NCBI RefSeq assembly: GCF_014252355.1
Contig: NZ_CP059217.1
Coordinates: forward strand, 62,001 to 126,000
Origin: Blattabacterium cuenoti
GTDB taxonomy: Bacteria; Bacteroidota; Bacteroidia; Flavobacteriales; Blattabacteriaceae
Direction: 5' to 3'
Length of the DNA: 64,000 nucleotides
Numbering within the stretch: position 1 is the stretch's first letter; every line of letters starts with the position of its first letter. This document shows, in pieces, positions 1-64,000 of the stretch. Made by a program: the position numbers and the translations under genes. Below the pieces are notes generated by a model. It saw only the letters and a program-made list of their open reading frames with translations. It made no database searches and was not told where the DNA came from.

Positions 1-939
1 ATACCAATACCTAATCAATTTGGTAGTTTATGGCCTAATTTTAATTCTCCTCTTTTATGGGATGTGTTTGCAATTAGTACGTATTTTTCTGTTTCTACTG
101 TTTTTTGGTTTATTGGATTAATTCCAGATTTTGCAATGATAAGAGATAGAATCTCTAATCCAATTCAAAAAAAAATTTATAGTATTCTTAGTTTTGGTTG
201 GGGTGGATCATCTAGAGATTGGCAAAGATTTGAAGAAATATCTCTTGTTTTAGCTGGGTTATGCACTCCATTAGTTTTTTCAGTTCATACTATTGTTTCT
301 TTTGATTTTTCTACATCTATTATTAAAGGATGGCATAGTACAATTTTTCCTCCTTATTTTGTTTCAGGAGCAATATTTTCTGGTTTTGCTATGGTGCAAA
401 CCTTATTAGGTGTAACTAGAAAAGTTCTTTCTTTAGAAAATTATATTACTAGAGATCATATTGAATATATGAATAAAATTATTCTTTTAACTGGTGGAAT
501 TGTATCTTTAGCTTATATATCAGAATTTATTCTTTCTTGGTATTCAAAAGATCCTTTTGAAAAATTTATTTATTTTTCTGCAAAAGCTGCTACAGGTCCT
601 TATTGGTGGGCTTTTTGGATATTAATTTTATGTAATGTTATTATTCCACAATTATTATGGATTAAATTTATAAGAAGAAGTTTTTTTTGGTCATATATAA
701 TAGCTATTATTATTAATATTGGAATGTGGTTTGAAAGATTTGATATTATTGTTTTAAATTTAAGTCGTGATTATATTCCATCATCATGGACAGGATTTGT
801 TCCATCTTTTATAGATGTTGGAATATTTATTGGAACAATTGGATGTTTTTTCTCTATTTATTTATTATATATACGATTTTTTCCAGTAATTTCTCAATCT
901 GAACTAAAAACTTTAGTTTCTTGCAAAAAAAAATTATGA
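1..939 (+). CDS. actC: Alternative complex III subunit ActC (NrfD-like), 5' truncated by window edge
   Basis: Integral membrane quinol-binding subunit of alternative complex III, the Bacteroidota replacement for the bc1 complex, which oxidises quinol and passes electrons to cytochrome c. The frame is open from base 1 (first residues IPIPNQFGSL) through to TGA at 937-939, so the true start lies outside the window; the GTG at 64 is internal. The reading PNQFGSLWPNFNSPLLWD followed by AISTYF and GLIPDFAMIRD is characteristic of ActC. At least eight hydrophobic helices are visible, alternating with short charged loops. actD starts 2 bases after the stop and actE and actF follow, which confirms the operon. 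I infer that actA and actB lie just upstream. Confidence 0.93.
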   Translation: MPIPNQFGSLWPNFNSPLLWDVFAISTYFSVSTVFWFIGLIPDFAMIRDRISNPIQKKIYSILSFGWGGSSRDWQRFEEISLVLAGLCTPLVFSVHTIVSFDFSTSIIKGWHSTIFPPYFVSGAIFSGFAMVQTLLGVTRKVLSLENYITRDHIEYMNKIILLTGGIVSLAYISEFILSWYSKDPFEKFIYFSAKAATGPYWWAFWILILCNVIIPQLLWIKFIRRSFFWSYIIAIIINIGMWFERFDIIVLNLSRDYIPSSWTGFVPSFIDVGIFIGTIGCFFSIYLLYIRFFPVISQSELKTLVSCKKKL

Positions 940-940
940 A

Positions 941-1495
941 ATGTTAAATAGTAATAATCAAAGTATCAAATATAATGTAATTCATGCATTATATAATGAT
1001 AAAAATTTAATGATTGATAGTATCAAATTACTTATTAAAAATAAAAATATAAAAATCAAAGAAGTATATTCACCTTTTCCAATACATAATTTAGATAAAT
1101 TATTAAAACTTAAACCAACTAATTTATCTATATATGCCTTTATATATGGGTTATTTGGTTTTTTTTTTTCAAATTTAATCATTTGGTATACGATGATTTA
1201 TGATTGGCCTCAAAATATTGGAGGAAAACCATCTTTTTCATGGATTCAAAATTTCCCTTCTTTTATTCCTGTTATATTTGAATTATCAATTTATTTTTCT
1301 GCACATTTGATGTGTATTACATATCTCTTTCAATGTAAATTATTTCCATGGACAAAATCAAAAAATCCAGATCCTAGAACAACAGATAATTTGTTTATGA
1401 TAGAAATTGAATATGACAAAAATCAAACAAATTCTATATTTTATTTTTCATCTTTTTTACAAAAACAAGGTGCAATAGAAGTCCATTGTAAATAA
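941..1495 (+). CDS. actD: Alternative complex III subunit ActD (DUF3341)
   Basis: Small membrane subunit of alternative complex III, 184 residues. The N-terminal soluble part ends in a YSPFPIHNLDKLL-type segment typical of ActD. Two transmembrane helices follow, around residues 65-85 (IYAFIYGLFGFFFSNLIIWY) and 105-130, flanking the conserved loop containing NIGGKPSFSW. The segment DPRTTDNLFMIEI near the C-terminus is also family-typical. The gene starts one base after the actC stop and is followed 11 bases later by actE. Its exact role in the complex is structural; the family has no known catalytic residues. Confidence 0.92.
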   Translation: MLNSNNQSIKYNVIHALYNDKNLMIDSIKLLIKNKNIKIKEVYSPFPIHNLDKLLKLKPTNLSIYAFIYGLFGFFFSNLIIWYTMIYDWPQNIGGKPSFSWIQNFPSFIPVIFELSIYFSAHLMCITYLFQCKLFPWTKSKNPDPRTTDNLFMIEIEYDKNQTNSIFYFSSFLQKQGAIEVHCK

Positions 1496-1506
1496 AAAGT
1501 AAAGTA

Positions 1507-2145
1507 ATGATAAAATATTATTCTAGAATAGTAATTGTTTTATTGTTTTCAATTTGTTGTAATTCTTGTTGGTTCAATAAACAATATCCTAACATAGTAT
1601 ATATGCCAGATATGTATTATTCAGATGCATATGAACCGTATTCTGATCCATATCCATATTACAAATCTTCTATCAACAAAATTAAAATTAATCCTTTTGT
1701 AATAGAACAAACATCATCAATTACTTCAGTAGAAGGAACTATTCCAAGAAATTATTATGAATCATTTTCAAAATATACACAAGATAATACAAATCATGGA
1801 TATTTTCAATCAAAAAAAATTATTGAATCTCCTTTACAAAATAAAGAAAATAAAGTCATGAATAATATATTTCAAGATGGAAAAAAAATATATACAGTTA
1901 ATTGTGCTATTTGTCATGGAAATTTAGGAGATGGAGAAGGGTACTTAGTAAAGTCTGGAAAAATTTTAGGTATTCCTAATTATAAAGATCGATCTATTAC
2001 TGTTGGAAGTATTTATCATGTAATTACATATGGCAAAAATAATATGAGTTCATATGCATCTCAACTGAATAAGTTAGATAGATGGAAAGTTTCAGAATAT
2101 GTTATGTTATTAAAAAATAAATTAACAAAATCAAATGTCTTATAA
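1507..2145 (+). CDS. actE: Alternative complex III subunit ActE, monohaem c-type cytochrome lipoprotein
   Basis: Membrane-anchored cytochrome c subunit of alternative complex III. The N-terminus has a lysine, a hydrophobic stretch (IVIVLLFSI) and then a cluster CCNSC, so it looks like a lipoprotein signal, with lipidation most likely at Cys21. The motif MPDMYYSDAYEPY after it is typical of Bacteroidota ActE. One haem c motif, CAICH, lies at residues 133-137, with a candidate distal Met in YGKNNMSSYASQL. The protein is 212 residues, within the usual range. The stop overlaps the start of actF by 11 bases, suggesting translational coupling. Confidence 0.92.
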   Translation: MIKYYSRIVIVLLFSICCNSCWFNKQYPNIVYMPDMYYSDAYEPYSDPYPYYKSSINKIKINPFVIEQTSSITSVEGTIPRNYYESFSKYTQDNTNHGYFQSKKIIESPLQNKENKVMNNIFQDGKKIYTVNCAICHGNLGDGEGYLVKSGKILGIPNYKDRSITVGSIYHVITYGKNNMSSYASQLNKLDRWKVSEYVMLLKNKLTKSNVL

Positions 2146-3355
2146 TTTTTTTAAAGATAAAAATAAAGAAAAAAAATTCATTATATTTTTTATAATATTA
2201 GGTTTATTTTTAATTTTTTTTGATATTATAAAATTTAATAATTCATTAATTGAACAATTACATAATATTATCATTATTACATATACAAATATTTTATATT
2301 TGACTTTAATTTCTTTAGGAATATTATGTTTTTTAACAATTCAATATGTTTCAAAATCAGTATGGTCTGTAATTATTTATCCTATTATGGAAATTTTATC
2401 ATCATTTTTACCTTATGGATGTATGTTAATTTTTATAATGTTTATATTTAACTCTTTGAATATAATACAACTATTACCTTGGATGAATACAAATGTTGTG
2501 AATCCAAATTCTATATTGTATGATGAAATTATTGCAAATAAAAAAGAATTTTTAAATGTTCCATTTTTTTTGATTAGAAATATATTTTACATGATTGTGT
2601 GGAATGTGTTTTATTTTAAAATAAAAAAAATCTCATGTATTTTACATAACAATTATTCTATTAAATTATATGAAAAATTAAATTCTTTATCCGTTAAATT
2701 TATTATATTTTTTGCGATTACTTCTATATTTATGGGATGGGATTGGATTATGTTTCTCAATCCACATTGGATTAGTACAATATTTAGCTGGTATTTGTTT
2801 AGTAGTTATTTATCCGCAGGAATTGGAGTAATTATTCTATTTTCTATTTATTTAAATAAAATAGGATATTTATCATATTTTAATGAACATCATTTACATG
2901 ATTTAAGTAAATATTTATTTTCAAGTAGTTTATTATGGACTTATTTTTGGTTTTCACAATTTCTTCTTTATTGGTATAGTAATATTCCAGAAGAAATGAT
3001 TTTTTTTATAAAAAGAACTATTTTCTATGAAAATATTCATTTTTGGATGTTAATTTTAAATTTTTTAATTCCTTTTTTTGGACTACTTAGTAGTAAAAAT
3101 AAAAAAAATCCATTAATAGTATCAATGATTTCTATTATTATACTTATAGGTCATTATATAGATATGTATCAGTTAATAATACCAGAAATAAGTTTATTTA
3201 AATATAATTTTGGATTGGCTGATATAGGAATGTTATTAATTATAGTCTCTATTTTTTTAAAGATTATATTTTATAATGTTAATAAACATCAATTAAAATA
3301 TATTGGCCATCCTTATTTTAAAGAAAGTCAACATTATAAATATCCTTATATGTAA
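2135..3355 (+). CDS. actF: Alternative complex III subunit ActF (quinol:cytochrome c oxidoreductase membrane subunit)
   Basis: Polytopic membrane subunit of alternative complex III, 406 residues, distantly related to ActC. About ten hydrophobic helices are visible. Landmarks shared with the family are MGWDWIMFLNPHWISTIFSWY (first 20 or so residues of the central pair), YLFSSSLLWTYFWFSQFLLYWYSNIPEE, and a C-terminal helix block followed by GHPYFKESQHYKYPY. It overlaps actE by 11 bases and ends 11 bases before the convergent ktrA. No cytochrome oxidase genes follow, so the terminal oxidase must be encoded elsewhere. Confidence 0.92.
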   Translation: MSYNFFKDKNKEKKFIIFFIILGLFLIFFDIIKFNNSLIEQLHNIIIITYTNILYLTLISLGILCFLTIQYVSKSVWSVIIYPIMEILSSFLPYGCMLIFIMFIFNSLNIIQLLPWMNTNVVNPNSILYDEIIANKKEFLNVPFFLIRNIFYMIVWNVFYFKIKKISCILHNNYSIKLYEKLNSLSVKFIIFFAITSIFMGWDWIMFLNPHWISTIFSWYLFSSYLSAGIGVIILFSIYLNKIGYLSYFNEHHLHDLSKYLFSSSLLWTYFWFSQFLLYWYSNIPEEMIFFIKRTIFYENIHFWMLILNFLIPFFGLLSSKNKKNPLIVSMISIIILIGHYIDMYQLIIPEISLFKYNFGLADIGMLLIIVSIFLKIIFYNVNKHQLKYIGHPYFKESQHYKYPYM

Positions 3356-3366
3356 TTATAATTATA

Positions 3367-4086
3367 TTAATATGAATATGATGGATGTATAATATTTTCT
3401 TGTTTTATAAAATGTATAATAGATTGTTTTTTTCCAAAAATAGTTAAAATATCTCCATTTTGTAACATTGTTTCTTCATTTACTAATCCAATTACTTGTT
3501 TAGAATCTATTTGATGTTTTTTATAAAAAAATAAATTTAATTTTACATTTCTTATTATAGTAATTAATAAAATAGAATATTTTTGTATTAATTGTAACAT
3601 TTTAACAGATTTTCCATTAAAAGATGATGGAGAAAATACTTCGGCAATAGAATATTGATGATCTATTTTAAAATAATTTAACGCATAATTAAATGATATT
3701 TGTTGAGTTAATCTAAAAGCTGCATCTTGTTCTGGATGAATAATTTCATTAATTCCCATAGCATTCAATATAGTATCATGTATTTGTGATAAAGATCTAC
3801 TTATTATTCTAAGATTTTGATACTTTTTAAGTATAGCTGTTGTAACTATCGAAGATCCTTCATTTTCTCCAATAGCAACAATTCCTAAATTTGCTTGTTC
3901 TATAGGAATCATTTTATAAGCTTCTTCATTATTTGCATCCATGCATATTACATTTTCTATATGATCTTTTAATAAATTTACTTTTTCCATTTTATTATCT
4001 ATTCCAAAAACTTCATGGCCATTATCTGTTAAATTTAAAGCTAAAGATCTTCCAAAATTTCCTAGTCCAATTATTATAATTTTCAA
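3367..4086 (-). CDS. ktrA: K+ uptake regulatory subunit, TrkA/KtrA family
   Basis: Cytoplasmic NAD(H)/nucleotide-binding subunit that gates the KtrB/TrkH potassium channel. It is 239 residues: an RCK/TrkA-N Rossmann domain with GLGNFG near residue 7 and the acidic residue of GIDNK at the end of beta-2, then a TrkA-C domain in the last 80 residues (SIAEVFSPSSFNGKS onward). It lies 20 bases downstream of ktrB on the same strand, so the pair is probably one transcript. TrkA of Proteobacteria has two such repeats; the single repeat here argues for the Ktr type. Confidence 0.88.
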   Translation of the reverse strand: MKIIIIGLGNFGRSLALNLTDNGHEVFGIDNKMEKVNLLKDHIENVICMDANNEEAYKMIPIEQANLGIVAIGENEGSSIVTTAILKKYQNLRIISRSLSQIHDTILNAMGINEIIHPEQDAAFRLTQQISFNYALNYFKIDHQYSIAEVFSPSSFNGKSVKMLQLIQKYSILLITIIRNVKLNLFFYKKHQIDSKQVIGLVNEETMLQNGDILTIFGKKQSIIHFIKQENIIHPSYSY

Positions 4087-4106
4087 ATTATATACATATT
4101 TTTATC

Positions 4107-5858
4107 TTAATTTATAAGAATATATCCATTTGGATATCTATAATAATCATGAGAAATGATTTTATTTTTTTTAAAAAATCCAAACATAATATTTAAACAA
4201 CCTATTCTTCCTAATAACATTAAAATAATTAATACTAATTTACTACCATATGATAAACTCGGTGTTATGCCTAAAGATAATCCTACTGTTGAAAATGCAG
4301 AAACAACTTCAAAAATAATGTATAATAAATTTTTTTTTGGATCTAAAAATAAAATAATTAAAATACTTAAATATGTAGTAATAAAAGAAAAAATAATAAT
4401 GGCAAAAGAACATTGAATACATTCATAAGATATTTCATTTTTTTGAATTTCTAATCTAGTTTTTCCTGTGGATAAAGAAATAATATTCATCAAGGCTAAT
4501 ACAAATGTACTTGTTTTAATTCCTCCACCTGTAGATCCTGGAGAGGCCCCAATCCACATTAGTAAAATAGTAATTAAAATAGTAATTGTAGTACAACGAT
4601 GCATATTAATCACCTGAAATCCAGCAGTTCTTGATGTAACAGAAGAAAAAAATGAAGATATTAATTTACCTGTATAAGACTCATGTTCTAATAAAGAATG
4701 ATTAAATTCAAAAGCAAAATAAAATATAGTTCCAAAAATAATTAAAAATATTGTAGACAATATTACTATTTTAGTATTCAAAGTTAAAATATGTGCTGGA
4801 TTTTTAATATGTTGATTTTTAAATGTTTTATAAAAAAATTTTTTCATTGTTAACCATATATATGTAAATAAATTAAATGAACTATTAAATCCTATTCCAC
4901 CTAATATTATTAAACTTGCTATTATAATTTGTAATACATAATGATATCGAACTGCGATAGAATATAATCCTTGGTTTAAAATAGAAAAGCCACCATTACA
5001 AAATGCAGATATTGAATGAAAAATAGCAAAAAATAAAGGATTATCAGATACATGTTGTTTTCTTATGGATAAAAAAATTAAAATTGCACCTATAGATTCT
5101 ATTATTAAAGTAAAAAATACAACTTGTGCTGCTAAACTAAGAACATTATTTTTTTTTTTAGTATTTAGAAAATTACTAATATAATTTCCTTCTCTAAAAG
5201 AAAATCCATCTCTAAAAAAATAGCTTAAACAAGAAGTAATAGTCAATATTCCTAATCCACCAATTTCTATTAAAATTAATATTATCCATTGACCTAAATA
5301 AGTAAAATCTTTAGAGATATCTAATACTGATAACCCTGTGACACATACTGCACTAGTAGAAGTAAATAATGCATCTATAAATGATATTTTTTTAACTGTA
5401 CAATTAGGCAATAATAATAAGAATGTACCAATTAAAGATAATAAAATGAAACTAGTAATAAAAATAATAACTGGATTATGATTATGAATTTTAAGATATA
5501 TATTTCGTATTAAATACGTAATTATAATTAATATATATATAGTTAAACTAACTAATAACGATATTTCCATTAATTCATTATTTTTTTGAATTAAATAATT
5601 TATAATACAAAATATAAATGAACAAACAAGAACTATAAAAGATAAAAAGAAAATAGACTTATAACGTTTTTCTAAATGTTTTTTTAATAAATACGTTCCA
5701 TTTAATATAATTAATGTAATAATTAATCCAAATAATATCGTACTATGTATACTAGTATTAATTTTAGGACCCCATCCTAATGAAAATATTAAATAAAAAA
5801 TAATAAATGAAGTAAAAATAGATAATATGTATCGTAATTTTATGAATTTTTGTATCAT
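4107..5858 (-). CDS. ktrB: Potassium uptake channel subunit, TrkH/KtrB family
   Basis: Membrane-embedded K+ translocating subunit, 583 residues. Four pore-loop segments with a central glycine can be recognised in order: TSAVCVTGLSV, SAFCNGGFS, SRTAGFQ and SAFSTVGLS. These correspond to the four MPM repeats of the superfamily. About four additional N-terminal hydrophobic helices precede repeat one, which is common in Bacteroidota homologues and makes the protein longer than the roughly 450-residue Bacillus KtrB. It is followed by ktrA. Choice between TrkH and KtrB naming is soft; the single-repeat partner favours Ktr. Confidence 0.88.
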   Translation of the reverse strand: MIQKFIKLRYILSIFTSFIIFYLIFSLGWGPKINTSIHSTILFGLIITLIILNGTYLLKKHLEKRYKSIFFLSFIVLVCSFIFCIINYLIQKNNELMEISLLVSLTIYILIIITYLIRNIYLKIHNHNPVIIFITSFILLSLIGTFLLLLPNCTVKKISFIDALFTSTSAVCVTGLSVLDISKDFTYLGQWIILILIEIGGLGILTITSCLSYFFRDGFSFREGNYISNFLNTKKKNNVLSLAAQVVFFTLIIESIGAILIFLSIRKQHVSDNPLFFAIFHSISAFCNGGFSILNQGLYSIAVRYHYVLQIIIASLIILGGIGFNSSFNLFTYIWLTMKKFFYKTFKNQHIKNPAHILTLNTKIVILSTIFLIIFGTIFYFAFEFNHSLLEHESYTGKLISSFFSSVTSRTAGFQVINMHRCTTITILITILLMWIGASPGSTGGGIKTSTFVLALMNIISLSTGKTRLEIQKNEISYECIQCSFAIIIFSFITTYLSILIILFLDPKKNLLYIIFEVVSAFSTVGLSLGITPSLSYGSKLVLIILMLLGRIGCLNIMFGFFKKNKIISHDYYRYPNGYILIN

Positions 5859-5877
5859 AAGCTAAATAAATTTTTAA

Positions 5878-6525
5878 TTAATAATAAGGTATTAATTTTG
5901 TGATATTTTCAAATTTGTTATTACAAAATTGTATATAAGAAAGAATTGACATTTCCATTGAAGATGGAAAAAAAATATATGGAATATAATGTAATGAATT
6001 AATTACAGATAAAGAATTAATATTATATCCAAAATAATATGCTTGATGTTTATTTTTCATAAAATCTTTAAAAAAATTTATCATACAATCATTTTTTTTT
6101 TTATAAATAGGAGTTATTCTTTTTTTGAATTTATTAAAAATAGATGTATAAAAATAATTTGATTTTGTACATATTATAGGAATTAAAAATTCTGATTTTA
6201 TATTATTAATTTTATGACACATAATTGTTAAAGAATCTAACGATAACAAAGGTATATCCAATGAATTACACAATCCTTTAGCTGCAGACATTCCTATTCT
6301 CAAAGAAGTATATGATGATCCAGGACCTTTACTGATACATATAGATTTTAACTGACTAATACAGATTTTAGATATATCTATAGCATATTGAATAAATAAA
6401 TGTAATTTATCAGAATGTATTGGTGGATCTAAATATTCTTCTATCATAATTAAGCATTTTCCCTTATTTGCTATACTTACTGAACAATTATTTGTAGAAG
6501 TTTCTAAATTTAGAATTAAACTCAT
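5878..6525 (-). CDS. tsaB: tRNA threonylcarbamoyladenosine biosynthesis protein TsaB
   Basis: Partner of TsaD in making t6A37 in ANN-decoding tRNAs. The protein has an ASKHA-fold N-terminus (LNLETSTNNCSVSIA) and the family signature as KGPGSSYTSLRIGMSAAKGLC around residues 65-85, read here with one extra Ser compared with the usual GPGSYTGLRIG. Length 215 is normal. The C-terminal part is divergent and lysine/asparagine rich, as expected in a reduced A+T-rich genome. It is upstream of ktrB on the same strand with a 19-base gap and divergent from nadE, whose start lies 27 bases away. Confidence 0.85.
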   Translation of the reverse strand: MSLILNLETSTNNCSVSIANKGKCLIMIEEYLDPPIHSDKLHLFIQYAIDISKICISQLKSICISKGPGSSYTSLRIGMSAAKGLCNSLDIPLLSLDSLTIMCHKINNIKSEFLIPIICTKSNYFYTSIFNKFKKRITPIYKKKNDCMINFFKDFMKNKHQAYYFGYNINSLSVINSLHYIPYIFFPSSMEMSILSYIQFCNNKFENITKLIPYY

Positions 6526-6552
6526 TGAATTATTTTAATTTTTTTTATAAAA

Positions 6553-7335
6553 ATGATAAATTCAAAACTAATAATTAATTATATTATTAATTGGTTGAAA
6601 AAGTACATAAAAAAATCCAAATCTAATGGATTTATTATTGGAATATCTGGAGGGATTGATTCTGCATTAACTTCAACATTGGTGGCAATGACCAAAAAAC
6701 CAACTTTAGTATTAGAAATGCCAATTTTAGAAAAAAAAAATATTTTATCTAAAAAACATATAATATTTTTAAAAAAAAAGTTTTCAAATGTTTATCATTT
6801 AGAAAAAAACTTATACAAGTTATATATTTTATTTTCTGAAATAGTGTATGAAAAAAATCACATTGAACAACAAAGATCTTTAGCTTTAGCTAATATACAA
6901 TCACGTTTACGAATGATCACATTATATTATTACGCCAATATTAATAATTATTTAGTAGTAGGAACTGGAAATAAAATAGAAGATTTTGGAGTAGGATTTT
7001 TTACAAAATATGGAGATGGAGGTGTAGATCTACAACCTATAGGAGATTTAACCAAAAATGAAGTTTACTTTTTATCTAAAGAACTGAATATTATTTCTTC
7101 TATACAAAATGCTATTCCTAAAGATGGATTATGGAAAGATCAAAGATCTGATGAAGATCAATTAAATGCTACTTATCAAGAATTAGAATGGGCAATGAAA
7201 AATTATAAAAATAATATTCGTATAACAAATAAAAAATATCATATTATGAAAATATATAAAAATTTACATAAAAAAAATAGACATAAAATTATACATATTC
7301 CAATTTGTATAATTCCTAATCATTTAAAATTTTAA
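6553..7335 (+). CDS. nadE: NAD synthetase, ammonia-dependent
   Basis: Converts deamido-NAD to NAD using ammonia and ATP. The PP-loop is seen as GISGGIDSALTS near residue 31. GTGNKIEDFGVGFFTKYGD and GVDLQPIGDLTKNEV, the substrate-binding regions of the family, lie in the middle of the protein. At 260 residues it has no N-terminal glutaminase domain, so it should depend on free ammonia, which urease would supply. It is divergent from tsaB and 54 bases upstream of cysS. Confidence 0.9.
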   Translation: MINSKLIINYIINWLKKYIKKSKSNGFIIGISGGIDSALTSTLVAMTKKPTLVLEMPILEKKNILSKKHIIFLKKKFSNVYHLEKNLYKLYILFSEIVYEKNHIEQQRSLALANIQSRLRMITLYYYANINNYLVVGTGNKIEDFGVGFFTKYGDGGVDLQPIGDLTKNEVYFLSKELNIISSIQNAIPKDGLWKDQRSDEDQLNATYQELEWAMKNYKNNIRITNKKYHIMKIYKNLHKKNRHKIIHIPICIIPNHLKF

Positions 7336-7389
7336 TAAAATTATTATATAAAGGCCCAATTTATCTTTATAATTTATATCAACTAAATA

Positions 7390-8889
7390 ATGAATAAAAG
7401 TAATGTTAATATAATCAATTATAGGCATAAACATAATTTAAAAATTTATAATTCTTGGACTGGTAAAAAAGAATTATTTATTCCAATGAATAAAAAATAT
7501 ATTGGTATTTACGTTTGTGGCCCTACAGTTTATAATTATATTCATTTAGGCAATTGTAGAACTTTTATATTATTTGATTTCATTGTAAGATATTTTAAAC
7601 ATTTAAATTATAAAATACGTTATGTAAGAAATATTACAGATGTAGGTCATTTAGAAGAAGAAAATGATGAAGATAAAATATCTATAAGATCTAGAATTGA
7701 AGGTCTAGAACCTATGGAAGTAGTTAATAAATATACTATATTTTTTCATAAAATATTAGAAATATTTAATTTATTGCCTCCCAATATAGAACCAAGAGCA
7801 ACAGGTCATATAATAGAACAAATCGATATAATAAAACAATTAATAAATAAAAATATAGCTTATGAAAAAAATGGATCTGTATATTTTAATATACAAAAAT
7901 ATAATAAACAATTTTCATATTTATATGGTAATTATGGATCATTAAGCCATAATGATATCACTCAATTAATTAATACAAATTATAATTTTTTAAATGATAA
8001 AAAACATTTTCATGATTTTGCTCTTTGGAAAAAAGCGCAAAATAATCATATTATGAATTGGAATTCTCCATGGGGAAAAGGATTCCCTGGATGGCATATA
8101 GAATGTACAACTATGAGTACAAAATATTTAGGAACAATTTTTGATATCCATGGAGGAGGAATAGATTTAAAATTTCCTCATCATGAATGTGAAATAGCAC
8201 AATCTATAGCAATAAATAATCAAATGCTATCTCGTTATTGGATTCATTCTAATATTTTAACTTATAAAGGTAAAAAAATGAGTAAATCAAAAGGTAATTT
8301 TTTTGATATTACTAATTTAATAAATAACAACAAATTTCATCCTACAATCATACGATATTATATTTTAACATCTCATTATAGAAGTATTTTAAATTTTTCT
8401 GAACAAGGAATAAAAGATTCAGAAAAAGGATATTTTAAATTAATGCATACAATTAAAATAATTAATAAAATATTACATACGATTAATTGTAAAAAAAATA
8501 CACTGACAAATACATTTAATTTTGATATTATACAATGGATAAAAGATTGTTATTATGCTATTGATGATGATTTTAATACACCTTTGTTAATTTCTCATTT
8601 ATTTAAAATATATAAAATAACCAATTCTTATTATATTCATAACATGAAACTATCAGATATACATTTATTAAAAATGTATATGTATTATTTTTTATTCGAT
8701 ATTATGGGCTTAGAAATGATAAACATACAAAATATTGATAAACAATATAAAAATATGTATCATATTATAGAATTTTTAATACAATTAAGAATAGAAGAAA
8801 GAATAAAACAAAATTGGATTTTATCAGATAAAATACGTGATCTCTTATCTTTAATAGGAATTAAATTACAAGATAAAAAAATAAAATAA
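7390..8889 (+). CDS. cysS: Cysteinyl-tRNA synthetase
   Basis: Class I aminoacyl-tRNA synthetase charging tRNA-Cys. It has the N-terminal zinc-binding CGPTVYN, the HIGH-equivalent HLGN, a zinc/cysteine pocket with HIECTTMS and FPHHECEIAQS, and KMSKSKGNF. The C-terminal DALR-type anticodon region is shorter and divergent. Total length is 499 residues, close to the flavobacterial norm. Its stop codon directly abuts the stop codon of the convergent metB, with no intervening base. Confidence 0.95.
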   Translation: MNKSNVNIINYRHKHNLKIYNSWTGKKELFIPMNKKYIGIYVCGPTVYNYIHLGNCRTFILFDFIVRYFKHLNYKIRYVRNITDVGHLEEENDEDKISIRSRIEGLEPMEVVNKYTIFFHKILEIFNLLPPNIEPRATGHIIEQIDIIKQLINKNIAYEKNGSVYFNIQKYNKQFSYLYGNYGSLSHNDITQLINTNYNFLNDKKHFHDFALWKKAQNNHIMNWNSPWGKGFPGWHIECTTMSTKYLGTIFDIHGGGIDLKFPHHECEIAQSIAINNQMLSRYWIHSNILTYKGKKMSKSKGNFFDITNLINNNKFHPTIIRYYILTSHYRSILNFSEQGIKDSEKGYFKLMHTIKIINKILHTINCKKNTLTNTFNFDIIQWIKDCYYAIDDDFNTPLLISHLFKIYKITNSYYIHNMKLSDIHLLKMYMYYFLFDIMGLEMINIQNIDKQYKNMYHIIEFLIQLRIEERIKQNWILSDKIRDLLSLIGIKLQDKKIK

Positions 8890-10038
8890 TTATAATAATA
8901 AAAAAGCATTATTAAGATCATGGATTAGATCATCTATATTTTCTATGCCAATAGATAATCTAATAAGAGAATTTTGAATCCCAGTTTTAATTCTAATATC
9001 TAATGGAGTTGATTTATGTGTCATAGTGGATGGTTGACAAATTAAACTTTTTGTTCCTCCTAAACTTTCTGCTAATTTAAATAACTTAGTGGAAGTTACT
9101 ATTTTTTTTGCAGCATATAATGTATCATTTTTTAAACTAAAAGATACAATACCACCAAAATATCTTTGTTGTTTTTTAGCTATAGTATAATTTTTATGAC
9201 TTATTAATCCAGGATAATAAATTTTATCAATAATATTTTTTGTCTTTAAAAAAGAAGCAATTTTCATAGCATTTTCAGATTGTTTTTTTATTCTCAAATA
9301 TAAAGTCTGACAACCTCTAATAGTTAACCAAGAATCCATAGGGGATAATATTCCACCAGTGGAATTTTGAATATATTTTAATGTATCATATAATTGTTTA
9401 TTATTAACGATAATCAATCCTGCTAAGACATCTGAATGTCCAGCTAAATATTTAGTTGCACTATGAATAACTATATCTGATCCTAAATTAAGTGGTTTTT
9501 GAATTATAGGAGTAGCAAAGGTATTATCTACTACTATTAAAATATTTGAATTAATTTTTTTAACATTCAAACTAATTTTTTGTATATCTGAGATTTTTAA
9601 TGTAGGGTTGGTTGGAGTTTCTAACCATATCATTTTAGTTTTTGAAGAAATATGTGATATTATATTTTTTAAACAAGAAGTATCTACAAAATTAGTGTTA
9701 ATTCCTAATTTTTTATACAAATTTAATAACCTAAAAGTTCCACCATAAATATCATCAACAGCAATAATTTCATCTCCATTACTTAATAATTTTACTGTGG
9801 CATCTATAGCAGCTAATCCAGAAGCAAATGCTAAGCCTGCATATCCTTCTTCTAAATCTTTGATTATATTTTCTAATACTTTTCTAGTTGGATTATTAGT
9901 TCGTGTATAATCATATCCTTTATGAACTCCAGGTTCTTCTTGAACAAAGGTAGAAGTTTGATATATTGGAGTTGAAATAGCACCTGTCAGAGGATCTGAT
10001 AAAATATTTTGAATTAATTTTGTTTCTTCCTTCATCAT
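8890..10038 (-). CDS. metB: PLP-dependent transsulfuration enzyme (cystathionine gamma-synthase or gamma-lyase)
   Basis: Cys/Met-metabolism PLP enzyme, 382 residues. Visible are YDYTRTNNPTR near residue 42, the aspartate of VVDNTFATP, and the PLP-binding lysine in SATKYLAGHSDVLAG. The C-terminal SLGGTKSLICQPSTMTH is the substrate-specificity region. The sequence alone does not separate cystathionine gamma-synthase (metB, methionine synthesis) from gamma-lyase (cysteine from cystathionine), so the symbol is tentative. Start may be either of the two consecutive ATG codons. It diverges from atpB across a 125-base region. Confidence 0.8.
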   Translation of the reverse strand: MMKEETKLIQNILSDPLTGAISTPIYQTSTFVQEEPGVHKGYDYTRTNNPTRKVLENIIKDLEEGYAGLAFASGLAAIDATVKLLSNGDEIIAVDDIYGGTFRLLNLYKKLGINTNFVDTSCLKNIISHISSKTKMIWLETPTNPTLKISDIQKISLNVKKINSNILIVVDNTFATPIIQKPLNLGSDIVIHSATKYLAGHSDVLAGLIIVNNKQLYDTLKYIQNSTGGILSPMDSWLTIRGCQTLYLRIKKQSENAMKIASFLKTKNIIDKIYYPGLISHKNYTIAKKQQRYFGGIVSFSLKNDTLYAAKKIVTSTKLFKLAESLGGTKSLICQPSTMTHKSTPLDIRIKTGIQNSLIRLSIGIENIDDLIHDLNNAFLLL

Positions 10039-10163
10039 ATAACATTATTTTAACATAATTGTAAAATTGCAGATAAAATTAATCTTTATTATGCAAAAAT
10101 ATAAGTTTCATTTATTATATTTAGAATATATATAATTTTTTATAAATTTAAATCATTATTAAT
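10039..10163. promoter_or_regulatory. Divergent promoter region between metB and the ATP synthase genes
   Basis: 125 bases with no reading frame, very A+T rich, between divergent metB and atpB. A TATAAT hexamer lies at 10131-10136 on the plus strand, about 28 bases before the atpB start, and could be a -10 element. No convincing -35 is seen at the correct spacing. The assignment rests mainly on position. Confidence 0.35.
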
Positions 10164-11415
<1,252 letters not shown>

Positions 11416-11431
11416 TTATTAAATAATAAAT

Positions 11432-11923
11432 ATGGTGGATTTAATGACTCCTTCTTTTGGATTAATTATATGGAATATTATAATATTTTTATGTGCAATT
11501 TATTTTTTATCAAAGTATGCATGGACTCCTATAATAAAATTTATAGAAAACAGAGAACAACAAATTATAAATTCTATAACAAATGCTAATAAAATTAAAC
11601 AACAATTTATATTATTGGATCAACAACAAAAAAAAATATTACAAGAAGCAATATATAAAAGAGATTCTATTATCAAAGAAGCAATGCAAATAAAAAATAA
11701 TATACAAAAAAAAGCAATAAATGATGGAATATTAGCACAAAGAAAAATTATTAATGAAACAAAAAGAATGTTAAAAATAGAAAAAGAAATAGCTATTCAA
11801 GAAATTAAAAATCAAATAGGTTCTGTTTCCATTACAATAGCAGAAAAAATACTAAAAAAAGAACTTAATAATAAAGATTTGTCTCAAGAAAAATTTATAG
11901 ATAATTTTCTAAAAACCTTATAA
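11432..11923 (+). CDS. atpF: F1Fo ATP synthase subunit b
   Basis: Peripheral stalk subunit b, 163 residues. One N-terminal membrane helix (FGLIIWNIIIFLCAIYFLSK) is followed by WTPIIKFIENREQQI and a long charged helix suited to the b-b dimer coiled coil. The C-terminus (ITIAEKILKKELNNKD) matches the delta-binding end of the family. Placed between atpE and the frameshifted atpH. Confidence 0.93.
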   Translation: MVDLMTPSFGLIIWNIIIFLCAIYFLSKYAWTPIIKFIENREQQIINSITNANKIKQQFILLDQQQKKILQEAIYKRDSIIKEAMQIKNNIQKKAINDGILAQRKIINETKRMLKIEKEIAIQEIKNQIGSVSITIAEKILKKELNNKDLSQEKFIDNFLKTL

Positions 11924-11935
11924 AAAGTACTTATT

Positions 11936-12465
11936 ATGAATAAAAAACTTATTAATAATTATGCTCAAGTTTTGTTTGAATTTTCCATCAAAAATGAAAA
12001 AAATAGTTTTTTTTTTATAAAAACATAGAAAAATTATATAATTTTTTACTTATAAATATTGAATTTCATCAAATGTTTATTTCTTCAATAATATCAAATA
12101 AAATAAAATTAAAAATTATAAAAAAAATTTTTTATAATCATGAATTACTTATTTATAAGTTTATGAAACTTTTAATTATACGAAATAGAGAATTTTTGAT
12201 TAAAAAAATTCTTCAGGAATATATAACTATATATAGAAAACACAAAGGATTAATTAATTGTTTATTTATATCATCTACCTATATCAATATAAAAATACAA
12301 CAATACGTACTGCAAAAAATATTTAATAAAACAAATTATAATATTATTAATAAAATAGATCCATATATTATAGGGGGATTCATACTGCAAATAGAATGGA
12401 CAGAATGGGATTTTAGTGTTAAAAGACAATTATTTAATATTAAAGAAAGATTTATAAATATTTAA
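11936..12465 (+). pseudogene. atpH: F1Fo ATP synthase subunit delta, frameshifted in a T10 run (possibly rescued)
   Basis: The delta subunit joins the F1 head to the stalk. The frame opens at ATG 11936 (MNKKLINNYAQVLFEFS, family-typical) but stops at TAG 12026-12028. The rest of the protein continues in another frame: YKNIEKLYNFLL at 12016 onward, then HQMFISSIISNKIK and, at the end, DPYIIGGFILQIEW followed by SVKRQLFNIKE. The two halves join if one base is added to the ten T residues at 12007-12016, giving a normal 176-residue delta subunit. All other parts look conserved, so this is a very recent lesion, a sequencing miscall, or a site corrected by slippage. Shown as one damaged gene. Confidence 0.88.
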
Positions 12466-12487
12466 TAATTTTTATTTATGTCATAAT

Positions 12488-14071
12488 ATGTCAGATATAA
12501 AATATTCTGAAATACCTTCTATTTTAAAAGAACAATTATCAGATTTTAAATACGAAAAAAAATTATCAGAATTTGGAATTGTGGTTCAAATAGGAGATGG
12601 AATTATTAGAGCAATTGGATTGAATACAGTATTTTATGGAGAATTAGTAGAATTTCAACAAAGTAAAACTATAGGAATTGTCTTAAATTTAGAAGAATAC
12701 CATGTTAGTATAGTTTTATTATCTTCTTCAAAAAATATTAAAGAAGGAAATAAAGTAATTCGTACAGGTAAATTTTTTTCTATTAAAGTAGGTAATCAAA
12801 TGTTAGGAAGAGTCATCAATACCTTAGGAGAACCTATTGATGGCAAAGGGCCTATATCTGGTCAACTATTTAATATGCCATTAGAAAGAAATGCTCCAGG
12901 AATTATATATAGAGAACCAGTCACAGAACCACTACAAACTGGAATTAAATTAATAGATTCAATGATTCCTATAGGAAAAGGACAAAGAGAATTAATTATA
13001 GGAGATAGACAAACAGGTAAAACTACAATAGCTATTGATATTATTATTAATCAAAAAGAAACATTTGAAACTAATCATCCAGTATATTGCATTTATGTTG
13101 CTATTGGACAAAAAGCTTCTACAATAGCAAGAATTCAAACATTATTAAAAGAAAAAAATGCATTATCATATACAATTATAGTAGCTGCACCTGCTTCAGA
13201 ACCTGCTGCAATACAAGTATATGCTCCATTTGCTGGAACCGCTATAGGAGAATATTTTAGAGATACTGGTCATTCTGCTGTTGTTATATATGATGATTTA
13301 TCAAAACAAGCAATAGCTTATAGAGAAATTTCATTATTATTAAGAAGACCACCTGGAAGAGAAGCATATCCAGGAGATATATTTTATCTGCATTCACGTT
13401 TATTAGAAAGATCTGCTAAAATTATTAGAGATAAAAATATTGCTGAAAAAATTAATAATCTTCCAGAAGATTTAAAATATAAAGTAAAAAGTGGTGGGTC
13501 ATTGACTGCTATTCCTATTGTTGAAACTCAATCTGGTGATGTATCATCTTACATTCCAACTAATGTTATTTCTATTACTGATGGACAGATTTTTTTAGAA
13601 AAAGATTTATTTAATTCTGGTATACGTCCTGCAATTAATGAAGGAATATCGGTCTCTAGAGTTGGAGGCGCCGCACAAATTCAATCAATGAGAAAAATTG
13701 CTGGTACTTTAAAACTCGATCAAGCACAATTTAGAGAATTAGAATCTTTTTCACAATTTTCATCTGAATTAGATCCAAATACAATGAAAATAATAGAAAA
13801 AGGAAAAAGAAATATAGAAATTTTAAAACAAGCACCATATTCTCCATATAATATATCTGATCAAATAGCTATTATATATGCAGGAACTAAAAATCTTTTA
13901 AAAACAATTCCTATTGATAAAATTTCTTCTTTTGAAAAAGAGTATCTTTTTTATTTAAATGAACAATATAAAGATTTATTATACGATCTAAAATTAGGAA
14001 TAATTAATGAAAAAATCACTGGAACATTAGACAATATTATTACAGAATTAAGTAAGAAATATTTATCATAA
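12488..14071 (+). CDS. atpA: F1 ATP synthase subunit alpha
   Basis: Non-catalytic nucleotide-binding subunit of the F1 head, 527 residues. Walker A is GDRQTGKT near residue 174, Walker B region [14 protein letters not shown], and the family signature [17 protein letters not shown] lies in the C-terminal half. The N-terminal beta barrel contains [12 protein letters not shown]. It follows atpH and precedes atpG by 6 bases. The catalytic beta subunit is not in the window. Confidence 0.97.
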
Positions 14072-14077
14072 TGCATC

Positions 14078-14986
14078 ATGATTAATCAAAAAGAAATAAA
14101 AAAAAGAATTCAATCAATGAATTCTTTAATAAAAACAACAGAAGCTATGAAAATGATTTCTGTTGTTAAATTAAGAAAATTAAAAGAAAAAAAAATACAT
14201 ATTAATATGTATTATGATGAAATAACAAAAATTTTTAATAATTTAATTATTACAACATGTAAACATTCAAACTTAAATTTTTTAAAAAACACAAAATATT
14301 TTTTATTTGATCATAATAAAAAAAATAAAAAAACATTATTTATTATATTAACTTCTGATCGTGGATTATGTGGATCGTTTAATTATTCAATCTTTAATAA
14401 GATTAATACTATTATTAATAATACAAAATATTATAAAGAAAAATATTTATTTTTTTCTATAGGCAAAAAAGGAATAGATTTTTTGTTAAAAAAAAAATAT
14501 AATTTATATCATCATACTCAATTATATAGTAATAATTGTAATAAAAAAAATGTATTGTATTTAATACAACAAATAATTAAAGATTTTTTAAATGACAAAA
14601 TTAATTATATATATATAGTTTATAATACATTACAAAAAAATTCTTTTCATAAAACAAATTATGAATTATTTTTACCTATTATTTATTCTGATTTTTTAAA
14701 AATCAAAGAAAAACATTTTATTTATAATAATGATTTTATTTTAGAATGTTCTACCAAAGAATTTTTCAATTACATTATACAAACTTTTTTAAAAATAAAA
14801 TTGTTAAAAACAATATTAGAATCTTATACTGCAGAACATACATCTAGAATGATTTCGATGCATAAAGCAACAGAAAATGCCTATAAAATTAAAGAAGATC
14901 TTATATTAAATTATAATAAAGAACGACAAACTGCTATTACAAAAGAAATACTTGAAATTATTAGTGGAATAGACTCCTTACAATGA
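14078..14986 (+). CDS. atpG: F1 ATP synthase subunit gamma
   Basis: Central rotor shaft of F1, 302 residues. The N-terminal helix has KRIQSMNSLIKTTEAMKMIS and the C-terminal helix has SRMISMHKATENAYKI, the two ends that form the coiled coil. The conserved LTSDRGLCGSFN begins the Rossmann-like domain. The middle (residues 130-230) is very asparagine/lysine rich and divergent. Last atp gene in this cluster; atpD and atpC are not adjacent, as is usual in Bacteroidota. Confidence 0.93.
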   Translation: MINQKEIKKRIQSMNSLIKTTEAMKMISVVKLRKLKEKKIHINMYYDEITKIFNNLIITTCKHSNLNFLKNTKYFLFDHNKKNKKTLFIILTSDRGLCGSFNYSIFNKINTIINNTKYYKEKYLFFSIGKKGIDFLLKKKYNLYHHTQLYSNNCNKKNVLYLIQQIIKDFLNDKINYIYIVYNTLQKNSFHKTNYELFLPIIYSDFLKIKEKHFIYNNDFILECSTKEFFNYIIQTFLKIKLLKTILESYTAEHTSRMISMHKATENAYKIKEDLILNYNKERQTAITKEILEIISGIDSLQ

Positions 14987-15024
14987 ATATTCAGCAATAA
15001 AATGATATATAATAATAATCAATT

Positions 15025-16029
15025 ATGACAAAAAGAATATTAACTGGAATTCAAAGTACTGGAACACCTCATTTAGGAAATATTTTAGGTGTTATTCTTC
15101 CTTCTATAAGACTGTTTAAAAAATATGTAAATACAAAACAATTTGTATTTATAGCCGATTTACATTCTTTAATACAACAAAACGATTTTGAACAAATTCA
15201 AAATAATGCTTATCATATAGCAGCAGCATGGTTATCTTTTGGATTAAATATAGAAAAAACTATCTTATATAGACAATCAGATGTTTCATCAGAAGTGACA
15301 GAACTCGCTTGGTATATTAATTGTTGTTTTCCATATAATAGATTAATTCTATCCCATTCTTTCAAAGAAAGAAGCAAACATGATAAAACCAAAATTAACG
15401 TTGGATTATTTACTTATCCTATTTTAATGGCCGCAGATATATTGCTTTATAATGCTGAAATTATTCCTGTTGGTAAAGATCAATTACAACATATAGAAAT
15501 TACAAGAAGTGCAGCAAATAAATTAAATAACAAAATAGGAAAAAAACTCTTTGTACTACCGATCCCATATTTTCATAAAACAACGATGTTAATACCTGGA
15601 ACAAATGGACAAAAAATGAGTAAATCAAAAAAAAATTATATTAATATTTTTTCTTCAGATGATAATTTAAAAAAACAAATAATGAGTATTAAAACAGATA
15701 ATACATTTTTTAAAGAAAAAAAAAATCCTGATACAAGTATTATTATATCATTATATAAATTAATAGCTTCTAAAGAAAAAGTAGACAAAATGAAAACAAA
15801 ATATTTACAAGGAAAATATGGATATTTAGAAGCTAAATTAACGTTATATAAATGTTTGATTGAAACATTTTCATTTGAAAGAAAACAATTTACATTTTTT
15901 ATAAACAATAAATCGTTGTTAGATAATATATTATACTCAGGTGCTAAAAAAGCAAAAATTATAGCTAATCAAAGATTAAATGAAATTAGAAAAAATTTTA
16001 GATTAAAAGAAATTTTGAATATAAATTAA
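15025..16029 (+). CDS. trpS: Tryptophanyl-tRNA synthetase
   Basis: Class I synthetase, 334 residues. The N-terminus RILTGIQSTGTPHLGNILG carries the HIGH-equivalent HLGN. ADLHSL, LILSHSFKER and VGKDQLQHIEITR form the tryptophan pocket, and GQKMSKSKKNYI is the KMSKS loop. Length is normal. A short 38-base gap separates it from atpG. Confidence 0.95.
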   Translation: MTKRILTGIQSTGTPHLGNILGVILPSIRLFKKYVNTKQFVFIADLHSLIQQNDFEQIQNNAYHIAAAWLSFGLNIEKTILYRQSDVSSEVTELAWYINCCFPYNRLILSHSFKERSKHDKTKINVGLFTYPILMAADILLYNAEIIPVGKDQLQHIEITRSAANKLNNKIGKKLFVLPIPYFHKTTMLIPGTNGQKMSKSKKNYINIFSSDDNLKKQIMSIKTDNTFFKEKKNPDTSIIISLYKLIASKEKVDKMKTKYLQGKYGYLEAKLTLYKCLIETFSFERKQFTFFINNKSLLDNILYSGAKKAKIIANQRLNEIRKNFRLKEILNIN

Positions 16030-16117
16030 TATGTCACTATGACATAAATATAATATATGGCAAAAATTTTGCTTTATTATCATTCATATTAATTAAGATT
16101 AAAAATATTTTTTTGTT

Positions 16118-16687
16118 ATGAATATACAACAAGAAAATTCTGAACAAAATAATTATAATAATACAAAAAAATTATCTAATTGTTCCTGTAAAGAAGAAAC
16201 TAAAAAAGAAAATAAGACAACAAATTATAAATTTAAAGAAGAACTTATTCTTCTGGAAGAAAAATTAAAAAAAGAAAAAGACAAATTTTTGCGCATTTTT
16301 GCAGAATTTGAAAATTATAAAAAAAGAATTCAAAAAGAAAGAATAGAACTATTTAGAATCACTCATCAACAAATGATGATAGATTTAATTCCTGTATTAG
16401 ATGATTTTGAACGAAGTATAACAGACTTGAAAAAATATAAAGAAAATATTGTTATACAAGGGGTTTCATTAATACAAGAAAAACTAATAAAAATTTTGCA
16501 TCAAAAAGGTCTGAATAAAATGAAAATTAAACAAGGAGATGATTTTAATACAGATTTTCATAATGCAATTAACCAAACTCCAGTGATAAAAGAAAATTTA
16601 AAAGAAAAAATCATAGAAATTGTGGAAGATGGTTACTTATTACAAGACAAAGTAATACGACATGCTAAAGTTATTATTGGAAAATAA
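16118..16687 (+). CDS. grpE: Nucleotide exchange factor GrpE
   Basis: Exchange factor for DnaK. 189 residues: an unstructured charged N-terminus, a long coiled-coil helix (EEKLKKEKDKFLRIFAEFENYKKR, residues about 48-72) and the beta-wing domain with DDFNTDFHNAINQTP and the terminal motif EDGYLLQDKVIRHAKVIIGK. It is 23 bases upstream of dnaJ on the same strand, a standard chaperone pair. dnaK is not in the window. Confidence 0.93.
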   Translation: MNIQQENSEQNNYNNTKKLSNCSCKEETKKENKTTNYKFKEELILLEEKLKKEKDKFLRIFAEFENYKKRIQKERIELFRITHQQMMIDLIPVLDDFERSITDLKKYKENIVIQGVSLIQEKLIKILHQKGLNKMKIKQGDDFNTDFHNAINQTPVIKENLKEKIIEIVEDGYLLQDKVIRHAKVIIGK

Positions 16688-16710
16688 CGTAAAAAATAAA
16701 AAAATTTTTC

Positions 16711-17829
16711 ATGGTAAAACGAGATTATTACGAAGTATTAGGAGTACCCAAAAATGCTACTTTAAGTGATATAAAAAAAGCATATCGAAAATTAGCAATT
16801 AAATATCATCCTGATAAAAATCCAAAAAATAAAAAAAAAGCAGAAGAAAAATTTAAAGAAGCAGCAGAAGCCTACGAAGTATTAAGCAATGATAATAAAA
16901 AACAACGCTATGATAAATTCGGACATGCAGGTATGAAAGGAACTCATACCGATATGAATATGGACGATATTTTTACCAATTTTGGAGATATATTTGCAGA
17001 TGCATTTGGTAGTGGATTTGCTGGCAGTTTTAATTTTGGAAAATATTCAAGGAATGAAACTATAATGAAAGGGAGCGATCTTAGAATTAGAGTAAAATTA
17101 TCTTTAGAAGAAATCGCTACTGGAATAGAAAAAAACATTAAGGTAATAAAAATGAAGATTGCTGATGGATTGAGATTTATTCAATGTAAATTTTGTAATG
17201 GTACAGGACAAAAAATTCGGATTATGAATACCATTTTAGGAAAAATGCAAACTGCTACTCAATGTAATATATGTAATGGCATTGGTAAACAAATTGACAA
17301 TATTCCATATGGAGCTAATAAATATGGTTTAATTCAAAAAGAAGAAGTAGTAAATATTAAAATTCCAGCTGGATTAACAGAAGGAATTCAATTAAAAGTG
17401 TCAGGAAAAGGAAATGATGCACCATTTAATGGCATTTCTGGAGATTTAATCATATTAATTGAGGAATTACCTCATTCTAAATTTAAAAGAGAAGGTAGTA
17501 ATCTTCATTATAATCTATATATATCTTTTTCTGATGCTGTATTAGGTGTGTATAAAGAAATTCCTACTCTTAACGGAAAAGCAAGAATTAAAATAGCTTC
17601 TGGAACACAATCTGGAAAAACGTTAAGATTAAAAAATAAAGGAATTCCAAAAGTTGAAGGATATGGAATAGGTAGTCTATTTATTCATGTAAATGTTTGG
17701 ACTCCAAAAAAAATGAATGAAGAACAAAAACAATTTTTTGAAAAAATGAGAAAAAATGAGAATTTTTTACCACCTACTAATAATTCTGGAAAATCATTTT
17801 TTGATTATGTAAGAGATATTTTTTCTTAA
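16711..17829 (+). CDS. dnaJ: Chaperone DnaJ with only two zinc-finger repeats
   Basis: Hsp40 co-chaperone delivering substrates to DnaK. The J domain is at residues 1-70 with HPD in IKYHPDKNP, followed by a Gly/Phe-rich linker ([14 protein letters not shown]). The zinc region, around residues 165-195, holds only two CxxCxGxG repeats, CKFCNGTG and CNICNGIG; the first and fourth repeats of the textbook arrangement are absent. By flanking sequence the remaining two correspond to repeats II and III, which make zinc centre II. C-terminal substrate domains I and II are complete ([25 protein letters not shown]). 372 residues. Confidence 0.94.
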
Positions 17830-17853
17830 AATTGAGTTATAACAAAATTGTTT

Positions 17854-19017
17854 ATGTCTAAATTAAAAGTAGTAGTAGCTCTTTCAGGTGGAGTAGATTC
17901 TAGTGTAGCAGCTTTAATATTAAAAAAACAAGGATATGATGTAATTGGATTGTTTATAAATACTTGGGATAATAATGATGATGATTATAGTAATATGGTT
18001 ACATGTTGTAATTGGAAAGAAGATAGTATATATGCAATGTTAGTAGCAAATAAATTAAATATTCCATTTCAAATAATAGAGATGAAAAATGAATATAAAA
18101 AAAATATTATCAATTATATGTTTGAAGGATATCAATCTGGAATTACTCCTAATCCTGATATTATGTGCAATAGCAAAATAAAATTTGATTTTTTTTTAAA
18201 AAAAGCTATTAATTTAGGAGCTGATTTTATTGCAACTGGACATTATGTTAATAAACAATATTGTATAAAAAATAATAAAATTATTTATAGATTATTAATT
18301 GGAAAAGATTATAATAAAGATCAATCTTATTTTTTATGTCAACTAAAACAATATCAATTATCAAAATCTATTTTTCCTTTAGGTAAATTAACAAAACAAC
18401 AAGTTAGACAAATAGCCAGTCAAAGTGGATTATGTAATGCAGACAAAAAAGATTCTCAAGGTTTATGTTTTTTAGGAAAAATTAATTTATATAAATTTTT
18501 GCAACAAAAAATACCACAAAAAAAAGGACAAATCATAAATATTGATTCAAATGCTTCTTGTATTTATAATAATAAAAATATTTCACCACAATATTGTAAA
18601 TCAGATGGCAAACTTATAGGATATCATAATGGATCACAATTTTTTACAAAAGGACAAAGAAAAGGGTTATCTATAGGAGGGTTGAAACAACCTATTTTTG
18701 TTATTGAAACAGATATCAAACATAATATTGTTTATACAGGAATGGGAAGACAACATCCTGGATTATATGATAAATATCTATTTATACAACAAAATAATAT
18801 TCATTGGATAAGAGATGATTATACTATGTTAGATGGAGATACAATGAATGTTTGTTGTAGAACTCGTTATAGACAACCTTTACAAAAAGCTATTATAAAA
18901 AAAATTTCAAATGGAATGTTAATAGAATTTAAAACTATGCAATTTGCTATTACTAAAGGCCAATTTGCTGCATGGTATATAAACGAAGAATTAATAGGAT
19001 CTGGGATCATATCATGA
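17854..19017 (+). CDS. mnmA: tRNA-specific 2-thiouridylase MnmA
   Basis: Transfers sulfur to U34 of tRNA-Lys, -Glu and -Gln. The PP-loop ALSGGVDSSVAAL lies at residues 7-19, the first catalytic cysteine in NPDIMCNSKIKF and the second in KDSQGLCFLGK. The C-terminal beta-barrel is present (GLSIGGL and KGQFAAWY). I start at ATG 17854 rather than the in-frame TTG at 17848 because MSKLKVVVALSGG matches the usual N-terminus. 387 residues. mnmG, which modifies the same uridine, is also in the window. Confidence 0.94.
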   Translation: MSKLKVVVALSGGVDSSVAALILKKQGYDVIGLFINTWDNNDDDYSNMVTCCNWKEDSIYAMLVANKLNIPFQIIEMKNEYKKNIINYMFEGYQSGITPNPDIMCNSKIKFDFFLKKAINLGADFIATGHYVNKQYCIKNNKIIYRLLIGKDYNKDQSYFLCQLKQYQLSKSIFPLGKLTKQQVRQIASQSGLCNADKKDSQGLCFLGKINLYKFLQQKIPQKKGQIINIDSNASCIYNNKNISPQYCKSDGKLIGYHNGSQFFTKGQRKGLSIGGLKQPIFVIETDIKHNIVYTGMGRQHPGLYDKYLFIQQNNIHWIRDDYTMLDGDTMNVCCRTRYRQPLQKAIIKKISNGMLIEFKTMQFAITKGQFAAWYINEELIGSGIIS

Positions 19018-19121
19018 AAAAATAATATAAAATGCTTTTATATCACCTATTTTTTTCATATTTTTATATACTTCTTTTAATTGGTGTATAATATATCTAA
19101 TATATCTAGATTAGATTTATA
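19018..19121 (+). promoter_or_regulatory. Upstream region of the ilv operon
   Basis: 104 bases without a gene. TATAAT sits at 19087-19092, about 30 bases before the ilvD start, and is followed by repeated ATATATCTA units (19091-19110). No good -35 box is visible at standard spacing, and no attenuator-like leader peptide rich in branched-chain codons or terminator hairpin can be seen. The operon therefore probably lacks attenuation. The promoter call is weak. Confidence 0.35.
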
Positions 19122-20810
19122 ATGGTGAAAAAAATTAACAATTTTAGTAAAAAAATTACAGAAACAGATGATTTACCAGCCTCTCATGCAATGTTATATG
19201 CTATTGGAATCAAAGATACAGATTTTAAAAAGGCTCAGGTAGGAATTGTAACTAATTGGTATGAAGGAAATCCTTGCAATATACATTTAGATAAATTAGG
19301 AAAAATTGTAAAACAATCAATTCAAAATAAAAACAAATTAAATGTATTTCAAATTACTACCATTGGAGTAAGTGACGGCATTACAATGGGAACATCAGGC
19401 ATGAGGTATTCTCTTCCATCTAGAGAGTTAATAGCAGATAGTATAGAAACTGTTATTCATTCACACCATTATGATGGTGTCATAGCTATTCCAGGATGTG
19501 ATAAAAATATTCCAGGAGTTATGATGGCGTTATTAAGATTAAATAGACCATCAATGATTATTTATGGTGGTAGTATATCTTCTGGATTATATAATAAAAA
19601 AAAATTAGATATCGTTTCTGCTTTTGAAGCTTTTGGAGAAAAAAATGTTGGGAACATATCTCAAGAACAATATAAACAAATTATTAAACATTCATGTCCT
19701 GGTCCTGGATCTTGTGGAGGAATGTATACTGCAAATACTATGGCATCCGCTATGGAAGCAATAGGAATGACACTTCCTTATTCATCATCATATCCTGCAA
19801 CAAGTAAAAATAAAGAAATAGAATGTCAACATTCAGAACAATATATATACAATCTTTTGAAATACAACATTACACCTAAAGATATTGTTACAAAAAATTC
19901 TATAGAAAATGGAATTAAATTAGCAATTTCTTTGGGAGGATCTACAAATTTAATTATTCATTTTTTAGCTATTGCAAAATGTGCAAATATTAAATTAGAA
20001 TTAAAAGATTTTCAATATTTAAGTTCTATTACTCCTGTTATTGGTAATTTAAAACCTAGTGGTAAATATCTTATGGAAGATATACATAAATATATTGGTG
20101 GTATGCCAGTAATTATTAAATATTTAATTAATGAAGGTATACTAAATGGAAATTGTTTAACTGTTACTGGACAATCATTATATGAAAATGTTAAAAATCT
20201 TCCAAACATAAATTTTAAGAATCAAAAAATTATTTATTCTTTAAAAAATCCTATCAAAGAAAATGGACATATAAAAATTTTATATGGTAATATAGCTACG
20301 AAAGGTTCAGTGGCAAAAATAAGTGGAAAAGAAGGATTATATTTTCGTGGTATAGCAAAAGTATTTAATTCTGAAGAAGAAGCCAATACAGCAATATTAA
20401 AAAATAATATAAAAAAGGGAGAAGTAATAGTTATTAGATATGTTGGTCCTGCTGGAGGTCCTGGAATGCCAGAAATGTTAAAACCAACATCGTATATTAT
20501 GGGAGCAGGATTAAGTAAATATGTAGCACTTATTACAGATGGTAGATTTTCTGGTGGATCACATGGATTTGTAGTGGGACATATTACTCCAGAAGCATAT
20601 TATGGAGGAGTTATAGCATTAATTAAAAATGGGGATTTTATTAAAATAGATTCAGAAAATAATACAATAACTTTGGAAGTAGAAGAAACAGAAATAAAAA
20701 AAAGAAGACAATTTTGGAGTCCTAATAAATCAAAAATACAAATAGGATATTTATATAAATATATGAAAACTGTTTCTTCTGCTTCTGAAGGATGTATAAC
20801 TGATCAATAA
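19122..20810 (+). CDS. ilvD: Dihydroxy-acid dehydratase
   Basis: Iron-sulfur enzyme dehydrating dihydroxy-isovalerate and dihydroxy-methylvalerate in valine and isoleucine synthesis. Three cluster cysteines are seen, in NPCNIHL, PGCDKNIPG and GPGSCGGMYTANTM. The C-terminal signature DGRFSGGSHGFVVGHITPEA is intact. 562 residues is normal. First of five genes ilvD-B-N-C-A in one direction with short gaps (11-34 bases), which together cover all steps from threonine/pyruvate to the 2-oxo acids. Confidence 0.96.
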   Translation: MVKKINNFSKKITETDDLPASHAMLYAIGIKDTDFKKAQVGIVTNWYEGNPCNIHLDKLGKIVKQSIQNKNKLNVFQITTIGVSDGITMGTSGMRYSLPSRELIADSIETVIHSHHYDGVIAIPGCDKNIPGVMMALLRLNRPSMIIYGGSISSGLYNKKKLDIVSAFEAFGEKNVGNISQEQYKQIIKHSCPGPGSCGGMYTANTMASAMEAIGMTLPYSSSYPATSKNKEIECQHSEQYIYNLLKYNITPKDIVTKNSIENGIKLAISLGGSTNLIIHFLAIAKCANIKLELKDFQYLSSITPVIGNLKPSGKYLMEDIHKYIGGMPVIIKYLINEGILNGNCLTVTGQSLYENVKNLPNINFKNQKIIYSLKNPIKENGHIKILYGNIATKGSVAKISGKEGLYFRGIAKVFNSEEEANTAILKNNIKKGEVIVIRYVGPAGGPGMPEMLKPTSYIMGAGLSKYVALITDGRFSGGSHGFVVGHITPEAYYGGVIALIKNGDFIKIDSENNTITLEVEETEIKKRRQFWSPNKSKIQIGYLYKYMKTVSSASEGCITDQ

Positions 20811-20844
20811 TAATGTTTTTTAATGTTTGGTTTCTATAATTAAT

Positions 20845-22557
20845 ATGACAATAAAAAAAGAAGAAGAACTATTAGGCTCTGAAATTGTAATAAAAACATT
20901 GTTACATGAAAAAGTAAAATATATATTTGGTTATCCGGGCGGAGCAATTATGCCTATTTATGATTCACTTCATAATTATTTAAATGTTGTCTCACATATT
21001 TTAATGCGTCATGAACAAGGAGCTATACATGCGGCACAAGGATATGCTAGAGCTACTGGAAAAATAGGAGTATGTTTCACTACATCTGGTCCAGGTGCTA
21101 CTAATTTAATTACTGGATTAGCAGATGCATTAATTGATAGTACACCTATTGTATGTATTACAGGACAAGTATCTTCTGCATTATTAGGTACAGATGCTTT
21201 TCAAGAAACTAATATTATAGATATATCTATACCAGTAACTAAATGGAATACTCAAATTTTGAATGCTAAAGACATTTTTCACTCTATTCAAAAAGGATTT
21301 TTAATTGCAAAAAAAGGAAGACCGGGTCCAGTTTTAATAGAAATAACTAAAGACGCTCAATTTCAAAAATATATTTTTAATCAAAAAAATATTATTTCTT
21401 ATACAGAAATTAAAAATTTTAGACCGTATCCTTATATACAAGAAAAATATATAAAACAAGCGGCAAATTTAATAAATACTGCTCAAAAACCTTTAGTTAT
21501 TGTTGGACAAGGAGTTATTTTAGCAAAAGCTGAATATGAGTTCACACAATTTATTGAAAAAACTGGAATACCAGTAGCAAGTACTTTATTAGGATTGAGT
21601 ATATTAGAAAGTTGTCATCCTTTATATGTTGGTATGTTAGGAATGCATGGCAATTATGCCCCAAATATATTAACAAATCAATGTGATTTATTAATAGCAA
21701 TTGGAATGAGATTTGATGATCGTGTTACAGGTAATGTACAAAAATATGCCACACAAGCTAAAATTATACATTTAGAAATTGATCCTTATGAAATCAATAA
21801 AAATATATTATGTCATATTCCTATTTTAGGAGATTGTAAAGTTTCTTTAAAAAAATTAATATATTATGTTAATAAATCTTATCATAAAACATGGATAAGT
21901 CAATTTTATAAATTAAGAAAAAAAGAAGAAATTTATGTTATACAAGAAGATTTAAATCCTTTAAAAAAAGGAATTACAATGGGTGAAGTAATGAAATGGA
22001 TCAATAAATATAAGCAAAAAGATTCTATTTTAGTAACTGATGTTGGGCAACATCAAATGATTGCTTCTAGATATTTTAATTTTTCTTGTATAAGAAGTAA
22101 TATAACATCAGGAGGATTGGGCACTATGGGATTTGCTTTACCAGCATCTATTGGTGCTAAATTAGGTTATAAAAACAGACAAGTAATATGTATTGTGGGA
22201 GATGGAGGAATTCAAATGACAATTCAAGAAATGGGAACTATTCTACAAAATAAAATTTCTATTAGTATAATTTTATTAAATAATAATTTTTTAGGAATGG
22301 TCCGACAATGGCAACAATTATTTTTTAAAAAACGTTATTCATGTACAAAACTAATTAATCCAGATTTTATAAAACTTGCAAATGCTTATAATATAAAAGC
22401 AAAAAAAATAGACAAAAGAAATCAATTAGAATCTGCTGTAAAAGAAACATTAAATTATAAACAATCTTTTTTATTAGAAATCATTATAGAAAAAGAAAAT
22501 AATGTTTTTCCTATGATACCTTCTGGTGCAGCAGTTGATGAAATTCGTCTAACATAA
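20845..22557 (+). CDS. ilvB: Acetolactate synthase large (catalytic) subunit
   Basis: ThDP enzyme condensing pyruvate with pyruvate or 2-oxobutyrate. The catalytic glutamate is in RHEQGAIHAAQGYARA, the FAD/substrate region includes GMRFDDRVTG, and the ThDP-Mg motif is VGDGGIQM followed by LLNNNFLGMVRQWQ. I chose ATG 20845 (MTIKKEEELLGSEIV) over the in-frame TTG at 20827. 570 residues. The regulatory partner ilvN follows after 25 bases. Confidence 0.95.
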   Translation: MTIKKEEELLGSEIVIKTLLHEKVKYIFGYPGGAIMPIYDSLHNYLNVVSHILMRHEQGAIHAAQGYARATGKIGVCFTTSGPGATNLITGLADALIDSTPIVCITGQVSSALLGTDAFQETNIIDISIPVTKWNTQILNAKDIFHSIQKGFLIAKKGRPGPVLIEITKDAQFQKYIFNQKNIISYTEIKNFRPYPYIQEKYIKQAANLINTAQKPLVIVGQGVILAKAEYEFTQFIEKTGIPVASTLLGLSILESCHPLYVGMLGMHGNYAPNILTNQCDLLIAIGMRFDDRVTGNVQKYATQAKIIHLEIDPYEINKNILCHIPILGDCKVSLKKLIYYVNKSYHKTWISQFYKLRKKEEIYVIQEDLNPLKKGITMGEVMKWINKYKQKDSILVTDVGQHQMIASRYFNFSCIRSNITSGGLGTMGFALPASIGAKLGYKNRQVICIVGDGGIQMTIQEMGTILQNKISISIILLNNNFLGMVRQWQQLFFKKRYSCTKLINPDFIKLANAYNIKAKKIDKRNQLESAVKETLNYKQSFLLEIIIEKENNVFPMIPSGAAVDEIRLT

Positions 22558-22582
22558 AAATAATAATATATTGATACATTTT

Positions 22583-22903
22583 ATGTATGAAGAAAACAAA
22601 TATTTTAGAATTCTCATTTTTGGAGATAATGAAAAAAAATTATTAATAAGAATATTAATTATATTAGAAAAAAGAAATTTACAAATAACTTTTATACAAG
22701 TTAAATATACTACTACCTATATAGTAGATGATAACAATAATAATATTGGACAATTAATAATGATTGATTTAGAATGTTTAGAGGAACAATTAAAAAAAAT
22801 AATAAAATTAATTAGAAATTTAATTGGTATTATTCATATTGATATTAAAATAAATTCCAAAAAATCATGGAAATTAGTCAATATTCCATTAATAATATAT
22901 TAA
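22583..22903 (+). CDS. ilvN: Putative acetolactate synthase small (regulatory) subunit, degenerate
   Basis: Identified mainly by position between ilvB and ilvC and by size and predicted fold. 106 residues from ATG 22583 (an in-frame TTG occurs at 22571). An alternating beta-alpha pattern compatible with one ACT domain can be seen (YFRILIFGD, then LLIRILIILEKRNLQITFIQV). The usual glycine of the ACT ligand-binding turn before the first helix is not present; the corresponding segment reads DNEKKLL. Valine feedback may therefore be lost, while stimulation of the large subunit could remain. The protein is lysine/isoleucine/asparagine rich. Confidence 0.72.
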   Translation: MYEENKYFRILIFGDNEKKLLIRILIILEKRNLQITFIQVKYTTTYIVDDNNNNIGQLIMIDLECLEEQLKKIIKLIRNLIGIIHIDIKINSKKSWKLVNIPLIIY

Positions 22904-22913
22904 AATTGCAATT

Positions 22914-23954
22914 ATGAAAATGAAATTTGGATCTTTTGAAGAAACTATTTTTACACAAAAAGAATTTTCAATGAAAACTGCTCAAAAAGTATTAAAAACA
23001 GAAATTATATCTGTCTTAGGATACGGAGTTCAGGGACCTGGACAATCATTAAACTTAAGAGATAATGGATTTTCAGTGATAGTGGGCCAAAGAAAAAATT
23101 CTATTTCATGGAATAAAGCTTTGAAAGATGGCTGGATAGAAGGACATAATTTATTTTCTTTAGAAGAGGCTTCCGAAAGAGGAACTATATTAATGTATTT
23201 ATTATCAGATGCTGGACAAATATCTTTTTGGCCTACTTTAAAACAATATTTAAATGATGGAGATTCTTTATATTTTTCTCACGGGTTTGGATTAACTTTT
23301 AATAAACAAACTAAAATTTTTCCACCTAAAAATATAGATATATTTTTAGTAGCTCCTAAAGGCTCTGGAACAAGTCTTAGAAGATTATTTAAAAACGGAC
23401 AAGGTGTCAATTCAAGCTATGCTATTTATCAAGATGTTAGTGGTAAATGTTTAGATAAAGTATTATCTATAGGAATAGGAATAGGATCTGGATATTTATT
23501 TGAAACTACTTTTAAAAATGAAGTATATTCTGATTTAGTGGGAGAAAGAGGAACATTAATGGGTGCTATACAAGGTATTTTTGCTGCTCAATATCAAGTA
23601 TTAAGAGAAAAAGGGCATTCACCTTCAGAATCGTTTAATGAAACAGTAGAAGAATTAACTCAAAGTTTAATGCCTTTAGTATCAGAAAATGGCATGGATT
23701 GGATGTATGAAAATTGTTCTACTACAGCACAAAGAGGTGCATTAGATTGGTGGAAACAATTTAGAGATTCTACTTTGCCTGTATTTAGAAAATTATATAA
23801 TGAGGTATCTTCTGGAAATGAAGCCAAAAAAGTTATTGATAAAAATAGTCATCCAAATTATAGAAGACAATTAAAAGAAGAATTGGACATACTTAAAAAA
23901 AGTGAATTATGGAAAGTTGGTGAACTGATTCGTAGTTTACGATCAAAAAAATAA
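22914..23954 (+). CDS. ilvC: Ketol-acid reductoisomerase
   Basis: NADPH-dependent isomeroreductase of the branched-chain pathway. 346 residues, the short form. The nucleotide fold is LGYGVQGPGQSLNLRDNGF, the catalytic acidic residues lie in EVYSDLVGERGTLMG, and LVAPKGSGTSLR is the active-site loop. The GYGVQGPGQ variant of the Rossmann loop is the type I associate with Bacteroidota. The start could be ATG 22914 or 22920. Followed by ilvA after 11 bases. Confidence 0.95.
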   Translation: MKMKFGSFEETIFTQKEFSMKTAQKVLKTEIISVLGYGVQGPGQSLNLRDNGFSVIVGQRKNSISWNKALKDGWIEGHNLFSLEEASERGTILMYLLSDAGQISFWPTLKQYLNDGDSLYFSHGFGLTFNKQTKIFPPKNIDIFLVAPKGSGTSLRRLFKNGQGVNSSYAIYQDVSGKCLDKVLSIGIGIGSGYLFETTFKNEVYSDLVGERGTLMGAIQGIFAAQYQVLREKGHSPSESFNETVEELTQSLMPLVSENGMDWMYENCSTTAQRGALDWWKQFRDSTLPVFRKLYNEVSSGNEAKKVIDKNSHPNYRRQLKEELDILKKSELWKVGELIRSLRSKK

Positions 23955-23965
23955 TTTTTTTACAA

Positions 23966-25237
23966 TTGAAAATTAAGAAAAATAATATTTATTTTCCTTA
24001 TTATAAGGAAGTTGAAAAAGCTAGATCAATTTTAAAAAATATTATATATAATACTCCATTACAAAAAAATTCTTTTCTTTCTGAAAAATATAAAGCAAAT
24101 ATTCTTTTAAAAAGAGAGGATTTACAAATTATAAGATCTTATAAAATACGAGGTGCATATAATAAAATAAAAAGTTTATCAAAAAAAGAATTAACAAATG
24201 GACTAGTTTGTGCTAGTGCTGGTAATCATGCACAAGGTGTAGCATATTCTTGTAATTTATTGAAATCTCATGTCAAAATTTATATGCCAAATACTACTCC
24301 AAAACAAAAAGTAGAAAGAGTAAAAATGTTTGGAAAAGAATATGTTGAAATTATTTTACGAGGTGATACTTATGATTCTGTAAGTTATGACGCTATTAAA
24401 GATTGTCAACAAAATAATAAAATATTTATTCATCCTTTTGATGATAAAAAAATTATTGAAGGTCAAGCTACAATAGGCTTAGAAATTTTAGAACAGTCGA
24501 ATAATATAAAAATAGATTATATTTTTATTCCTATTGGAGGTGGTGGATTAGCTTCTGGAATAGGAAGTCAATTTCAAGAACAAAGCCCAAAAACAAAAAT
24601 TATAGGGGTAGAACCACTAGGAGCTCCATCGATGAGTTCATCATTAAAAAGAGGACAAATTATAGAATTAAATAATATTGATAGATTTATTGATGGAGCT
24701 TCAGTTAAAAAAGTTGGTAAATTAACTTTTGATATATGTCAACAAGTATTATATGAATTAAAACTGGTTCATGAAGGTAAAGTATGTACAACTATGTTAG
24801 AGTTATATAATTTAGATGCTATAATTGCTGAACCAGCAGGAGCTATGTCTATAGCAGCATTGGATTTTTATTCTGATCAAATAAAAGGAAAAACAATTGT
24901 TTGTATTTTAAGTGGAGGTAATAATGACATAACTAGAACAGAAGAAATACGTGAAAGATCTCTTTTATATGAGGGAAAAAAACATTATTTTATTGTTAAT
25001 TTTCCTCAAAGATCAGGGTCTTTAAAAGAATTTGTTAATAATATTTTAGGAAAAAAAGATGATATAGTATATTTTGAATATTACAAAAAAACATCTAAAG
25101 AAGAAGGCCCAGCTGTAATAGGAGTTGAATTATATGATAAAAATGATTTTTCTAAATTAATAAAAAGAATGAAAACATATAAAGTTCATTATCAATATTT
25201 GAATAAAAATCTAGATTTATTTCGTGTATTAGTATAA
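23966..25237 (+). CDS. ilvA: Threonine dehydratase (biosynthetic)
   Basis: PLP enzyme making 2-oxobutyrate from threonine for isoleucine. 423 residues. The PLP lysine is in RSYKIRGAYNKI, the phosphate-binding glycine loop is PIGGGGLASG, and the catalytic core includes SAGNHAQGVAYS. One C-terminal ACT-like regulatory domain is kept, starting FPQRSGSLKEFVNNILG, so isoleucine feedback may persist here although IlvN looks degenerate. The start is TTG 23966; no ATG fits the conserved N-terminus. Last gene of the ilv operon. Confidence 0.94.
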   Translation: MKIKKNNIYFPYYKEVEKARSILKNIIYNTPLQKNSFLSEKYKANILLKREDLQIIRSYKIRGAYNKIKSLSKKELTNGLVCASAGNHAQGVAYSCNLLKSHVKIYMPNTTPKQKVERVKMFGKEYVEIILRGDTYDSVSYDAIKDCQQNNKIFIHPFDDKKIIEGQATIGLEILEQSNNIKIDYIFIPIGGGGLASGIGSQFQEQSPKTKIIGVEPLGAPSMSSSLKRGQIIELNNIDRFIDGASVKKVGKLTFDICQQVLYELKLVHEGKVCTTMLELYNLDAIIAEPAGAMSIAALDFYSDQIKGKTIVCILSGGNNDITRTEEIRERSLLYEGKKHYFIVNFPQRSGSLKEFVNNILGKKDDIVYFEYYKKTSKEEGPAVIGVELYDKNDFSKLIKRMKTYKVHYQYLNKNLDLFRVLV

Positions 25238-25259
25238 TAATAAATCATTGTTTTTTTTG

Positions 25260-25348
25260 TACCCACGACTGGATTTGAACCAGCACATCCATAATTATTG
25301 GATACCACTCCCTCAAAGTGGTGTGTCTACCTATTTCACCACGTGGGC
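25260..25348 (-). tRNA. tRNA-Leu (anticodon GAG)
   Basis: On the minus strand the acceptor stem GCCCACG pairs with CGTGGGT (one G-U pair), discriminator A. The anticodon stem CCACT/AGTGG encloses loop TTGAGGG, giving anticodon GAG. A long variable arm and the T-arm GGTTCAAATCC are present, as in class II tRNAs. 3' CCA is not encoded. It reads leucine codons CUU and CUC. Confidence 0.93.
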
Positions 25349-25366
25349 ATTTTATTATTAATAATA

Positions 25367-25409
25367 AACTTTTTTTTTACATAATTAAAAATTAACTTTT
25401 TTTTTACAT
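25367..25409 (+). repeat. Exact 16-base direct repeat upstream of dapB
   Basis: AACTTTTTTTTTACAT occurs at 25367-25382 and again at 25394-25409, start-to-start spacing 27 bases, between tRNA-Leu(GAG) and dapB. It may be a slippage or duplication product, or paired promoter elements; nothing in the sequence decides. Confidence 0.7.
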
Positions 25410-25431
25410 TTAAATAAAAATTTAATAAAAT

Positions 25432-26151
25432 ATGAATATAGCAATAATAGGATATGGAAAAATGGGAAAATATATAGAAAAAATAGCAACAAATAGAAAT
25501 CATAAAATTTCTTTTTGCTCTGATCATACTCCCAATTTGTCTTCTATTTCATTAAAAAAAATAGATGTAGCAATAGAATTTAGTACTCCTAATTCTGCTT
25601 TGGATAATATAAAAATTTGTATTGAAAATAATATTCCTATTGTATGTGGAACAACTGGATGGTTAGATAATATTAATTTAATTAAAGACGTATGTCTAAA
25701 ACAAAACTCTTTTGCATTTTTGTATTCTTCAAATTTTAGCATAGGAATGAATCTTTTTTACATTATTAATCAAAAATTATCAAAACTTTTATATAAAACA
25801 AAATATCAAGATTATAATATAGAAATAGATGAAATTCATCATAAAAATAAAAAAGATATTCCTAGTGGAACAGCTTTACAATTAGCAGAGATAATAATTG
25901 ATAATAATCTTAAAAAAGATTGGACTTTGGAACATTCAACAAATGATAAAGATAATATTTATATTAGATCAAAAAGATTAGGAAATGAAATAGGAATGCA
26001 TAAAATAAAATACATATCTAAAATAGATGATATAGAAATTATGCATAAAGCTCACAGTAGATATGGATTTGCATTTGGAGCAGTTATTGCCGCTGAATGG
26101 ATACAAAATAAAAATGGATTCTTTTCCATGCAAGATGTTTTATCTTTGTAA
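25432..26151 (+). CDS. dapB: 4-hydroxy-tetrahydrodipicolinate reductase
   Basis: Second committed step of the diaminopimelate/lysine pathway, using NAD(P)H. 239 residues. The N-terminal Rossmann motif is IIGYGKMGKYI and the substrate signature EIHHKNKKDIPSGTAL contains the catalytic His-His and Lys. FSTPN and CGTTGW are the nucleotide-site loops. Product feeds both lysine and peptidoglycan. A 12-base gap separates it from lepB on the same strand. Confidence 0.95.
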   Translation: MNIAIIGYGKMGKYIEKIATNRNHKISFCSDHTPNLSSISLKKIDVAIEFSTPNSALDNIKICIENNIPIVCGTTGWLDNINLIKDVCLKQNSFAFLYSSNFSIGMNLFYIINQKLSKLLYKTKYQDYNIEIDEIHHKNKKDIPSGTALQLAEIIIDNNLKKDWTLEHSTNDKDNIYIRSKRLGNEIGMHKIKYISKIDDIEIMHKAHSRYGFAFGAVIAAEWIQNKNGFFSMQDVLSL

Positions 26152-26163
26152 AAAGAATAATAT

Positions 26164-27657
26164 ATGATGTATTCATATATTTTATTTAGTATAATTTTTT
26201 TGCTTATAGAACACATAATTCATGTATTAGGAACATGGAAATTGTATAAAATCATGGGGTTTTCTTTATTAGAAATAATAATTCCTATATATAATATATT
26301 CATACTGTTAAAATTATTCAAAAAATCTTGTTTATGGATATTGTTTATGTGCATTCCTTTAACTAGTATATTTCTAATAGTTTATTTATGGATTAATTTA
26401 ATTCGTTTATTTATTAAAAACATAAATATTAAACATATTTTGTGGTTATTTTGTTCTTGTGGTCTATATATATATTATATTAATTATTATTCTAGTTCTA
26501 GAATAAAAGATATTAATTTATATAAGTTCAAACCATTGTTCAAAAACAAGAAAGAATATCATATGGTCTTTGCTATAATATTTTCTTTTTTAATTCATAA
26601 TTATGTAATTCAACCTTATTTAATTCCTACTTCTTCCATGGAAAAAACTTTATTAGTGGGAGATTTTATTTTAGTCAGTAAAATACATTATGGGTTACGA
26701 TTACCTATGACACCTTTATCAATTCCTTTTGTACATAATACAATTTTTGGTTTTATCAAATCTTATTTACCAATTAAATGGCCTTATTTTCGTATTCAAA
26801 CAGCTGAACAACAATTGATTAAAAGAAATGCTCTTATTGTTTTTAATTATCCTAAAGATGAACATCACAGTATAATTGATAAAAAAGATAATTATATTAA
26901 ACGTTGTGTTGGATTACCAGGAGATATAATTTACATAAACAATGGTATTTTATTTATAAATCATCAATCTGATGAATTGTATTCTAAACAATTAAAATAT
27001 AAACAACAATGTTATATTATAAAAACAAAATATATTCCATTAAATCTTAATTTTATTAAAGAAAATCTTTCTATTAAAGAAATAGACATAATAGGTAATA
27101 AAAAGAATGAATATTTTTATTACGCAATGTTAACCAAACAAAATATTTTTCATATAAAACAGTTATGTAATAATGTTTTTTTTATAAAACCAATTTGTTT
27201 TACAAAACAACAAATTGCAGAACAATCTATGTATATTCCCTGGAATATTGATTATTTTGGTCCATTATATATTCCTAAAAAAGGTGATACGATTAGATTA
27301 AATTTAAGAAATTGTTATATTTATTATGATATTATTAAATATGAACAACATAATAATATTAAAATAAATAATGTGTTTAAAGTTAGAAACAATTATTATT
27401 TTATGATGGGTGACAATAGACATAATTCTTTTGATTCTCGTTATTGGGGTTTAGTTCCAGAAGATCATATAGTTGGACAACCAATTTTAATATGGATGAG
27501 TATTGATTGGGATAGACAAAATCCTTTAAATTTATTTAAATGGAAAATTCGTTGGATACGAATTATGAAAATAATAGACTATAATCATTATTATTTATCA
27601 ATGTCTTTAATTTTTTTATTTATATGTGTTTTAATTTATTTTTTATTTGCTTTATGA
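26164..27657 (+). CDS. lepB: Signal peptidase I
   Basis: Inner-membrane S26 peptidase cleaving Sec/Tat signal peptides. 497 residues, the long Bacteroidota type. Three or four hydrophobic helices occupy residues 1-115, before the protease domain. The catalytic serine is in [14 protein letters not shown] and the general-base lysine in [11 protein letters not shown]. Box E is [15 protein letters not shown]. An insertion of roughly 100 residues between the lysine box and box E is lysine/isoleucine rich. A last hydrophobic helix ends the protein. It converges on the rhomboid gene with a 10-base gap. Confidence 0.93.
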
Positions 27658-27667
27658 TTATATTTTT

Positions 27668-28378
27668 TTAATATATATTATTATCTAGTTTTGCCAAATA
27701 ATATCCCATGATATATCCACATAATATTCCACCAATATGAGCAAAATGTGCAATTCCAGGAGATAAATCTAATAATGATGAAATTAAACTACCTAATATA
27801 AAAATGACTAATGCTTTTCTTACTGCGATAGGAAAAGGAAAAGGTAAAAGAAATATTTTATGTTTTGGAAAAAATCGAGCAAAAGCTCCAACAATTCCAC
27901 TAACAGCTCCAGAAGCACCCATCATAGGAGAATATACAATACTATATAATTGTAATCCATCATCTTCATCTAAATTATTTAACATCATTTTAATTTGATT
28001 CATATCTAAAGTATGAACTAATGAATATAGAATACTAGTATTAAATATTAATTGTAATACTGCGGCTGAAACTCCAGATAAAAAATATATCATTAAAAAT
28101 TTTTTCATTCCTAAAAGATTTTCTAAAAGCCCACCAAACATAAATAAGGCTAACATATTGAACACAATATGCAAAAAAAATCGTTTTGAATGAATAAACA
28201 TATGAGTAAATAGCTGATATATTTCAAATCTATCATCCATAAAATGATATAATGAAAACATATTTTCAAGTTTATATTGTGCAAATACAAAAGTAGCTGC
28301 GTAAACTAAAATATTGATGCTAATTAAATGTTTTACAGCATCTGATCCAAGATTGAAATTTGATATATATAAATTCAC
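27668..28378 (-). CDS. Rhomboid family intramembrane serine protease
   Basis: Six-helix membrane protease, 236 residues. The catalytic serine is in GASGAVSGIVGAFA and the partner histidine in IAHFAHIGGILCGY. The upstream helix pair carries FMFGGLLENLLGMKKF and the HIVFN segment equivalent to the conserved HxxxN of the family, so the active site looks complete. It begins one base from the end of mutL on the same strand. The substrate cannot be inferred. Confidence 0.92.
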   Translation of the reverse strand: MNLYISNFNLGSDAVKHLISINILVYAATFVFAQYKLENMFSLYHFMDDRFEIYQLFTHMFIHSKRFFLHIVFNMLALFMFGGLLENLLGMKKFLMIYFLSGVSAAVLQLIFNTSILYSLVHTLDMNQIKMMLNNLDEDDGLQLYSIVYSPMMGASGAVSGIVGAFARFFPKHKIFLLPFPFPIAVRKALVIFILGSLISSLLDLSPGIAHFAHIGGILCGYIMGYYLAKLDNNIY

Positions 28379-30121
28379 TTAAATAATTGTTTGTTGTAAA
28401 ATATTCTTTTTAAGAATAAAAAAAATAGGATAATGAGATTGAATTATTTTTTTACAAGTAAAAAAATCTTTAATTAAAGATTCCATTTGATAAGAGTTTA
28501 ATACAGTGCCATATTGAATAGCAGCAAACTTAGATATATATTTTATTATCATATTTTTATTATTTTTATCTCCTTTTTTAAACGAATATGTTAAAATTTG
28601 TTTAAAAATGTTAATTATCACATTTTGATGTAGTTTATAAGGAATTGCATAAAAATAAGCAGAATTTTTCAATAAGTATAAATGAAATCCAATTTCCATT
28701 AAATCATTACAAATATTTCTTAATGACATTAATTCTTTTTCTAATAAATTAATTTTAATTGGAAAAAGAACCGTTTGACTTATTGAATTATTTCGTTTTT
28801 TTTTTGATGAAAAAAATTCAAATAAAATATTTTGATGAGCTTTATGTTGATCTACAAATATTAAATACTTGTTTTTCCATGAAAAAATTACATATTTATC
28901 ATTAATTTGAAATGTATTTATTGTATTATTAAATACATAATCAGATAATTTATTCATAATATCAATGTTATTTATAAAATATTTATCCAATATATTAACA
29001 TTATTAATACAATTTTGTAAATGAATAATTTTTTCTGTATCCGAAAGTTGTTTTAAAGAATGAAAAAATTTATTGTCTTGAGACATAGAATTAGAATCAT
29101 AAGATTTATCTAATTGTTCCTTATTTATTCTATATTGATTATATAATAATTGTTTGATTTTTATATTAATTAAATTAGATATAATATGTAATTCTTCTAA
29201 AGCAACTTCTTTTTTAGATGGATGTATATTCCAATTTATTAATATTGGATTTGTATAAATAAAAATAAAATAAGAAATTGATCGAAAATTATTTATTATT
29301 CCTTTATAAGCATTTACAATAGTTTTATGTAAAATTATATTTTGAATACAACGATTATTAACAAATATAAATTGATCTCCTTTTATTTTTGATAAATCTG
29401 GGGAACTAATAAATCCATTAATAATAATATTATGATTTTTAATATTAATAGGAATTAATTGATATTTTTTTTTGTAAAAAATTTCTTGTATTCTATCTTT
29501 TAAAGAATGATTATTTTTTAAATAAAATAAAATTTTATCATTATGATAAAAACGATATGTAATATTTCTATGAGCAAGAACTATTTTATATAGTTCATTT
29601 ATTATATGATTAAATTCTATTCTAGTAGATTTTAAAAATTTTTTTCTAGCTGGAGTATTATAAAAAATATTTTTAACTGATATTCGTGTTCCTTTTAACA
29701 TGCTAAGAGTATTTTCTTGTTTAATTATTCCATCTTCTATAATTATTTGTAATCCTAAAAAATTATTATTATTTGTAGTTTGTATTTCTAATTGCCCTAT
29801 AGCTGCAATAGCAGCTAATGCTTCTCCACGAAATCCTTTAGTTGTTATTCTAAAAATATCTTGATTTGTTTGTATCTTAGAAGTAGCATGTTTTTTAAAA
29901 CTATTTTTAGCGTCATTATAACTCATACCATATCCATTATCCACTACTTGAATTAAATTATTTCCATAATTTTTTATGAAAATATCGATTTTATTTGAGT
30001 TAGCATCTATTGAATTTTCTAATAATTCTCTAACTACAGATGCTGGTCTATCTATTACTTCTCCAGCAGCAATTTGATTAATTAATTGTTTTGGCAGAAA
30101 TTTAATATAATCTTTATTCAT
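28379..30121 (-). CDS. mutL: DNA mismatch repair protein MutL
   Basis: GHKL ATPase coordinating mismatch repair, 580 residues. The N-terminal ATPase motifs are ENSIDANSNKID, VDNGYGMSY and GFRGEALAAI. The linker (residues 330-390) is low complexity. The C-terminal dimerisation/nuclease domain contains VDQHKAHQNILFEFF, related to the DQHAxxE nuclease motif but with the first glutamate replaced by Asn. Whether the endonuclease is active is unclear. mutS is not in the window. Confidence 0.93.
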   Translation of the reverse strand: MNKDYIKFLPKQLINQIAAGEVIDRPASVVRELLENSIDANSNKIDIFIKNYGNNLIQVVDNGYGMSYNDAKNSFKKHATSKIQTNQDIFRITTKGFRGEALAAIAAIGQLEIQTTNNNNFLGLQIIIEDGIIKQENTLSMLKGTRISVKNIFYNTPARKKFLKSTRIEFNHIINELYKIVLAHRNITYRFYHNDKILFYLKNNHSLKDRIQEIFYKKKYQLIPINIKNHNIIINGFISSPDLSKIKGDQFIFVNNRCIQNIILHKTIVNAYKGIINNFRSISYFIFIYTNPILINWNIHPSKKEVALEELHIISNLINIKIKQLLYNQYRINKEQLDKSYDSNSMSQDNKFFHSLKQLSDTEKIIHLQNCINNVNILDKYFINNIDIMNKLSDYVFNNTINTFQINDKYVIFSWKNKYLIFVDQHKAHQNILFEFFSSKKKRNNSISQTVLFPIKINLLEKELMSLRNICNDLMEIGFHLYLLKNSAYFYAIPYKLHQNVIINIFKQILTYSFKKGDKNNKNMIIKYISKFAAIQYGTVLNSYQMESLIKDFFTCKKIIQSHYPIFFILKKNILQQTII

Positions 30122-30166
30122 AAATTTTTATAATAAAAATGAATAACAAATATAATAGCGGTATAA

Positions 30167-30206
30167 GGGGGGGGGGAGTTTGTTTAAAATGTATTCACAT
30201 TGTGAA
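30167..30206. promoter_or_regulatory. G10 run and 13-base palindrome upstream of mutL
   Basis: The 92-base gap between mutL and the TPR gene holds ten consecutive G residues at 30167-30176, striking in such an A+T-rich sequence, and a perfect inverted repeat TTCACA-T-TGTGAA at 30194-30206. Both lie upstream of mutL, 45-85 bases from its start. The palindrome could be an operator or a small hairpin; no regulator is known for it. Confidence 0.5.
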
Positions 30207-30213
30207 AAAATTA

Positions 30214-30840
30214 TTATATTTTATTTGCAATAAACATCATATATTTTTCTACATTATCGTAATAAAAAAAAGAAGGATAATCAATTATGATTTTGTTAAA
30301 TAATAATTTAGATGCTGCATATTTTTTTATATAAAAATTTAACATAGCAGCTTTATAATAATACAGAGGTGTAGTAAATGTATTTTTACTTATATTCGAT
30401 GCTTTGATATAATTTTTTATAGCTTCATTATTATTGTTTAATTGTGCAAATGAATCCCCAATTAATCCATATTTTATAGATGATAATAATTCATCTTTGG
30501 ATGAAAAAGATTTCATTATGTTTATAGAAAATTCATATTTTCCTAATTTATAATAACAAATACCAGCATAAAATTTAGATATATTTCCAGCTTTGGTATG
30601 TGGATATTTATGTAATATTCCTATCAATCCTAATGAATGATTTTTAATATTATAATTTAAAGCTTTATTAATTAATCCATTTGAAATATATGACTGTGCA
30701 TATGATAATTCTTTGAAAGCTTGTTTTTCGTTTAAAAAATTTAAAAAATAATTTTTATAAAAAAAATACATGATATATATACTAATTAAAATAATAAATA
30801 TAATTACTAATTTATTTAAATATTTTGATGTTAAAAACAT
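30214..30840 (-). CDS. Membrane-anchored TPR-like protein of unknown function
   Basis: 208 residues. One N-terminal membrane helix (LVIIFIILISIYIMYFFYK, about residues 11-29) is followed by an all-helical region with spaced Tyr/Ala/Gly positions like tetratricopeptide repeats (for example FYAGICYYKLGKYEFSINIM and KYGLIGDSFAQLNNNNEAI). This layout resembles the YfgM-type periplasmic TPR proteins found in Bacteroidota, perhaps acting with protein export or envelope assembly. No enzyme motif is present. It lies upstream of mutL on the same strand. Confidence 0.75.
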   Translation of the reverse strand: MFLTSKYLNKLVIIFIILISIYIMYFFYKNYFLNFLNEKQAFKELSYAQSYISNGLINKALNYNIKNHSLGLIGILHKYPHTKAGNISKFYAGICYYKLGKYEFSINIMKSFSSKDELLSSIKYGLIGDSFAQLNNNNEAIKNYIKASNISKNTFTTPLYYYKAAMLNFYIKKYAASKLLFNKIIIDYPSFFYYDNVEKYMMFIANKI

Positions 30841-30862
30841 TTTATGATATATTTTTAATATA

Positions 30863-30988
30863 TTACTTATTACTTCTATCTTTTGTATAAATTTTTGGAA
30901 AGTATTTATTAATCTCCATAATAAATACAGCTAAAGTATCAGCATTTACTTTTTTTTTTTCAAAAAACATTTTTTCGTTAATTTTCAT
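30863..30988 (-). CDS. Unidentified 41-residue ORF
   Basis: Short frame on the minus strand from ATG at 30986-30988 to TAA at 30863-30865. It reads MKINEKMFFEKKK, then VNADTLAVFIMEINKYFPKIY and a charged tail. The frame stays open upstream for ten more codons before a stop. It contains an A11 run (30950-30960 on the plus strand, as T), which keeps the frame as it stands. The composition of the second half looks protein-like. It may be a small protein or the 3' remnant of a longer decayed gene. I do not recognise it. Confidence 0.35.
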   Translation of the reverse strand: MKINEKMFFEKKKVNADTLAVFIMEINKYFPKIYTKDRSNK

Positions 30989-31607
30989 ATGTAAAAATTT
31001 ATTAAAGCAGTTTTTTTTTCATCAAATATATAATTATTATTATTTAATTTAGAATACTAAAAAATACCAAAAATCGTATTTATCATCAAATTCATCAACA
31101 ATATATACTACTATTTATTCAATAATGACATATTCCATTCAAATATCACTAATACAACATACACACACATGTTACTCCATATTCAATATTCATCATCAAA
31201 TACTATATAGATAAATGATTTTTTTGTGTTTTCATCAAATCATAAAGTAAATCATCAATTTTTTTATTTTTTATGGAAATAAAAAAAAACGGATTATGTA
31301 TTAAATAATTACATTAATTCTTTTTGTTAAGACAAAAAAACGTTGGTTCACATCCATAAATTAATGCATAAAATTATTTTAATATAAGTATATAAAAAAA
31401 CTAACCAAAATTTTAATTGAATACAACAAATTTTATCATTATGTATAATAATTAATTTTATTACATTATGTATTTGTAAATACACAAAATTATTTTTATA
31501 TAAATCTTATAACCCTATACCCTATAATTGTAGGACAATTTTATAAAAAATTGGTATATTTAGAACATAAAATTTTGTTATTTGATATATATAATGATTG
31601 ATTAAAC
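30989..31607. other. Long non-coding tract before the HU gene, strongly G-depleted
   Basis: About 620 bases without a credible gene, by far the longest gap here. Bases 31081-31200 contain 27 C but only 2 G on the plus strand. TCATCAAAT occurs at 31019, 31083, 31193 and 31232, with a close variant at 31252. Also present are a hairpin TTTTTGT-TAAG-ACAAAAA at 31321-31338, an inverted repeat TGTATTTGTAAATACA at 31469-31484 and a tandem CCCTATA pair at 31513-31526. The last parts may belong to the HU promoter. I see no tRNA or recognisable RNA in it. Confidence 0.7.
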
Positions 31608-31916
31608 ATGACAAAAGCAGATATAATAACAGAAATCATATCAGAAACTGGATCTGAGAGAATTGACACAAAAAATATTATAGAAATATTTATGAAAAAA
31701 ATTAAACAAAGTCTGACCTCAGGAGAAAATGTATATCTCAGAGGATTTGGTTCATTTATTATTAAATATAGAGCAAAAAAACTTGGTCGTCATATTTCAA
31801 AAGATGAATCTATTGTAATTCCTGCGCATAATATTCCAGCATTTAAACCATCAAAATCTTTTATTGAACTCGTAAAAGAAAAAGTTCCTATAAAAACTTT
31901 AGGATTAAAAAAATAG
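31608..31916 (+). CDS. HU/IHF family DNA-binding protein
   Basis: Nucleoid-associated dimeric DNA-bending protein, 102 residues. It has the family helical N-terminus (MTKADIITEIISETG), the central GENVYLRGFGSFIIKYRA and the beta-arm segment with PAHNIPAFKPSKSFIELV. The Arg-rich arm normally reading KRAARxGRNP is replaced by AKKLGRHISKDESIV. This form, ending in a short lysine tail, is widespread in Bacteroidota. It sits 17 bases upstream of a tiny basic ORF and then rng. Confidence 0.92.
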   Translation: MTKADIITEIISETGSERIDTKNIIEIFMKKIKQSLTSGENVYLRGFGSFIIKYRAKKLGRHISKDESIVIPAHNIPAFKPSKSFIELVKEKVPIKTLGLKK

Positions 31917-31933
31917 ATAAATTACTATATAAT

Positions 31934-32026
31934 ATGCCAAACGGAAAAAAAAGAAAAAGAAAAAAAATCGCTACTCATAAAAGAAAAAAAAGAAACAGAA
32001 AAAATAGGCATAAAAAGAAAAAATAA
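31934..32026 (+). CDS. 30-residue highly basic protein, probable small ribosomal protein (bS22/mS38-like)
   Basis: Starts at ATG 31934, ends at TAA 32024-32026. It reads MPNGKKRKRKKIATHKRKK followed by RNRKNRHKKKK: 20 of 30 residues are Lys or Arg. The pattern of a basic segment, a central THKRKKR and RKNRHKKK resembles the AURKAIP1/COX24 (mS38; mycobacterial bS22) type of small ribosomal proteins. I recall near-identical short ORFs between the HU and rng genes in other Bacteroidota, but could not check this. The sense of the frame is supported by conserved-looking N-terminal PNGKK and by good spacing to both neighbours. Confidence 0.75.
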   Translation: MPNGKKRKRKKIATHKRKKRNRKNRHKKKK

Positions 32027-32077
32027 CAATAAAAATTAATTTTATTGATTGATGATTTCTTTTCTTTTTTTTTGTAT

Positions 32078-33685
32078 ATGATAAAAAAGTTAGTTATCCA
32101 TGCAGATGAACAAAACGTAAAAATAGCATTTTTAGAAAATGATAATTTATTAGAAATTCATATAGAAAATTTGAAAAAAGAATTTTCTGTTGGAGATATA
32201 TATTTAGGTATAGTTAAAAAAATATCTTATGGATTGAATGCAGCCATTATTGATATTGGATATTCAAAAGGAGCATTTTTACATTATAAAGATATATTAT
32301 TTCAATCTAACATTATTCTTAAAAAAAAGACACAATTAATAGAATCTTTTCATAATTATTTATTGTGTCATCACACTATAGAAGAAGAAGAAGAAGAAGA
32401 AGAAGAAGAAGAAGAAGAAGAAAAAAAAAAAAATTTTTATTCTATAGAAAATATATTACAACTTGGACAAAAAATTTTAGTACAAATTTCAAAAGAAGCG
32501 ATTTCTAATAAAGGTCCTAAATTAACTACCAAAATTTCTATTCCAGGAAAAAATTTAATTTTAATTCCTTTTTCTGAAAAAATTTATGTTTCACATCAAA
32601 TAAATAATTATAAAGAAAAAATTCGATTGATTTCTATTATTCAAAAACTTAAGCCAAAGAATTATGGAATTATTATTCGTACGGCATCCTATGCTATCAA
32701 ACATGATATTTTAAAAAGAGAATTATTCTTTTTAATAAGTAAATGGAAATCAATTTTAAATCAATTAATTAAATGTACATTACCAAATAAAGTATTTAGT
32801 GAATGTAGTAAAACTTATAGTTTATTAAGAGATATTTTAGATAAAAATTTCAAATATATTTATTGCAATAATTATTTTTTATGCCAAGAAATAAATTCAT
32901 ACTTATCATGGATACTACCAAAAGATAAGATCTTTATTAAATATTATGAAGGAAAATTGCCAATATTTAAAAAATATGGAATCACAAAAAAAATGCAAAA
33001 TTATCTAGGAAAACATGTTCCATTAAAAAATGGAGCTTACTTAGTTATTGAACATACTGAAGCATTACATGTAATAGATGTGAATAGTGGAATGATTAAT
33101 CATATACAAGATAATTTTCTAGAAGAATCAGACAGAATTGAAAATATAATTTTAAAAGTTAACCTTTCAGCAGCCACAGAAATTGCTAGACAACTTAGAT
33201 TAAGAGATATGGGTGGTATTATTATTGTAGATTTTATAGATATGTCAGATCCTTTTTTAAAACAAATACTTTATCATCATTTACAACAAGAAATGAAAAA
33301 TGATAAAGCAAAACATAAGATTTTACCACCAAATGAATTTGGAATAGTGCAATTCACTCGTCATAGAGTAAAACCTGAGTTCAAATATATAACAAACAAA
33401 AATACTATAACAGAATTAGAATATTCTCCTATGTTTTATATAAATCATATAGAATTTATTATAGAAACTATGATAAATAAAAAACGTAATAATAGAATAG
33501 AATTACATATACATCCTTTTGTAGCTGCTTATCTTAAAAAAGGATTTCCTTCTATTCAACAAAAATGGTTTTTTAAATATAAAAAATGGATTAAAATCAT
33601 TTCTAATATAATGTTTAAATATACAGAATATCAAATTTTTGATCAAAAACATAAAATTATTTTATCTTCTTTTAAAAGAAATTAA
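32078..33685 (+). CDS. rng: Ribonuclease G/E family endoribonuclease
   Basis: RNA processing and decay enzyme, 535 residues from ATG 32078; an in-frame TTG at 32045 would add 11 residues not matching the family. The S1-like domain has VGDIYLGIVKKISYGLNAA and IDIGYSKGAFLHY. The catalytic DNase I-like domain shows VIDVNSG and DMGGIIIVDFIDM with both metal-binding aspartates. The Zn-link cysteines of RNase E are not seen. Between S1 strands lies a run of 14 glutamates encoded by a perfect GAA repeat. Downstream of the HU gene and the small basic gene, likely one transcript. Confidence 0.93.
   Translation: MIKKLVIHADEQNVKIAFLENDNLLEIHIENLKKEFSVGDIYLGIVKKISYGLNAAIIDIGYSKGAFLHYKDILFQSNIILKKKTQLIESFHNYLLCHHTIEEEEEEEEEEEEEEKKKNFYSIENILQLGQKILVQISKEAISNKGPKLTTKISIPGKNLILIPFSEKIYVSHQINNYKEKIRLISIIQKLKPKNYGIIIRTASYAIKHDILKRELFFLISKWKSILNQLIKCTLPNKVFSECSKTYSLLRDILDKNFKYIYCNNYFLCQEINSYLSWILPKDKIFIKYYEGKLPIFKKYGITKKMQNYLGKHVPLKNGAYLVIEHTEALHVIDVNSGMINHIQDNFLEESDRIENIILKVNLSAATEIARQLRLRDMGGIIIVDFIDMSDPFLKQILYHHLQQEMKNDKAKHKILPPNEFGIVQFTRHRVKPEFKYITNKNTITELEYSPMFYINHIEFIIETMINKKRNNRIELHIHPFVAAYLKKGFPSIQQKWFFKYKKWIKIISNIMFKYTEYQIFDQKHKIILSSFKRN
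32381..32422 (+). repeat. Trinucleotide microsatellite (GAA)14 inside rng
   Basis: Fourteen perfect GAA units encode Glu14 and are followed at once by an A-rich stretch coding Lys3. It sits in the loop of the S1 region, which is variable in length in the family, so copy-number change should be tolerated in frame. Confidence 0.95.
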
Positions 33686-33725
33686 TTAATTTCATTATTA
33701 TACCGTAAACGTAAATCAGTGATCA

Positions 33726-33812
33726 GTGGGCGTGGTGGAATTGGTATACACGTCAGACTTAGGATCTGATGCTAATTATAATAGCATAAGGGTTCGAATC
33801 CCTTCGCCCGCA
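33726..33812 (+). tRNA. tRNA-Leu (anticodon UAG)
   Basis: Acceptor stem GTGGGCG/CGCCCGC (one G-U pair), discriminator A. The anticodon stem TCAGA/TCTGA encloses loop CTTAGGA, giving anticodon TAG. A long variable arm (GCTAATTATAATAGC) and T-arm GGGTTCGAATCCC are seen. 87 bases, CCA not encoded. It reads CUN leucine codons. Confidence 0.95.
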
Positions 33813-33840
33813 CAATAAAAAAAAATATAATATAAAATCT

Positions 33841-35085
33841 TTAAAGAATATTTCTTTTTTTATATCCTACATAAATTTGTCTTGGTCTAACTAATGGTTC
33901 TTGATTTAATCTCATTTCTTTCCAATGAGCTATCCATCCAGGTAATCTACCTAAAGCAAACATAACAGTAAACATATCTTTTGGGATTCCTATAGCCTGA
34001 TAAATAATACCAGAATAAAAATCTATATTGGGATATAATTTTTTTTCTATAAAATAAGAATCGTTAATCGCTACTTCTTCTAATTCTTTTGCTAATTGTA
34101 AAATAGGATTATTAAATTTTAATTTTTTCATAATATTTTCTGCTACTTGTTTAATAATTATTGCTCTTGGATCAAAATTTTTATAAATTCTATGTCCAAA
34201 TCCCATTAATCTAAATGGATCTTTTTTATTTTTTGCTTTTTCAATCCATTTTTTAATATTACCACCATTGTGTAAAATATTTTCTAACATTTCAATAACG
34301 GCTTCATTAGCTCCTCCATGTAATCTGCCCCATAAAGCACTAATTCCAGCAGCTATAGATGCATATAAACTAACATGAGCAGAACTTAATAACCGTACTG
34401 TAGTAGTAGAACAATTTTGTTCATGATCGGCATGCAAAATTAATAATTTATCTAATGCATCTACAATAATATAATTTGGTTTATCATTATTTGTAGCAAA
34501 AAACATATTTACAATATTGGAAGTATAATACAAAGTATTATCATAATTAACAGGAGATAATCCATGTTTTTTTCTATAAATTAAAGCAGCTAATATAGGA
34601 AACTTAGCTAATAAATGAATAAAAATATTATTATTATTTTCTTCTTGCATAAACTCAAGTATAGATGATAATGAAGATAATATACCCATAGGATGAGTAT
34701 TAATAGGATATTTTTCAAAAATTTGTAAAATTTTTGTATTATTATTAGAAATATTAACTTGGTTTATCATATATGAAAAATTATGCAATTGCTTCTCATT
34801 AGGTAGTTCACCATTTAACAGTAAATAACTAGTTTTTAAAAATGTACATTTTTGAATAATTTCTTCTATAGGATATCCTCTATATAATAATATTCCTTTT
34901 TCTCCATCTACAAAACTAATTGAGCTTTTAGCAATACTTGTATTTTTAAATCCTGGATCAAATGTAATATATCCAGTTTGTTCTCTTAGAGTAGAAATAT
35001 TAATAGCTTTTTCATTTAAAGATCCATAAATAACTGGAAATGTTTTTACTATTCCATTAATATTACAATTCACTATGCCACACAT
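33841..35085 (-). CDS. gltA: Citrate synthase
   Basis: Entry enzyme of the TCA cycle. 414 residues, hexameric type II length. Catalytic histidines are in RLHGGANEAVIEML and GFGHRIYKNFDPRA; the aspartate is expected in the segment around PNIDFYSG. HADHEQNCSTTTVR and GRLPGWIAHWKE are typical. The N-terminal beta domain is present (YITFDPGFKNTS). Convergent with the tRNA-Leu(UAG) gene. Together with fumC it indicates at least a partial cycle. Confidence 0.95.
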   Translation of the reverse strand: MCGIVNCNINGIVKTFPVIYGSLNEKAINISTLREQTGYITFDPGFKNTSIAKSSISFVDGEKGILLYRGYPIEEIIQKCTFLKTSYLLLNGELPNEKQLHNFSYMINQVNISNNNTKILQIFEKYPINTHPMGILSSLSSILEFMQEENNNNIFIHLLAKFPILAALIYRKKHGLSPVNYDNTLYYTSNIVNMFFATNNDKPNYIIVDALDKLLILHADHEQNCSTTTVRLLSSAHVSLYASIAAGISALWGRLHGGANEAVIEMLENILHNGGNIKKWIEKAKNKKDPFRLMGFGHRIYKNFDPRAIIIKQVAENIMKKLKFNNPILQLAKELEEVAINDSYFIEKKLYPNIDFYSGIIYQAIGIPKDMFTVMFALGRLPGWIAHWKEMRLNQEPLVRPRQIYVGYKKRNIL

Positions 35086-35116
35086 AATAATTAATTTTTA
35101 ATTGAATTAAAAATAT

Positions 35117-36073
35117 TCATAATATCATTTTTTCAAATGAAATAATTGTATTAAATCCTTTTTTATAAAAATATTTTTTCATTCCACTTCTAAAACTTAT
35201 TAAAACAAAATCACCCCCCCAAGTTCCTAAACTTTTTACTAATCCTAAATAATCTGGAAATAATTTTTCTTTTACAGTAGGAAGGCCCAAGGTATCTGAA
35301 ATAATTTTTTCATGTTGAAATAATAATTTTTCAAATTCTTTTAATGTTTTACAAAATAATATTTTATTAGTAATAGAAGAGATCAGATCTATAATTAATT
35401 TTGAAATTGTTTTATTTTTATTAATAAATAATTTAATTCCTGCAACAGTATTTTTTTTTTTATTAAGATATAGAAAAAAAAGTTGTTTTTTAAATGATGG
35501 GTTAAATTTAATAGGCGTAATCATTGGTATATTATTATTTTGTAATTTAAATATAATAGATTCTTGATAAAAACTACACGCTATATCATATCCACTACCT
35601 ATTCCTTGAATTTTATTATGTTTTAATAAAATCAAAATATCATTTATATCAGCCCATTTTGCTATATTACTGATTAAAGTAGAACTACTACCTAATCCCC
35701 AATTTATAGGAAATTCTAATTTTGTTGTCACATAAATTGTTATAAATGATTGTTGCAAAAAATGTTTTTGTATACTTTTAAATTTTAAAATACAATTTTT
35801 TAAATTATTAGCTATTTGTCTATTATTATTATCATAAAAAATATCCATTTTAGGAATGCTAAAAATGCCTTTAAACCAATATTTATTATTATTAGTAATA
35901 CTACTCCAATATAAATATGATTTTGAATGCATATTTTTTTCATAACAAACAGTTAATGATTGTCCTTGTCTTGTAGATAATGCTATACTATTAGCTCCAT
36001 ATAAAATAATATATTCTCCTGTTAATAATAATTTACCATTACTAAAAAAAGTATTATATAATGAATAATTCAT
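35117..36073 (-). CDS. GHMP kinase family protein (GYDIA type)
   Basis: 318 residues. It has the GHMP N-terminus SNGKLLLTGEYIILYGANSIAL and the ATP-binding loop INWGLGSSSTLI. The segment GSGYDIACSFYQ carries the GYDIA motif that names a Bacteroidota-specific subfamily. Its substrate is not established; related kinases act on mevalonate-type or sugar substrates. A run of seven C at 35214-35220 encodes the Gly-Gly of GTWGGDFV and is ordinary coding sequence. It lies two bases from fabD on the same strand. Confidence 0.82.
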   Translation of the reverse strand: MNYSLYNTFFSNGKLLLTGEYIILYGANSIALSTRQGQSLTVCYEKNMHSKSYLYWSSITNNNKYWFKGIFSIPKMDIFYDNNNRQIANNLKNCILKFKSIQKHFLQQSFITIYVTTKLEFPINWGLGSSSTLISNIAKWADINDILILLKHNKIQGIGSGYDIACSFYQESIIFKLQNNNIPMITPIKFNPSFKKQLFFLYLNKKKNTVAGIKLFINKNKTISKLIIDLISSITNKILFCKTLKEFEKLLFQHEKIISDTLGLPTVKEKLFPDYLGLVKSLGTWGGDFVLISFRSGMKKYFYKKGFNTIISFEKMIL

Positions 36074-36074
36074 A

Positions 36075-36935
36075 TTAAATAAAATTTAAAATTTTTTTTA
36101 ATAATCCTTGTAAAATACTTTTTGGTCCAATATCAACAAAATTAACAGCTCCATCATTAATCATATTATTCACTGATTGTTTCCATTTTACTGGAGATGT
36201 TAATTGTTCAATCAAATTTTTTTTAATGTCTAAAGATTGTCTCACTGGACTAGCATTAGTATTTTGATAAATTGGACATCTTGAATACTTAAAATTAATT
36301 TTATTTATAACATTTTTTAATTTATTTTTACCATGCTCCATGATAGGAGAATGAAATGCTCCATGTATAGGCAGAGTTAATATTTTACTACCTTTAAATT
36401 GTTTTATAATATTACTTACTCTCATAAGTGCACTTATTTCTCCAGAAATAACTATTTGTTCAGGACTATTATAATTAGATGGAACAACAATTCCTGGATC
36501 ATTTTTACAAATTGTTTCTACAATGCTATCTTGTAATCCAAAAATTGCTAACATACCTCCATTATAAGAATCACAAATATCTTGCATTATAGATCCTCTT
36601 TTATTCACTAATATTAATCCATCTTCAAAAGATAATACATTAATAGCGGTTAATGCAGAAATCTCTCCTAATGAATGTCCAGCTACCATATCAGGATCAA
36701 AATTTTTTAAAATTTTTGATTTTATTACTGAATACATAAAAATAGCTAACTGGGTATATTTAGTATTATTCATAATTTGTTTTGATCCTTCTAACATCAT
36801 TTTAGTCATATTAAATCCTAAAATATCATCAGCATATTTAAATAATTTTTTTGCAATATTTGAATTTATATAAATATCTTTTCCCATTCCAATAAATTGA
36901 GATCCTTGACCAGGAAATATATATGCTTTCATCAA
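36075..36935 (-). CDS. fabD: Malonyl-CoA:ACP transacylase
   Basis: Loads malonate onto acyl carrier protein for fatty-acid synthesis. 286 residues. It has the N-terminal FPGQGSQFIGMGKDI, the nucleophile serine in GHSLGEISAL and the catalytic histidine in HGAFHSPIMEHGK. The C-terminus keeps VNFVDIGPKSILQGLLKK. Start at 36935 is divergent from tatD, 39 bases from that gene's start. With accB/accC and plsC it shows that membrane lipid synthesis is retained. Confidence 0.95.
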   Translation of the reverse strand: MMKAYIFPGQGSQFIGMGKDIYINSNIAKKLFKYADDILGFNMTKMMLEGSKQIMNNTKYTQLAIFMYSVIKSKILKNFDPDMVAGHSLGEISALTAINVLSFEDGLILVNKRGSIMQDICDSYNGGMLAIFGLQDSIVETICKNDPGIVVPSNYNSPEQIVISGEISALMRVSNIIKQFKGSKILTLPIHGAFHSPIMEHGKNKLKNVINKINFKYSRCPIYQNTNASPVRQSLDIKKNLIEQLTSPVKWKQSVNNMINDGAVNFVDIGPKSILQGLLKKILNFI

Positions 36936-36974
36936 AAAAAAATTTTTAATTTAAGTAAAATTAATAATGATTAT

Positions 36975-37745
36975 ATGATAAATATTACAGATACTCATGC
37001 TCATTTATATATGAAAGAATTTGATAAAGATAGAGAATTAGTTATAAAAAGAGCTATTTATAATGGAATAAAAAGATTTTTCATTCCATCTACAGAATTA
37101 TTAGATATTCCAACAATATTAGAATTAAAAAAAAATTATACTAATATTTGTTTTCCTATGATAGGATTACATCCAAATAAAGTTAATTTAAATTATAAAA
37201 TAGAATTACAAAAAATTAAAAAATATTTAGAACTATATTCATTCATTTCTATTGGAGAAATAGGAATCGATTTATATTATAATAATAAGTTAATATCCGA
37301 ACAAATCCAAGCGTTTAAAATTCAAATTGAATTAGCAAAAAATTATAAATTACCTATTATCATTCATTGCAGAAACGCTTTTGATATAATTTTAAATATT
37401 ATAAAAACATATTATCCTATCAAAGGAATTTTTCATTGTTTTTGCGGAACATTAAAACAAGCAACACAAATTACAGATCTTGGAATAAAATTAGGAATTG
37501 GTGGAATGATTACATTTAAAAATAATCATATGATATCTTTTTTAAATAAAATCAGTTTAAAAAATATTGTATTGGAAACAGATTGTCCATATTTAGCTCC
37601 TACTCCTTTTAGAGGCACAAGAAATGAACCAACTTATTTAATAAAAATTTTACAAGAATTATCTAAAATTTATTCTATATCAGAAATAAAAATATCAAAT
37701 ATTATTAATTTAAATATAGATAATATATTCTCAAATATTTTATAA
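36975..37745 (+). CDS. tatD: TatD family metal-dependent hydrolase
   Basis: Two-metal TIM-barrel DNase/hydrolase, 256 residues from ATG 36975; extending upstream would overlap fabD and add sequence unlike the family. Metal ligands are in TDTHAHLY, IGEIGIDLYY, IIHCRNAFD, IFHCFCGT and ETDCPYLAPTPFRG. All are intact, so it should be active. Cellular role in this family (DNA repair, 3' processing or quality control) is not settled. It converges on fumC. Confidence 0.92.
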   Translation: MINITDTHAHLYMKEFDKDRELVIKRAIYNGIKRFFIPSTELLDIPTILELKKNYTNICFPMIGLHPNKVNLNYKIELQKIKKYLELYSFISIGEIGIDLYYNNKLISEQIQAFKIQIELAKNYKLPIIIHCRNAFDIILNIIKTYYPIKGIFHCFCGTLKQATQITDLGIKLGIGGMITFKNNHMISFLNKISLKNIVLETDCPYLAPTPFRGTRNEPTYLIKILQELSKIYSISEIKISNIINLNIDNIFSNIL

Positions 37746-37755
37746 ACAAGGTTAG

Positions 37756-39141
37756 CTATACCATTTTATCAGGTTGAACGAAGTTATCAAATTCTTCACT
37801 TGTAAGATATCCTAATTTAATTGATTCTTCTTTTAATGTTGTATTATTCTTATAAGCATTATGTACAATTTGTGCAGATTTTTCGTATCCAATATGAGGA
37901 TTTAATGCAGTAATTAACATTAATGATCTTTCTAAATTTTCTTTAATTTTAATAAAATTAGGATAAATACCTTTTATACATAAATTAGAAAATGAAATAC
38001 ATGCATCTGATAAAAGATTTGCAGATTGTAAAAAATTATAAGCCATTAAAGGTTTATATACATTTAATTCATAATTTCCAGAAGCCCCAGCTATAGAAAT
38101 TACAAAATCATTACCAATAATTTGAGTACAGACCATTAATAACGATTCACATTGCGTAGGATTTATTTTTCCAGGCATAATAGAAGACCCAGGTTCATTT
38201 TCAGGTAAACATAATTCTCCTATTCCAGCACGTGGTCCAGAAGATAAACATCTAATATCATTAGATATTTTTATTAATGAAATAGCTATTTGTTTCAATG
38301 CAGCATGAGATTCAACTATTGCATCATGAGATGCAATAGCTTCATATTTGTTATTTGCTACTACAAATGGATATCCAGTATATTGTTTTATATATTCAAC
38401 AGACATATGATCAAAATTTTTTGGAGCATTAAGTCCCGTTCCAACTGCAGTTCCACCAATGGCTAATTCTGATAAATGAGATAAAGTATTTTTAAGAGAT
38501 ATTAATCCATGATGTAATTGAGAAACATACCCAGAAAATTCTTGACCTAAAGTTATAGGAATCGCATCCATTAAATGTGTTCTACCTATTTTGATAATAT
38601 TAAAAAATTTTTTTTCTTTCTTTTTTAATTCATTTATTAATTGTTGAATGGCAGGTATAGTTCGAGTGACTAATATCTTATATGATGCAATGTGCATTGC
38701 TGTAGAATAAGTATCATTAGATGATTGAGACATATTTACATCATCATTTGGATGTATAAAAGATTTTTCTTCTCCTAATTTTTTTCCAATTAATACCTGA
38801 GATCTATTAGAAATAACTTCATTAACATTCATATTAGAATGTGTTCCAGACCCAGTTTGCCAAATAACTAAAGGAAATTGATCATCTAATTGTCCTTCCA
38901 AAATTTCATCACAAACAATAGAAATTAATTTTCTTTTTTTATCTGATAGCAATCCACATTTATAATTAACATATGCTGACGCTTTTTTTAAAATAGCAAA
39001 TGCATAAATAATTTCGATTGGCATAGATTTAGGAGGCCCTATTTTAAAATTATTTTTAGATCTCTCAGTTTGTGCTCCCCAATATTTATCTGATGGAACT
39101 TTAACTGATCCTAAAGAGTCTTTTTCTATTCTAAAAATCAT
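37756..39141 (-). CDS. fumC: Fumarate hydratase class II
   Basis: Interconverts fumarate and malate, 461 residues, iron-independent type. Active-site regions are [16 protein letters not shown], the histidine of [11 protein letters not shown] and the flexible loop [15 protein letters not shown]. No truncation. Fumarate is relevant also to the class 1A dihydroorotate dehydrogenase encoded at 56134-57096, which would use it as electron acceptor. Confidence 0.96.
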
Positions 39142-39219
39142 TTTATTTGAATTAATTTATTAAATTAATTAATTAAAATTAAAAATTTTTAATAATAAAA
39201 AGAAATATTTGATAATTAT

Positions 39220-39348
39220 ATGATGAAATTTATTGGATTTTTATTATTTATTATTATTCTATTATCTGGTTTTTGGTGTATATTATTTTTATCATTTTTT
39301 ATTGTATTTTGGATATTTATTAAATTTTTTATTTATGATAAAAAATAA
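39220..39348 (+). CDS. Putative 42-residue hydrophobic peptide overlapping the septum-initiator gene
   Basis: ATG ATG at 39220-39225, stop TAA at 39346-39348, overlapping the next gene's start by 14 bases. It is almost entirely hydrophobic (IGFLLFIIIILLSGFW and SFFIVFWIFIKFF) with a short charged end YDKK, so it would be a one- or two-helix membrane peptide. The overlap arrangement suggests translational coupling. It may be the remnant of a small membrane-protein gene such as the DUF4834 type, or chance in T-rich DNA. I cannot assign it. Confidence 0.4.
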   Translation: MMKFIGFLLFIIILLSGFWCILFLSFFIVFWIFIKFFIYDKK

Positions 39349-39634
39349 TAAAATCTTTAAAATATTAAAGAATAAATATTTATGGAGTAGTTTACTATTC
39401 ATAATATGGATGTTATTTTTTGATACAAATTCATTAATATTACATTGGAAATTTAATAAATATAAACATCAATTAATTATTGATAGAAATTATTTAAAAA
39501 GAAAAATTATTATAGAAGGAAATTATTTAAAACAATTAACGACCAATCAAAAATTTTTAGAAAAATTTGCAAGAGAAAAATTTTTTATGAAAAAAGATGA
39601 TGAAGATTTATTTCTGTTAAAGAAAATAAATTAA
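39335..39634 (+). CDS. Septum formation initiator family protein (FtsB/DivIC-like)
   Basis: 99 residues from ATG 39335. One membrane helix ([20 protein letters not shown], about residues 15-34) is followed by a coiled-coil stretch ([20 protein letters not shown]) and the family ending [24 protein letters not shown]. That ending, with REKF/YxM and a DE pair, is the best marker. It should act in divisome assembly with FtsL/FtsQ. Its 3' end overlaps convergent mnmG by four bases. Confidence 0.85.
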
Positions 39635-41502
39635 TTTTTAATATAAATTAATAAAATACTTAAATCTGATGGAGAAACTCCACTAATTCTAGATGCATGT
39701 GCTAAAGATATTGGACGATAAAACATTAACTTTTCTATTGATTCTTTAGAAAGAGATTTAATTTTAGAATAATTAAAATGTTTTGGTATCATAATATTTT
39801 CAAGATTAGATAATTTTTTAGCATTTTTTATTTCTTTATCAAGATATCCTTTATATTTAATACGAATAGAAACTTGTTCTAATACTTCTTGACTAAACTT
39901 ATTTTTTTCTATTATTATTTTTAAATATGGAATACAATTAATTAATTTGTTTATATCTATTTCCGGACGAGCCAAAATATCATATATTCTCTTATTATCA
40001 TGAATAATAGAAGATTTAAAATTTTTTAAAATATTATTTATTACTATCGGTTTAACATTAAAATATTTAAAAATATCAATACATTGTTTTATATCTCTTA
40101 TTTTTTTATTTACTGCATCCATTTGATATTTTGAAATTAAACCAATTTTATATCCTAAATAAGTTAACCTATCATCTGCATTATCTTGACGTAATAATAA
40201 TCTATACTCTGCTCTAGAAGTAAACATTCTATAAGGTTCATCTGTTCCCTTAGTAATTAAATCATCAATTAAAACTCCTATATAAGCTTGATTTCTTTTA
40301 AGACAAAATGGATTTTGTTCCTTTATTTTAAGATGTGCATTAATTCCGGCTAATAAACCTTGTGCGGCAGCTTCTTCATATCCAGTTGTTCCATTAATTT
40401 GTCCAGCAAAAAAAAGATTATTAATCCATTTACTTTCTAAAGTAAATTTCAATTGTGTTGGATAAAAATAATCATATTCAACCGCATATCCAGGTCTTAA
40501 AATTTTTACTTTTTCAAATCCAGAGATTTTTTTTAATGCTTGATATTGAATTTTTTCTGGTAATGAAGTAGAAAATCCATTTAAATACATTTCTGATGTA
40601 TTCCATCCTTCTGGTTCTACAAAAATTTGATGCTGTTCTTTATTTTTAAATCTATCAATTTTTTCTTCAATAGAAGGACAATATCTAGGACTTTTTCCAT
40701 GAATATATCCTAAAACAATTGGAGAATTTTGTATATTTTGTGTAATATAATCATGAACTTCTAAATTAGTAAATGTGATATAACAATTTAATTGTTTAAT
40801 TAATGATTTTTTATGAAAAAAAGAAAATTGTTTAGGTGGAATATCACCTGATTGACATTCCATTTTTTTATAATTTAAAGAATTTCCATCTATTCTAGGT
40901 GATGTTCCTGTTTTCATTCTTCCATGTTTGAATCCCAAATTTATCAATTGATCACTAAGCCCTTTGATATCTGGCTCTGAAATTCTACCTCCATTAACTA
41001 TATTTTTACCAATGAAAATTTTACCATTTAAAAAAGTACCATTTGTAAGAATTACAGATTTTCCATAAATTTTAATACCAAAAGCCGTTATAATACCTTC
41101 TACTTTATAATTTTTAATAATTAAAGAGGTTACAGTATCTTGATATAGATCCAATAAATTATGTTTTTCTAAAAAAAATCTCCACGTATTAGAAAAAATT
41201 TTTCTATCACATTGTGCTCTTGGACTCCACATAGCAGGTCCTTTAGATTTATTTAACATTCTAAATTGAATCATACTATTATCTGCAATTACCCCTGAAC
41301 AACCTCCTAATGCATCAATTTCTCTAATAATTTGTCCTTTTGCAATTCCACCAATTGCAGGATTACATGACATTTGTCCTATAGTATATAAATTACTAGT
41401 AATTAATAACGTCTTAGATCCCATTTTAGATGAGGCACAAGCAGCTTCAGAACCAGCATGGCCACCCCCAACAACAATAACATCATAATTTTTTGTAAAC
41501 AT
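39631..41502 (-). CDS. mnmG: tRNA uridine-5-carboxymethylaminomethyl modification enzyme MnmG (GidA)
   Basis: FAD enzyme that with MnmE installs cmnm5 on wobble U34. 623 residues. The FAD fold [19 protein letters not shown] is near residue 11. [30 protein letters not shown] and [18 protein letters not shown] are diagnostic, and the C-terminal helical tRNA-binding domain ends with [13 protein letters not shown]. Complete. Same strand and 2 bases downstream of ybeY. Confidence 0.96.
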
Positions 41503-41504
41503 AA

Positions 41505-41945
41505 TTAAAATAAAATTAAATAAAATTCTTCTTTTTTATTCATATATATTTTATCAGTAATTTTTTGATCATTATATCCTATTAAATGTAATATAGCATG
41601 AATCATCACTCTGTACAATTCTCTTTGAAAAAGTTCATGCCATTTGTTAGCATTATCCCGTACTCTATCTATACTTATAAATATATCACCTGATACAAAA
41701 GAATGTGTTATTATTTTTTTATTAGTAATACTACTATTACTACTATCAAAAGATATAACATCAGTATAATAATTCTTTTTTAAATATTTTTGATTAATTT
41801 TTAAGATGTAACTATCATTACAAAAAATATAATTAATATTTCCAATTTCTTTTCCTTCATTATTCAATATCATTTTTATACATTGAATAAAATTTAATTC
41901 ATCTTTAATAAAAAAATTAGAAACTTTATAAAAAAAATTAATCAT
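41505..41945 (-). CDS. ybeY: Endoribonuclease YbeY (rRNA maturation)
   Basis: Zinc-dependent RNase acting in 16S rRNA 3' processing and ribosome quality control. 146 residues. The metal site reads [14 protein letters not shown]: the first two His of HxxxHxxxxxH are present but the third is replaced by Asp, as I recall for Bacteroidota homologues (GYKD). SFDSSNS and [11 protein letters not shown] are the other conserved strands. Directly upstream of mnmG on the same strand. Confidence 0.88.
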
Positions 41946-41969
41946 AATTTTTTAATTTTATTTAAAATT

Positions 41970-42721
41970 ATGATCATGAAAAAGATTATAAATTGGTTAG
42001 CAAACATAATAACTTTATTAAACTTATTTTTTGGATGTATTTCAATTATTCTTTTACAAAAAAAATATTTTATTAAATCTTTTATTTTTAATTTATTTTC
42101 CATTTTCTTTGATTATCTAGATGGATCTTTATCAAGATGTATAAAAAATGAAAATAAATTTGGTAAATAACTAGATTCTATGGCTGATTTAATTTCTTTT
42201 GTATTTTTTCATCCATAATTATTTTTATGTTATTTCAAATTCATAAAACAAATACAATGTATTATAAATGGTTTTCTTTTTTAATTGTCATTTTTTCTTC
42301 ATTACGTTTAGCAAGATTTAATACTATATATAATACATGTCAAAAAAAATATAATTATGGATTAACAACACCAATAAATGCTTTATTTTTTTCTTCTTTA
42401 TCTATTATTATTATGTCGCATCTAAATACAGGATTAATCAGAAAATTGATTATTTTATCCCCTATTCAAATTTTGATTATGATTTGTTGTTCTTGTTATT
42501 TTTTAATTTCTAAAATAAATATGTTTCATTTAAAATTTCAAGGAACATCTTGGAAAAAAAATCATGTACGTTATATATTCCTATTTATTAGCATAATTTT
42601 TTTATTAACTTTATATTTCATAGCTATTACATATATTATACTTCTTTATATTATATATTCTATTTTTTATCAATTTTATCAAAAATTAAATTATAAAGAA
42701 AACACTGATTTATGCAATTAA
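41970..42721 (+). pseudogene. pssA: Phosphatidylserine synthase, broken by a nonsense codon and a frameshift
   Basis: CDP-alcohol phosphatidyltransferase making phosphatidylserine. The first part (MKKIINWLANIITLLNLFFG ... DYLDGSLSRCIKNENKFGK) carries the first half of the CDP-alcohol motif but stops at TAA 42168-42170, exactly where the family has Glu in GKELDS; GAA to TAA explains it. After the stop the same frame resumes LDSMADLISF, completing the motif, then shifts: from about 42200 the second frame gives SSIIIFMLFQIHK and on to SLRLARFN and YGLTTPINALFF. Adding one base near 42200 restores the frame. Two lesions make a functional protein unlikely. Confidence 0.88.
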
Positions 42722-43482
42722 AAATTAATCGTCCTATTTGTTTCTTCGATATTGAAGCAACCGGTATAGATATTGGAAAAGATAGGATTATAGAAATTTC
42801 TATATTAAAAATATTTCAAAATGGAAATCAAGAAGATAAAACTTGGTTGATATTTCCAGAAATACCAATACCACCACAATCTACAGCAATTCATGGAATT
42901 ACAGATGATGATGTAAAAGGAAAATTAACTTTTAAAGAAATAGCAACATCAATTATGAAGATGATAGAAAACACAGATTTAGCAGGTTATAATTCAAATA
43001 GATTTGATATTCCTCTTTTAGCTGAAGAAATGCTTAGAGCCGGTGTATCATTTGATATCAAAAAACATAAAACAATAGATGTTCAAGTTATTTTTCATAA
43101 AATGGAACCTAGAACTCTTTCTGCAGCCTATCAATATTATTGTAATAAAAATTTAAAAAAAGCACATAGTTCAAAGGCAGATACATTTGCTACATATGAA
43201 ATATTATTAGCACAATTAGAAAAATATAAAAATCTTAAAACAGATGTCAATAGTTTAAATTTATTTTCAAATCATAATAAAATAGCTGATCTTGCTGGAT
43301 TTGTAAAAATCGATTCATCTGGTAATGAAATCTTTAATTTTGGAAAATATAAAGGACAAAAAGTTTCCGATATTTTTGAAAAGGATCCAAAATATTATGC
43401 ATGGATACAAAATTCCAATTTTCCACTTTATACAAAAAAAATATTTACAAAAGTCAAATTAAAAAAATTTAATAAAAATTAA
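42712..43482 (+). CDS. DnaQ-family 3'-5' exonuclease with C-terminal DUF3820-like domain
   Basis: 256 residues. The DEDDh exonuclease residues are visible: FFDIEATGID, GYNSNRFDIPLL and AHSSKADTFATYE. Residues 195-250 form a second module, ADLAGFVKIDSSG followed by FNFGKYKGQKVSDIFEKDPKYYAW, which resembles DUF3820. It could be the proofreading epsilon subunit of DNA polymerase III or a stand-alone exonuclease; no other epsilon gene is in view. The start overlaps the end of the damaged pssA by ten bases. Confidence 0.88.
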   Translation: MQLKINRPICFFDIEATGIDIGKDRIIEISILKIFQNGNQEDKTWLIFPEIPIPPQSTAIHGITDDDVKGKLTFKEIATSIMKMIENTDLAGYNSNRFDIPLLAEEMLRAGVSFDIKKHKTIDVQVIFHKMEPRTLSAAYQYYCNKNLKKAHSSKADTFATYEILLAQLEKYKNLKTDVNSLNLFSNHNKIADLAGFVKIDSSGNEIFNFGKYKGQKVSDIFEKDPKYYAWIQNSNFPLYTKKIFTKVKLKKFNKN

Positions 43483-43491
43483 TTTTTTCTC

Positions 43492-45330
43492 TTAAACAAG
43501 ATCTTTAAATTTTTGCGATATAAAAGAAGTTAGATTTTTTCCACGTAATAAGTTTTTTGATAAAAGAGTTAACATTAAAGATTCTATAAGAATCTTCATT
43601 TTGTTGTCCTTATTTGATTCTTTTAATATTTTATCTATTATAGGATGATTTGTATTGATAATTAATTGATGTAATTTATTATTATTATATTTATGTTGTT
43701 GTTGTTGTTGATCACTCATTTCTTTTATTCTTCTTGAATATTCAGGAATTATTATTAAAAATGGATAATCTTGTTTAGAAAGATGTTCTAATTTTAGAAG
43801 AGATAAATTATATTCTTGTATTAATGATATACTATTAACTAATTGTTTGAGTTCTTCTTTTTCTTGTTCAGATAATTTAGATTCATATTTAATAGTATCG
43901 GTTTTATGAATTAATTTATCAATATGATCTGAATCTACACGAATAAAAGAAATATCTCTATATTCTAATTCTATTTTTTGTATTAAATGGATAGTTAATG
44001 GACTATCCAAAATTAATACTTCATAAGAACGTTCTTTTGCTAATTTAATTTGACTATCTTGTTTATCTTTATCTGAAGTATATAAAAAAATAATCTTACC
44101 TTCTTTATTTATTTGTTTATATTTTACTTTCTCTTTATATTCTTCCAAAAGAAAAAATTCTTCATTAACTGTTGAATAAAGAAAAAATTTATTTGCTTTG
44201 TCAAAAAAAGTTTTTTCAGTGATTATACCATATTCTATAATAATTTTTATATATTTCCAATTTTTTTGAAAAGTTTTTCTATCTTTTTTAAATAAAAATA
44301 ACAATTTATCTGCTACTTTTCTAGTAATATATTTTGAAATATTTTTTACAGAACTATCAGTTTGTAAATGAGATCTTGAAACATTCAGTGGAATATCTGG
44401 TGAATCTATCACTCCTTTTAAAAAACTTAGAAAATCTGGAACTATTCCTTTTAAATTTTTAGTAACATATACTTGATTTTGATACAAATGTATTGTATCT
44501 TTTTGTATTTCCATTGTATTTATTGATTTGGGAAAATATAAAACCCCTGTTAAATGAAAAGGATGATCAATATTTAAATGCACCCAAAATAATACTTCAT
44601 TAAATGATTGATGTTGATACAATTCAGAATAAAAATCTAAATAATCTTTATCTTTTAAATTAGCCGGTTGTTTATTCCAAATAGGATGAATATTATTCAC
44701 CATCATTTTTTTATCATTATTAAAATAAATAGGAACCGGCATAAATTTACAATATTGGTTTAATAAGTCTATAATTCGATTTTGATCTAAAAATTCTTTA
44801 CTTTCATCATTAATAAATAAAATAATTTCTGTTCCCCTTGTTTTTTTTTCTTGTAATATTTTTATATCTATTTCTGGTGTCCCTTCACATGTCCAACAAA
44901 TAGAAGAATATTTATTTTTATATGATTGAGTTAAAATCATTACTTTTTTTGATACCATAAAAGCAGAATAAAAACCTAATCCAAAATGTCCAATTATCGA
45001 TTTATTGGAATTATATTTATATTTTTTTATAAACTCTTCAGCACCAGAAAATGCTATTTGATTAATATATTTTTCTATTTCTTCTTTAGTCATTCCAATT
45101 CCATTATCCACAATATGAATAGTATTATCTGCTTTGTTTATAGTTATATCTATTTTAAGATATCCTAAATTCATATCTAGTTTTCCTAACTTTGATAAAG
45201 TTTCTAATTTTAGAATTGCATCAGTTGCATTAGAAATTAATTCTCGTAAAAAAATTTCTTGATCAGAATAAAGAAATCTTTTAATAATTGGAAAAATATT
45301 TTCCGAGGTTACAGTAAATTTTTTATTCAT
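43492..45330 (-). CDS. htpG: Chaperone HtpG (Hsp90)
   Basis: ATP-dependent homodimeric chaperone, 612 residues. The N-terminal GHKL ATPase has ELISNATDAILKLE, VDNGIGMTKEEIEKYI and GHFGLGFYSAFMVS. The middle domain retains GVIDSPDIPLNVSRSHLQ. The C-terminal dimerisation part is shorter and contains a Gln-rich stretch (SDQQQQQHKYNNN). The client-handling domain looks intact. Convergent with the exonuclease gene, 11 bases from ftsY. Confidence 0.96.
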   Translation of the reverse strand: MNKKFTVTSENIFPIIKRFLYSDQEIFLRELISNATDAILKLETLSKLGKLDMNLGYLKIDITINKADNTIHIVDNGIGMTKEEIEKYINQIAFSGAEEFIKKYKYNSNKSIIGHFGLGFYSAFMVSKKVMILTQSYKNKYSSICWTCEGTPEIDIKILQEKKTRGTEIILFINDESKEFLDQNRIIDLLNQYCKFMPVPIYFNNDKKMMVNNIHPIWNKQPANLKDKDYLDFYSELYQHQSFNEVLFWVHLNIDHPFHLTGVLYFPKSINTMEIQKDTIHLYQNQVYVTKNLKGIVPDFLSFLKGVIDSPDIPLNVSRSHLQTDSSVKNISKYITRKVADKLLFLFKKDRKTFQKNWKYIKIIIEYGIITEKTFFDKANKFFLYSTVNEEFFLLEEYKEKVKYKQINKEGKIIFLYTSDKDKQDSQIKLAKERSYEVLILDSPLTIHLIQKIELEYRDISFIRVDSDHIDKLIHKTDTIKYESKLSEQEKEELKQLVNSISLIQEYNLSLLKLEHLSKQDYPFLIIIPEYSRRIKEMSDQQQQQHKYNNNKLHQLIINTNHPIIDKILKESNKDNKMKILIESLMLTLLSKNLLRGKNLTSFISQKFKDLV

Positions 45331-45341
45331 TATAGTTATTT

Positions 45342-46277
45342 TTATGATTTTATGTAAAAAAAAGAATCTATAAATTCTTTTTGATTAAATTCTTTTAAAT
45401 CATTTATTTTTTCGCCTATTCCTATATATTGAATTGGTATATTAAATTGATCGATGATTCCAATAAGAACACCACCTTTTGCTGTTCCTTCTAATTTTGT
45501 TATTATTATTGAAGATATTTTAACAAAAGAAGAAAAAGATCTTACTTGTTCAAAAGTATTTTGCCCTATATTTGCATCCAAAATTAACATAATTTCATGA
45601 GGAGCATTGGGTATAACCTTTTTCATAACTCTATTAATTTTTGATAATTCTTCCATTAATCCAATTCGATTTTGTAATCGACCTGCTGTATCAATTAAGA
45701 CAGCATCCATTTTTTTAGATATTGCAGATTGCAAAGTATCATATGCTACGGAAGCTGGATCAGAATTTTTTTTTTTAATTATAGGTATACCAATTTGTTT
45801 AGTCCATATTTCAAGTTGATTGATAGCTGCCGCTCGAAAAGTATCTGCTGCTCCTATTATTAATTTCAATCCTTGTTGTTTTAAAATAAAAGCTAATTTT
45901 CCAATTGTTGTTGTTTTTCCAACCCCATTAACTCCAATCATCATAATTACATATGGATTATTACTCATTTTAATTTTTTGATATATAGGAATAATATCAT
46001 ATTTTTTTTTGATAAAAATTTTATTGATTTCTTCTTTTAGTATAGAATATAAATATTCTATTTTATCTATATTTAGATTATTATTTTTAATTGTTTGTTC
46101 AATATTATTAATAATTTTGATAGTTGTTTTGGTTCCAAAATCTGCAGATAATAATATATTTTCTAATTTATCTAATAAATTATCTAAATTATCTTGTTTT
46201 TTTGAAAAAAGAGTTTGTATTTTTGAAAAAAAATTAAGTTTAGTTTTTTCCAAAGATTTTTTATTAAAAAACAACAT
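45342..46277 (-). CDS. ftsY: Signal recognition particle receptor FtsY
   Basis: SRP receptor GTPase targeting membrane proteins. 311 residues: a four-helix N domain and a G domain with GVNGVGKTTTIGKLA, DTFRAAAINQLEIW, DTAGRLQN and TKLEGTAKGG. The acidic A domain of E. coli FtsY is missing, normal for this phylum. Upstream on the same strand are DUF4295, rpmG and rpmB, an order I recognise from other Bacteroidota. Confidence 0.95.
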   Translation of the reverse strand: MLFFNKKSLEKTKLNFFSKIQTLFSKKQDNLDNLLDKLENILLSADFGTKTTIKIINNIEQTIKNNNLNIDKIEYLYSILKEEINKIFIKKKYDIIPIYQKIKMSNNPYVIMMIGVNGVGKTTTIGKLAFILKQQGLKLIIGAADTFRAAAINQLEIWTKQIGIPIIKKKNSDPASVAYDTLQSAISKKMDAVLIDTAGRLQNRIGLMEELSKINRVMKKVIPNAPHEIMLILDANIGQNTFEQVRSFSSFVKISSIIITKLEGTAKGGVLIGIIDQFNIPIQYIGIGEKINDLKEFNQKEFIDSFFYIKS

Positions 46278-46289
46278 TGTTTTAAAAAT

Positions 46290-46451
46290 TTAATTTTGTG
46301 AAAAAAATGATTTTATTTCATTATTTGATATCATTTTTTTTTCAAAAGAATAAAATCCATATTTTGATTTAATAATTCTAATAGCTAAAATCATTTTTTT
46401 TACGTTTTTATTTTTTTCTATAGACTTTTTATTAGTAACAGTATTAGACAT
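46290..46451 (-). CDS. DUF4295 family small protein, likely ribosome-associated
   Basis: 53 residues, ATG at 46449-46451, TAA at 46290-46292. It reads MSNTVTNKKSIEKNKNVKK, then MILAIRIIKSKYGFYSFEKK and a tail ending NNEIKSFFSQN. The pattern KMILAIRxxKS...GxYxFxEKxI...EIKxFF is that of DUF4295, a Bacteroidota-only family of about 50 residues. It lies between rpmG (6 bases) and ftsY (12 bases) on the same strand. The basic character and ribosomal-protein neighbours suggest a lineage-specific ribosomal protein; I could not confirm whether it is one already named. Confidence 0.82.
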   Translation of the reverse strand: MSNTVTNKKSIEKNKNVKKMILAIRIIKSKYGFYSFEKKMISNNEIKSFFSQN

Positions 46452-46457
46452 ATTTAT

Positions 46458-46640
46458 TTATTTTATTTCTTTATGAATAGTATATTTTTTTAAAATTGGA
46501 TTATATTTTTTTAATTCCATCCTATTAGGATATTTTTTTTTATTTTTTGTTGTAATATATCTAGAACAACCTGGAATACCAATTTTTTTTTGTTCAATAC
46601 ATTCTAATATAACCTGAATTCTATTACTCTTTTTACCCAT
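46458..46640 (-). CDS. rpmG: 50S ribosomal protein L33
   Basis: 60-residue bL33. It has the N-terminal [16 protein letters not shown], the [23 protein letters not shown] core and the C-terminal [12 protein letters not shown]. The CxxC pairs of the zinc-binding form are missing, so it is the zinc-independent type. It is 4 bases downstream of rpmB and 6 bases upstream of DUF4295 on the minus strand, so the four genes to ftsY likely share a transcript. Confidence 0.95.
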
Positions 46641-46644
46641 ATAA

Positions 46645-46872
46645 TTAATATTTATATTTAAAACGTTCTAACGCTTTTTCTATTCCAATTTTATTAATTA
46701 TTCTAATAGCATATGTAGATACTTTTACAGTAATCCATTTATTTTTTTTTGTGATAAAAAAACGTTTTTTACATAAATTAATTTTAAAATATCTCTTATT
46801 TTTTTTATTAGAATGTGATACTTTATTTCCGATCATTACTTTTTTACCAGTAAATTCGCACACTTTTGACAT
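46645..46872 (-). CDS. rpmB: 50S ribosomal protein L28
   Basis: 75-residue bL28. It begins [33 protein letters not shown] (first 20: [20 protein letters not shown]), typical of the family, and ends with [18 protein letters not shown]. First gene of rpmB-rpmG-DUF4295-ftsY. It diverges from yebC across 63 bases that include an (AT)-rich stretch, presumably holding both promoters. Confidence 0.95.
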
Positions 46873-46935
46873 ATATATATATATATTTTTTTATTAAATT
46901 AAATATAGATAAATTCTATATAAAAATAAATTTTC

Positions 46936-47646
46936 ATGTCTGGACATAGTAAATGGTCTAATATACAACATAGAAAAATACATCAAGATTGCATAAAATC
47001 TAAAAAATTTTCCAAAATAATAAAAGAAATATTTATTGCTGCAAAAAATTTAAAATCAAATAATTATTCTTTTCAATTAAAAAAAATTATATCTAATGCA
47101 AAATCTATGAATATACCAAAACATACTATAAATCAAGCAATTAAAAAAGCATTTAATATACAAAATTCACATAAAATAAAAAGTTTTAATATAGAAGGTA
47201 AAATATTAGGTGTTAGCATGATTATAGAATGTATGACTGATAATTACAATCGTATTATATCTCAATTAAAAAATCATTTTAATAAAATAGGAGGTAGTTT
47301 ATGTAAACATGGTGAACTAACTCATTTATTTAATCATATAGGCATATTTTATATAGATAAAAATAATATTACTCTTCCAATAGAAGAATTTGAATTAATG
47401 TCTATAGATTTTGGAGCAAAAGATTTTTGTATACAACAAAATATGATATATATATATACAGATTTCAAATATTTTGGATTAATGAAAAATTATTTATTTA
47501 AATTAAATATTGATTATCAATCTAAAATACAATGGAAAGCAAAACATTTGCAATGTATTTCAAAAAAAATTCAAAATAAAATATTTGATTTTATTAAAAA
47601 AATAAAAATAAATGAAGATATAAAACAAATTTATTGTGATATATAA
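46936..47646 (+). CDS. yebC: YebC/PmpR family protein (TACO1-like)
   Basis: 236 residues. The family begins MSGHSKWSNIQHRKIHQD, as here, and the middle GKILGVSMIIECMTDNYNR matches the conserved second domain. Members have been described as transcription regulators and, more recently, as ribosome-associated factors easing translation of difficult sequences such as polyproline; which applies here is unknown. Its stop codon touches the 5' strand of the RNase P RNA P1 stem at 47646. Confidence 0.9.
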   Translation: MSGHSKWSNIQHRKIHQDCIKSKKFSKIIKEIFIAAKNLKSNNYSFQLKKIISNAKSMNIPKHTINQAIKKAFNIQNSHKIKSFNIEGKILGVSMIIECMTDNYNRIISQLKNHFNKIGGSLCKHGELTHLFNHIGIFYIDKNNITLPIEEFELMSIDFGAKDFCIQQNMIYIYTDFKYFGLMKNYLFKLNIDYQSKIQWKAKHLQCISKKIQNKIFDFIKKIKINEDIKQIYCDI

Positions 47647-47962
47647 ATAAGTAAGATATCCTATCGCATTTAATCTATCATTATTAAATGAGGAAAGTCC
47701 GGACACCAAAGAGCAATACAATGGGTAACCCCCATCCATCGAAAGATGAGGAAAAGTGCAACAGAAAGGAAGTACAGTAAAATAATAAGCTGTAGTGAAA
47801 TCATGTAAACTCTGTACGGTGAAATGCCATATATACCAGAATGCTTGCTCGGTTGATACTGGGGGGTAGGCAGATAGAGATAATAGGTAACTATTATCCT
47901 AGATAAATGATAGGAATTAGGAATGAATTAAATACAGAATCCGGCTTATAATCTTACTTATT
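47647..47962 (+). ncRNA. rnpB: RNase P RNA component
   Basis: Catalytic RNA of RNase P, type A-like. The conserved 5' element GAGGAAAGTCCGGAC lies at 47690-47704 and the 3' element ACAGAATCCGGC at 47934-47945. The P1 stem is long and perfect: AATAAGTAAGAT (47646-47657) with ATCTTACTTATT (47951-47962), which sets both ends. The middle has the usual GTGCAACAGAAAG region near 47755. The first P1 base coincides with the last base of yebC. rnpA is at 59191. Confidence 0.95.
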
Positions 47963-47967
47963 TGGTG

Positions 47968-48054
47968 GGAGAGATGGCCGAGTGGCTTAAGGCGCACGCT
48001 TGGAAAGCGTGTACACAATAATCAGTGTCAAGGGTTCGAATCCCTTTCTCTCCG
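47968..48054 (+). tRNA. tRNA-Ser (anticodon GGA)
   Basis: Acceptor stem GGAGAGA/TCTCTCC, discriminator G as expected for serine. Anticodon stem CACGC/GCGTG with loop TTGGAAA gives GGA. A long variable arm and T-arm GGGTTCGAATCCC are present. It starts five bases after the 3' end of the RNase P RNA, so the two are likely cotranscribed. It reads UCU and UCC. Confidence 0.95.
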
Positions 48055-48057
48055 CAA

Positions 48058-49215
48058 TTAAGAAGAATTTTCTATATTTTTTAATTTTTTTTCTACTAAA
48101 TTTTTTCTTACTACCATTACTTTCTCTATATCTGAAGATGCAGCGTCTAATTTATTTTTAGCTTGATTTAATAAAAATCCAAACTTATTAAATTCTTGTT
48201 TAACAATTTCTAACATTTTCCAAACTTCTGAACTTTTTTTCTGAATAGCTAAAGTCCTAAATCCAATTTGTAAACTATTTAACATTGCCGCTAATGTAGA
48301 CGGTCCAGCAAGTACTATTTTATATTTTCTTTGTAATTCTTCTAAAAAAGAAGAATTTTTAATAATTTCTGCATATATACCTTCAAATGGCAAAAATAAA
48401 ATAGCAAAATCTGTAGTATATGGAGGAGATATATACTTTTCATTAATACTTTTAGACATTTTTTTTAATACAGATTCCAGATTTTTTTTAGCAATTTCTA
48501 ATTGTTTTTTGTCCCCAATATCATACGCAATTTGAATTTTTTCATAAGTTTCTTTCGGAAATTTGACATCAATAGGTAACCAAATAATATTTCCATCTTC
48601 TAATCCTGGAAGTTTAATAGCAAATTCAACAACAAAATTAGTATTAGGTTTAGTAATTACATTACAAGCGTATTGCTCAGGAGATAATATTTGTTGTAAC
48701 AGCATTGATAATTGCATTTCACTAAAACTACCACATATTTTAACATTATTTAATGTTCTTTTTAATGCATTTACATCTTTTGAAAGATTTTTCACATCAA
48801 TTAATCCTTCTTGTAAAGAACAAAATTGATTTTCAATAATTTCAAATGATTTTCCTAAATGAGAATTGAGAGAATTTTGTAATCTATCACTAACATTTTT
48901 TCTTATTTCTTCAAGTTTTTCTTCAGTTATTTTAACTAATTTTTCTTGAGTTTTCTGAAACAGAATCAACTTTTCTGATTGATTACTGATATAAAAATTA
49001 ATTTTTTTATCTATAAAATGTTGAAAATCTTTTATTGTTTGTGTTGTTTCATTTTTTACATCTTTTAAAGAATTAAAAAATGCAATTTTATCATATTGAT
49101 AATTTGTTTGATTTTGAATGTTTTTTAATTCATATTTTTTAATATAATTCATAAAAATAATCAACATAATAAAAATGAATATGAAAAAATATACAAACAA
49201 CCACCAATTAAACAT
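48058..49215 (-). CDS. rmuC: RmuC family DNA recombination protein
   Basis: 385 residues from ATG 49213-49215; upstream codons run into the initiator tRNA and are not part of the gene. One N-terminal membrane helix (WWLFVYFFIFIFIMLIIFM), then a long coiled coil (residues 40-140), then the RmuC nuclease-like core with WLPIDVKFPKETYEKI, YTTDFAILFLPFEGIYAEI and AGPSTLAAMLNSLQIGFRTLAIQKKS. The protein is linked to limiting inversions and other rearrangements. Gene is convergent with tRNA-Ser, 3 bases apart. Confidence 0.92.
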   Translation of the reverse strand: MFNWWLFVYFFIFIFIMLIIFMNYIKKYELKNIQNQTNYQYDKIAFFNSLKDVKNETTQTIKDFQHFIDKKINFYISNQSEKLILFQKTQEKLVKITEEKLEEIRKNVSDRLQNSLNSHLGKSFEIIENQFCSLQEGLIDVKNLSKDVNALKRTLNNVKICGSFSEMQLSMLLQQILSPEQYACNVITKPNTNFVVEFAIKLPGLEDGNIIWLPIDVKFPKETYEKIQIAYDIGDKKQLEIAKKNLESVLKKMSKSINEKYISPPYTTDFAILFLPFEGIYAEIIKNSSFLEELQRKYKIVLAGPSTLAAMLNSLQIGFRTLAIQKKSSEVWKMLEIVKQEFNKFGFLLNQAKNKLDAASSDIEKVMVVRKNLVEKKLKNIENSS

Positions 49216-49268
49216 GATTAAATATTTTGAAATAAAAAATAATAAATGGATTAAATGATATAGTATTA

Positions 49269-49341
<73 letters not shown>

Positions 49342-49393
49342 ATTATTCAATATAATATTTTTTTTTTATAAAAAAAAACAAGATCCATACTAT

Positions 49394-50971
49394 CTATCCA
49401 TTCATCGAAATTAAAAATTCATCATTATTTTTAGTTTTTAACATACGTAATCTCAAAAATTCCATAGCTTCTATCGGATTCATATCAGAAAGATGTTTTC
49501 TTAAAATCCACATTCTTTGCAAAGTTTTTGTATCTAATAATAAATCATCCTTTCTAGTACTAGATGAAACTAAATCAATAGCAGGATAAATACGTTTATT
49601 AGCGATTTTTCTATCTAATTGAAGTTCTTTATTTCCTGTTCCTTTAAATTCTTCAAAAATAACTTCATCCATTTTTGATCCAGTATCAATCATTGCAGTA
49701 GCTATAATTGATAAAGATCCACCATTTTCTATATTTCTAGCAGCACCAAAAAATCTTTTTGGTCGATGTAATGCATTTGCATCTACACCTCCAGATAATA
49801 CTTTTCCAGATGCAGGAGCTACTGTATTATACGCACGTGCCAATCGTGTAATTGAATCCAATAAAATAACTACATCATGGGAACATTCTACCATTCTTTT
49901 AGCTTTTTGTAATACTATATTAGCAACTTTAACATGTCTTTCTGCTGGTTCATCAAAAGTAGAAGCGATAACTTCACCTTTAACATTTCTTTGCATATCT
50001 GTAACTTCTTCAGGCCTTTCATCAATTAACAAGATAATTAGATAAACTTCTGGATGATTTGCTGCAATAGCATTAGCAACTTCTTTTAATAAAGTAGTTT
50101 TACCTGTTTTTGGAGGAGCTACAATCATTCCCCTTTGCCCCTTACCAATTGGAGTAAATAAATCTACTATTCGTGTAGAAATAGTAGCATTTTTATCTGC
50201 TAATTTAAATTTTTCATTTGGAAATAGTGGAGTTAAATGTTCAAAAGAATCTCTTTCTCTAACAATAGTTAGTGGTCTACCATTAATTTCAACAATTTTA
50301 ATCAAAGGAAAATATTTTTCTCCTTCTTTTGGAGGTCTAACTTCGCCTTTTATAGTATCTCCAGTTTTCATTCCAAATAATCTAATTTGTGACTGAGATA
50401 CATAAATATCATCAGGAGATGACAAATAATTAAAATCTGAAGATCTTAAAAATCCATAATTTTCAGGCATAATTTCTAATACTCCTTCACTCATAATAAT
50501 ACCTTCAAATTCATAGTCAGGAGTTATATATTTATTAGTATGATTAGAATTTCTTGTAAAAAATCCTACATTATTATTTACAGATTTATTTTCTTTTACA
50601 CCAGATTTATTTTCTAAATTTTTTTTCCAATTTGAAAAATTTTTATTTTTATACTTCATTTTATCTTCTTGATTAGAAGAACTTAATTTATTTTTCAAAT
50701 TTAAGTTCTTGTTTTCATGTTCATGAAAATGTAAAAATGTTTTTCTATATTTATTTTTCTTTTTATTAACATCATTTGTTAATGAAGAATTTTCTATTTT
50801 TTTTAATTTTAAAGTTGATTTTGAAAAAGTTGAATTTTTATTAAAAATATCAATAATTTTTTCAAGGAGTTCGTTTTTTCGTAATTGTGTACATTTTTTT
50901 AATCCTGAAGAACGAGCAATCTCCTGTAATTCAAAAAGTTTTTTACTTTTTAATTCAGTAATATCAAACAT
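49394..50971 (-). CDS. rho: Transcription termination factor Rho
   Basis: Hexameric RNA helicase. I start at ATG 50969-50971 ([19 protein letters not shown]), giving 525 residues. N-terminal SAP-like domain, then a lysine/asparagine-rich insert of about 110 residues as in other Bacteroidota, then the RNA-binding fold ([20 protein letters not shown]). Walker A is [14 protein letters not shown], followed by [13 protein letters not shown] and [13 protein letters not shown], and the C-terminus keeps [13 protein letters not shown]. Divergent from the DUF4293 gene across a duplicated segment. Confidence 0.95.
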
Positions 50972-51025
50972 AAAGTAATTGGATAAAATTTTATTAATGA
51001 TTAAGTAAGATAAATACAATTATAC

Positions 51026-51153
51026 AAAATTAATTTGAACTTAATTCCAATTAATATGTTATCTAGAATACAAAATTTTTATACATTTATAAAAAATTAA
51101 TTTGAATTCCAACTAATATGTTCTGTAGAATACAAAATGTTTATACATTTATA
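51026..51153 (+). repeat. Tandem duplication covering the upstream region and first codons of the DUF4293 gene
   Basis: Copy 1 spans 51026-51091 and copy 2 spans 51093-51153. Both begin AAAATTAATTTGAA and end TTATACATTTATA. Copy 2 contains the real gene start (ATG 51118, codons MFCRIQNVYTFI); copy 1 contains the matching ATG 51056 with MLSRIQNFYTFI, then KN and a stop at 51098-51100. Copy 1 has five extra bases (CTTAA) before its ATG and a few substitutions. Copy 1 is thus a decayed duplicate and forms a 14-codon upstream ORF ending 17 bases before the real start. Confidence 0.92.
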
Positions 51154-51489
51154 TCATCTTTACTAATTTTAATTTCTATATTACTAAATTTTTCTTTTAA
51201 TATATTTTTTGATTTATTCTTGATTATATGTTTTATATTATCAGTTACTAGTATGTTATTTGACAAAAATAATAAGCTACAAATAATATTAAATATTTTA
51301 AATATTTTTTTTAACAGTTTAAATAGTATAATAATTTTGTTATTAACTTATTTGAATAAAAAATTAAATATTATTTTAATAAGTTATATACTGATTTTAT
51401 TATTATTTTCTATATTATTTTTATTTCTTTCAAATAAATCAATCAAAAAAGATATAAAAATAATTAAATCATCAAATAGAATACGATAA
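51118..51489 (+). CDS. DUF4293 family membrane protein
   Basis: 123 residues, four hydrophobic helices. The N-terminus FCRIQNVYTFISSLLI and the C-terminal NKSIKKDIKIIKSSNRIR match DUF4293, a Bacteroidota family usually encoded next to rho, as here. Function unknown. The sequence between is strongly simplified to Leu/Ile/Asn/Phe. Its 5' region, including the first 12 codons, is duplicated directly upstream. It ends 6 bases before prfA on the same strand. Confidence 0.82.
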   Translation: MFCRIQNVYTFISSLLILISILLNFSFNIFFDLFLIICFILSVTSMLFDKNNKLQIILNILNIFFNSLNSIIILLLTYLNKKLNIILISYILILLLFSILFLFLSNKSIKKDIKIIKSSNRIR

Positions 51490-51495
51490 TCAATC

Positions 51496-52578
51496 ATGAT
51501 TCAAAATTCATTATTGAATAAAAAATTTAAAATTCTTAAAAAAGAATTTGATACAATTTCAAAATCAATTTCTATTCCAAAAATTATATATGATAAAATA
51601 AAATATAAAACATTATTAAAACAATATAATAAAATAGACAAATGGATAAAATATTATCATGAATATAATAAAAAATTATCTTATTTACATGAGTTAAATG
51701 ATGTTTTAGAACATGATTCAGATCCAGAAATGATAAACATAGCATCTTCAGAAAAAAAAAATATATTAGAAGAAATAATGTCTATAAAAAACAAATTATT
51801 AAATAATAATTATTCATCACAAACATCACAAAATATAAATGATAATCATAGAAATGCTATAGTAGAATTACGTTCAGGAACTGGTGGAAATGAAGCATGT
51901 CTATTTGTTGAAGAAATATTAAGAATGTATATTATGTATTTTAAACAAATGCATTGGAAATATAAAATCATGCATGCTCAAAAAAGTGGATCCACAGGAT
52001 ATAAAGAAATTATATTAGAAGTAAGTGGCAGTAATAAGAAAGGTAGTGTTTATGGTAATCTAAAATTTGAATCTGGAGTACATAGAGTACAAAGAATTCC
52101 AAAAACTGAATCACAAGGTAGAATTCATACATCAGCAATTACTGTGGCAGTATTACCAGAAGTTCAAGAATTAGAAATGAAAATAAACATATCTGATATT
52201 AAAAAAGAAACATTTCGATCTAGTGGTGCTGGTGGCCAACATGTTAATAAAACCGAATCAGCAGTTAGACTAACTCATATTCCAAGTAAAATGACTGTTG
52301 AATGTCAAGAAGAAAGATCTCAACATAAAAATTTTGAAAAAGCTATGAATGTATTAAGAGCTAGATTATTCCAACAAGAACTGGATAAAAGATTTAAAGA
52401 AAGATCTTTTCAAAGAAAATGTTTAATCTCTACTGGAGATCGTTCTGTGAAAATAAGAACTTACAACTATCCAAAACAAAGAGTAACGGATCATAGAGTG
52501 AAAAAAACTATTTATGATCTTACAGGATTTATGAATGGAAATATTCAAAAAATGATAGATTTTTTAAAAAAAAAATAA
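51496..52578 (+). CDS. prfA: Peptide chain release factor 1
   Basis: Recognises UAA and UAG stop codons. 360 residues. The codon-recognition tripeptide region is RIPKTESQGRIHTSA (P-x-T type of RF1; RF2 would have SPF), and the catalytic loop is RSSGAGGQHVNKTESAVRL with GGQ. The N-terminal coiled region is full length. There is no in-frame UGA and no programmed frameshift, also consistent with RF1. Ends 4 bases before the convergent accC. Confidence 0.93.
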   Translation: MIQNSLLNKKFKILKKEFDTISKSISIPKIIYDKIKYKTLLKQYNKIDKWIKYYHEYNKKLSYLHELNDVLEHDSDPEMINIASSEKKNILEEIMSIKNKLLNNNYSSQTSQNINDNHRNAIVELRSGTGGNEACLFVEEILRMYIMYFKQMHWKYKIMHAQKSGSTGYKEIILEVSGSNKKGSVYGNLKFESGVHRVQRIPKTESQGRIHTSAITVAVLPEVQELEMKINISDIKKETFRSSGAGGQHVNKTESAVRLTHIPSKMTVECQEERSQHKNFEKAMNVLRARLFQQELDKRFKERSFQRKCLISTGDRSVKIRTYNYPKQRVTDHRVKKTIYDLTGFMNGNIQKMIDFLKKK

Positions 52579-52582
52579 TACA

Positions 52583-53929
52583 TCAATAACTTGATAACAT
52601 AGTGTCTATAAAATTAATATTATAATCGCCTTTTACAAAAAAATTATTTTTCATCATTTGTATATGAAAAGGAATGGTGGTTCTAATCCCTTCTATTACA
52701 AATTCATCTAATGATCTACGCATTTTGTCAATAGTTTCTTTTCTACTATTTGCTGTAGTAATAATCTTTGCAATCATAGAATCATAATAATGTGGAACAT
52801 TATATCCAGCATAAATATGAGTATCAATACGAACTCCTTTTCCACCTGGTAAATGCATTTGAGTAATTTTTCCTGGATATGGACGAAATTTTTGTTTAGG
52901 TTCTTCTGCATTAATTCTACACTCAATTGAATATTTTTTTGGATAAACATTTTGTATTGAAATTTTTTTACCACTTGCTATAAATATTTGTTCTTTAACA
53001 AGATCTAATCCAGTTATTTCTTCAGTAATAGCATGTTCTACTTGTATTCTGGTATTCATCTCCATAAAATAAAAATTAGTATTTTGATCTACTAAAAATT
53101 CAACAGTTCCTATTCCTTCATAATGAATAAATTTAGCTGCTTTAATAGCTTGTTCGCCCATGATTTTTCTTAAAGACGGAGTCAAAAAAGGTGACGGAGC
53201 TTCTTCTACTAATTTTTGATTTCTTCTCTGTATAGAACAATCTCGTTCTGATAAATGACATGTTTGTCCATATTTATCACTAATAATTTGTATCTCTATA
53301 TGTCTTGGATTAAGAATTAATTTTTCTAAGTATAGATCTGGTTTACCAAAACATATTAAAGATTCTTTTTTAGCATTTTCCCAAGATGGTTTTAAATCAT
53401 TTTTATTGAAAACAGATCTTATCCCTTTACCTCCTCCTCCAGACACCGATTTAATCACGACAGGATATCCTATTTTTTCTGCAATATTTGCTACTTTTTT
53501 ATATGAATATTTTTCTTTTAAATTTTCAGATCCAGGAATACATAAAATCCCAGCTTTGTTCATAGTTTTTTTAGCTAAAATTTTATTTCCCATTTGAATA
53601 ATATGATTTGGTAAAGGTCCTATAAATTTAATTCTATGTTTTTTACACATAGAAGAAAAGTAGGCATTTTCAGATAAAAACCCATATCCTGGATGAATTG
53701 CATCAGAATTAGTGATTTCTGCAGCTGAAATGATATTTGGAATATTAAGATATGATAAATATGGAGATGGTGGACCAATGCAAACAGCTTCATCTGCAAA
53801 ATACACATGAAGACTATATTTATCTGCAGTAGAATATACTGCTACAGTTTTGATTCCCATTTCTTTCACTGTTCGTATAATTCTTAAAGCAATTTCTCCA
53901 CGATTTGCAATTAATATTTTTTTAAACAT
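52583..53929 (-). CDS. accC: Acetyl-CoA carboxylase biotin carboxylase subunit
   Basis: ATP-grasp enzyme carboxylating biotin on AccB. 448 residues. N-terminal KILIANRGEIALRIIRTVKEMG, glycine-rich ATP loop KSVSGGGGKGIRSV, catalytic region ERDCSIQRRNQKLVEEAPSP and EMNTRIQVEHAITEEITG, and the C-terminal ECRINAEEP. Complete. It is 24 bases downstream of accB, with rpmF before that, in the order rpmF-accB-accC known from the phylum. Confidence 0.96.
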   Translation of the reverse strand: MFKKILIANRGEIALRIIRTVKEMGIKTVAVYSTADKYSLHVYFADEAVCIGPPSPYLSYLNIPNIISAAEITNSDAIHPGYGFLSENAYFSSMCKKHRIKFIGPLPNHIIQMGNKILAKKTMNKAGILCIPGSENLKEKYSYKKVANIAEKIGYPVVIKSVSGGGGKGIRSVFNKNDLKPSWENAKKESLICFGKPDLYLEKLILNPRHIEIQIISDKYGQTCHLSERDCSIQRRNQKLVEEAPSPFLTPSLRKIMGEQAIKAAKFIHYEGIGTVEFLVDQNTNFYFMEMNTRIQVEHAITEEITGLDLVKEQIFIASGKKISIQNVYPKKYSIECRINAEEPKQKFRPYPGKITQMHLPGGKGVRIDTHIYAGYNVPHYYDSMIAKIITTANSRKETIDKMRRSLDEFVIEGIRTTIPFHIQMMKNNFFVKGDYNINFIDTMLSSY

Positions 53930-53953
53930 AAAAAATATAATATCAAAAACAGA

Positions 53954-54388
53954 TTAATTATTAATTTTAATAAGAAATAAAGGTTGATTATAATCAACTG
54001 GGGTTGAATCTTCAACAAAAATTTTTACAATTTTTCCTGAAACTTCAGATTCAATATCATTAAATAATTTCATTGCTTCTATGATACAAATTTTTGTTCC
54101 TATCTTAATATTATCACCTTTTTTCACAAAAGGATCTTGATTAGGATTTGATCTTCTATAAAAAGTTCCAATCATTGGAGATCTAATTGTAAAATATCCA
54201 TTTTGTTCATTAAATTGTTCTTCTGAATCTGAAACAGAATAATATTGTTCTTTATTATTATTTTTCTCAACTAATTGAGAAATTTTATTTTTAATATAAA
54301 TTGTAGTTTCTCCTATTTGTATTTTGATTTCATCAATTCTATATTGATAAACTACTTTAATCAAAGATTTAATTTGTTTTAAATCCAT
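53954..54388 (-). CDS. accB: Biotin carboxyl carrier protein of acetyl-CoA carboxylase
   Basis: 144 residues. The biotinylated lysine is in CIIEAMKLFNDIESEVSGKI near the C-terminus. The family thumb and RSPMIGTFYRRSNPNQDPFVKKGD begin the lipoyl-like domain. The N-terminal half (MDLKQIKSLIKVV) is the usual AccB start, followed by a flexible charged linker. Same transcript as accC in all likelihood. Confidence 0.95.
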   Translation of the reverse strand: MDLKQIKSLIKVVYQYRIDEIKIQIGETTIYIKNKISQLVEKNNNKEQYYSVSDSEEQFNEQNGYFTIRSPMIGTFYRRSNPNQDPFVKKGDNIKIGTKICIIEAMKLFNDIESEVSGKIVKIFVEDSTPVDYNQPLFLIKINN

Positions 54389-54412
54389 AGTAAACGAAAC
54401 ATATCATTCATC

Positions 54413-54595
54413 TTATTTTTTGATAAAAACTACTTTTCCTTTATAAATAAGTTCTTTTTTTTTCCAATATGCATGATGATATAAATATATTTGACCAGTT
54501 AAAGAACATTTTGACAATACAGGAATTTTTACTTTTAAATGAGTTCTTCTTTTATTTCTTCTTGATTTAGATTGTCTTCTTTTAGGATGTGCCAT
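54413..54595 (-). CDS. rpmF: 50S ribosomal protein L32
   Basis: 60-residue bL32, beginning MAHPKRRQSKSRRNKRRTH, followed by CSLTGQIYLYHHAYWKKKELIYKGKVV. Only one cysteine of the zinc-binding form remains. It is 24 bases upstream of accB. The start is divergent from proS, whose ATG lies 61 bases away. Confidence 0.95.
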   Translation of the reverse strand: MAHPKRRQSKSRRNKRRTHLKVKIPVLSKCSLTGQIYLYHHAYWKKKELIYKGKVVFIKK

Positions 54596-54655
54596 AAAAA
54601 TTATAATAAACTACTAAGTTACTATAATAATAAAATTATTTTTATATTTATTAAT

Positions 54656-56137
54656 ATGAATTATTCGTTAACCAAACAAAGCAAAGATTATTCTAAATGG
54701 TATAATGATATTATTATTAAATCTGAATTAGCAGAATTTTCAGGAGTTCGTGGGTTTATGATTATTAAACCATATGGATTTTCTATATGGGAAAACATAA
54801 AAAAAGAATTAGATAAAATGTTGAAAGAATCTGGACATGAAAATATTTATTTTCCACTTTTAATTCCAAAAGATTCTTTATTTGTTGATAAAACAGAAAA
54901 AGAACACATTAATTATAAAGAATGTGCAGTTGTAACACATTATAGATTGAAAAAACAACAACATAAAAATAAATTTGAAATAGATGATCAATCTAGATTA
55001 AAAGAAAAATTAATTATTAGGCCTACTTCAGAAAGCATTATTTGGACAGCATATAAAAGGTGGATACAATCTTATAGAGACTTACCTATTCTTTTAAATC
55101 AATGGGGAAATGCTGTAAGATGGGAAATGAAAACACGATTATTTATTAGAACTTCAGAATTTTTATGGCAGGAAGGACATACAGCTCACGCTACAAAAGA
55201 AGAAGCTATTTATGAAGCAAAAAAAATATTAAATATATATACTAATTTTTCTGAAAATTTTTTAGCTATTCCAGTAATACAAGGAATAAAACCAAATATG
55301 GATAAATTTTCTGGATCAGAGATTACTTATTGTATTGAATCTATAATGCAAGATGGAAAAGCTTTGCAAATTGCTACTTCTCATTTTTTAGGACAAAATT
55401 TTTCAAAATCCTTTAATGTAAAGTTTACGAATGCTAATGGAAATAAAGAATACGTATGGGGAACTTCTTGGGGAATATCTACACGATTAATAGGAGGATT
55501 AGTAATGTTACATTCAGATGATCATGGCTTAATTTTACCTCCTAAAATATCACCAATACAAGTTATTATTATTCCGATTTTTAAAAATAAAACAGAATTG
55601 AATCAAATAACTACAATAGTTGATAAACTAAAAAATAATTTAGAAAAACAAGGAATTCGAGTAAAATATGATCAAAATCAATGTTTTACTCCAGGATGGA
55701 AATTTCACAAATATGAAATGAAAGGGATTCCAATAAGAATTAGTATAGGACCAAATGAAATTAATAATAAAATAATAGAAATTTTTAGAAGAGATACGTA
55801 TGAAAAACATTATATTTCATTACATAAAATTACATATTGTATATCGAAACTTCTTGCAAACATTCAAAAAAATATATATCAAAAAGCTTTAAATAGAATC
55901 AATAAATTATCTTGTACATTAGATAATTATGATGAATTCAAAAAAAAACTACGTAATACAGGAGGATTTATATTGGCTCATTGGGATGGGACAATCAATA
56001 CAGTAAAACAAATTCAACAAGAAACAGAAGCAACAATTCGTTGTATTCCCTTGAATAATAACTTAAATAATATGGGTAAATGCATTTATTCTGGAAATCC
56101 ATCTTATCAAAGAGTAATTTTTGCAAAATCTTACTAA
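54656..56137 (+). CDS. proS: Prolyl-tRNA synthetase
   Basis: Class II synthetase, 493 residues from ATG 54656. An upstream in-frame ATG would overlap rpmF and adds unrelated sequence. Motif 2 is TSEFLWQEGHTAHATKEEA and motif 3 lies in GTSWGISTRLIGGLVMLHSDDHGLILPP. The C-terminal part is the archaeal/eukaryotic-like short form without the bacterial editing insertion. Its end overlaps pyrD on the other strand by four bases. Confidence 0.95.
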   Translation: MNYSLTKQSKDYSKWYNDIIIKSELAEFSGVRGFMIIKPYGFSIWENIKKELDKMLKESGHENIYFPLLIPKDSLFVDKTEKEHINYKECAVVTHYRLKKQQHKNKFEIDDQSRLKEKLIIRPTSESIIWTAYKRWIQSYRDLPILLNQWGNAVRWEMKTRLFIRTSEFLWQEGHTAHATKEEAIYEAKKILNIYTNFSENFLAIPVIQGIKPNMDKFSGSEITYCIESIMQDGKALQIATSHFLGQNFSKSFNVKFTNANGNKEYVWGTSWGISTRLIGGLVMLHSDDHGLILPPKISPIQVIIIPIFKNKTELNQITTIVDKLKNNLEKQGIRVKYDQNQCFTPGWKFHKYEMKGIPIRISIGPNEINNKIIEIFRRDTYEKHYISLHKITYCISKLLANIQKNIYQKALNRINKLSCTLDNYDEFKKKLRNTGGFILAHWDGTINTVKQIQQETEATIRCIPLNNNLNNMGKCIYSGNPSYQRVIFAKSY

Positions 56138-57096
56138 TTATTAATTGTCCTCAATTTTCCTTTAAACTCTTTTAAAGAAAAATAATTTTTATTTTGTAAC
56201 AATTCTATTAATTCAAATAATAATCTATGAAATACAGAAATTCCTTCAATCAAAAATTGAGTTCCGATTTGAACAGCAGATGCTCCACATAATATATGCT
56301 CAAAAATATCTGTTCCATATTTTATTCCACCACATCCTATAACTGAAATATCTTTTCTAAGATAATTATAAAATTGTCGTACATTAGATAATGCAAAAGG
56401 TTTTATTCCTAAGCCACCTATTCCCCCAAATCCTTTATTTGGTTTAATTACTATAGTTTCTTTTTCTACATTAATAAATAAACCATTTGGTAAACTATTA
56501 ACACATGTAACAAAATCAACTGGATATTTATTCAAAATAGAAGAAAGTTTTGCTATATCATATTCATTAAAATATGGTGGAAGTTTAATTCCTAAAGGAT
56601 TATTATATAAATTAAATAATCTATCCAAAAAATACGGCATGTTATGAAAGTCATAACCCAAAACTTTTTTATCACCCAAAATATTTGGACAAGATAAATT
56701 TAATTCTATAGCACTAATAAAATCAGAATATGGATTAGTTTTTTTTAATAACATATAATTTTCTTCAAAAGAAGATCCTGATAAAGATAAAAAAATAGGT
56801 TTTTTTAAACTTGTTGTTTTTAAAAATGAAAGATAAAAATCAATTCCAAGATTAGCTAATCCAACAGAATTTATACTTCCAGCCCCCCATTGAAAACATC
56901 TAGGAAAAGGATTTCCAGTCTTTGTTTTCAAAGTACAACTTTTTGTTACTACTGCTCCTAAATAACTATTTTGAATAAGAATATTTAATTCTTTTTCTGT
57001 AGAACAAAAAATGCCTGATGCATTCATAATACATGAATCTAATTGGATTCCATTTATATTAGTAGATATATCTATGTCTTCTATTGTTGTCATCAT
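56134..57096 (-). CDS. pyrD: Dihydroorotate dehydrogenase, class 1A-like
   Basis: Fourth step of UMP synthesis. 320 residues. The sequence follows the soluble class 1A pattern: MNASGIFCSTEKEL, VVTKSCTLKTKTGNPFPR, INSVGLANLGIDFYLSFL, the catalytic Cys in NLSCPN, LGIKLPPYF, GFGGIGGLGIKPFALSNVR and IGCGGIKYGTDIFEHILCGA. Class 1A enzymes use fumarate as acceptor and need no membrane. The N-terminal amphipathic helix of class 2 is not present. Most Flavobacteriia that I know of carry class 2. It is divergent from the pyrE-pyrF fusion, 61 bases away. Confidence 0.9.
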   Translation of the reverse strand: MMTTIEDIDISTNINGIQLDSCIMNASGIFCSTEKELNILIQNSYLGAVVTKSCTLKTKTGNPFPRCFQWGAGSINSVGLANLGIDFYLSFLKTTSLKKPIFLSLSGSSFEENYMLLKKTNPYSDFISAIELNLSCPNILGDKKVLGYDFHNMPYFLDRLFNLYNNPLGIKLPPYFNEYDIAKLSSILNKYPVDFVTCVNSLPNGLFINVEKETIVIKPNKGFGGIGGLGIKPFALSNVRQFYNYLRKDISVIGCGGIKYGTDIFEHILCGASAVQIGTQFLIEGISVFHRLLFELIELLQNKNYFSLKEFKGKLRTINN

Positions 57097-57157
57097 TTTA
57101 TAAGTTTTAATTTACTAACAAAAAATAAAATTTCTAACTTAATAAAAAAGGTTTATT

Positions 57158-58537
57158 ATGATAAAAGAAAAAGAACAATTTGTTTTAACAATTTACAATT
57201 TAGGGATCATGAAATTTGGAAATTTTACTTTAAAAAGTGGATATAGTTCTCCTATATATATTGATTTTCGTCCTATTGCTTCAAAACCTAATTTATTAAT
57301 TAAATTATCAGATTTACTGTTACATACAATTTCATATTATAACTTTGAATTAATTTGTGGAGTTCCTTATGCAGCATTACCCATTGCAACTACTTTATCA
57401 ATTAGATATAATATACCTTTGATTATTAAAAGAAAAGAAAATAAAGGATATGGAACACAAAAAATGATTGAGGGAATTTATAAAAAAGGACAAAATTGTC
57501 TTCTTATAGAGGATGTGATAACTAGTGGAGAGAGTTTATTAAATACAGCAGAAGGGCTGAAAAAAGAAGGATTAGTAATTCAAAATATATTATCAATTTT
57601 AGATCGTGAACAAGGAGGCATAGAAAATATCACAAATAAAGGATTTAAAATTAATACACTATTTAAGATAGGAGAGGTCATAAATATATTAGATAAACAA
57701 AAATTATTCAAACAACAAGAAATATATTATATTAACAAATTTTTAAAACAAAAAACAAATATAAAATTTAAAAAAAGAAGACTTTCTTATGAAGAAAAAC
57801 AACAAAACATTTCTCATCCAATAGGAAAAAAACTTATTGATATTACAATTAAAAAAAAAACTAATTTAATTTTTTCTGCAGATCTTATATATTCTAATCA
57901 AATTTTAAATTTTGCACATTTAATAGGAGATCTAATTTGTGTATTAAAACTTCATGTTGATATTATTCGTGATTTTTCATATTCTTTTATTCAAAAACTA
58001 AAACAAATTTCTATAAAAAAAAATTTTTTAATATTTGAGGATAAAAAATTATGTGATGTTGCATACACAAATTATTTACAATTACATCATGGAATACATA
58101 GAATTTCTTCATGGGCAGATATTGTTTCTACACATGTTATTGCAGGAGAAGATAGCATAAATAATTTAAATATTCCATATAATACTATGGGATTAGTTAC
58201 TATATCTGAAATGTCATCGTATGGTAGAATATCTGATGATCAATTTTTTATACAATCTTTAAAGATTTCTTTGAGAAACTCAACCGTAATTGGTACAGTT
58301 GCACAAAGAAAAGTAGATGATAGATTATTATTATTTACACCAGGAATTTTATTATCATCCAATGATATTAGTAGTAGTAATAAACATTCATCATATATTA
58401 CTCCTAATAAAGCCATAACACAATATCAAAGTGATTTTATTATAGTAGGCAAAGCAATATATCAATCTAAATATCCAAAATATTTTGCAAAAAAATATAG
58501 ATATGAAGGATGGGAAGCATATCAAAACGAACTTTAA
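57158..58537 (+). CDS. pyrEF: Bifunctional orotate phosphoribosyltransferase / OMP decarboxylase (PyrE-PyrF fusion)
   Basis: Last two steps of UMP synthesis in one 459-residue chain. Residues 1-200 are OPRT, with KSGYSSPIYIDFRPI and the PRPP loop LLIEDVITSGESLLNTAEGL. Residues 220-459 are OMP decarboxylase with the catalytic Asp-x-Lys-x-x-Asp in LIFEDKKLCDVAYT, followed by ISSWADIVSTHVIAG and VGKAIYQSKYP. The order OPRT-OMPDC and the FEDKK...DVAYT / SSWAD pattern resemble UMP-synthase-type proteins more than ordinary bacterial PyrF (LDLKxxDIPNT). No stop or internal start separates the domains. Confidence 0.92.
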   Translation: MIKEKEQFVLTIYNLGIMKFGNFTLKSGYSSPIYIDFRPIASKPNLLIKLSDLLLHTISYYNFELICGVPYAALPIATTLSIRYNIPLIIKRKENKGYGTQKMIEGIYKKGQNCLLIEDVITSGESLLNTAEGLKKEGLVIQNILSILDREQGGIENITNKGFKINTLFKIGEVINILDKQKLFKQQEIYYINKFLKQKTNIKFKKRRLSYEEKQQNISHPIGKKLIDITIKKKTNLIFSADLIYSNQILNFAHLIGDLICVLKLHVDIIRDFSYSFIQKLKQISIKKNFLIFEDKKLCDVAYTNYLQLHHGIHRISSWADIVSTHVIAGEDSINNLNIPYNTMGLVTISEMSSYGRISDDQFFIQSLKISLRNSTVIGTVAQRKVDDRLLLFTPGILLSSNDISSSNKHSSYITPNKAITQYQSDFIIVGKAIYQSKYPKYFAKKYRYEGWEAYQNEL

Positions 58538-58629
58538 AAAATATTTTTTATTGATAGTAATGAATATAAATTTATTTTCTAATTTTAGAACAAAAATTAA
58601 TATAAAAAAGCTTTGAACATAGTTTAAAT

Positions 58630-59211
58630 ATGAAATGGATAAATTCATTAGTCAGTTGTTTCATGATATTATTTAGCATTATAGATATTTTAGGAAATGC
58701 TCCTATTATTATGGGATTTAAATCTAAAGGAAATATTATAGAAACTAAAAAAGTCATCATAACCTCCCTTATAATATTTTTATCTTTTTTGTTTTTAGGA
58801 CAACCTTTATTAACAATTATTGGTATTGATGTTCAATCATTTTCTGTAGCTGGGGCATTTGTATTATTTATAATTGGATTAGAAATGATATTAGGAATAG
58901 ATATCCACAAAGTACAAAAAAATGCACATACATCTATAGTTCCTATAGCATTTCCTCTTATTGCTGGTCCTGGATCTTTAACTACATTGATATCATTGAA
59001 AACTACTTATAATGTATATATTATTATTATTTCTTTGATTTTAAATATGATAGTAGTGTATTTTGTTTTAGAAAAATGTGATATGATTGCAAAAAAATTA
59101 GGATCAAATGGATTAGATATTGTAAAGAAAATATTTGGAATTATTTTATTAGCTTTTGCAGTGAAAATTTTTGGAGCTAATATAAGTGATTTATTTAACA
59201 AAAAATTTTAA
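58630..59211 (+). CDS. MarC family integral membrane protein
   Basis: 193 residues, six hydrophobic helices. Family segments include FSIIDILGNAPIIMGF, SFSVAGAFVLFIIGLEMILG and PIAFPLIAGPGSLTTLISL. Function of UPF0056/MarC proteins is not settled; the old link to multiple antibiotic resistance has not held. A 92-base gap with no visible gene precedes it. Its 3' end overlaps the 3' end of rnpA (opposite strand) by 21 bases. Confidence 0.9.
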   Translation: MKWINSLVSCFMILFSIIDILGNAPIIMGFKSKGNIIETKKVIITSLIIFLSFLFLGQPLLTIIGIDVQSFSVAGAFVLFIIGLEMILGIDIHKVQKNAHTSIVPIAFPLIAGPGSLTTLISLKTTYNVYIIIISLILNMIVVYFVLEKCDMIAKKLGSNGLDIVKKIFGIILLAFAVKIFGANISDLFNKKF

Positions 59212-59559
59212 ATAACTACATATTTTGTTCAGTGAACAATTTATTAATTTAAATGTTGGTAAAAAACTACCTTGATAAATAAAAACTATGTAATAAATTT
59301 TGTTATTATTATTTATGTTATCTTCTAAAAGATATTTATTTAATAAATAAGCTGATCTAAATAATCTTTTTATTCTATTTCGATGAACTGCCTTTTTAAA
59401 AATTTGTTTTTTGATTAATATTCCAACCATTTTGTTTTTTACATAATTAGTTGATTTATTTTTATCTATAGAAATGTATTTAATTTTTATAGGAAAATTA
59501 TATAATAATTTTCCATATTTCATAACATTCATAACATTAATTTTTAATGACATATTCAT
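59191..59559 (-). CDS. rnpA: Ribonuclease P protein component
   Basis: Basic protein cofactor of RNase P, 122 residues. The family signature is present as [18 protein letters not shown] in slightly altered form ([18 protein letters not shown]), with the RNR motif intact. The N-terminus has [15 protein letters not shown], the divergent substrate-binding strand. Start ATG 59557-59559 overlaps the fbp stop as ATGA, implying coupled translation with fbp. In most bacteria rnpA sits with rpmH, so the location is unusual. Confidence 0.9.
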
Positions 59560-60560
59560 ATTTTTGATTTATTCATAAATGCTTCGAATTTATTAACCAT
59601 ATTGATAGGCCCACAAATAAATGGAGTTCGTTGATGTAAAGAACTAGGTTTTATATCCAATATTCTTTTCGTTCCATCAGAGGCCTTTCCTCCCGCTTGT
59701 TCTGTTAAAAAAGCAATTGGATTACATTCATAAAGTAATCTTAATTTTCCATTTGGAGAATGAGAATGATTAGGATATATATATATTCCTCCTTGTATCA
59801 TATTTCTATGAAAATCACCGACCAAAGACCCAATATATCTTGCAGTATATGGCCTATTTCCTTTATTTTCTTGACAATACTTAATAAAATGTTTTACCCC
59901 TATAGGAAATCTATCATAATTGCCTTCATTAATAGAATATATTTTTTCTTTTTCTGGAAAAGAAATATTTGGATGAGATAAATAAAAAGTACCAATAGTA
60001 GGATCTAAAGTAAATCCATATACTCCATTGCCAATCGTATACACTAAGATTGTAGATGATCCATATATAATGTATCCTGCAAGAATTTGTTTATGACCTT
60101 CTTGCAAGAAATCTTCTAACGTAATATTAGTATTAATAGATGATTTTCTAATATATACAGAAAAAATTGTTCCAATAGGCACATTTACATCTATATTAGA
60201 GGACCCATCTAGTGGATCAAGTAAAACTATATATTCATTTTTAGAAAAATTATCATTTTCTTCTTTTATCATTATAAAATTTTTTTCTTCTTCAGAAGCA
60301 ATTCCACAAACTACATTTCTACTTTTTAAAGATTCAATAAATACTTTATGTGCATAATTATCCAATTTTTGTTGATGTTCTCCTTGTATATTTATAATTC
60401 CTGAACTCCCTATAATTGTTTTTGTTAATCCAGCTTTATTCACTTCTTTATTAATAGCTTTTGCTGCTAATTTAATAGAACTAAATAATCTTAATAATGA
60501 TTCTGTAGAATATAAGAAACGATCTCTATTATCTATAATAAATTCTCCTAATGTATACAT
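59556..60560 (-). CDS. fbp: Fructose-1,6-bisphosphatase class I
   Basis: Gluconeogenic phosphatase, 334 residues. The metal site is [24 protein letters not shown] (starting [10 protein letters not shown]), with the second acidic pair in [35 protein letters not shown] is the C-terminal substrate region. The full-length, intact enzyme suggests that sugar phosphates are made from C3/C4 compounds rather than imported. Upstream of rnpA on the same strand. Confidence 0.95.
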
Positions 60561-60668
60561 GATGGAAAAAAATATTTAGCTATACTGTTTGTTTTTAAAC
60601 AAAAAAAGTTATAAATTTTTATTTGAAATGAAAAAAATTTTTTTATCATTAGTAATTTTATTAAGTTA

Positions 60669-61418
60669 TTGATTTACAGTTTATTAATTTTTTTATGGCA
60701 TATTTGGTTTTTATTAATTAATATTATATTAGTTCCTTTTTGGGCTGGAGCTTCAATTCCTTTTTTATTTAATGAAAAGAATTATCCAATAGTTTATTGG
60801 TTTCATCAAATGTGGGCTAGATCAAATCTATTTTTAATGGGATTTTGGTATGTATTAGAAACTGATAAAGAAATATTAGATAAAAATAAACAATACGTTA
60901 TAATTAGCAATCATACTTCTATTATGGATATTATGTTAATTTATTCTTTAATGAGAAATCATCCTTTAGTATTTGTGGGAAAAGCTGAATTAGCCAAATT
61001 ACCATTTTTTGGATTTGTTTATAAAAAAAGTAATATTCTATTAGATAGAAAAAGCTTATCAAGTTGTAAACAAGTTTTTAAAACAATACAACATCAAATA
61101 GATTCAGGAAAAAGTATTTGTCTTTTTCCAGAAGGTGGGGTTCCAAATCCATCTATTTTTTTGGGAAATTTTAAAAGTGGAGCGTTTGCTATTGCTATAA
61201 TAAAACAAATTCCTATTGTTACATTTACAATAGCTGATATCAAAACCAAGTTTCCTAGATTTTCATTATTAAAAGGAAAACCAGGAAAAATAAGAATTAA
61301 ACAACATCATTCTATTTCTACTAAACATTTTTCTTTAAAAGAAAAAAATATTTTAAAACAAAAATGTTTTAATTTAATAAAATTTCAATTGGAACAATTT
61401 TATAGTGAAAAATCTTGA
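60669..61418 (+). CDS. plsC: 1-acyl-sn-glycerol-3-phosphate acyltransferase
   Basis: Second acylation of phosphatidic acid synthesis, 249 residues from TTG 60669. The acyltransferase HxxxxD box is SNHTSIMDIML, followed by GKAELAKLPFFGF and FPEGGVPNPS. Two membrane helices lead. The start is uncertain: an ATG at 60628 followed by A7T7 opens MKKIFLSLVILLSY and stops at 60670-60672 in another frame, and adding one base in that run would instead join MKKNFFIISNFIKLL to the PlsC frame. Overlaps rnhA by 14 bases. Confidence 0.9.
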   Translation: MIYSLLIFLWHIWFLLINIILVPFWAGASIPFLFNEKNYPIVYWFHQMWARSNLFLMGFWYVLETDKEILDKNKQYVIISNHTSIMDIMLIYSLMRNHPLVFVGKAELAKLPFFGFVYKKSNILLDRKSLSSCKQVFKTIQHQIDSGKSICLFPEGGVPNPSIFLGNFKSGAFAIAIIKQIPIVTFTIADIKTKFPRFSLLKGKPGKIRIKQHHSISTKHFSLKEKNILKQKCFNLIKFQLEQFYSEKS

Positions 61419-61920
61419 ACGAGCAATAAATAATAATATTAATACAGGAAAAAAAATACATATATATACAGATGGTTCTTCTAAAGGTAATCCAGGACCT
61501 GGTGGATATGCTATATTTATAGAATTTTTAGAAAGAAAACACTATAAAAGACAAATTATATCTGAAGGATATCGTTATACTACTAATAATAGAATGGAAT
61601 TATTGTCTGTTATAGTTGGATTAGAAAAAATCCCAAAAAATAAACAAAATATTACTGTTTTTACAGATTCTGAATACATAATCAATCCAATTAACAAAAA
61701 TTGGATTTATGAATGGAAACAAAATAATTTTAAAAATAAAAAAAATATTGATTTATGGATTCGTTTTTTTAAAGTATTTAAAAAACATTTTATTTTTTTT
61801 CAATGGATGAAATCACATGGATTTCATTATATTAATGATTATTGTGATCGTCTAGCTGAAATGGCTTCTAAAAACAAAAAATTAAAAATAGATTATATTT
61901 ATGAACAACAAAAAAAATAA
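61405..61920 (+). CDS. rnhA: Ribonuclease HI
   Basis: Degrades RNA in RNA-DNA hybrids. 171 residues from GTG 61405. Catalytic carboxylates are in IYTDGSSKGNPGPGGYAIF, NNRMELLSVI, FTDSEYIINPI and NDYCDRLAEMA, and the active-site-loop His is in KSHGFHYIND. The handle region (WIYEWKQNNFKNKKNIDLW) is present. The start overlaps plsC. Ends 13 bases before convergent trmH. Confidence 0.93.
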   Translation: MKNLERAINNNINTGKKIHIYTDGSSKGNPGPGGYAIFIEFLERKHYKRQIISEGYRYTTNNRMELLSVIVGLEKIPKNKQNITVFTDSEYIINPINKNWIYEWKQNNFKNKKNIDLWIRFFKVFKKHFIFFQWMKSHGFHYINDYCDRLAEMASKNKKLKIDYIYEQQKK

Positions 61921-61933
61921 TTTTTTGATTAAA

Positions 61934-62713
61934 TTAGATAATGTATTTTTTTCTCCTTATTATTTCATATATAATAATAGAAAATACATTACTAACATTA
62001 AGAGAATCTATAAATCCAAACATAGGAATTTTTATTATTTTATTAGATTTTTTTAACCAATCATTAGATAATCCTTTATTTTCTGATCCTAATACAATAG
62101 CTAAAGAAGAAGAAGAAGCAAAATAAGTGTCGTATAAATTTGTAGACTTTAAATTTGTGCTAGTAGAAACTATTTCAATATTATGTTGTTTTAACCAATC
62201 TAAAATTAATTTTTTATCTTCTATCATTATTTGTTGAGTAAACACGCTTCCTAAACTACATCTAATTACATTGGTATTAAATATAGATGTTTGTAAATTA
62301 CAACATATAATAAAATTAACTCCAGCAGAATCTGCAGTTCTCAATATTGCTCCTAAATTTCCTGGTTTTTCAATTCCATCTAATATTACAATTAAAGAAT
62401 TTTTAGGAGGAATAATATTTTGTATTGTTTTTAAAATTAATTTTTGAAAAATTCCAATAATTCCTCCTGAATTTTTTCTATATACTAGTTTTTGAAAAAT
62501 ATTTAAACTAATAAAAATAATAATTGAATTAAATGACTTTATAATATTATAATTATCAAATATATCTTTACAAATAAGTATTTTGTTGGGGATATAATTT
62601 CCTTTAATAGCCATTTTAAATTCCATAATTCCTTCAACAAAGAATAATTTGTTGTTATTTTTATAAGTTTTTATTAATTTTTTTATTTTTATATTTTTTA
62701 CTATTTTGTCCAT
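61934..62713 (-). CDS. TrmH/SpoU family RNA 2'-O-methyltransferase
   Basis: SPOUT methyltransferase with an N-terminal substrate-binding domain, 259 residues from ATG 62711-62713. Motif 1 is VILDGIEKPGNLGAILRTADSAGV, motif 2 AIVLGSENKGLSNDWL, and motif 3 IPMFGFIDSLNVSNVFSIIIYE (beginning IPMFGFIDSLNVS). These make the SAM knot. rRNA or tRNA target is not decidable. Its start codon is one base from that of the divergent dCMP deaminase gene. Confidence 0.92.
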   Translation of the reverse strand: MDKIVKNIKIKKLIKTYKNNNKLFFVEGIMEFKMAIKGNYIPNKILICKDIFDNYNIIKSFNSIIIFISLNIFQKLVYRKNSGGIIGIFQKLILKTIQNIIPPKNSLIVILDGIEKPGNLGAILRTADSAGVNFIICCNLQTSIFNTNVIRCSLGSVFTQQIMIEDKKLILDWLKQHNIEIVSTSTNLKSTNLYDTYFASSSSLAIVLGSENKGLSNDWLKKSNKIIKIPMFGFIDSLNVSNVFSIIIYEIIRRKKYII

Positions 62714-62714
62714 A

Positions 62715-63130
62715 ATGAAAATAAATAAAAAATACGATGAAATTTTTTTAAAAATTGCAATAAAATTATCTACACTATCTTTTTGTAAAAAAAAAAAGTA
62801 GGAGCTCTTCTTGTTAAGAATAATCAAATTATATCAAATGGTTATAATAATACTCCAGAAGGATTTGATAAATTATGTGAGGATAAAAATGGAGACACAA
62901 AATGGTATGTGTTACATGCAGAAGCTAATGCAATTTTAAAATTATCTTATTCATCATTATCATGTAAAAATTCTTGTTTATATATTACACACTTTCCATG
63001 TAAAGAATGTAGTAAATTAATTTATCAATCTAAAATTAAAAGAATAGTATATTTATATGAAAATAACAATATAGAAGAACAATTAATATTGTTTAAAAAA
63101 TCCAACATTTTGATTAAAAAATTTATTTAA
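62715..63130 (+). pseudogene. dCMP/cytidine deaminase (ComEB-like), frameshifted at an A11 run
   Basis: Zinc deaminase providing dUMP from dCMP. From ATG 62715 it reads MKINKKYDEIFLKIAIKL then STLSFCKKKK and stops at TAG 62799-62801. The other frame continues at once with VGALLVKNNQIISNGYNNTP, then the zinc sites in LHAEANAILK and FPCKECSKLI, to the end. Eleven A residues lie at 62787-62797; twelve would give one 138-residue protein of family length. All catalytic residues are kept. It may be a recent pseudogene, a sequencing miscall, or rescued by transcriptional slippage. Confidence 0.9.
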
Positions 63131-63131
63131 C

Positions 63132-63218
63132 ACCCAGATGGCGGAATCGGTATACGCGCTGAACTCAAACTTCAGTGATTTTTATTATATCATGCGGGTT
63201 CAAATCCCGCTCTGGGTA
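63132..63218 (+). tRNA. tRNA-Leu (anticodon CAA)
   Basis: Acceptor stem ACCCAGA/TCTGGGT, discriminator A. Anticodon stem CTGAA/TTCAG with loop CTCAAAC gives CAA. Long variable arm and T-arm GGGTTCAAATCCC. 87 bases. Starts one base after the deaminase stop. It reads UUG. Third leucine isoacceptor in the window. Confidence 0.94.
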
Positions 63219-63244
63219 CTATTAAACTATTAACTATTATTTAA

Positions 63245-64000
63245 TTAAAATAAAAAATATTTTTGAGAAAGAGGTAAAATATAGGATGGGTTAGATTCAA
63301 TTTTTTTACCATCTATATAAACACTATAATTAATTGGATCTATTTCTATATTTGGAATTTCTCCATTTAATATCATATCTTTTTTAGATAAATTACGACA
63401 GTTTTGAATAAGTTTTAATGTTTTATTAATCTTATTTTTTTCTATAAATCCATTATTAATAGCAGATATGGGAATAAAAACGCTACTTAATTTTGGATTA
63501 AAAAATCCAAACATTTTTCTATACATAAATGGTTGAGGAGTTGGAATAGTAGCATTCGGATCGCCAAGACTAGCATATACAATCATTCCACTTTTAATTA
63601 CTAATTCAGGTTTGACTCCAAAAAAAGCAGGTTTCCAAACTACTAAATCAGCCATTTTTCCAATTTGAATTGATCCTACATAATTGGATATACCATGAGT
63701 TATTGCAGGATTAATAGTATATTTTGAAATATATCTTTTAACTCTTATATTGTCATTTTCATTTTTATAATCATCACCCAATGCTCCTCTTTCTTTTTTC
63801 ATTTTATCTGCCGTTTGCCAAGTTCTTTTTACAATTTCTCCTATTCTTCCCATAGCTTGAGAATCTGAACTAATCATACTGATAGCTCCTAAATCATGTA
63901 ATACACCTTCTGCACTAATTGTTTCAGATCGAATTCTCGATTTTGCAAAAGAAACATCCTCTGGTAGATTAGAATCTAAATGATGACATATCATAAGCAT
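63245..64000 (-). CDS. ureC: Urease alpha subunit, C-terminal part (gene continues past window end)
   Basis: Catalytic subunit of the nickel urease that hydrolyses urea to ammonia and carbon dioxide. Only the last 251 residues are present. [15 protein letters not shown] carries the active-site flap His, [12 protein letters not shown] the Asp that binds nickel, and [19 protein letters not shown] and [20 protein letters not shown] are diagnostic; the chain ends SQKYFLF as in other ureases. All visible active-site residues are intact. The gene runs minus, so ureA/ureB should lie to the right. Urease supplies ammonia for the amino-acid and NAD pathways encoded here. Confidence 0.96.

Follow-up and report, generated by a model that had tools for sequence, protein, structure and literature searches.

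Several kinds of described systems resemble the locus reported here. Tandem duplications produced by replication slippage or by short-homology recombination consist of a head-to-tail unit bounded on each side by nearly the same short word, and such a unit lies at the start of a DUF4293 gene in the cockroach symbiont Blattabacterium cuenoti; the difference is that here it includes the start codon, so that a second gene start has been stranded upstream. In leader-peptide and upstream-ORF regulation a small ORF closes shortly before the main start, as one does at this locus, but its start, frame and spacing differ from one to the other of the two species that carry it, and no attenuator was seen. 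Reduced endosymbiont genomes also contain partial gene duplicates and pseudogene fragments, which share with our case the decay of a copied 5' fragment alongside a retained intact copy, although here the fragment holds only 36 coding bases and sits in tandem with its parent. In the Bacteroidetes, Shine-Dalgarno sequences are lacking and AUG is avoided near starts; bases such as A at -3 tune initiation in Flavobacterium johnsoniae, where fewer AUGs than expected lie within ~20 nt of starts (PMC6847099).

The DUF4293 gene (51118-51489, plus strand, within the window, the whole 64,000-nt stretch that was analysed, G000:C1:62001-126000) encodes a small hydrophobic protein, is intact, and matches Pfam PF14126 with an E value of 2.5e-9 and 38 bits against a curated cut-off of 27. 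It is flanked by the divergent rho gene for the transcription termination factor (49394-50971, minus strand; PF07497, PF00006, PF07498) and, downstream, by a prfA-like peptide chain release factor gene (51496-52578, plus strand; PF03462, PF00472). A tRNA-Met (CAT) gene at 49268-49342 on the minus strand lies directly upstream of an rmuC-like ORF, whose long TTG-started reading crosses the tRNA (MEQLVARRAHNPKVIGSSPIP); the true rmuC-like start should lie downstream of it. The repeat search places a tandem unit of ~67 nt at 51014-51080 (copy 1), comprising the DUF4293 leader and the first 12 codons, and a second copy head to tail at 51081-51153 (copy 2), whose position is also supported by alignment with 46 relatives. 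Near-identical words open the two copies (ATACAATTATA at 51014-51024 and ATACATTTATA at 51081-51091), and a third ATACAWTTATA word (51143-51153) forms the 3' end of copy 2. At a lag of 67 the leader parts (51014-51039 and 51081-51106) match over 26 nt with 92% identity, and at a lag of 62 the start and 12 codons (51032-51091 and 51094-51153) match over 60 ungapped nt with 85% identity; both lags are present because the copy-2 leader has a net 5-nt length difference, and the unit is therefore ~67 nt long. The two head-to-tail copies of the preliminary description thus stand, with a left end ~12 nt farther left than it had given. Copy 2 holds the real start (ATG at 51118, MFCRIQNVYTFI). Copy 1 holds a leader fragment, an ATG at 51056 and most of the 12 duplicated codons, leaving a probably non-functional mini-ORF at 51056-51100 (MLSRIQNFYTFIKN, 14 codons plus TAA at 51098-51100) that ends 17 nt before the real start; this ORF, and the three residue differences between the copies over the 12 codons, are exactly as first described.

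The duplication is genuine and far above chance. When the 567,420-base genome was scanned diagonally, in stretches, at lags of 30-300, it scored 37 (ungapped) and ranked 11th, and ten Markov-shuffled genomes gave maxima of 17-20, never above 20. All ten repeats that outscore it fall within open reading frames at lags that are multiples of 3, as expected for repeated protein segments. Among tandem repeats at these lags it is therefore the strongest outside in-frame coding arrays in the 567-kb genome, which bears out, for this genome, the earlier remark that such a structure is rare. It is absent from the Tandem Repeats Finder output, probably owing to the length difference between the copies. 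The genome holds other repeats of note. Long tandem arrays lie in ORFs at G000:C1:284692-285459, 344591-344840, 377291-377509 and 32400-32613 (units of 36, 54, 96 and 45 nt), so that repeat-rich proteins have been retained in a reduced genome. A second local partial duplication is found outside the window (L137; G000:C1:225777-225806 and 225949-225978), where a 30-nt segment internal to an smpB-like gene, so named from reading its translation only, recurs with 29 matching nt at a distance of 172 nt upstream, near the gene start.

The age of the DUF4293 duplication can be bounded by comparison across the genus, in which 47 of 49 genomes, this one (G000) included, have a DUF4293 match. Alignment of the rho-DUF4293 spacer, a check proposed in the preliminary description, finds the duplication in G000 and its sister species G013 only; the other 45 are single-copy at the same place. 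One of the two genomes lacking a match, G003, has a diverged but readable DUF4293 frame between rho and prfA. The other, G037 (L164), has there a DUF4293 remnant with stops and frameshifts, flanked by rho and prfA genes that match almost from end to end; loss of DUF4293 is thus possible within the genus. The DUF4293 proteins of G000 and G013 are 88% identical, and dN of 0.06 (dN/dS ~0.3) indicates that the gene is constrained by purifying selection. In a prfA tree of 30 genomes, G000 and G013 form a pair whose stem is long (0.61) and which is nested in a supported 13-genome clade; the event is placed on that stem. Synonymous divergence between the two is ~0.20 for DUF4293 and ~0.22 for prfA (the G013 locus, L002, is partly N, which makes its rho alignment unusable). 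Judged from these alignments, then, the duplication dates from the common ancestor of G000 and G013, before their split at dS ~0.2.

We propose, with a probability of about 0.82, that a single local tandem duplication was followed by drift of copy 1 as a neutral spacer relic. One ~67-nt unit was copied in the common ancestor of G000 and G013, probably by slippage during replication or by recombination at short homology, with ATACAATTATA in the leader and ATACATTTATA in DUF4293 codons 9-12 as the partners. The gene stayed whole behind copy 2, with a second start and 12 codons stranded upstream; copy 1 would afterwards have drifted like ordinary spacer DNA, any translation of the mini-ORF being a by-product. 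We infer both the exchange at the junction word and the absence of function. The junction words agree at 10 of 11 bases, which in AT-rich DNA is weak evidence alone; the second leader of G013 retains the join TTATAC-AAAA followed by AACTTAAT, which is what a join at the junction word predicts. Head-to-tail copies, the same end word and single-copy outgroups are all found here, as in short-homology tandem duplications generally, and recombination is kept as a possible mechanism because RecA is present.

The later history of copy 1 is what one might expect of a relic. In G013 its ATG has become ATA (L002:1411-1413) and a 5-nt insertion breaks its frame. Between G000 and G013, 3 of its 36 coding bases differ (plus the 5-nt indel) against ~10% spacer divergence, which gives no hint of constraint in a comparison of few sites and low power; a codon-rate test on copy 1 alone likewise has too few sites. 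Over the 26 spacers in the window that were compared with G013, mean identity is 90% and the median alignable fraction 95%; the rho-DUF4293 spacer (146 versus 242 nt, 60% alignable) is among the most indel-ridden of them. At codon 8, copy 1 has TTT (Phe), as do the nearest outgroups, and so keeps the older state, whereas the real gene now has Val or Ile. The preliminary description had argued that the duplication was either recent or held by selection. We favor neither: it predates the G000/G013 split, and copy 1 changes at the spacer rate and in the sister species has kept neither its start codon nor its original frame. Copy 1 is most likely a neutral, decaying relic, probably without a job.

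The best-surviving alternative, in our view still unlikely, is that the mini-ORF acts as an upstream ORF lowering or coupling DUF4293 translation, with initiation at 51056, a stop at 51098-51100 and a restart at 51118. The mini-ORF may be translated: its start context scores -0.28, close to the 0.07 of the real start, the two being similar because the copy-1 context was copied, and where Shine-Dalgarno sequences are absent and AUG is avoided near starts, an extra AUG could matter (PMC6847099). The copy-1 ATG, however, lies 62 nt upstream of the real start, outside the ~20-nt range of AUG avoidance. G013 too has an upstream ATG ORF: a different ATG and the 5-nt insertion produce an 18-codon frame (MQNIIQNFYTFIQKNFLT and a stop, L002:1414-1470) that rejoins the old one, with the shared core QNFYTFI, and ends 30 nt before the real start. 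The start codon, frame, length and distance (17 versus 30 nt) nevertheless differ between the two species, and only a handful of other genomes have any leader ATG, at varying places. Nor is the mini-ORF special: of 155 leaders of 100 nt in this genome, 33 (about a fifth) contain a closed ATG ORF that is at least 14 codons long, which makes such ORFs common, though some of the 33 may reflect misplaced starts or small upstream genes. The rejoined ORF in G013 and a run of 24 nt of copy 1 (ATACAAAATTTTTATACATTTATA) identical in both species are the only signs that favor a retained ORF, and either can be chance (about 1/3 for regaining the frame, ~0.08 for the unchanged run at 10% divergence). That a lineage-specific upstream ORF lowers or couples DUF4293-prfA translation where starts are selected without Shine-Dalgarno sequences, and was re-made in the sister by use of another ATG together with an insertion that restores the frame, seems to us more doubtful still. 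RNA folding gives weak local structure around either start, and in the longer leader parts of both copies are predicted to pair. The attenuation or translational coupling suggested at first thus loses ground on an unconserved start and frame; a side effect of copy 1 on DUF4293 translation is possible, but we have no positive evidence for one.

It is also conceivable, though quite improbable, that the duplication was kept because it separates or doubles the promoter elements from which rho and the divergently oriented DUF4293-prfA unit are transcribed. Nearly all genomes of the genus carry between rho and DUF4293 an element close to GATAAATACAATTATACAAAAAATTAATTTGAACTT; here it is the 34-nt GATAAATACAATTATACAAAATTAATTTGAACTT at 51009-51042, defined from alignments of 24 and 47 genomes, with TATAAT on the minus strand (the rho strand) ~50 nt before the rho start. 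It persists in part in G037 despite the degraded DUF4293. Apart from this alternative, the element is probably a promoter region that serves rho, perhaps in both directions and so possibly also DUF4293-prfA. Part of it (AAAATTAATTTGAA) falls inside the duplicated unit, and the leader is now 78-108 nt long, where most of the genus has roughly 40 nt. The doubled part, however, has decayed in G013 (AAAATTTTTTAACTTAAT), whereas the rho-proximal motif is unchanged over ~40 nt; a promoter consensus scan gave no promoter excess (1 found versus 4.7 expected); and upstream of genes neither TATAAT nor TAnnTTTG is commoner on one strand than on the other, so that motif enrichment does not settle orientation. 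In the literature collection searched by title and abstract, no publication on promoters of this genus was found. Of the earlier suggestion of a doubled promoter there remains that the segment lies in the divergent rho/DUF4293 spacer; the element itself is only partly doubled. Finally, that the copies resemble each other by chance in a highly AT-rich spacer, the objection the preliminary description had raised against itself, or are an assembly artefact, has a negligible probability, the first being rejected by the shuffled genomes (37 versus 17-20) and the second by the occurrence of this duplication, with changes of its own, in the independent genome G013.

Having weighed these alternatives, we regard the locus as a real, ancestral tandem duplication in decay, most likely neutral and ordinary in kind. 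A small duplication in a reduced genome has here been assigned to a single branch, and its decay can be followed along two routes in two species, in which the gene start has been retained and the spare has not. Greater importance would follow only from proof that the spare start is translated and alters DUF4293-prfA output. A better lead on how these symbionts regulate rho is the neighbouring genus-wide element.
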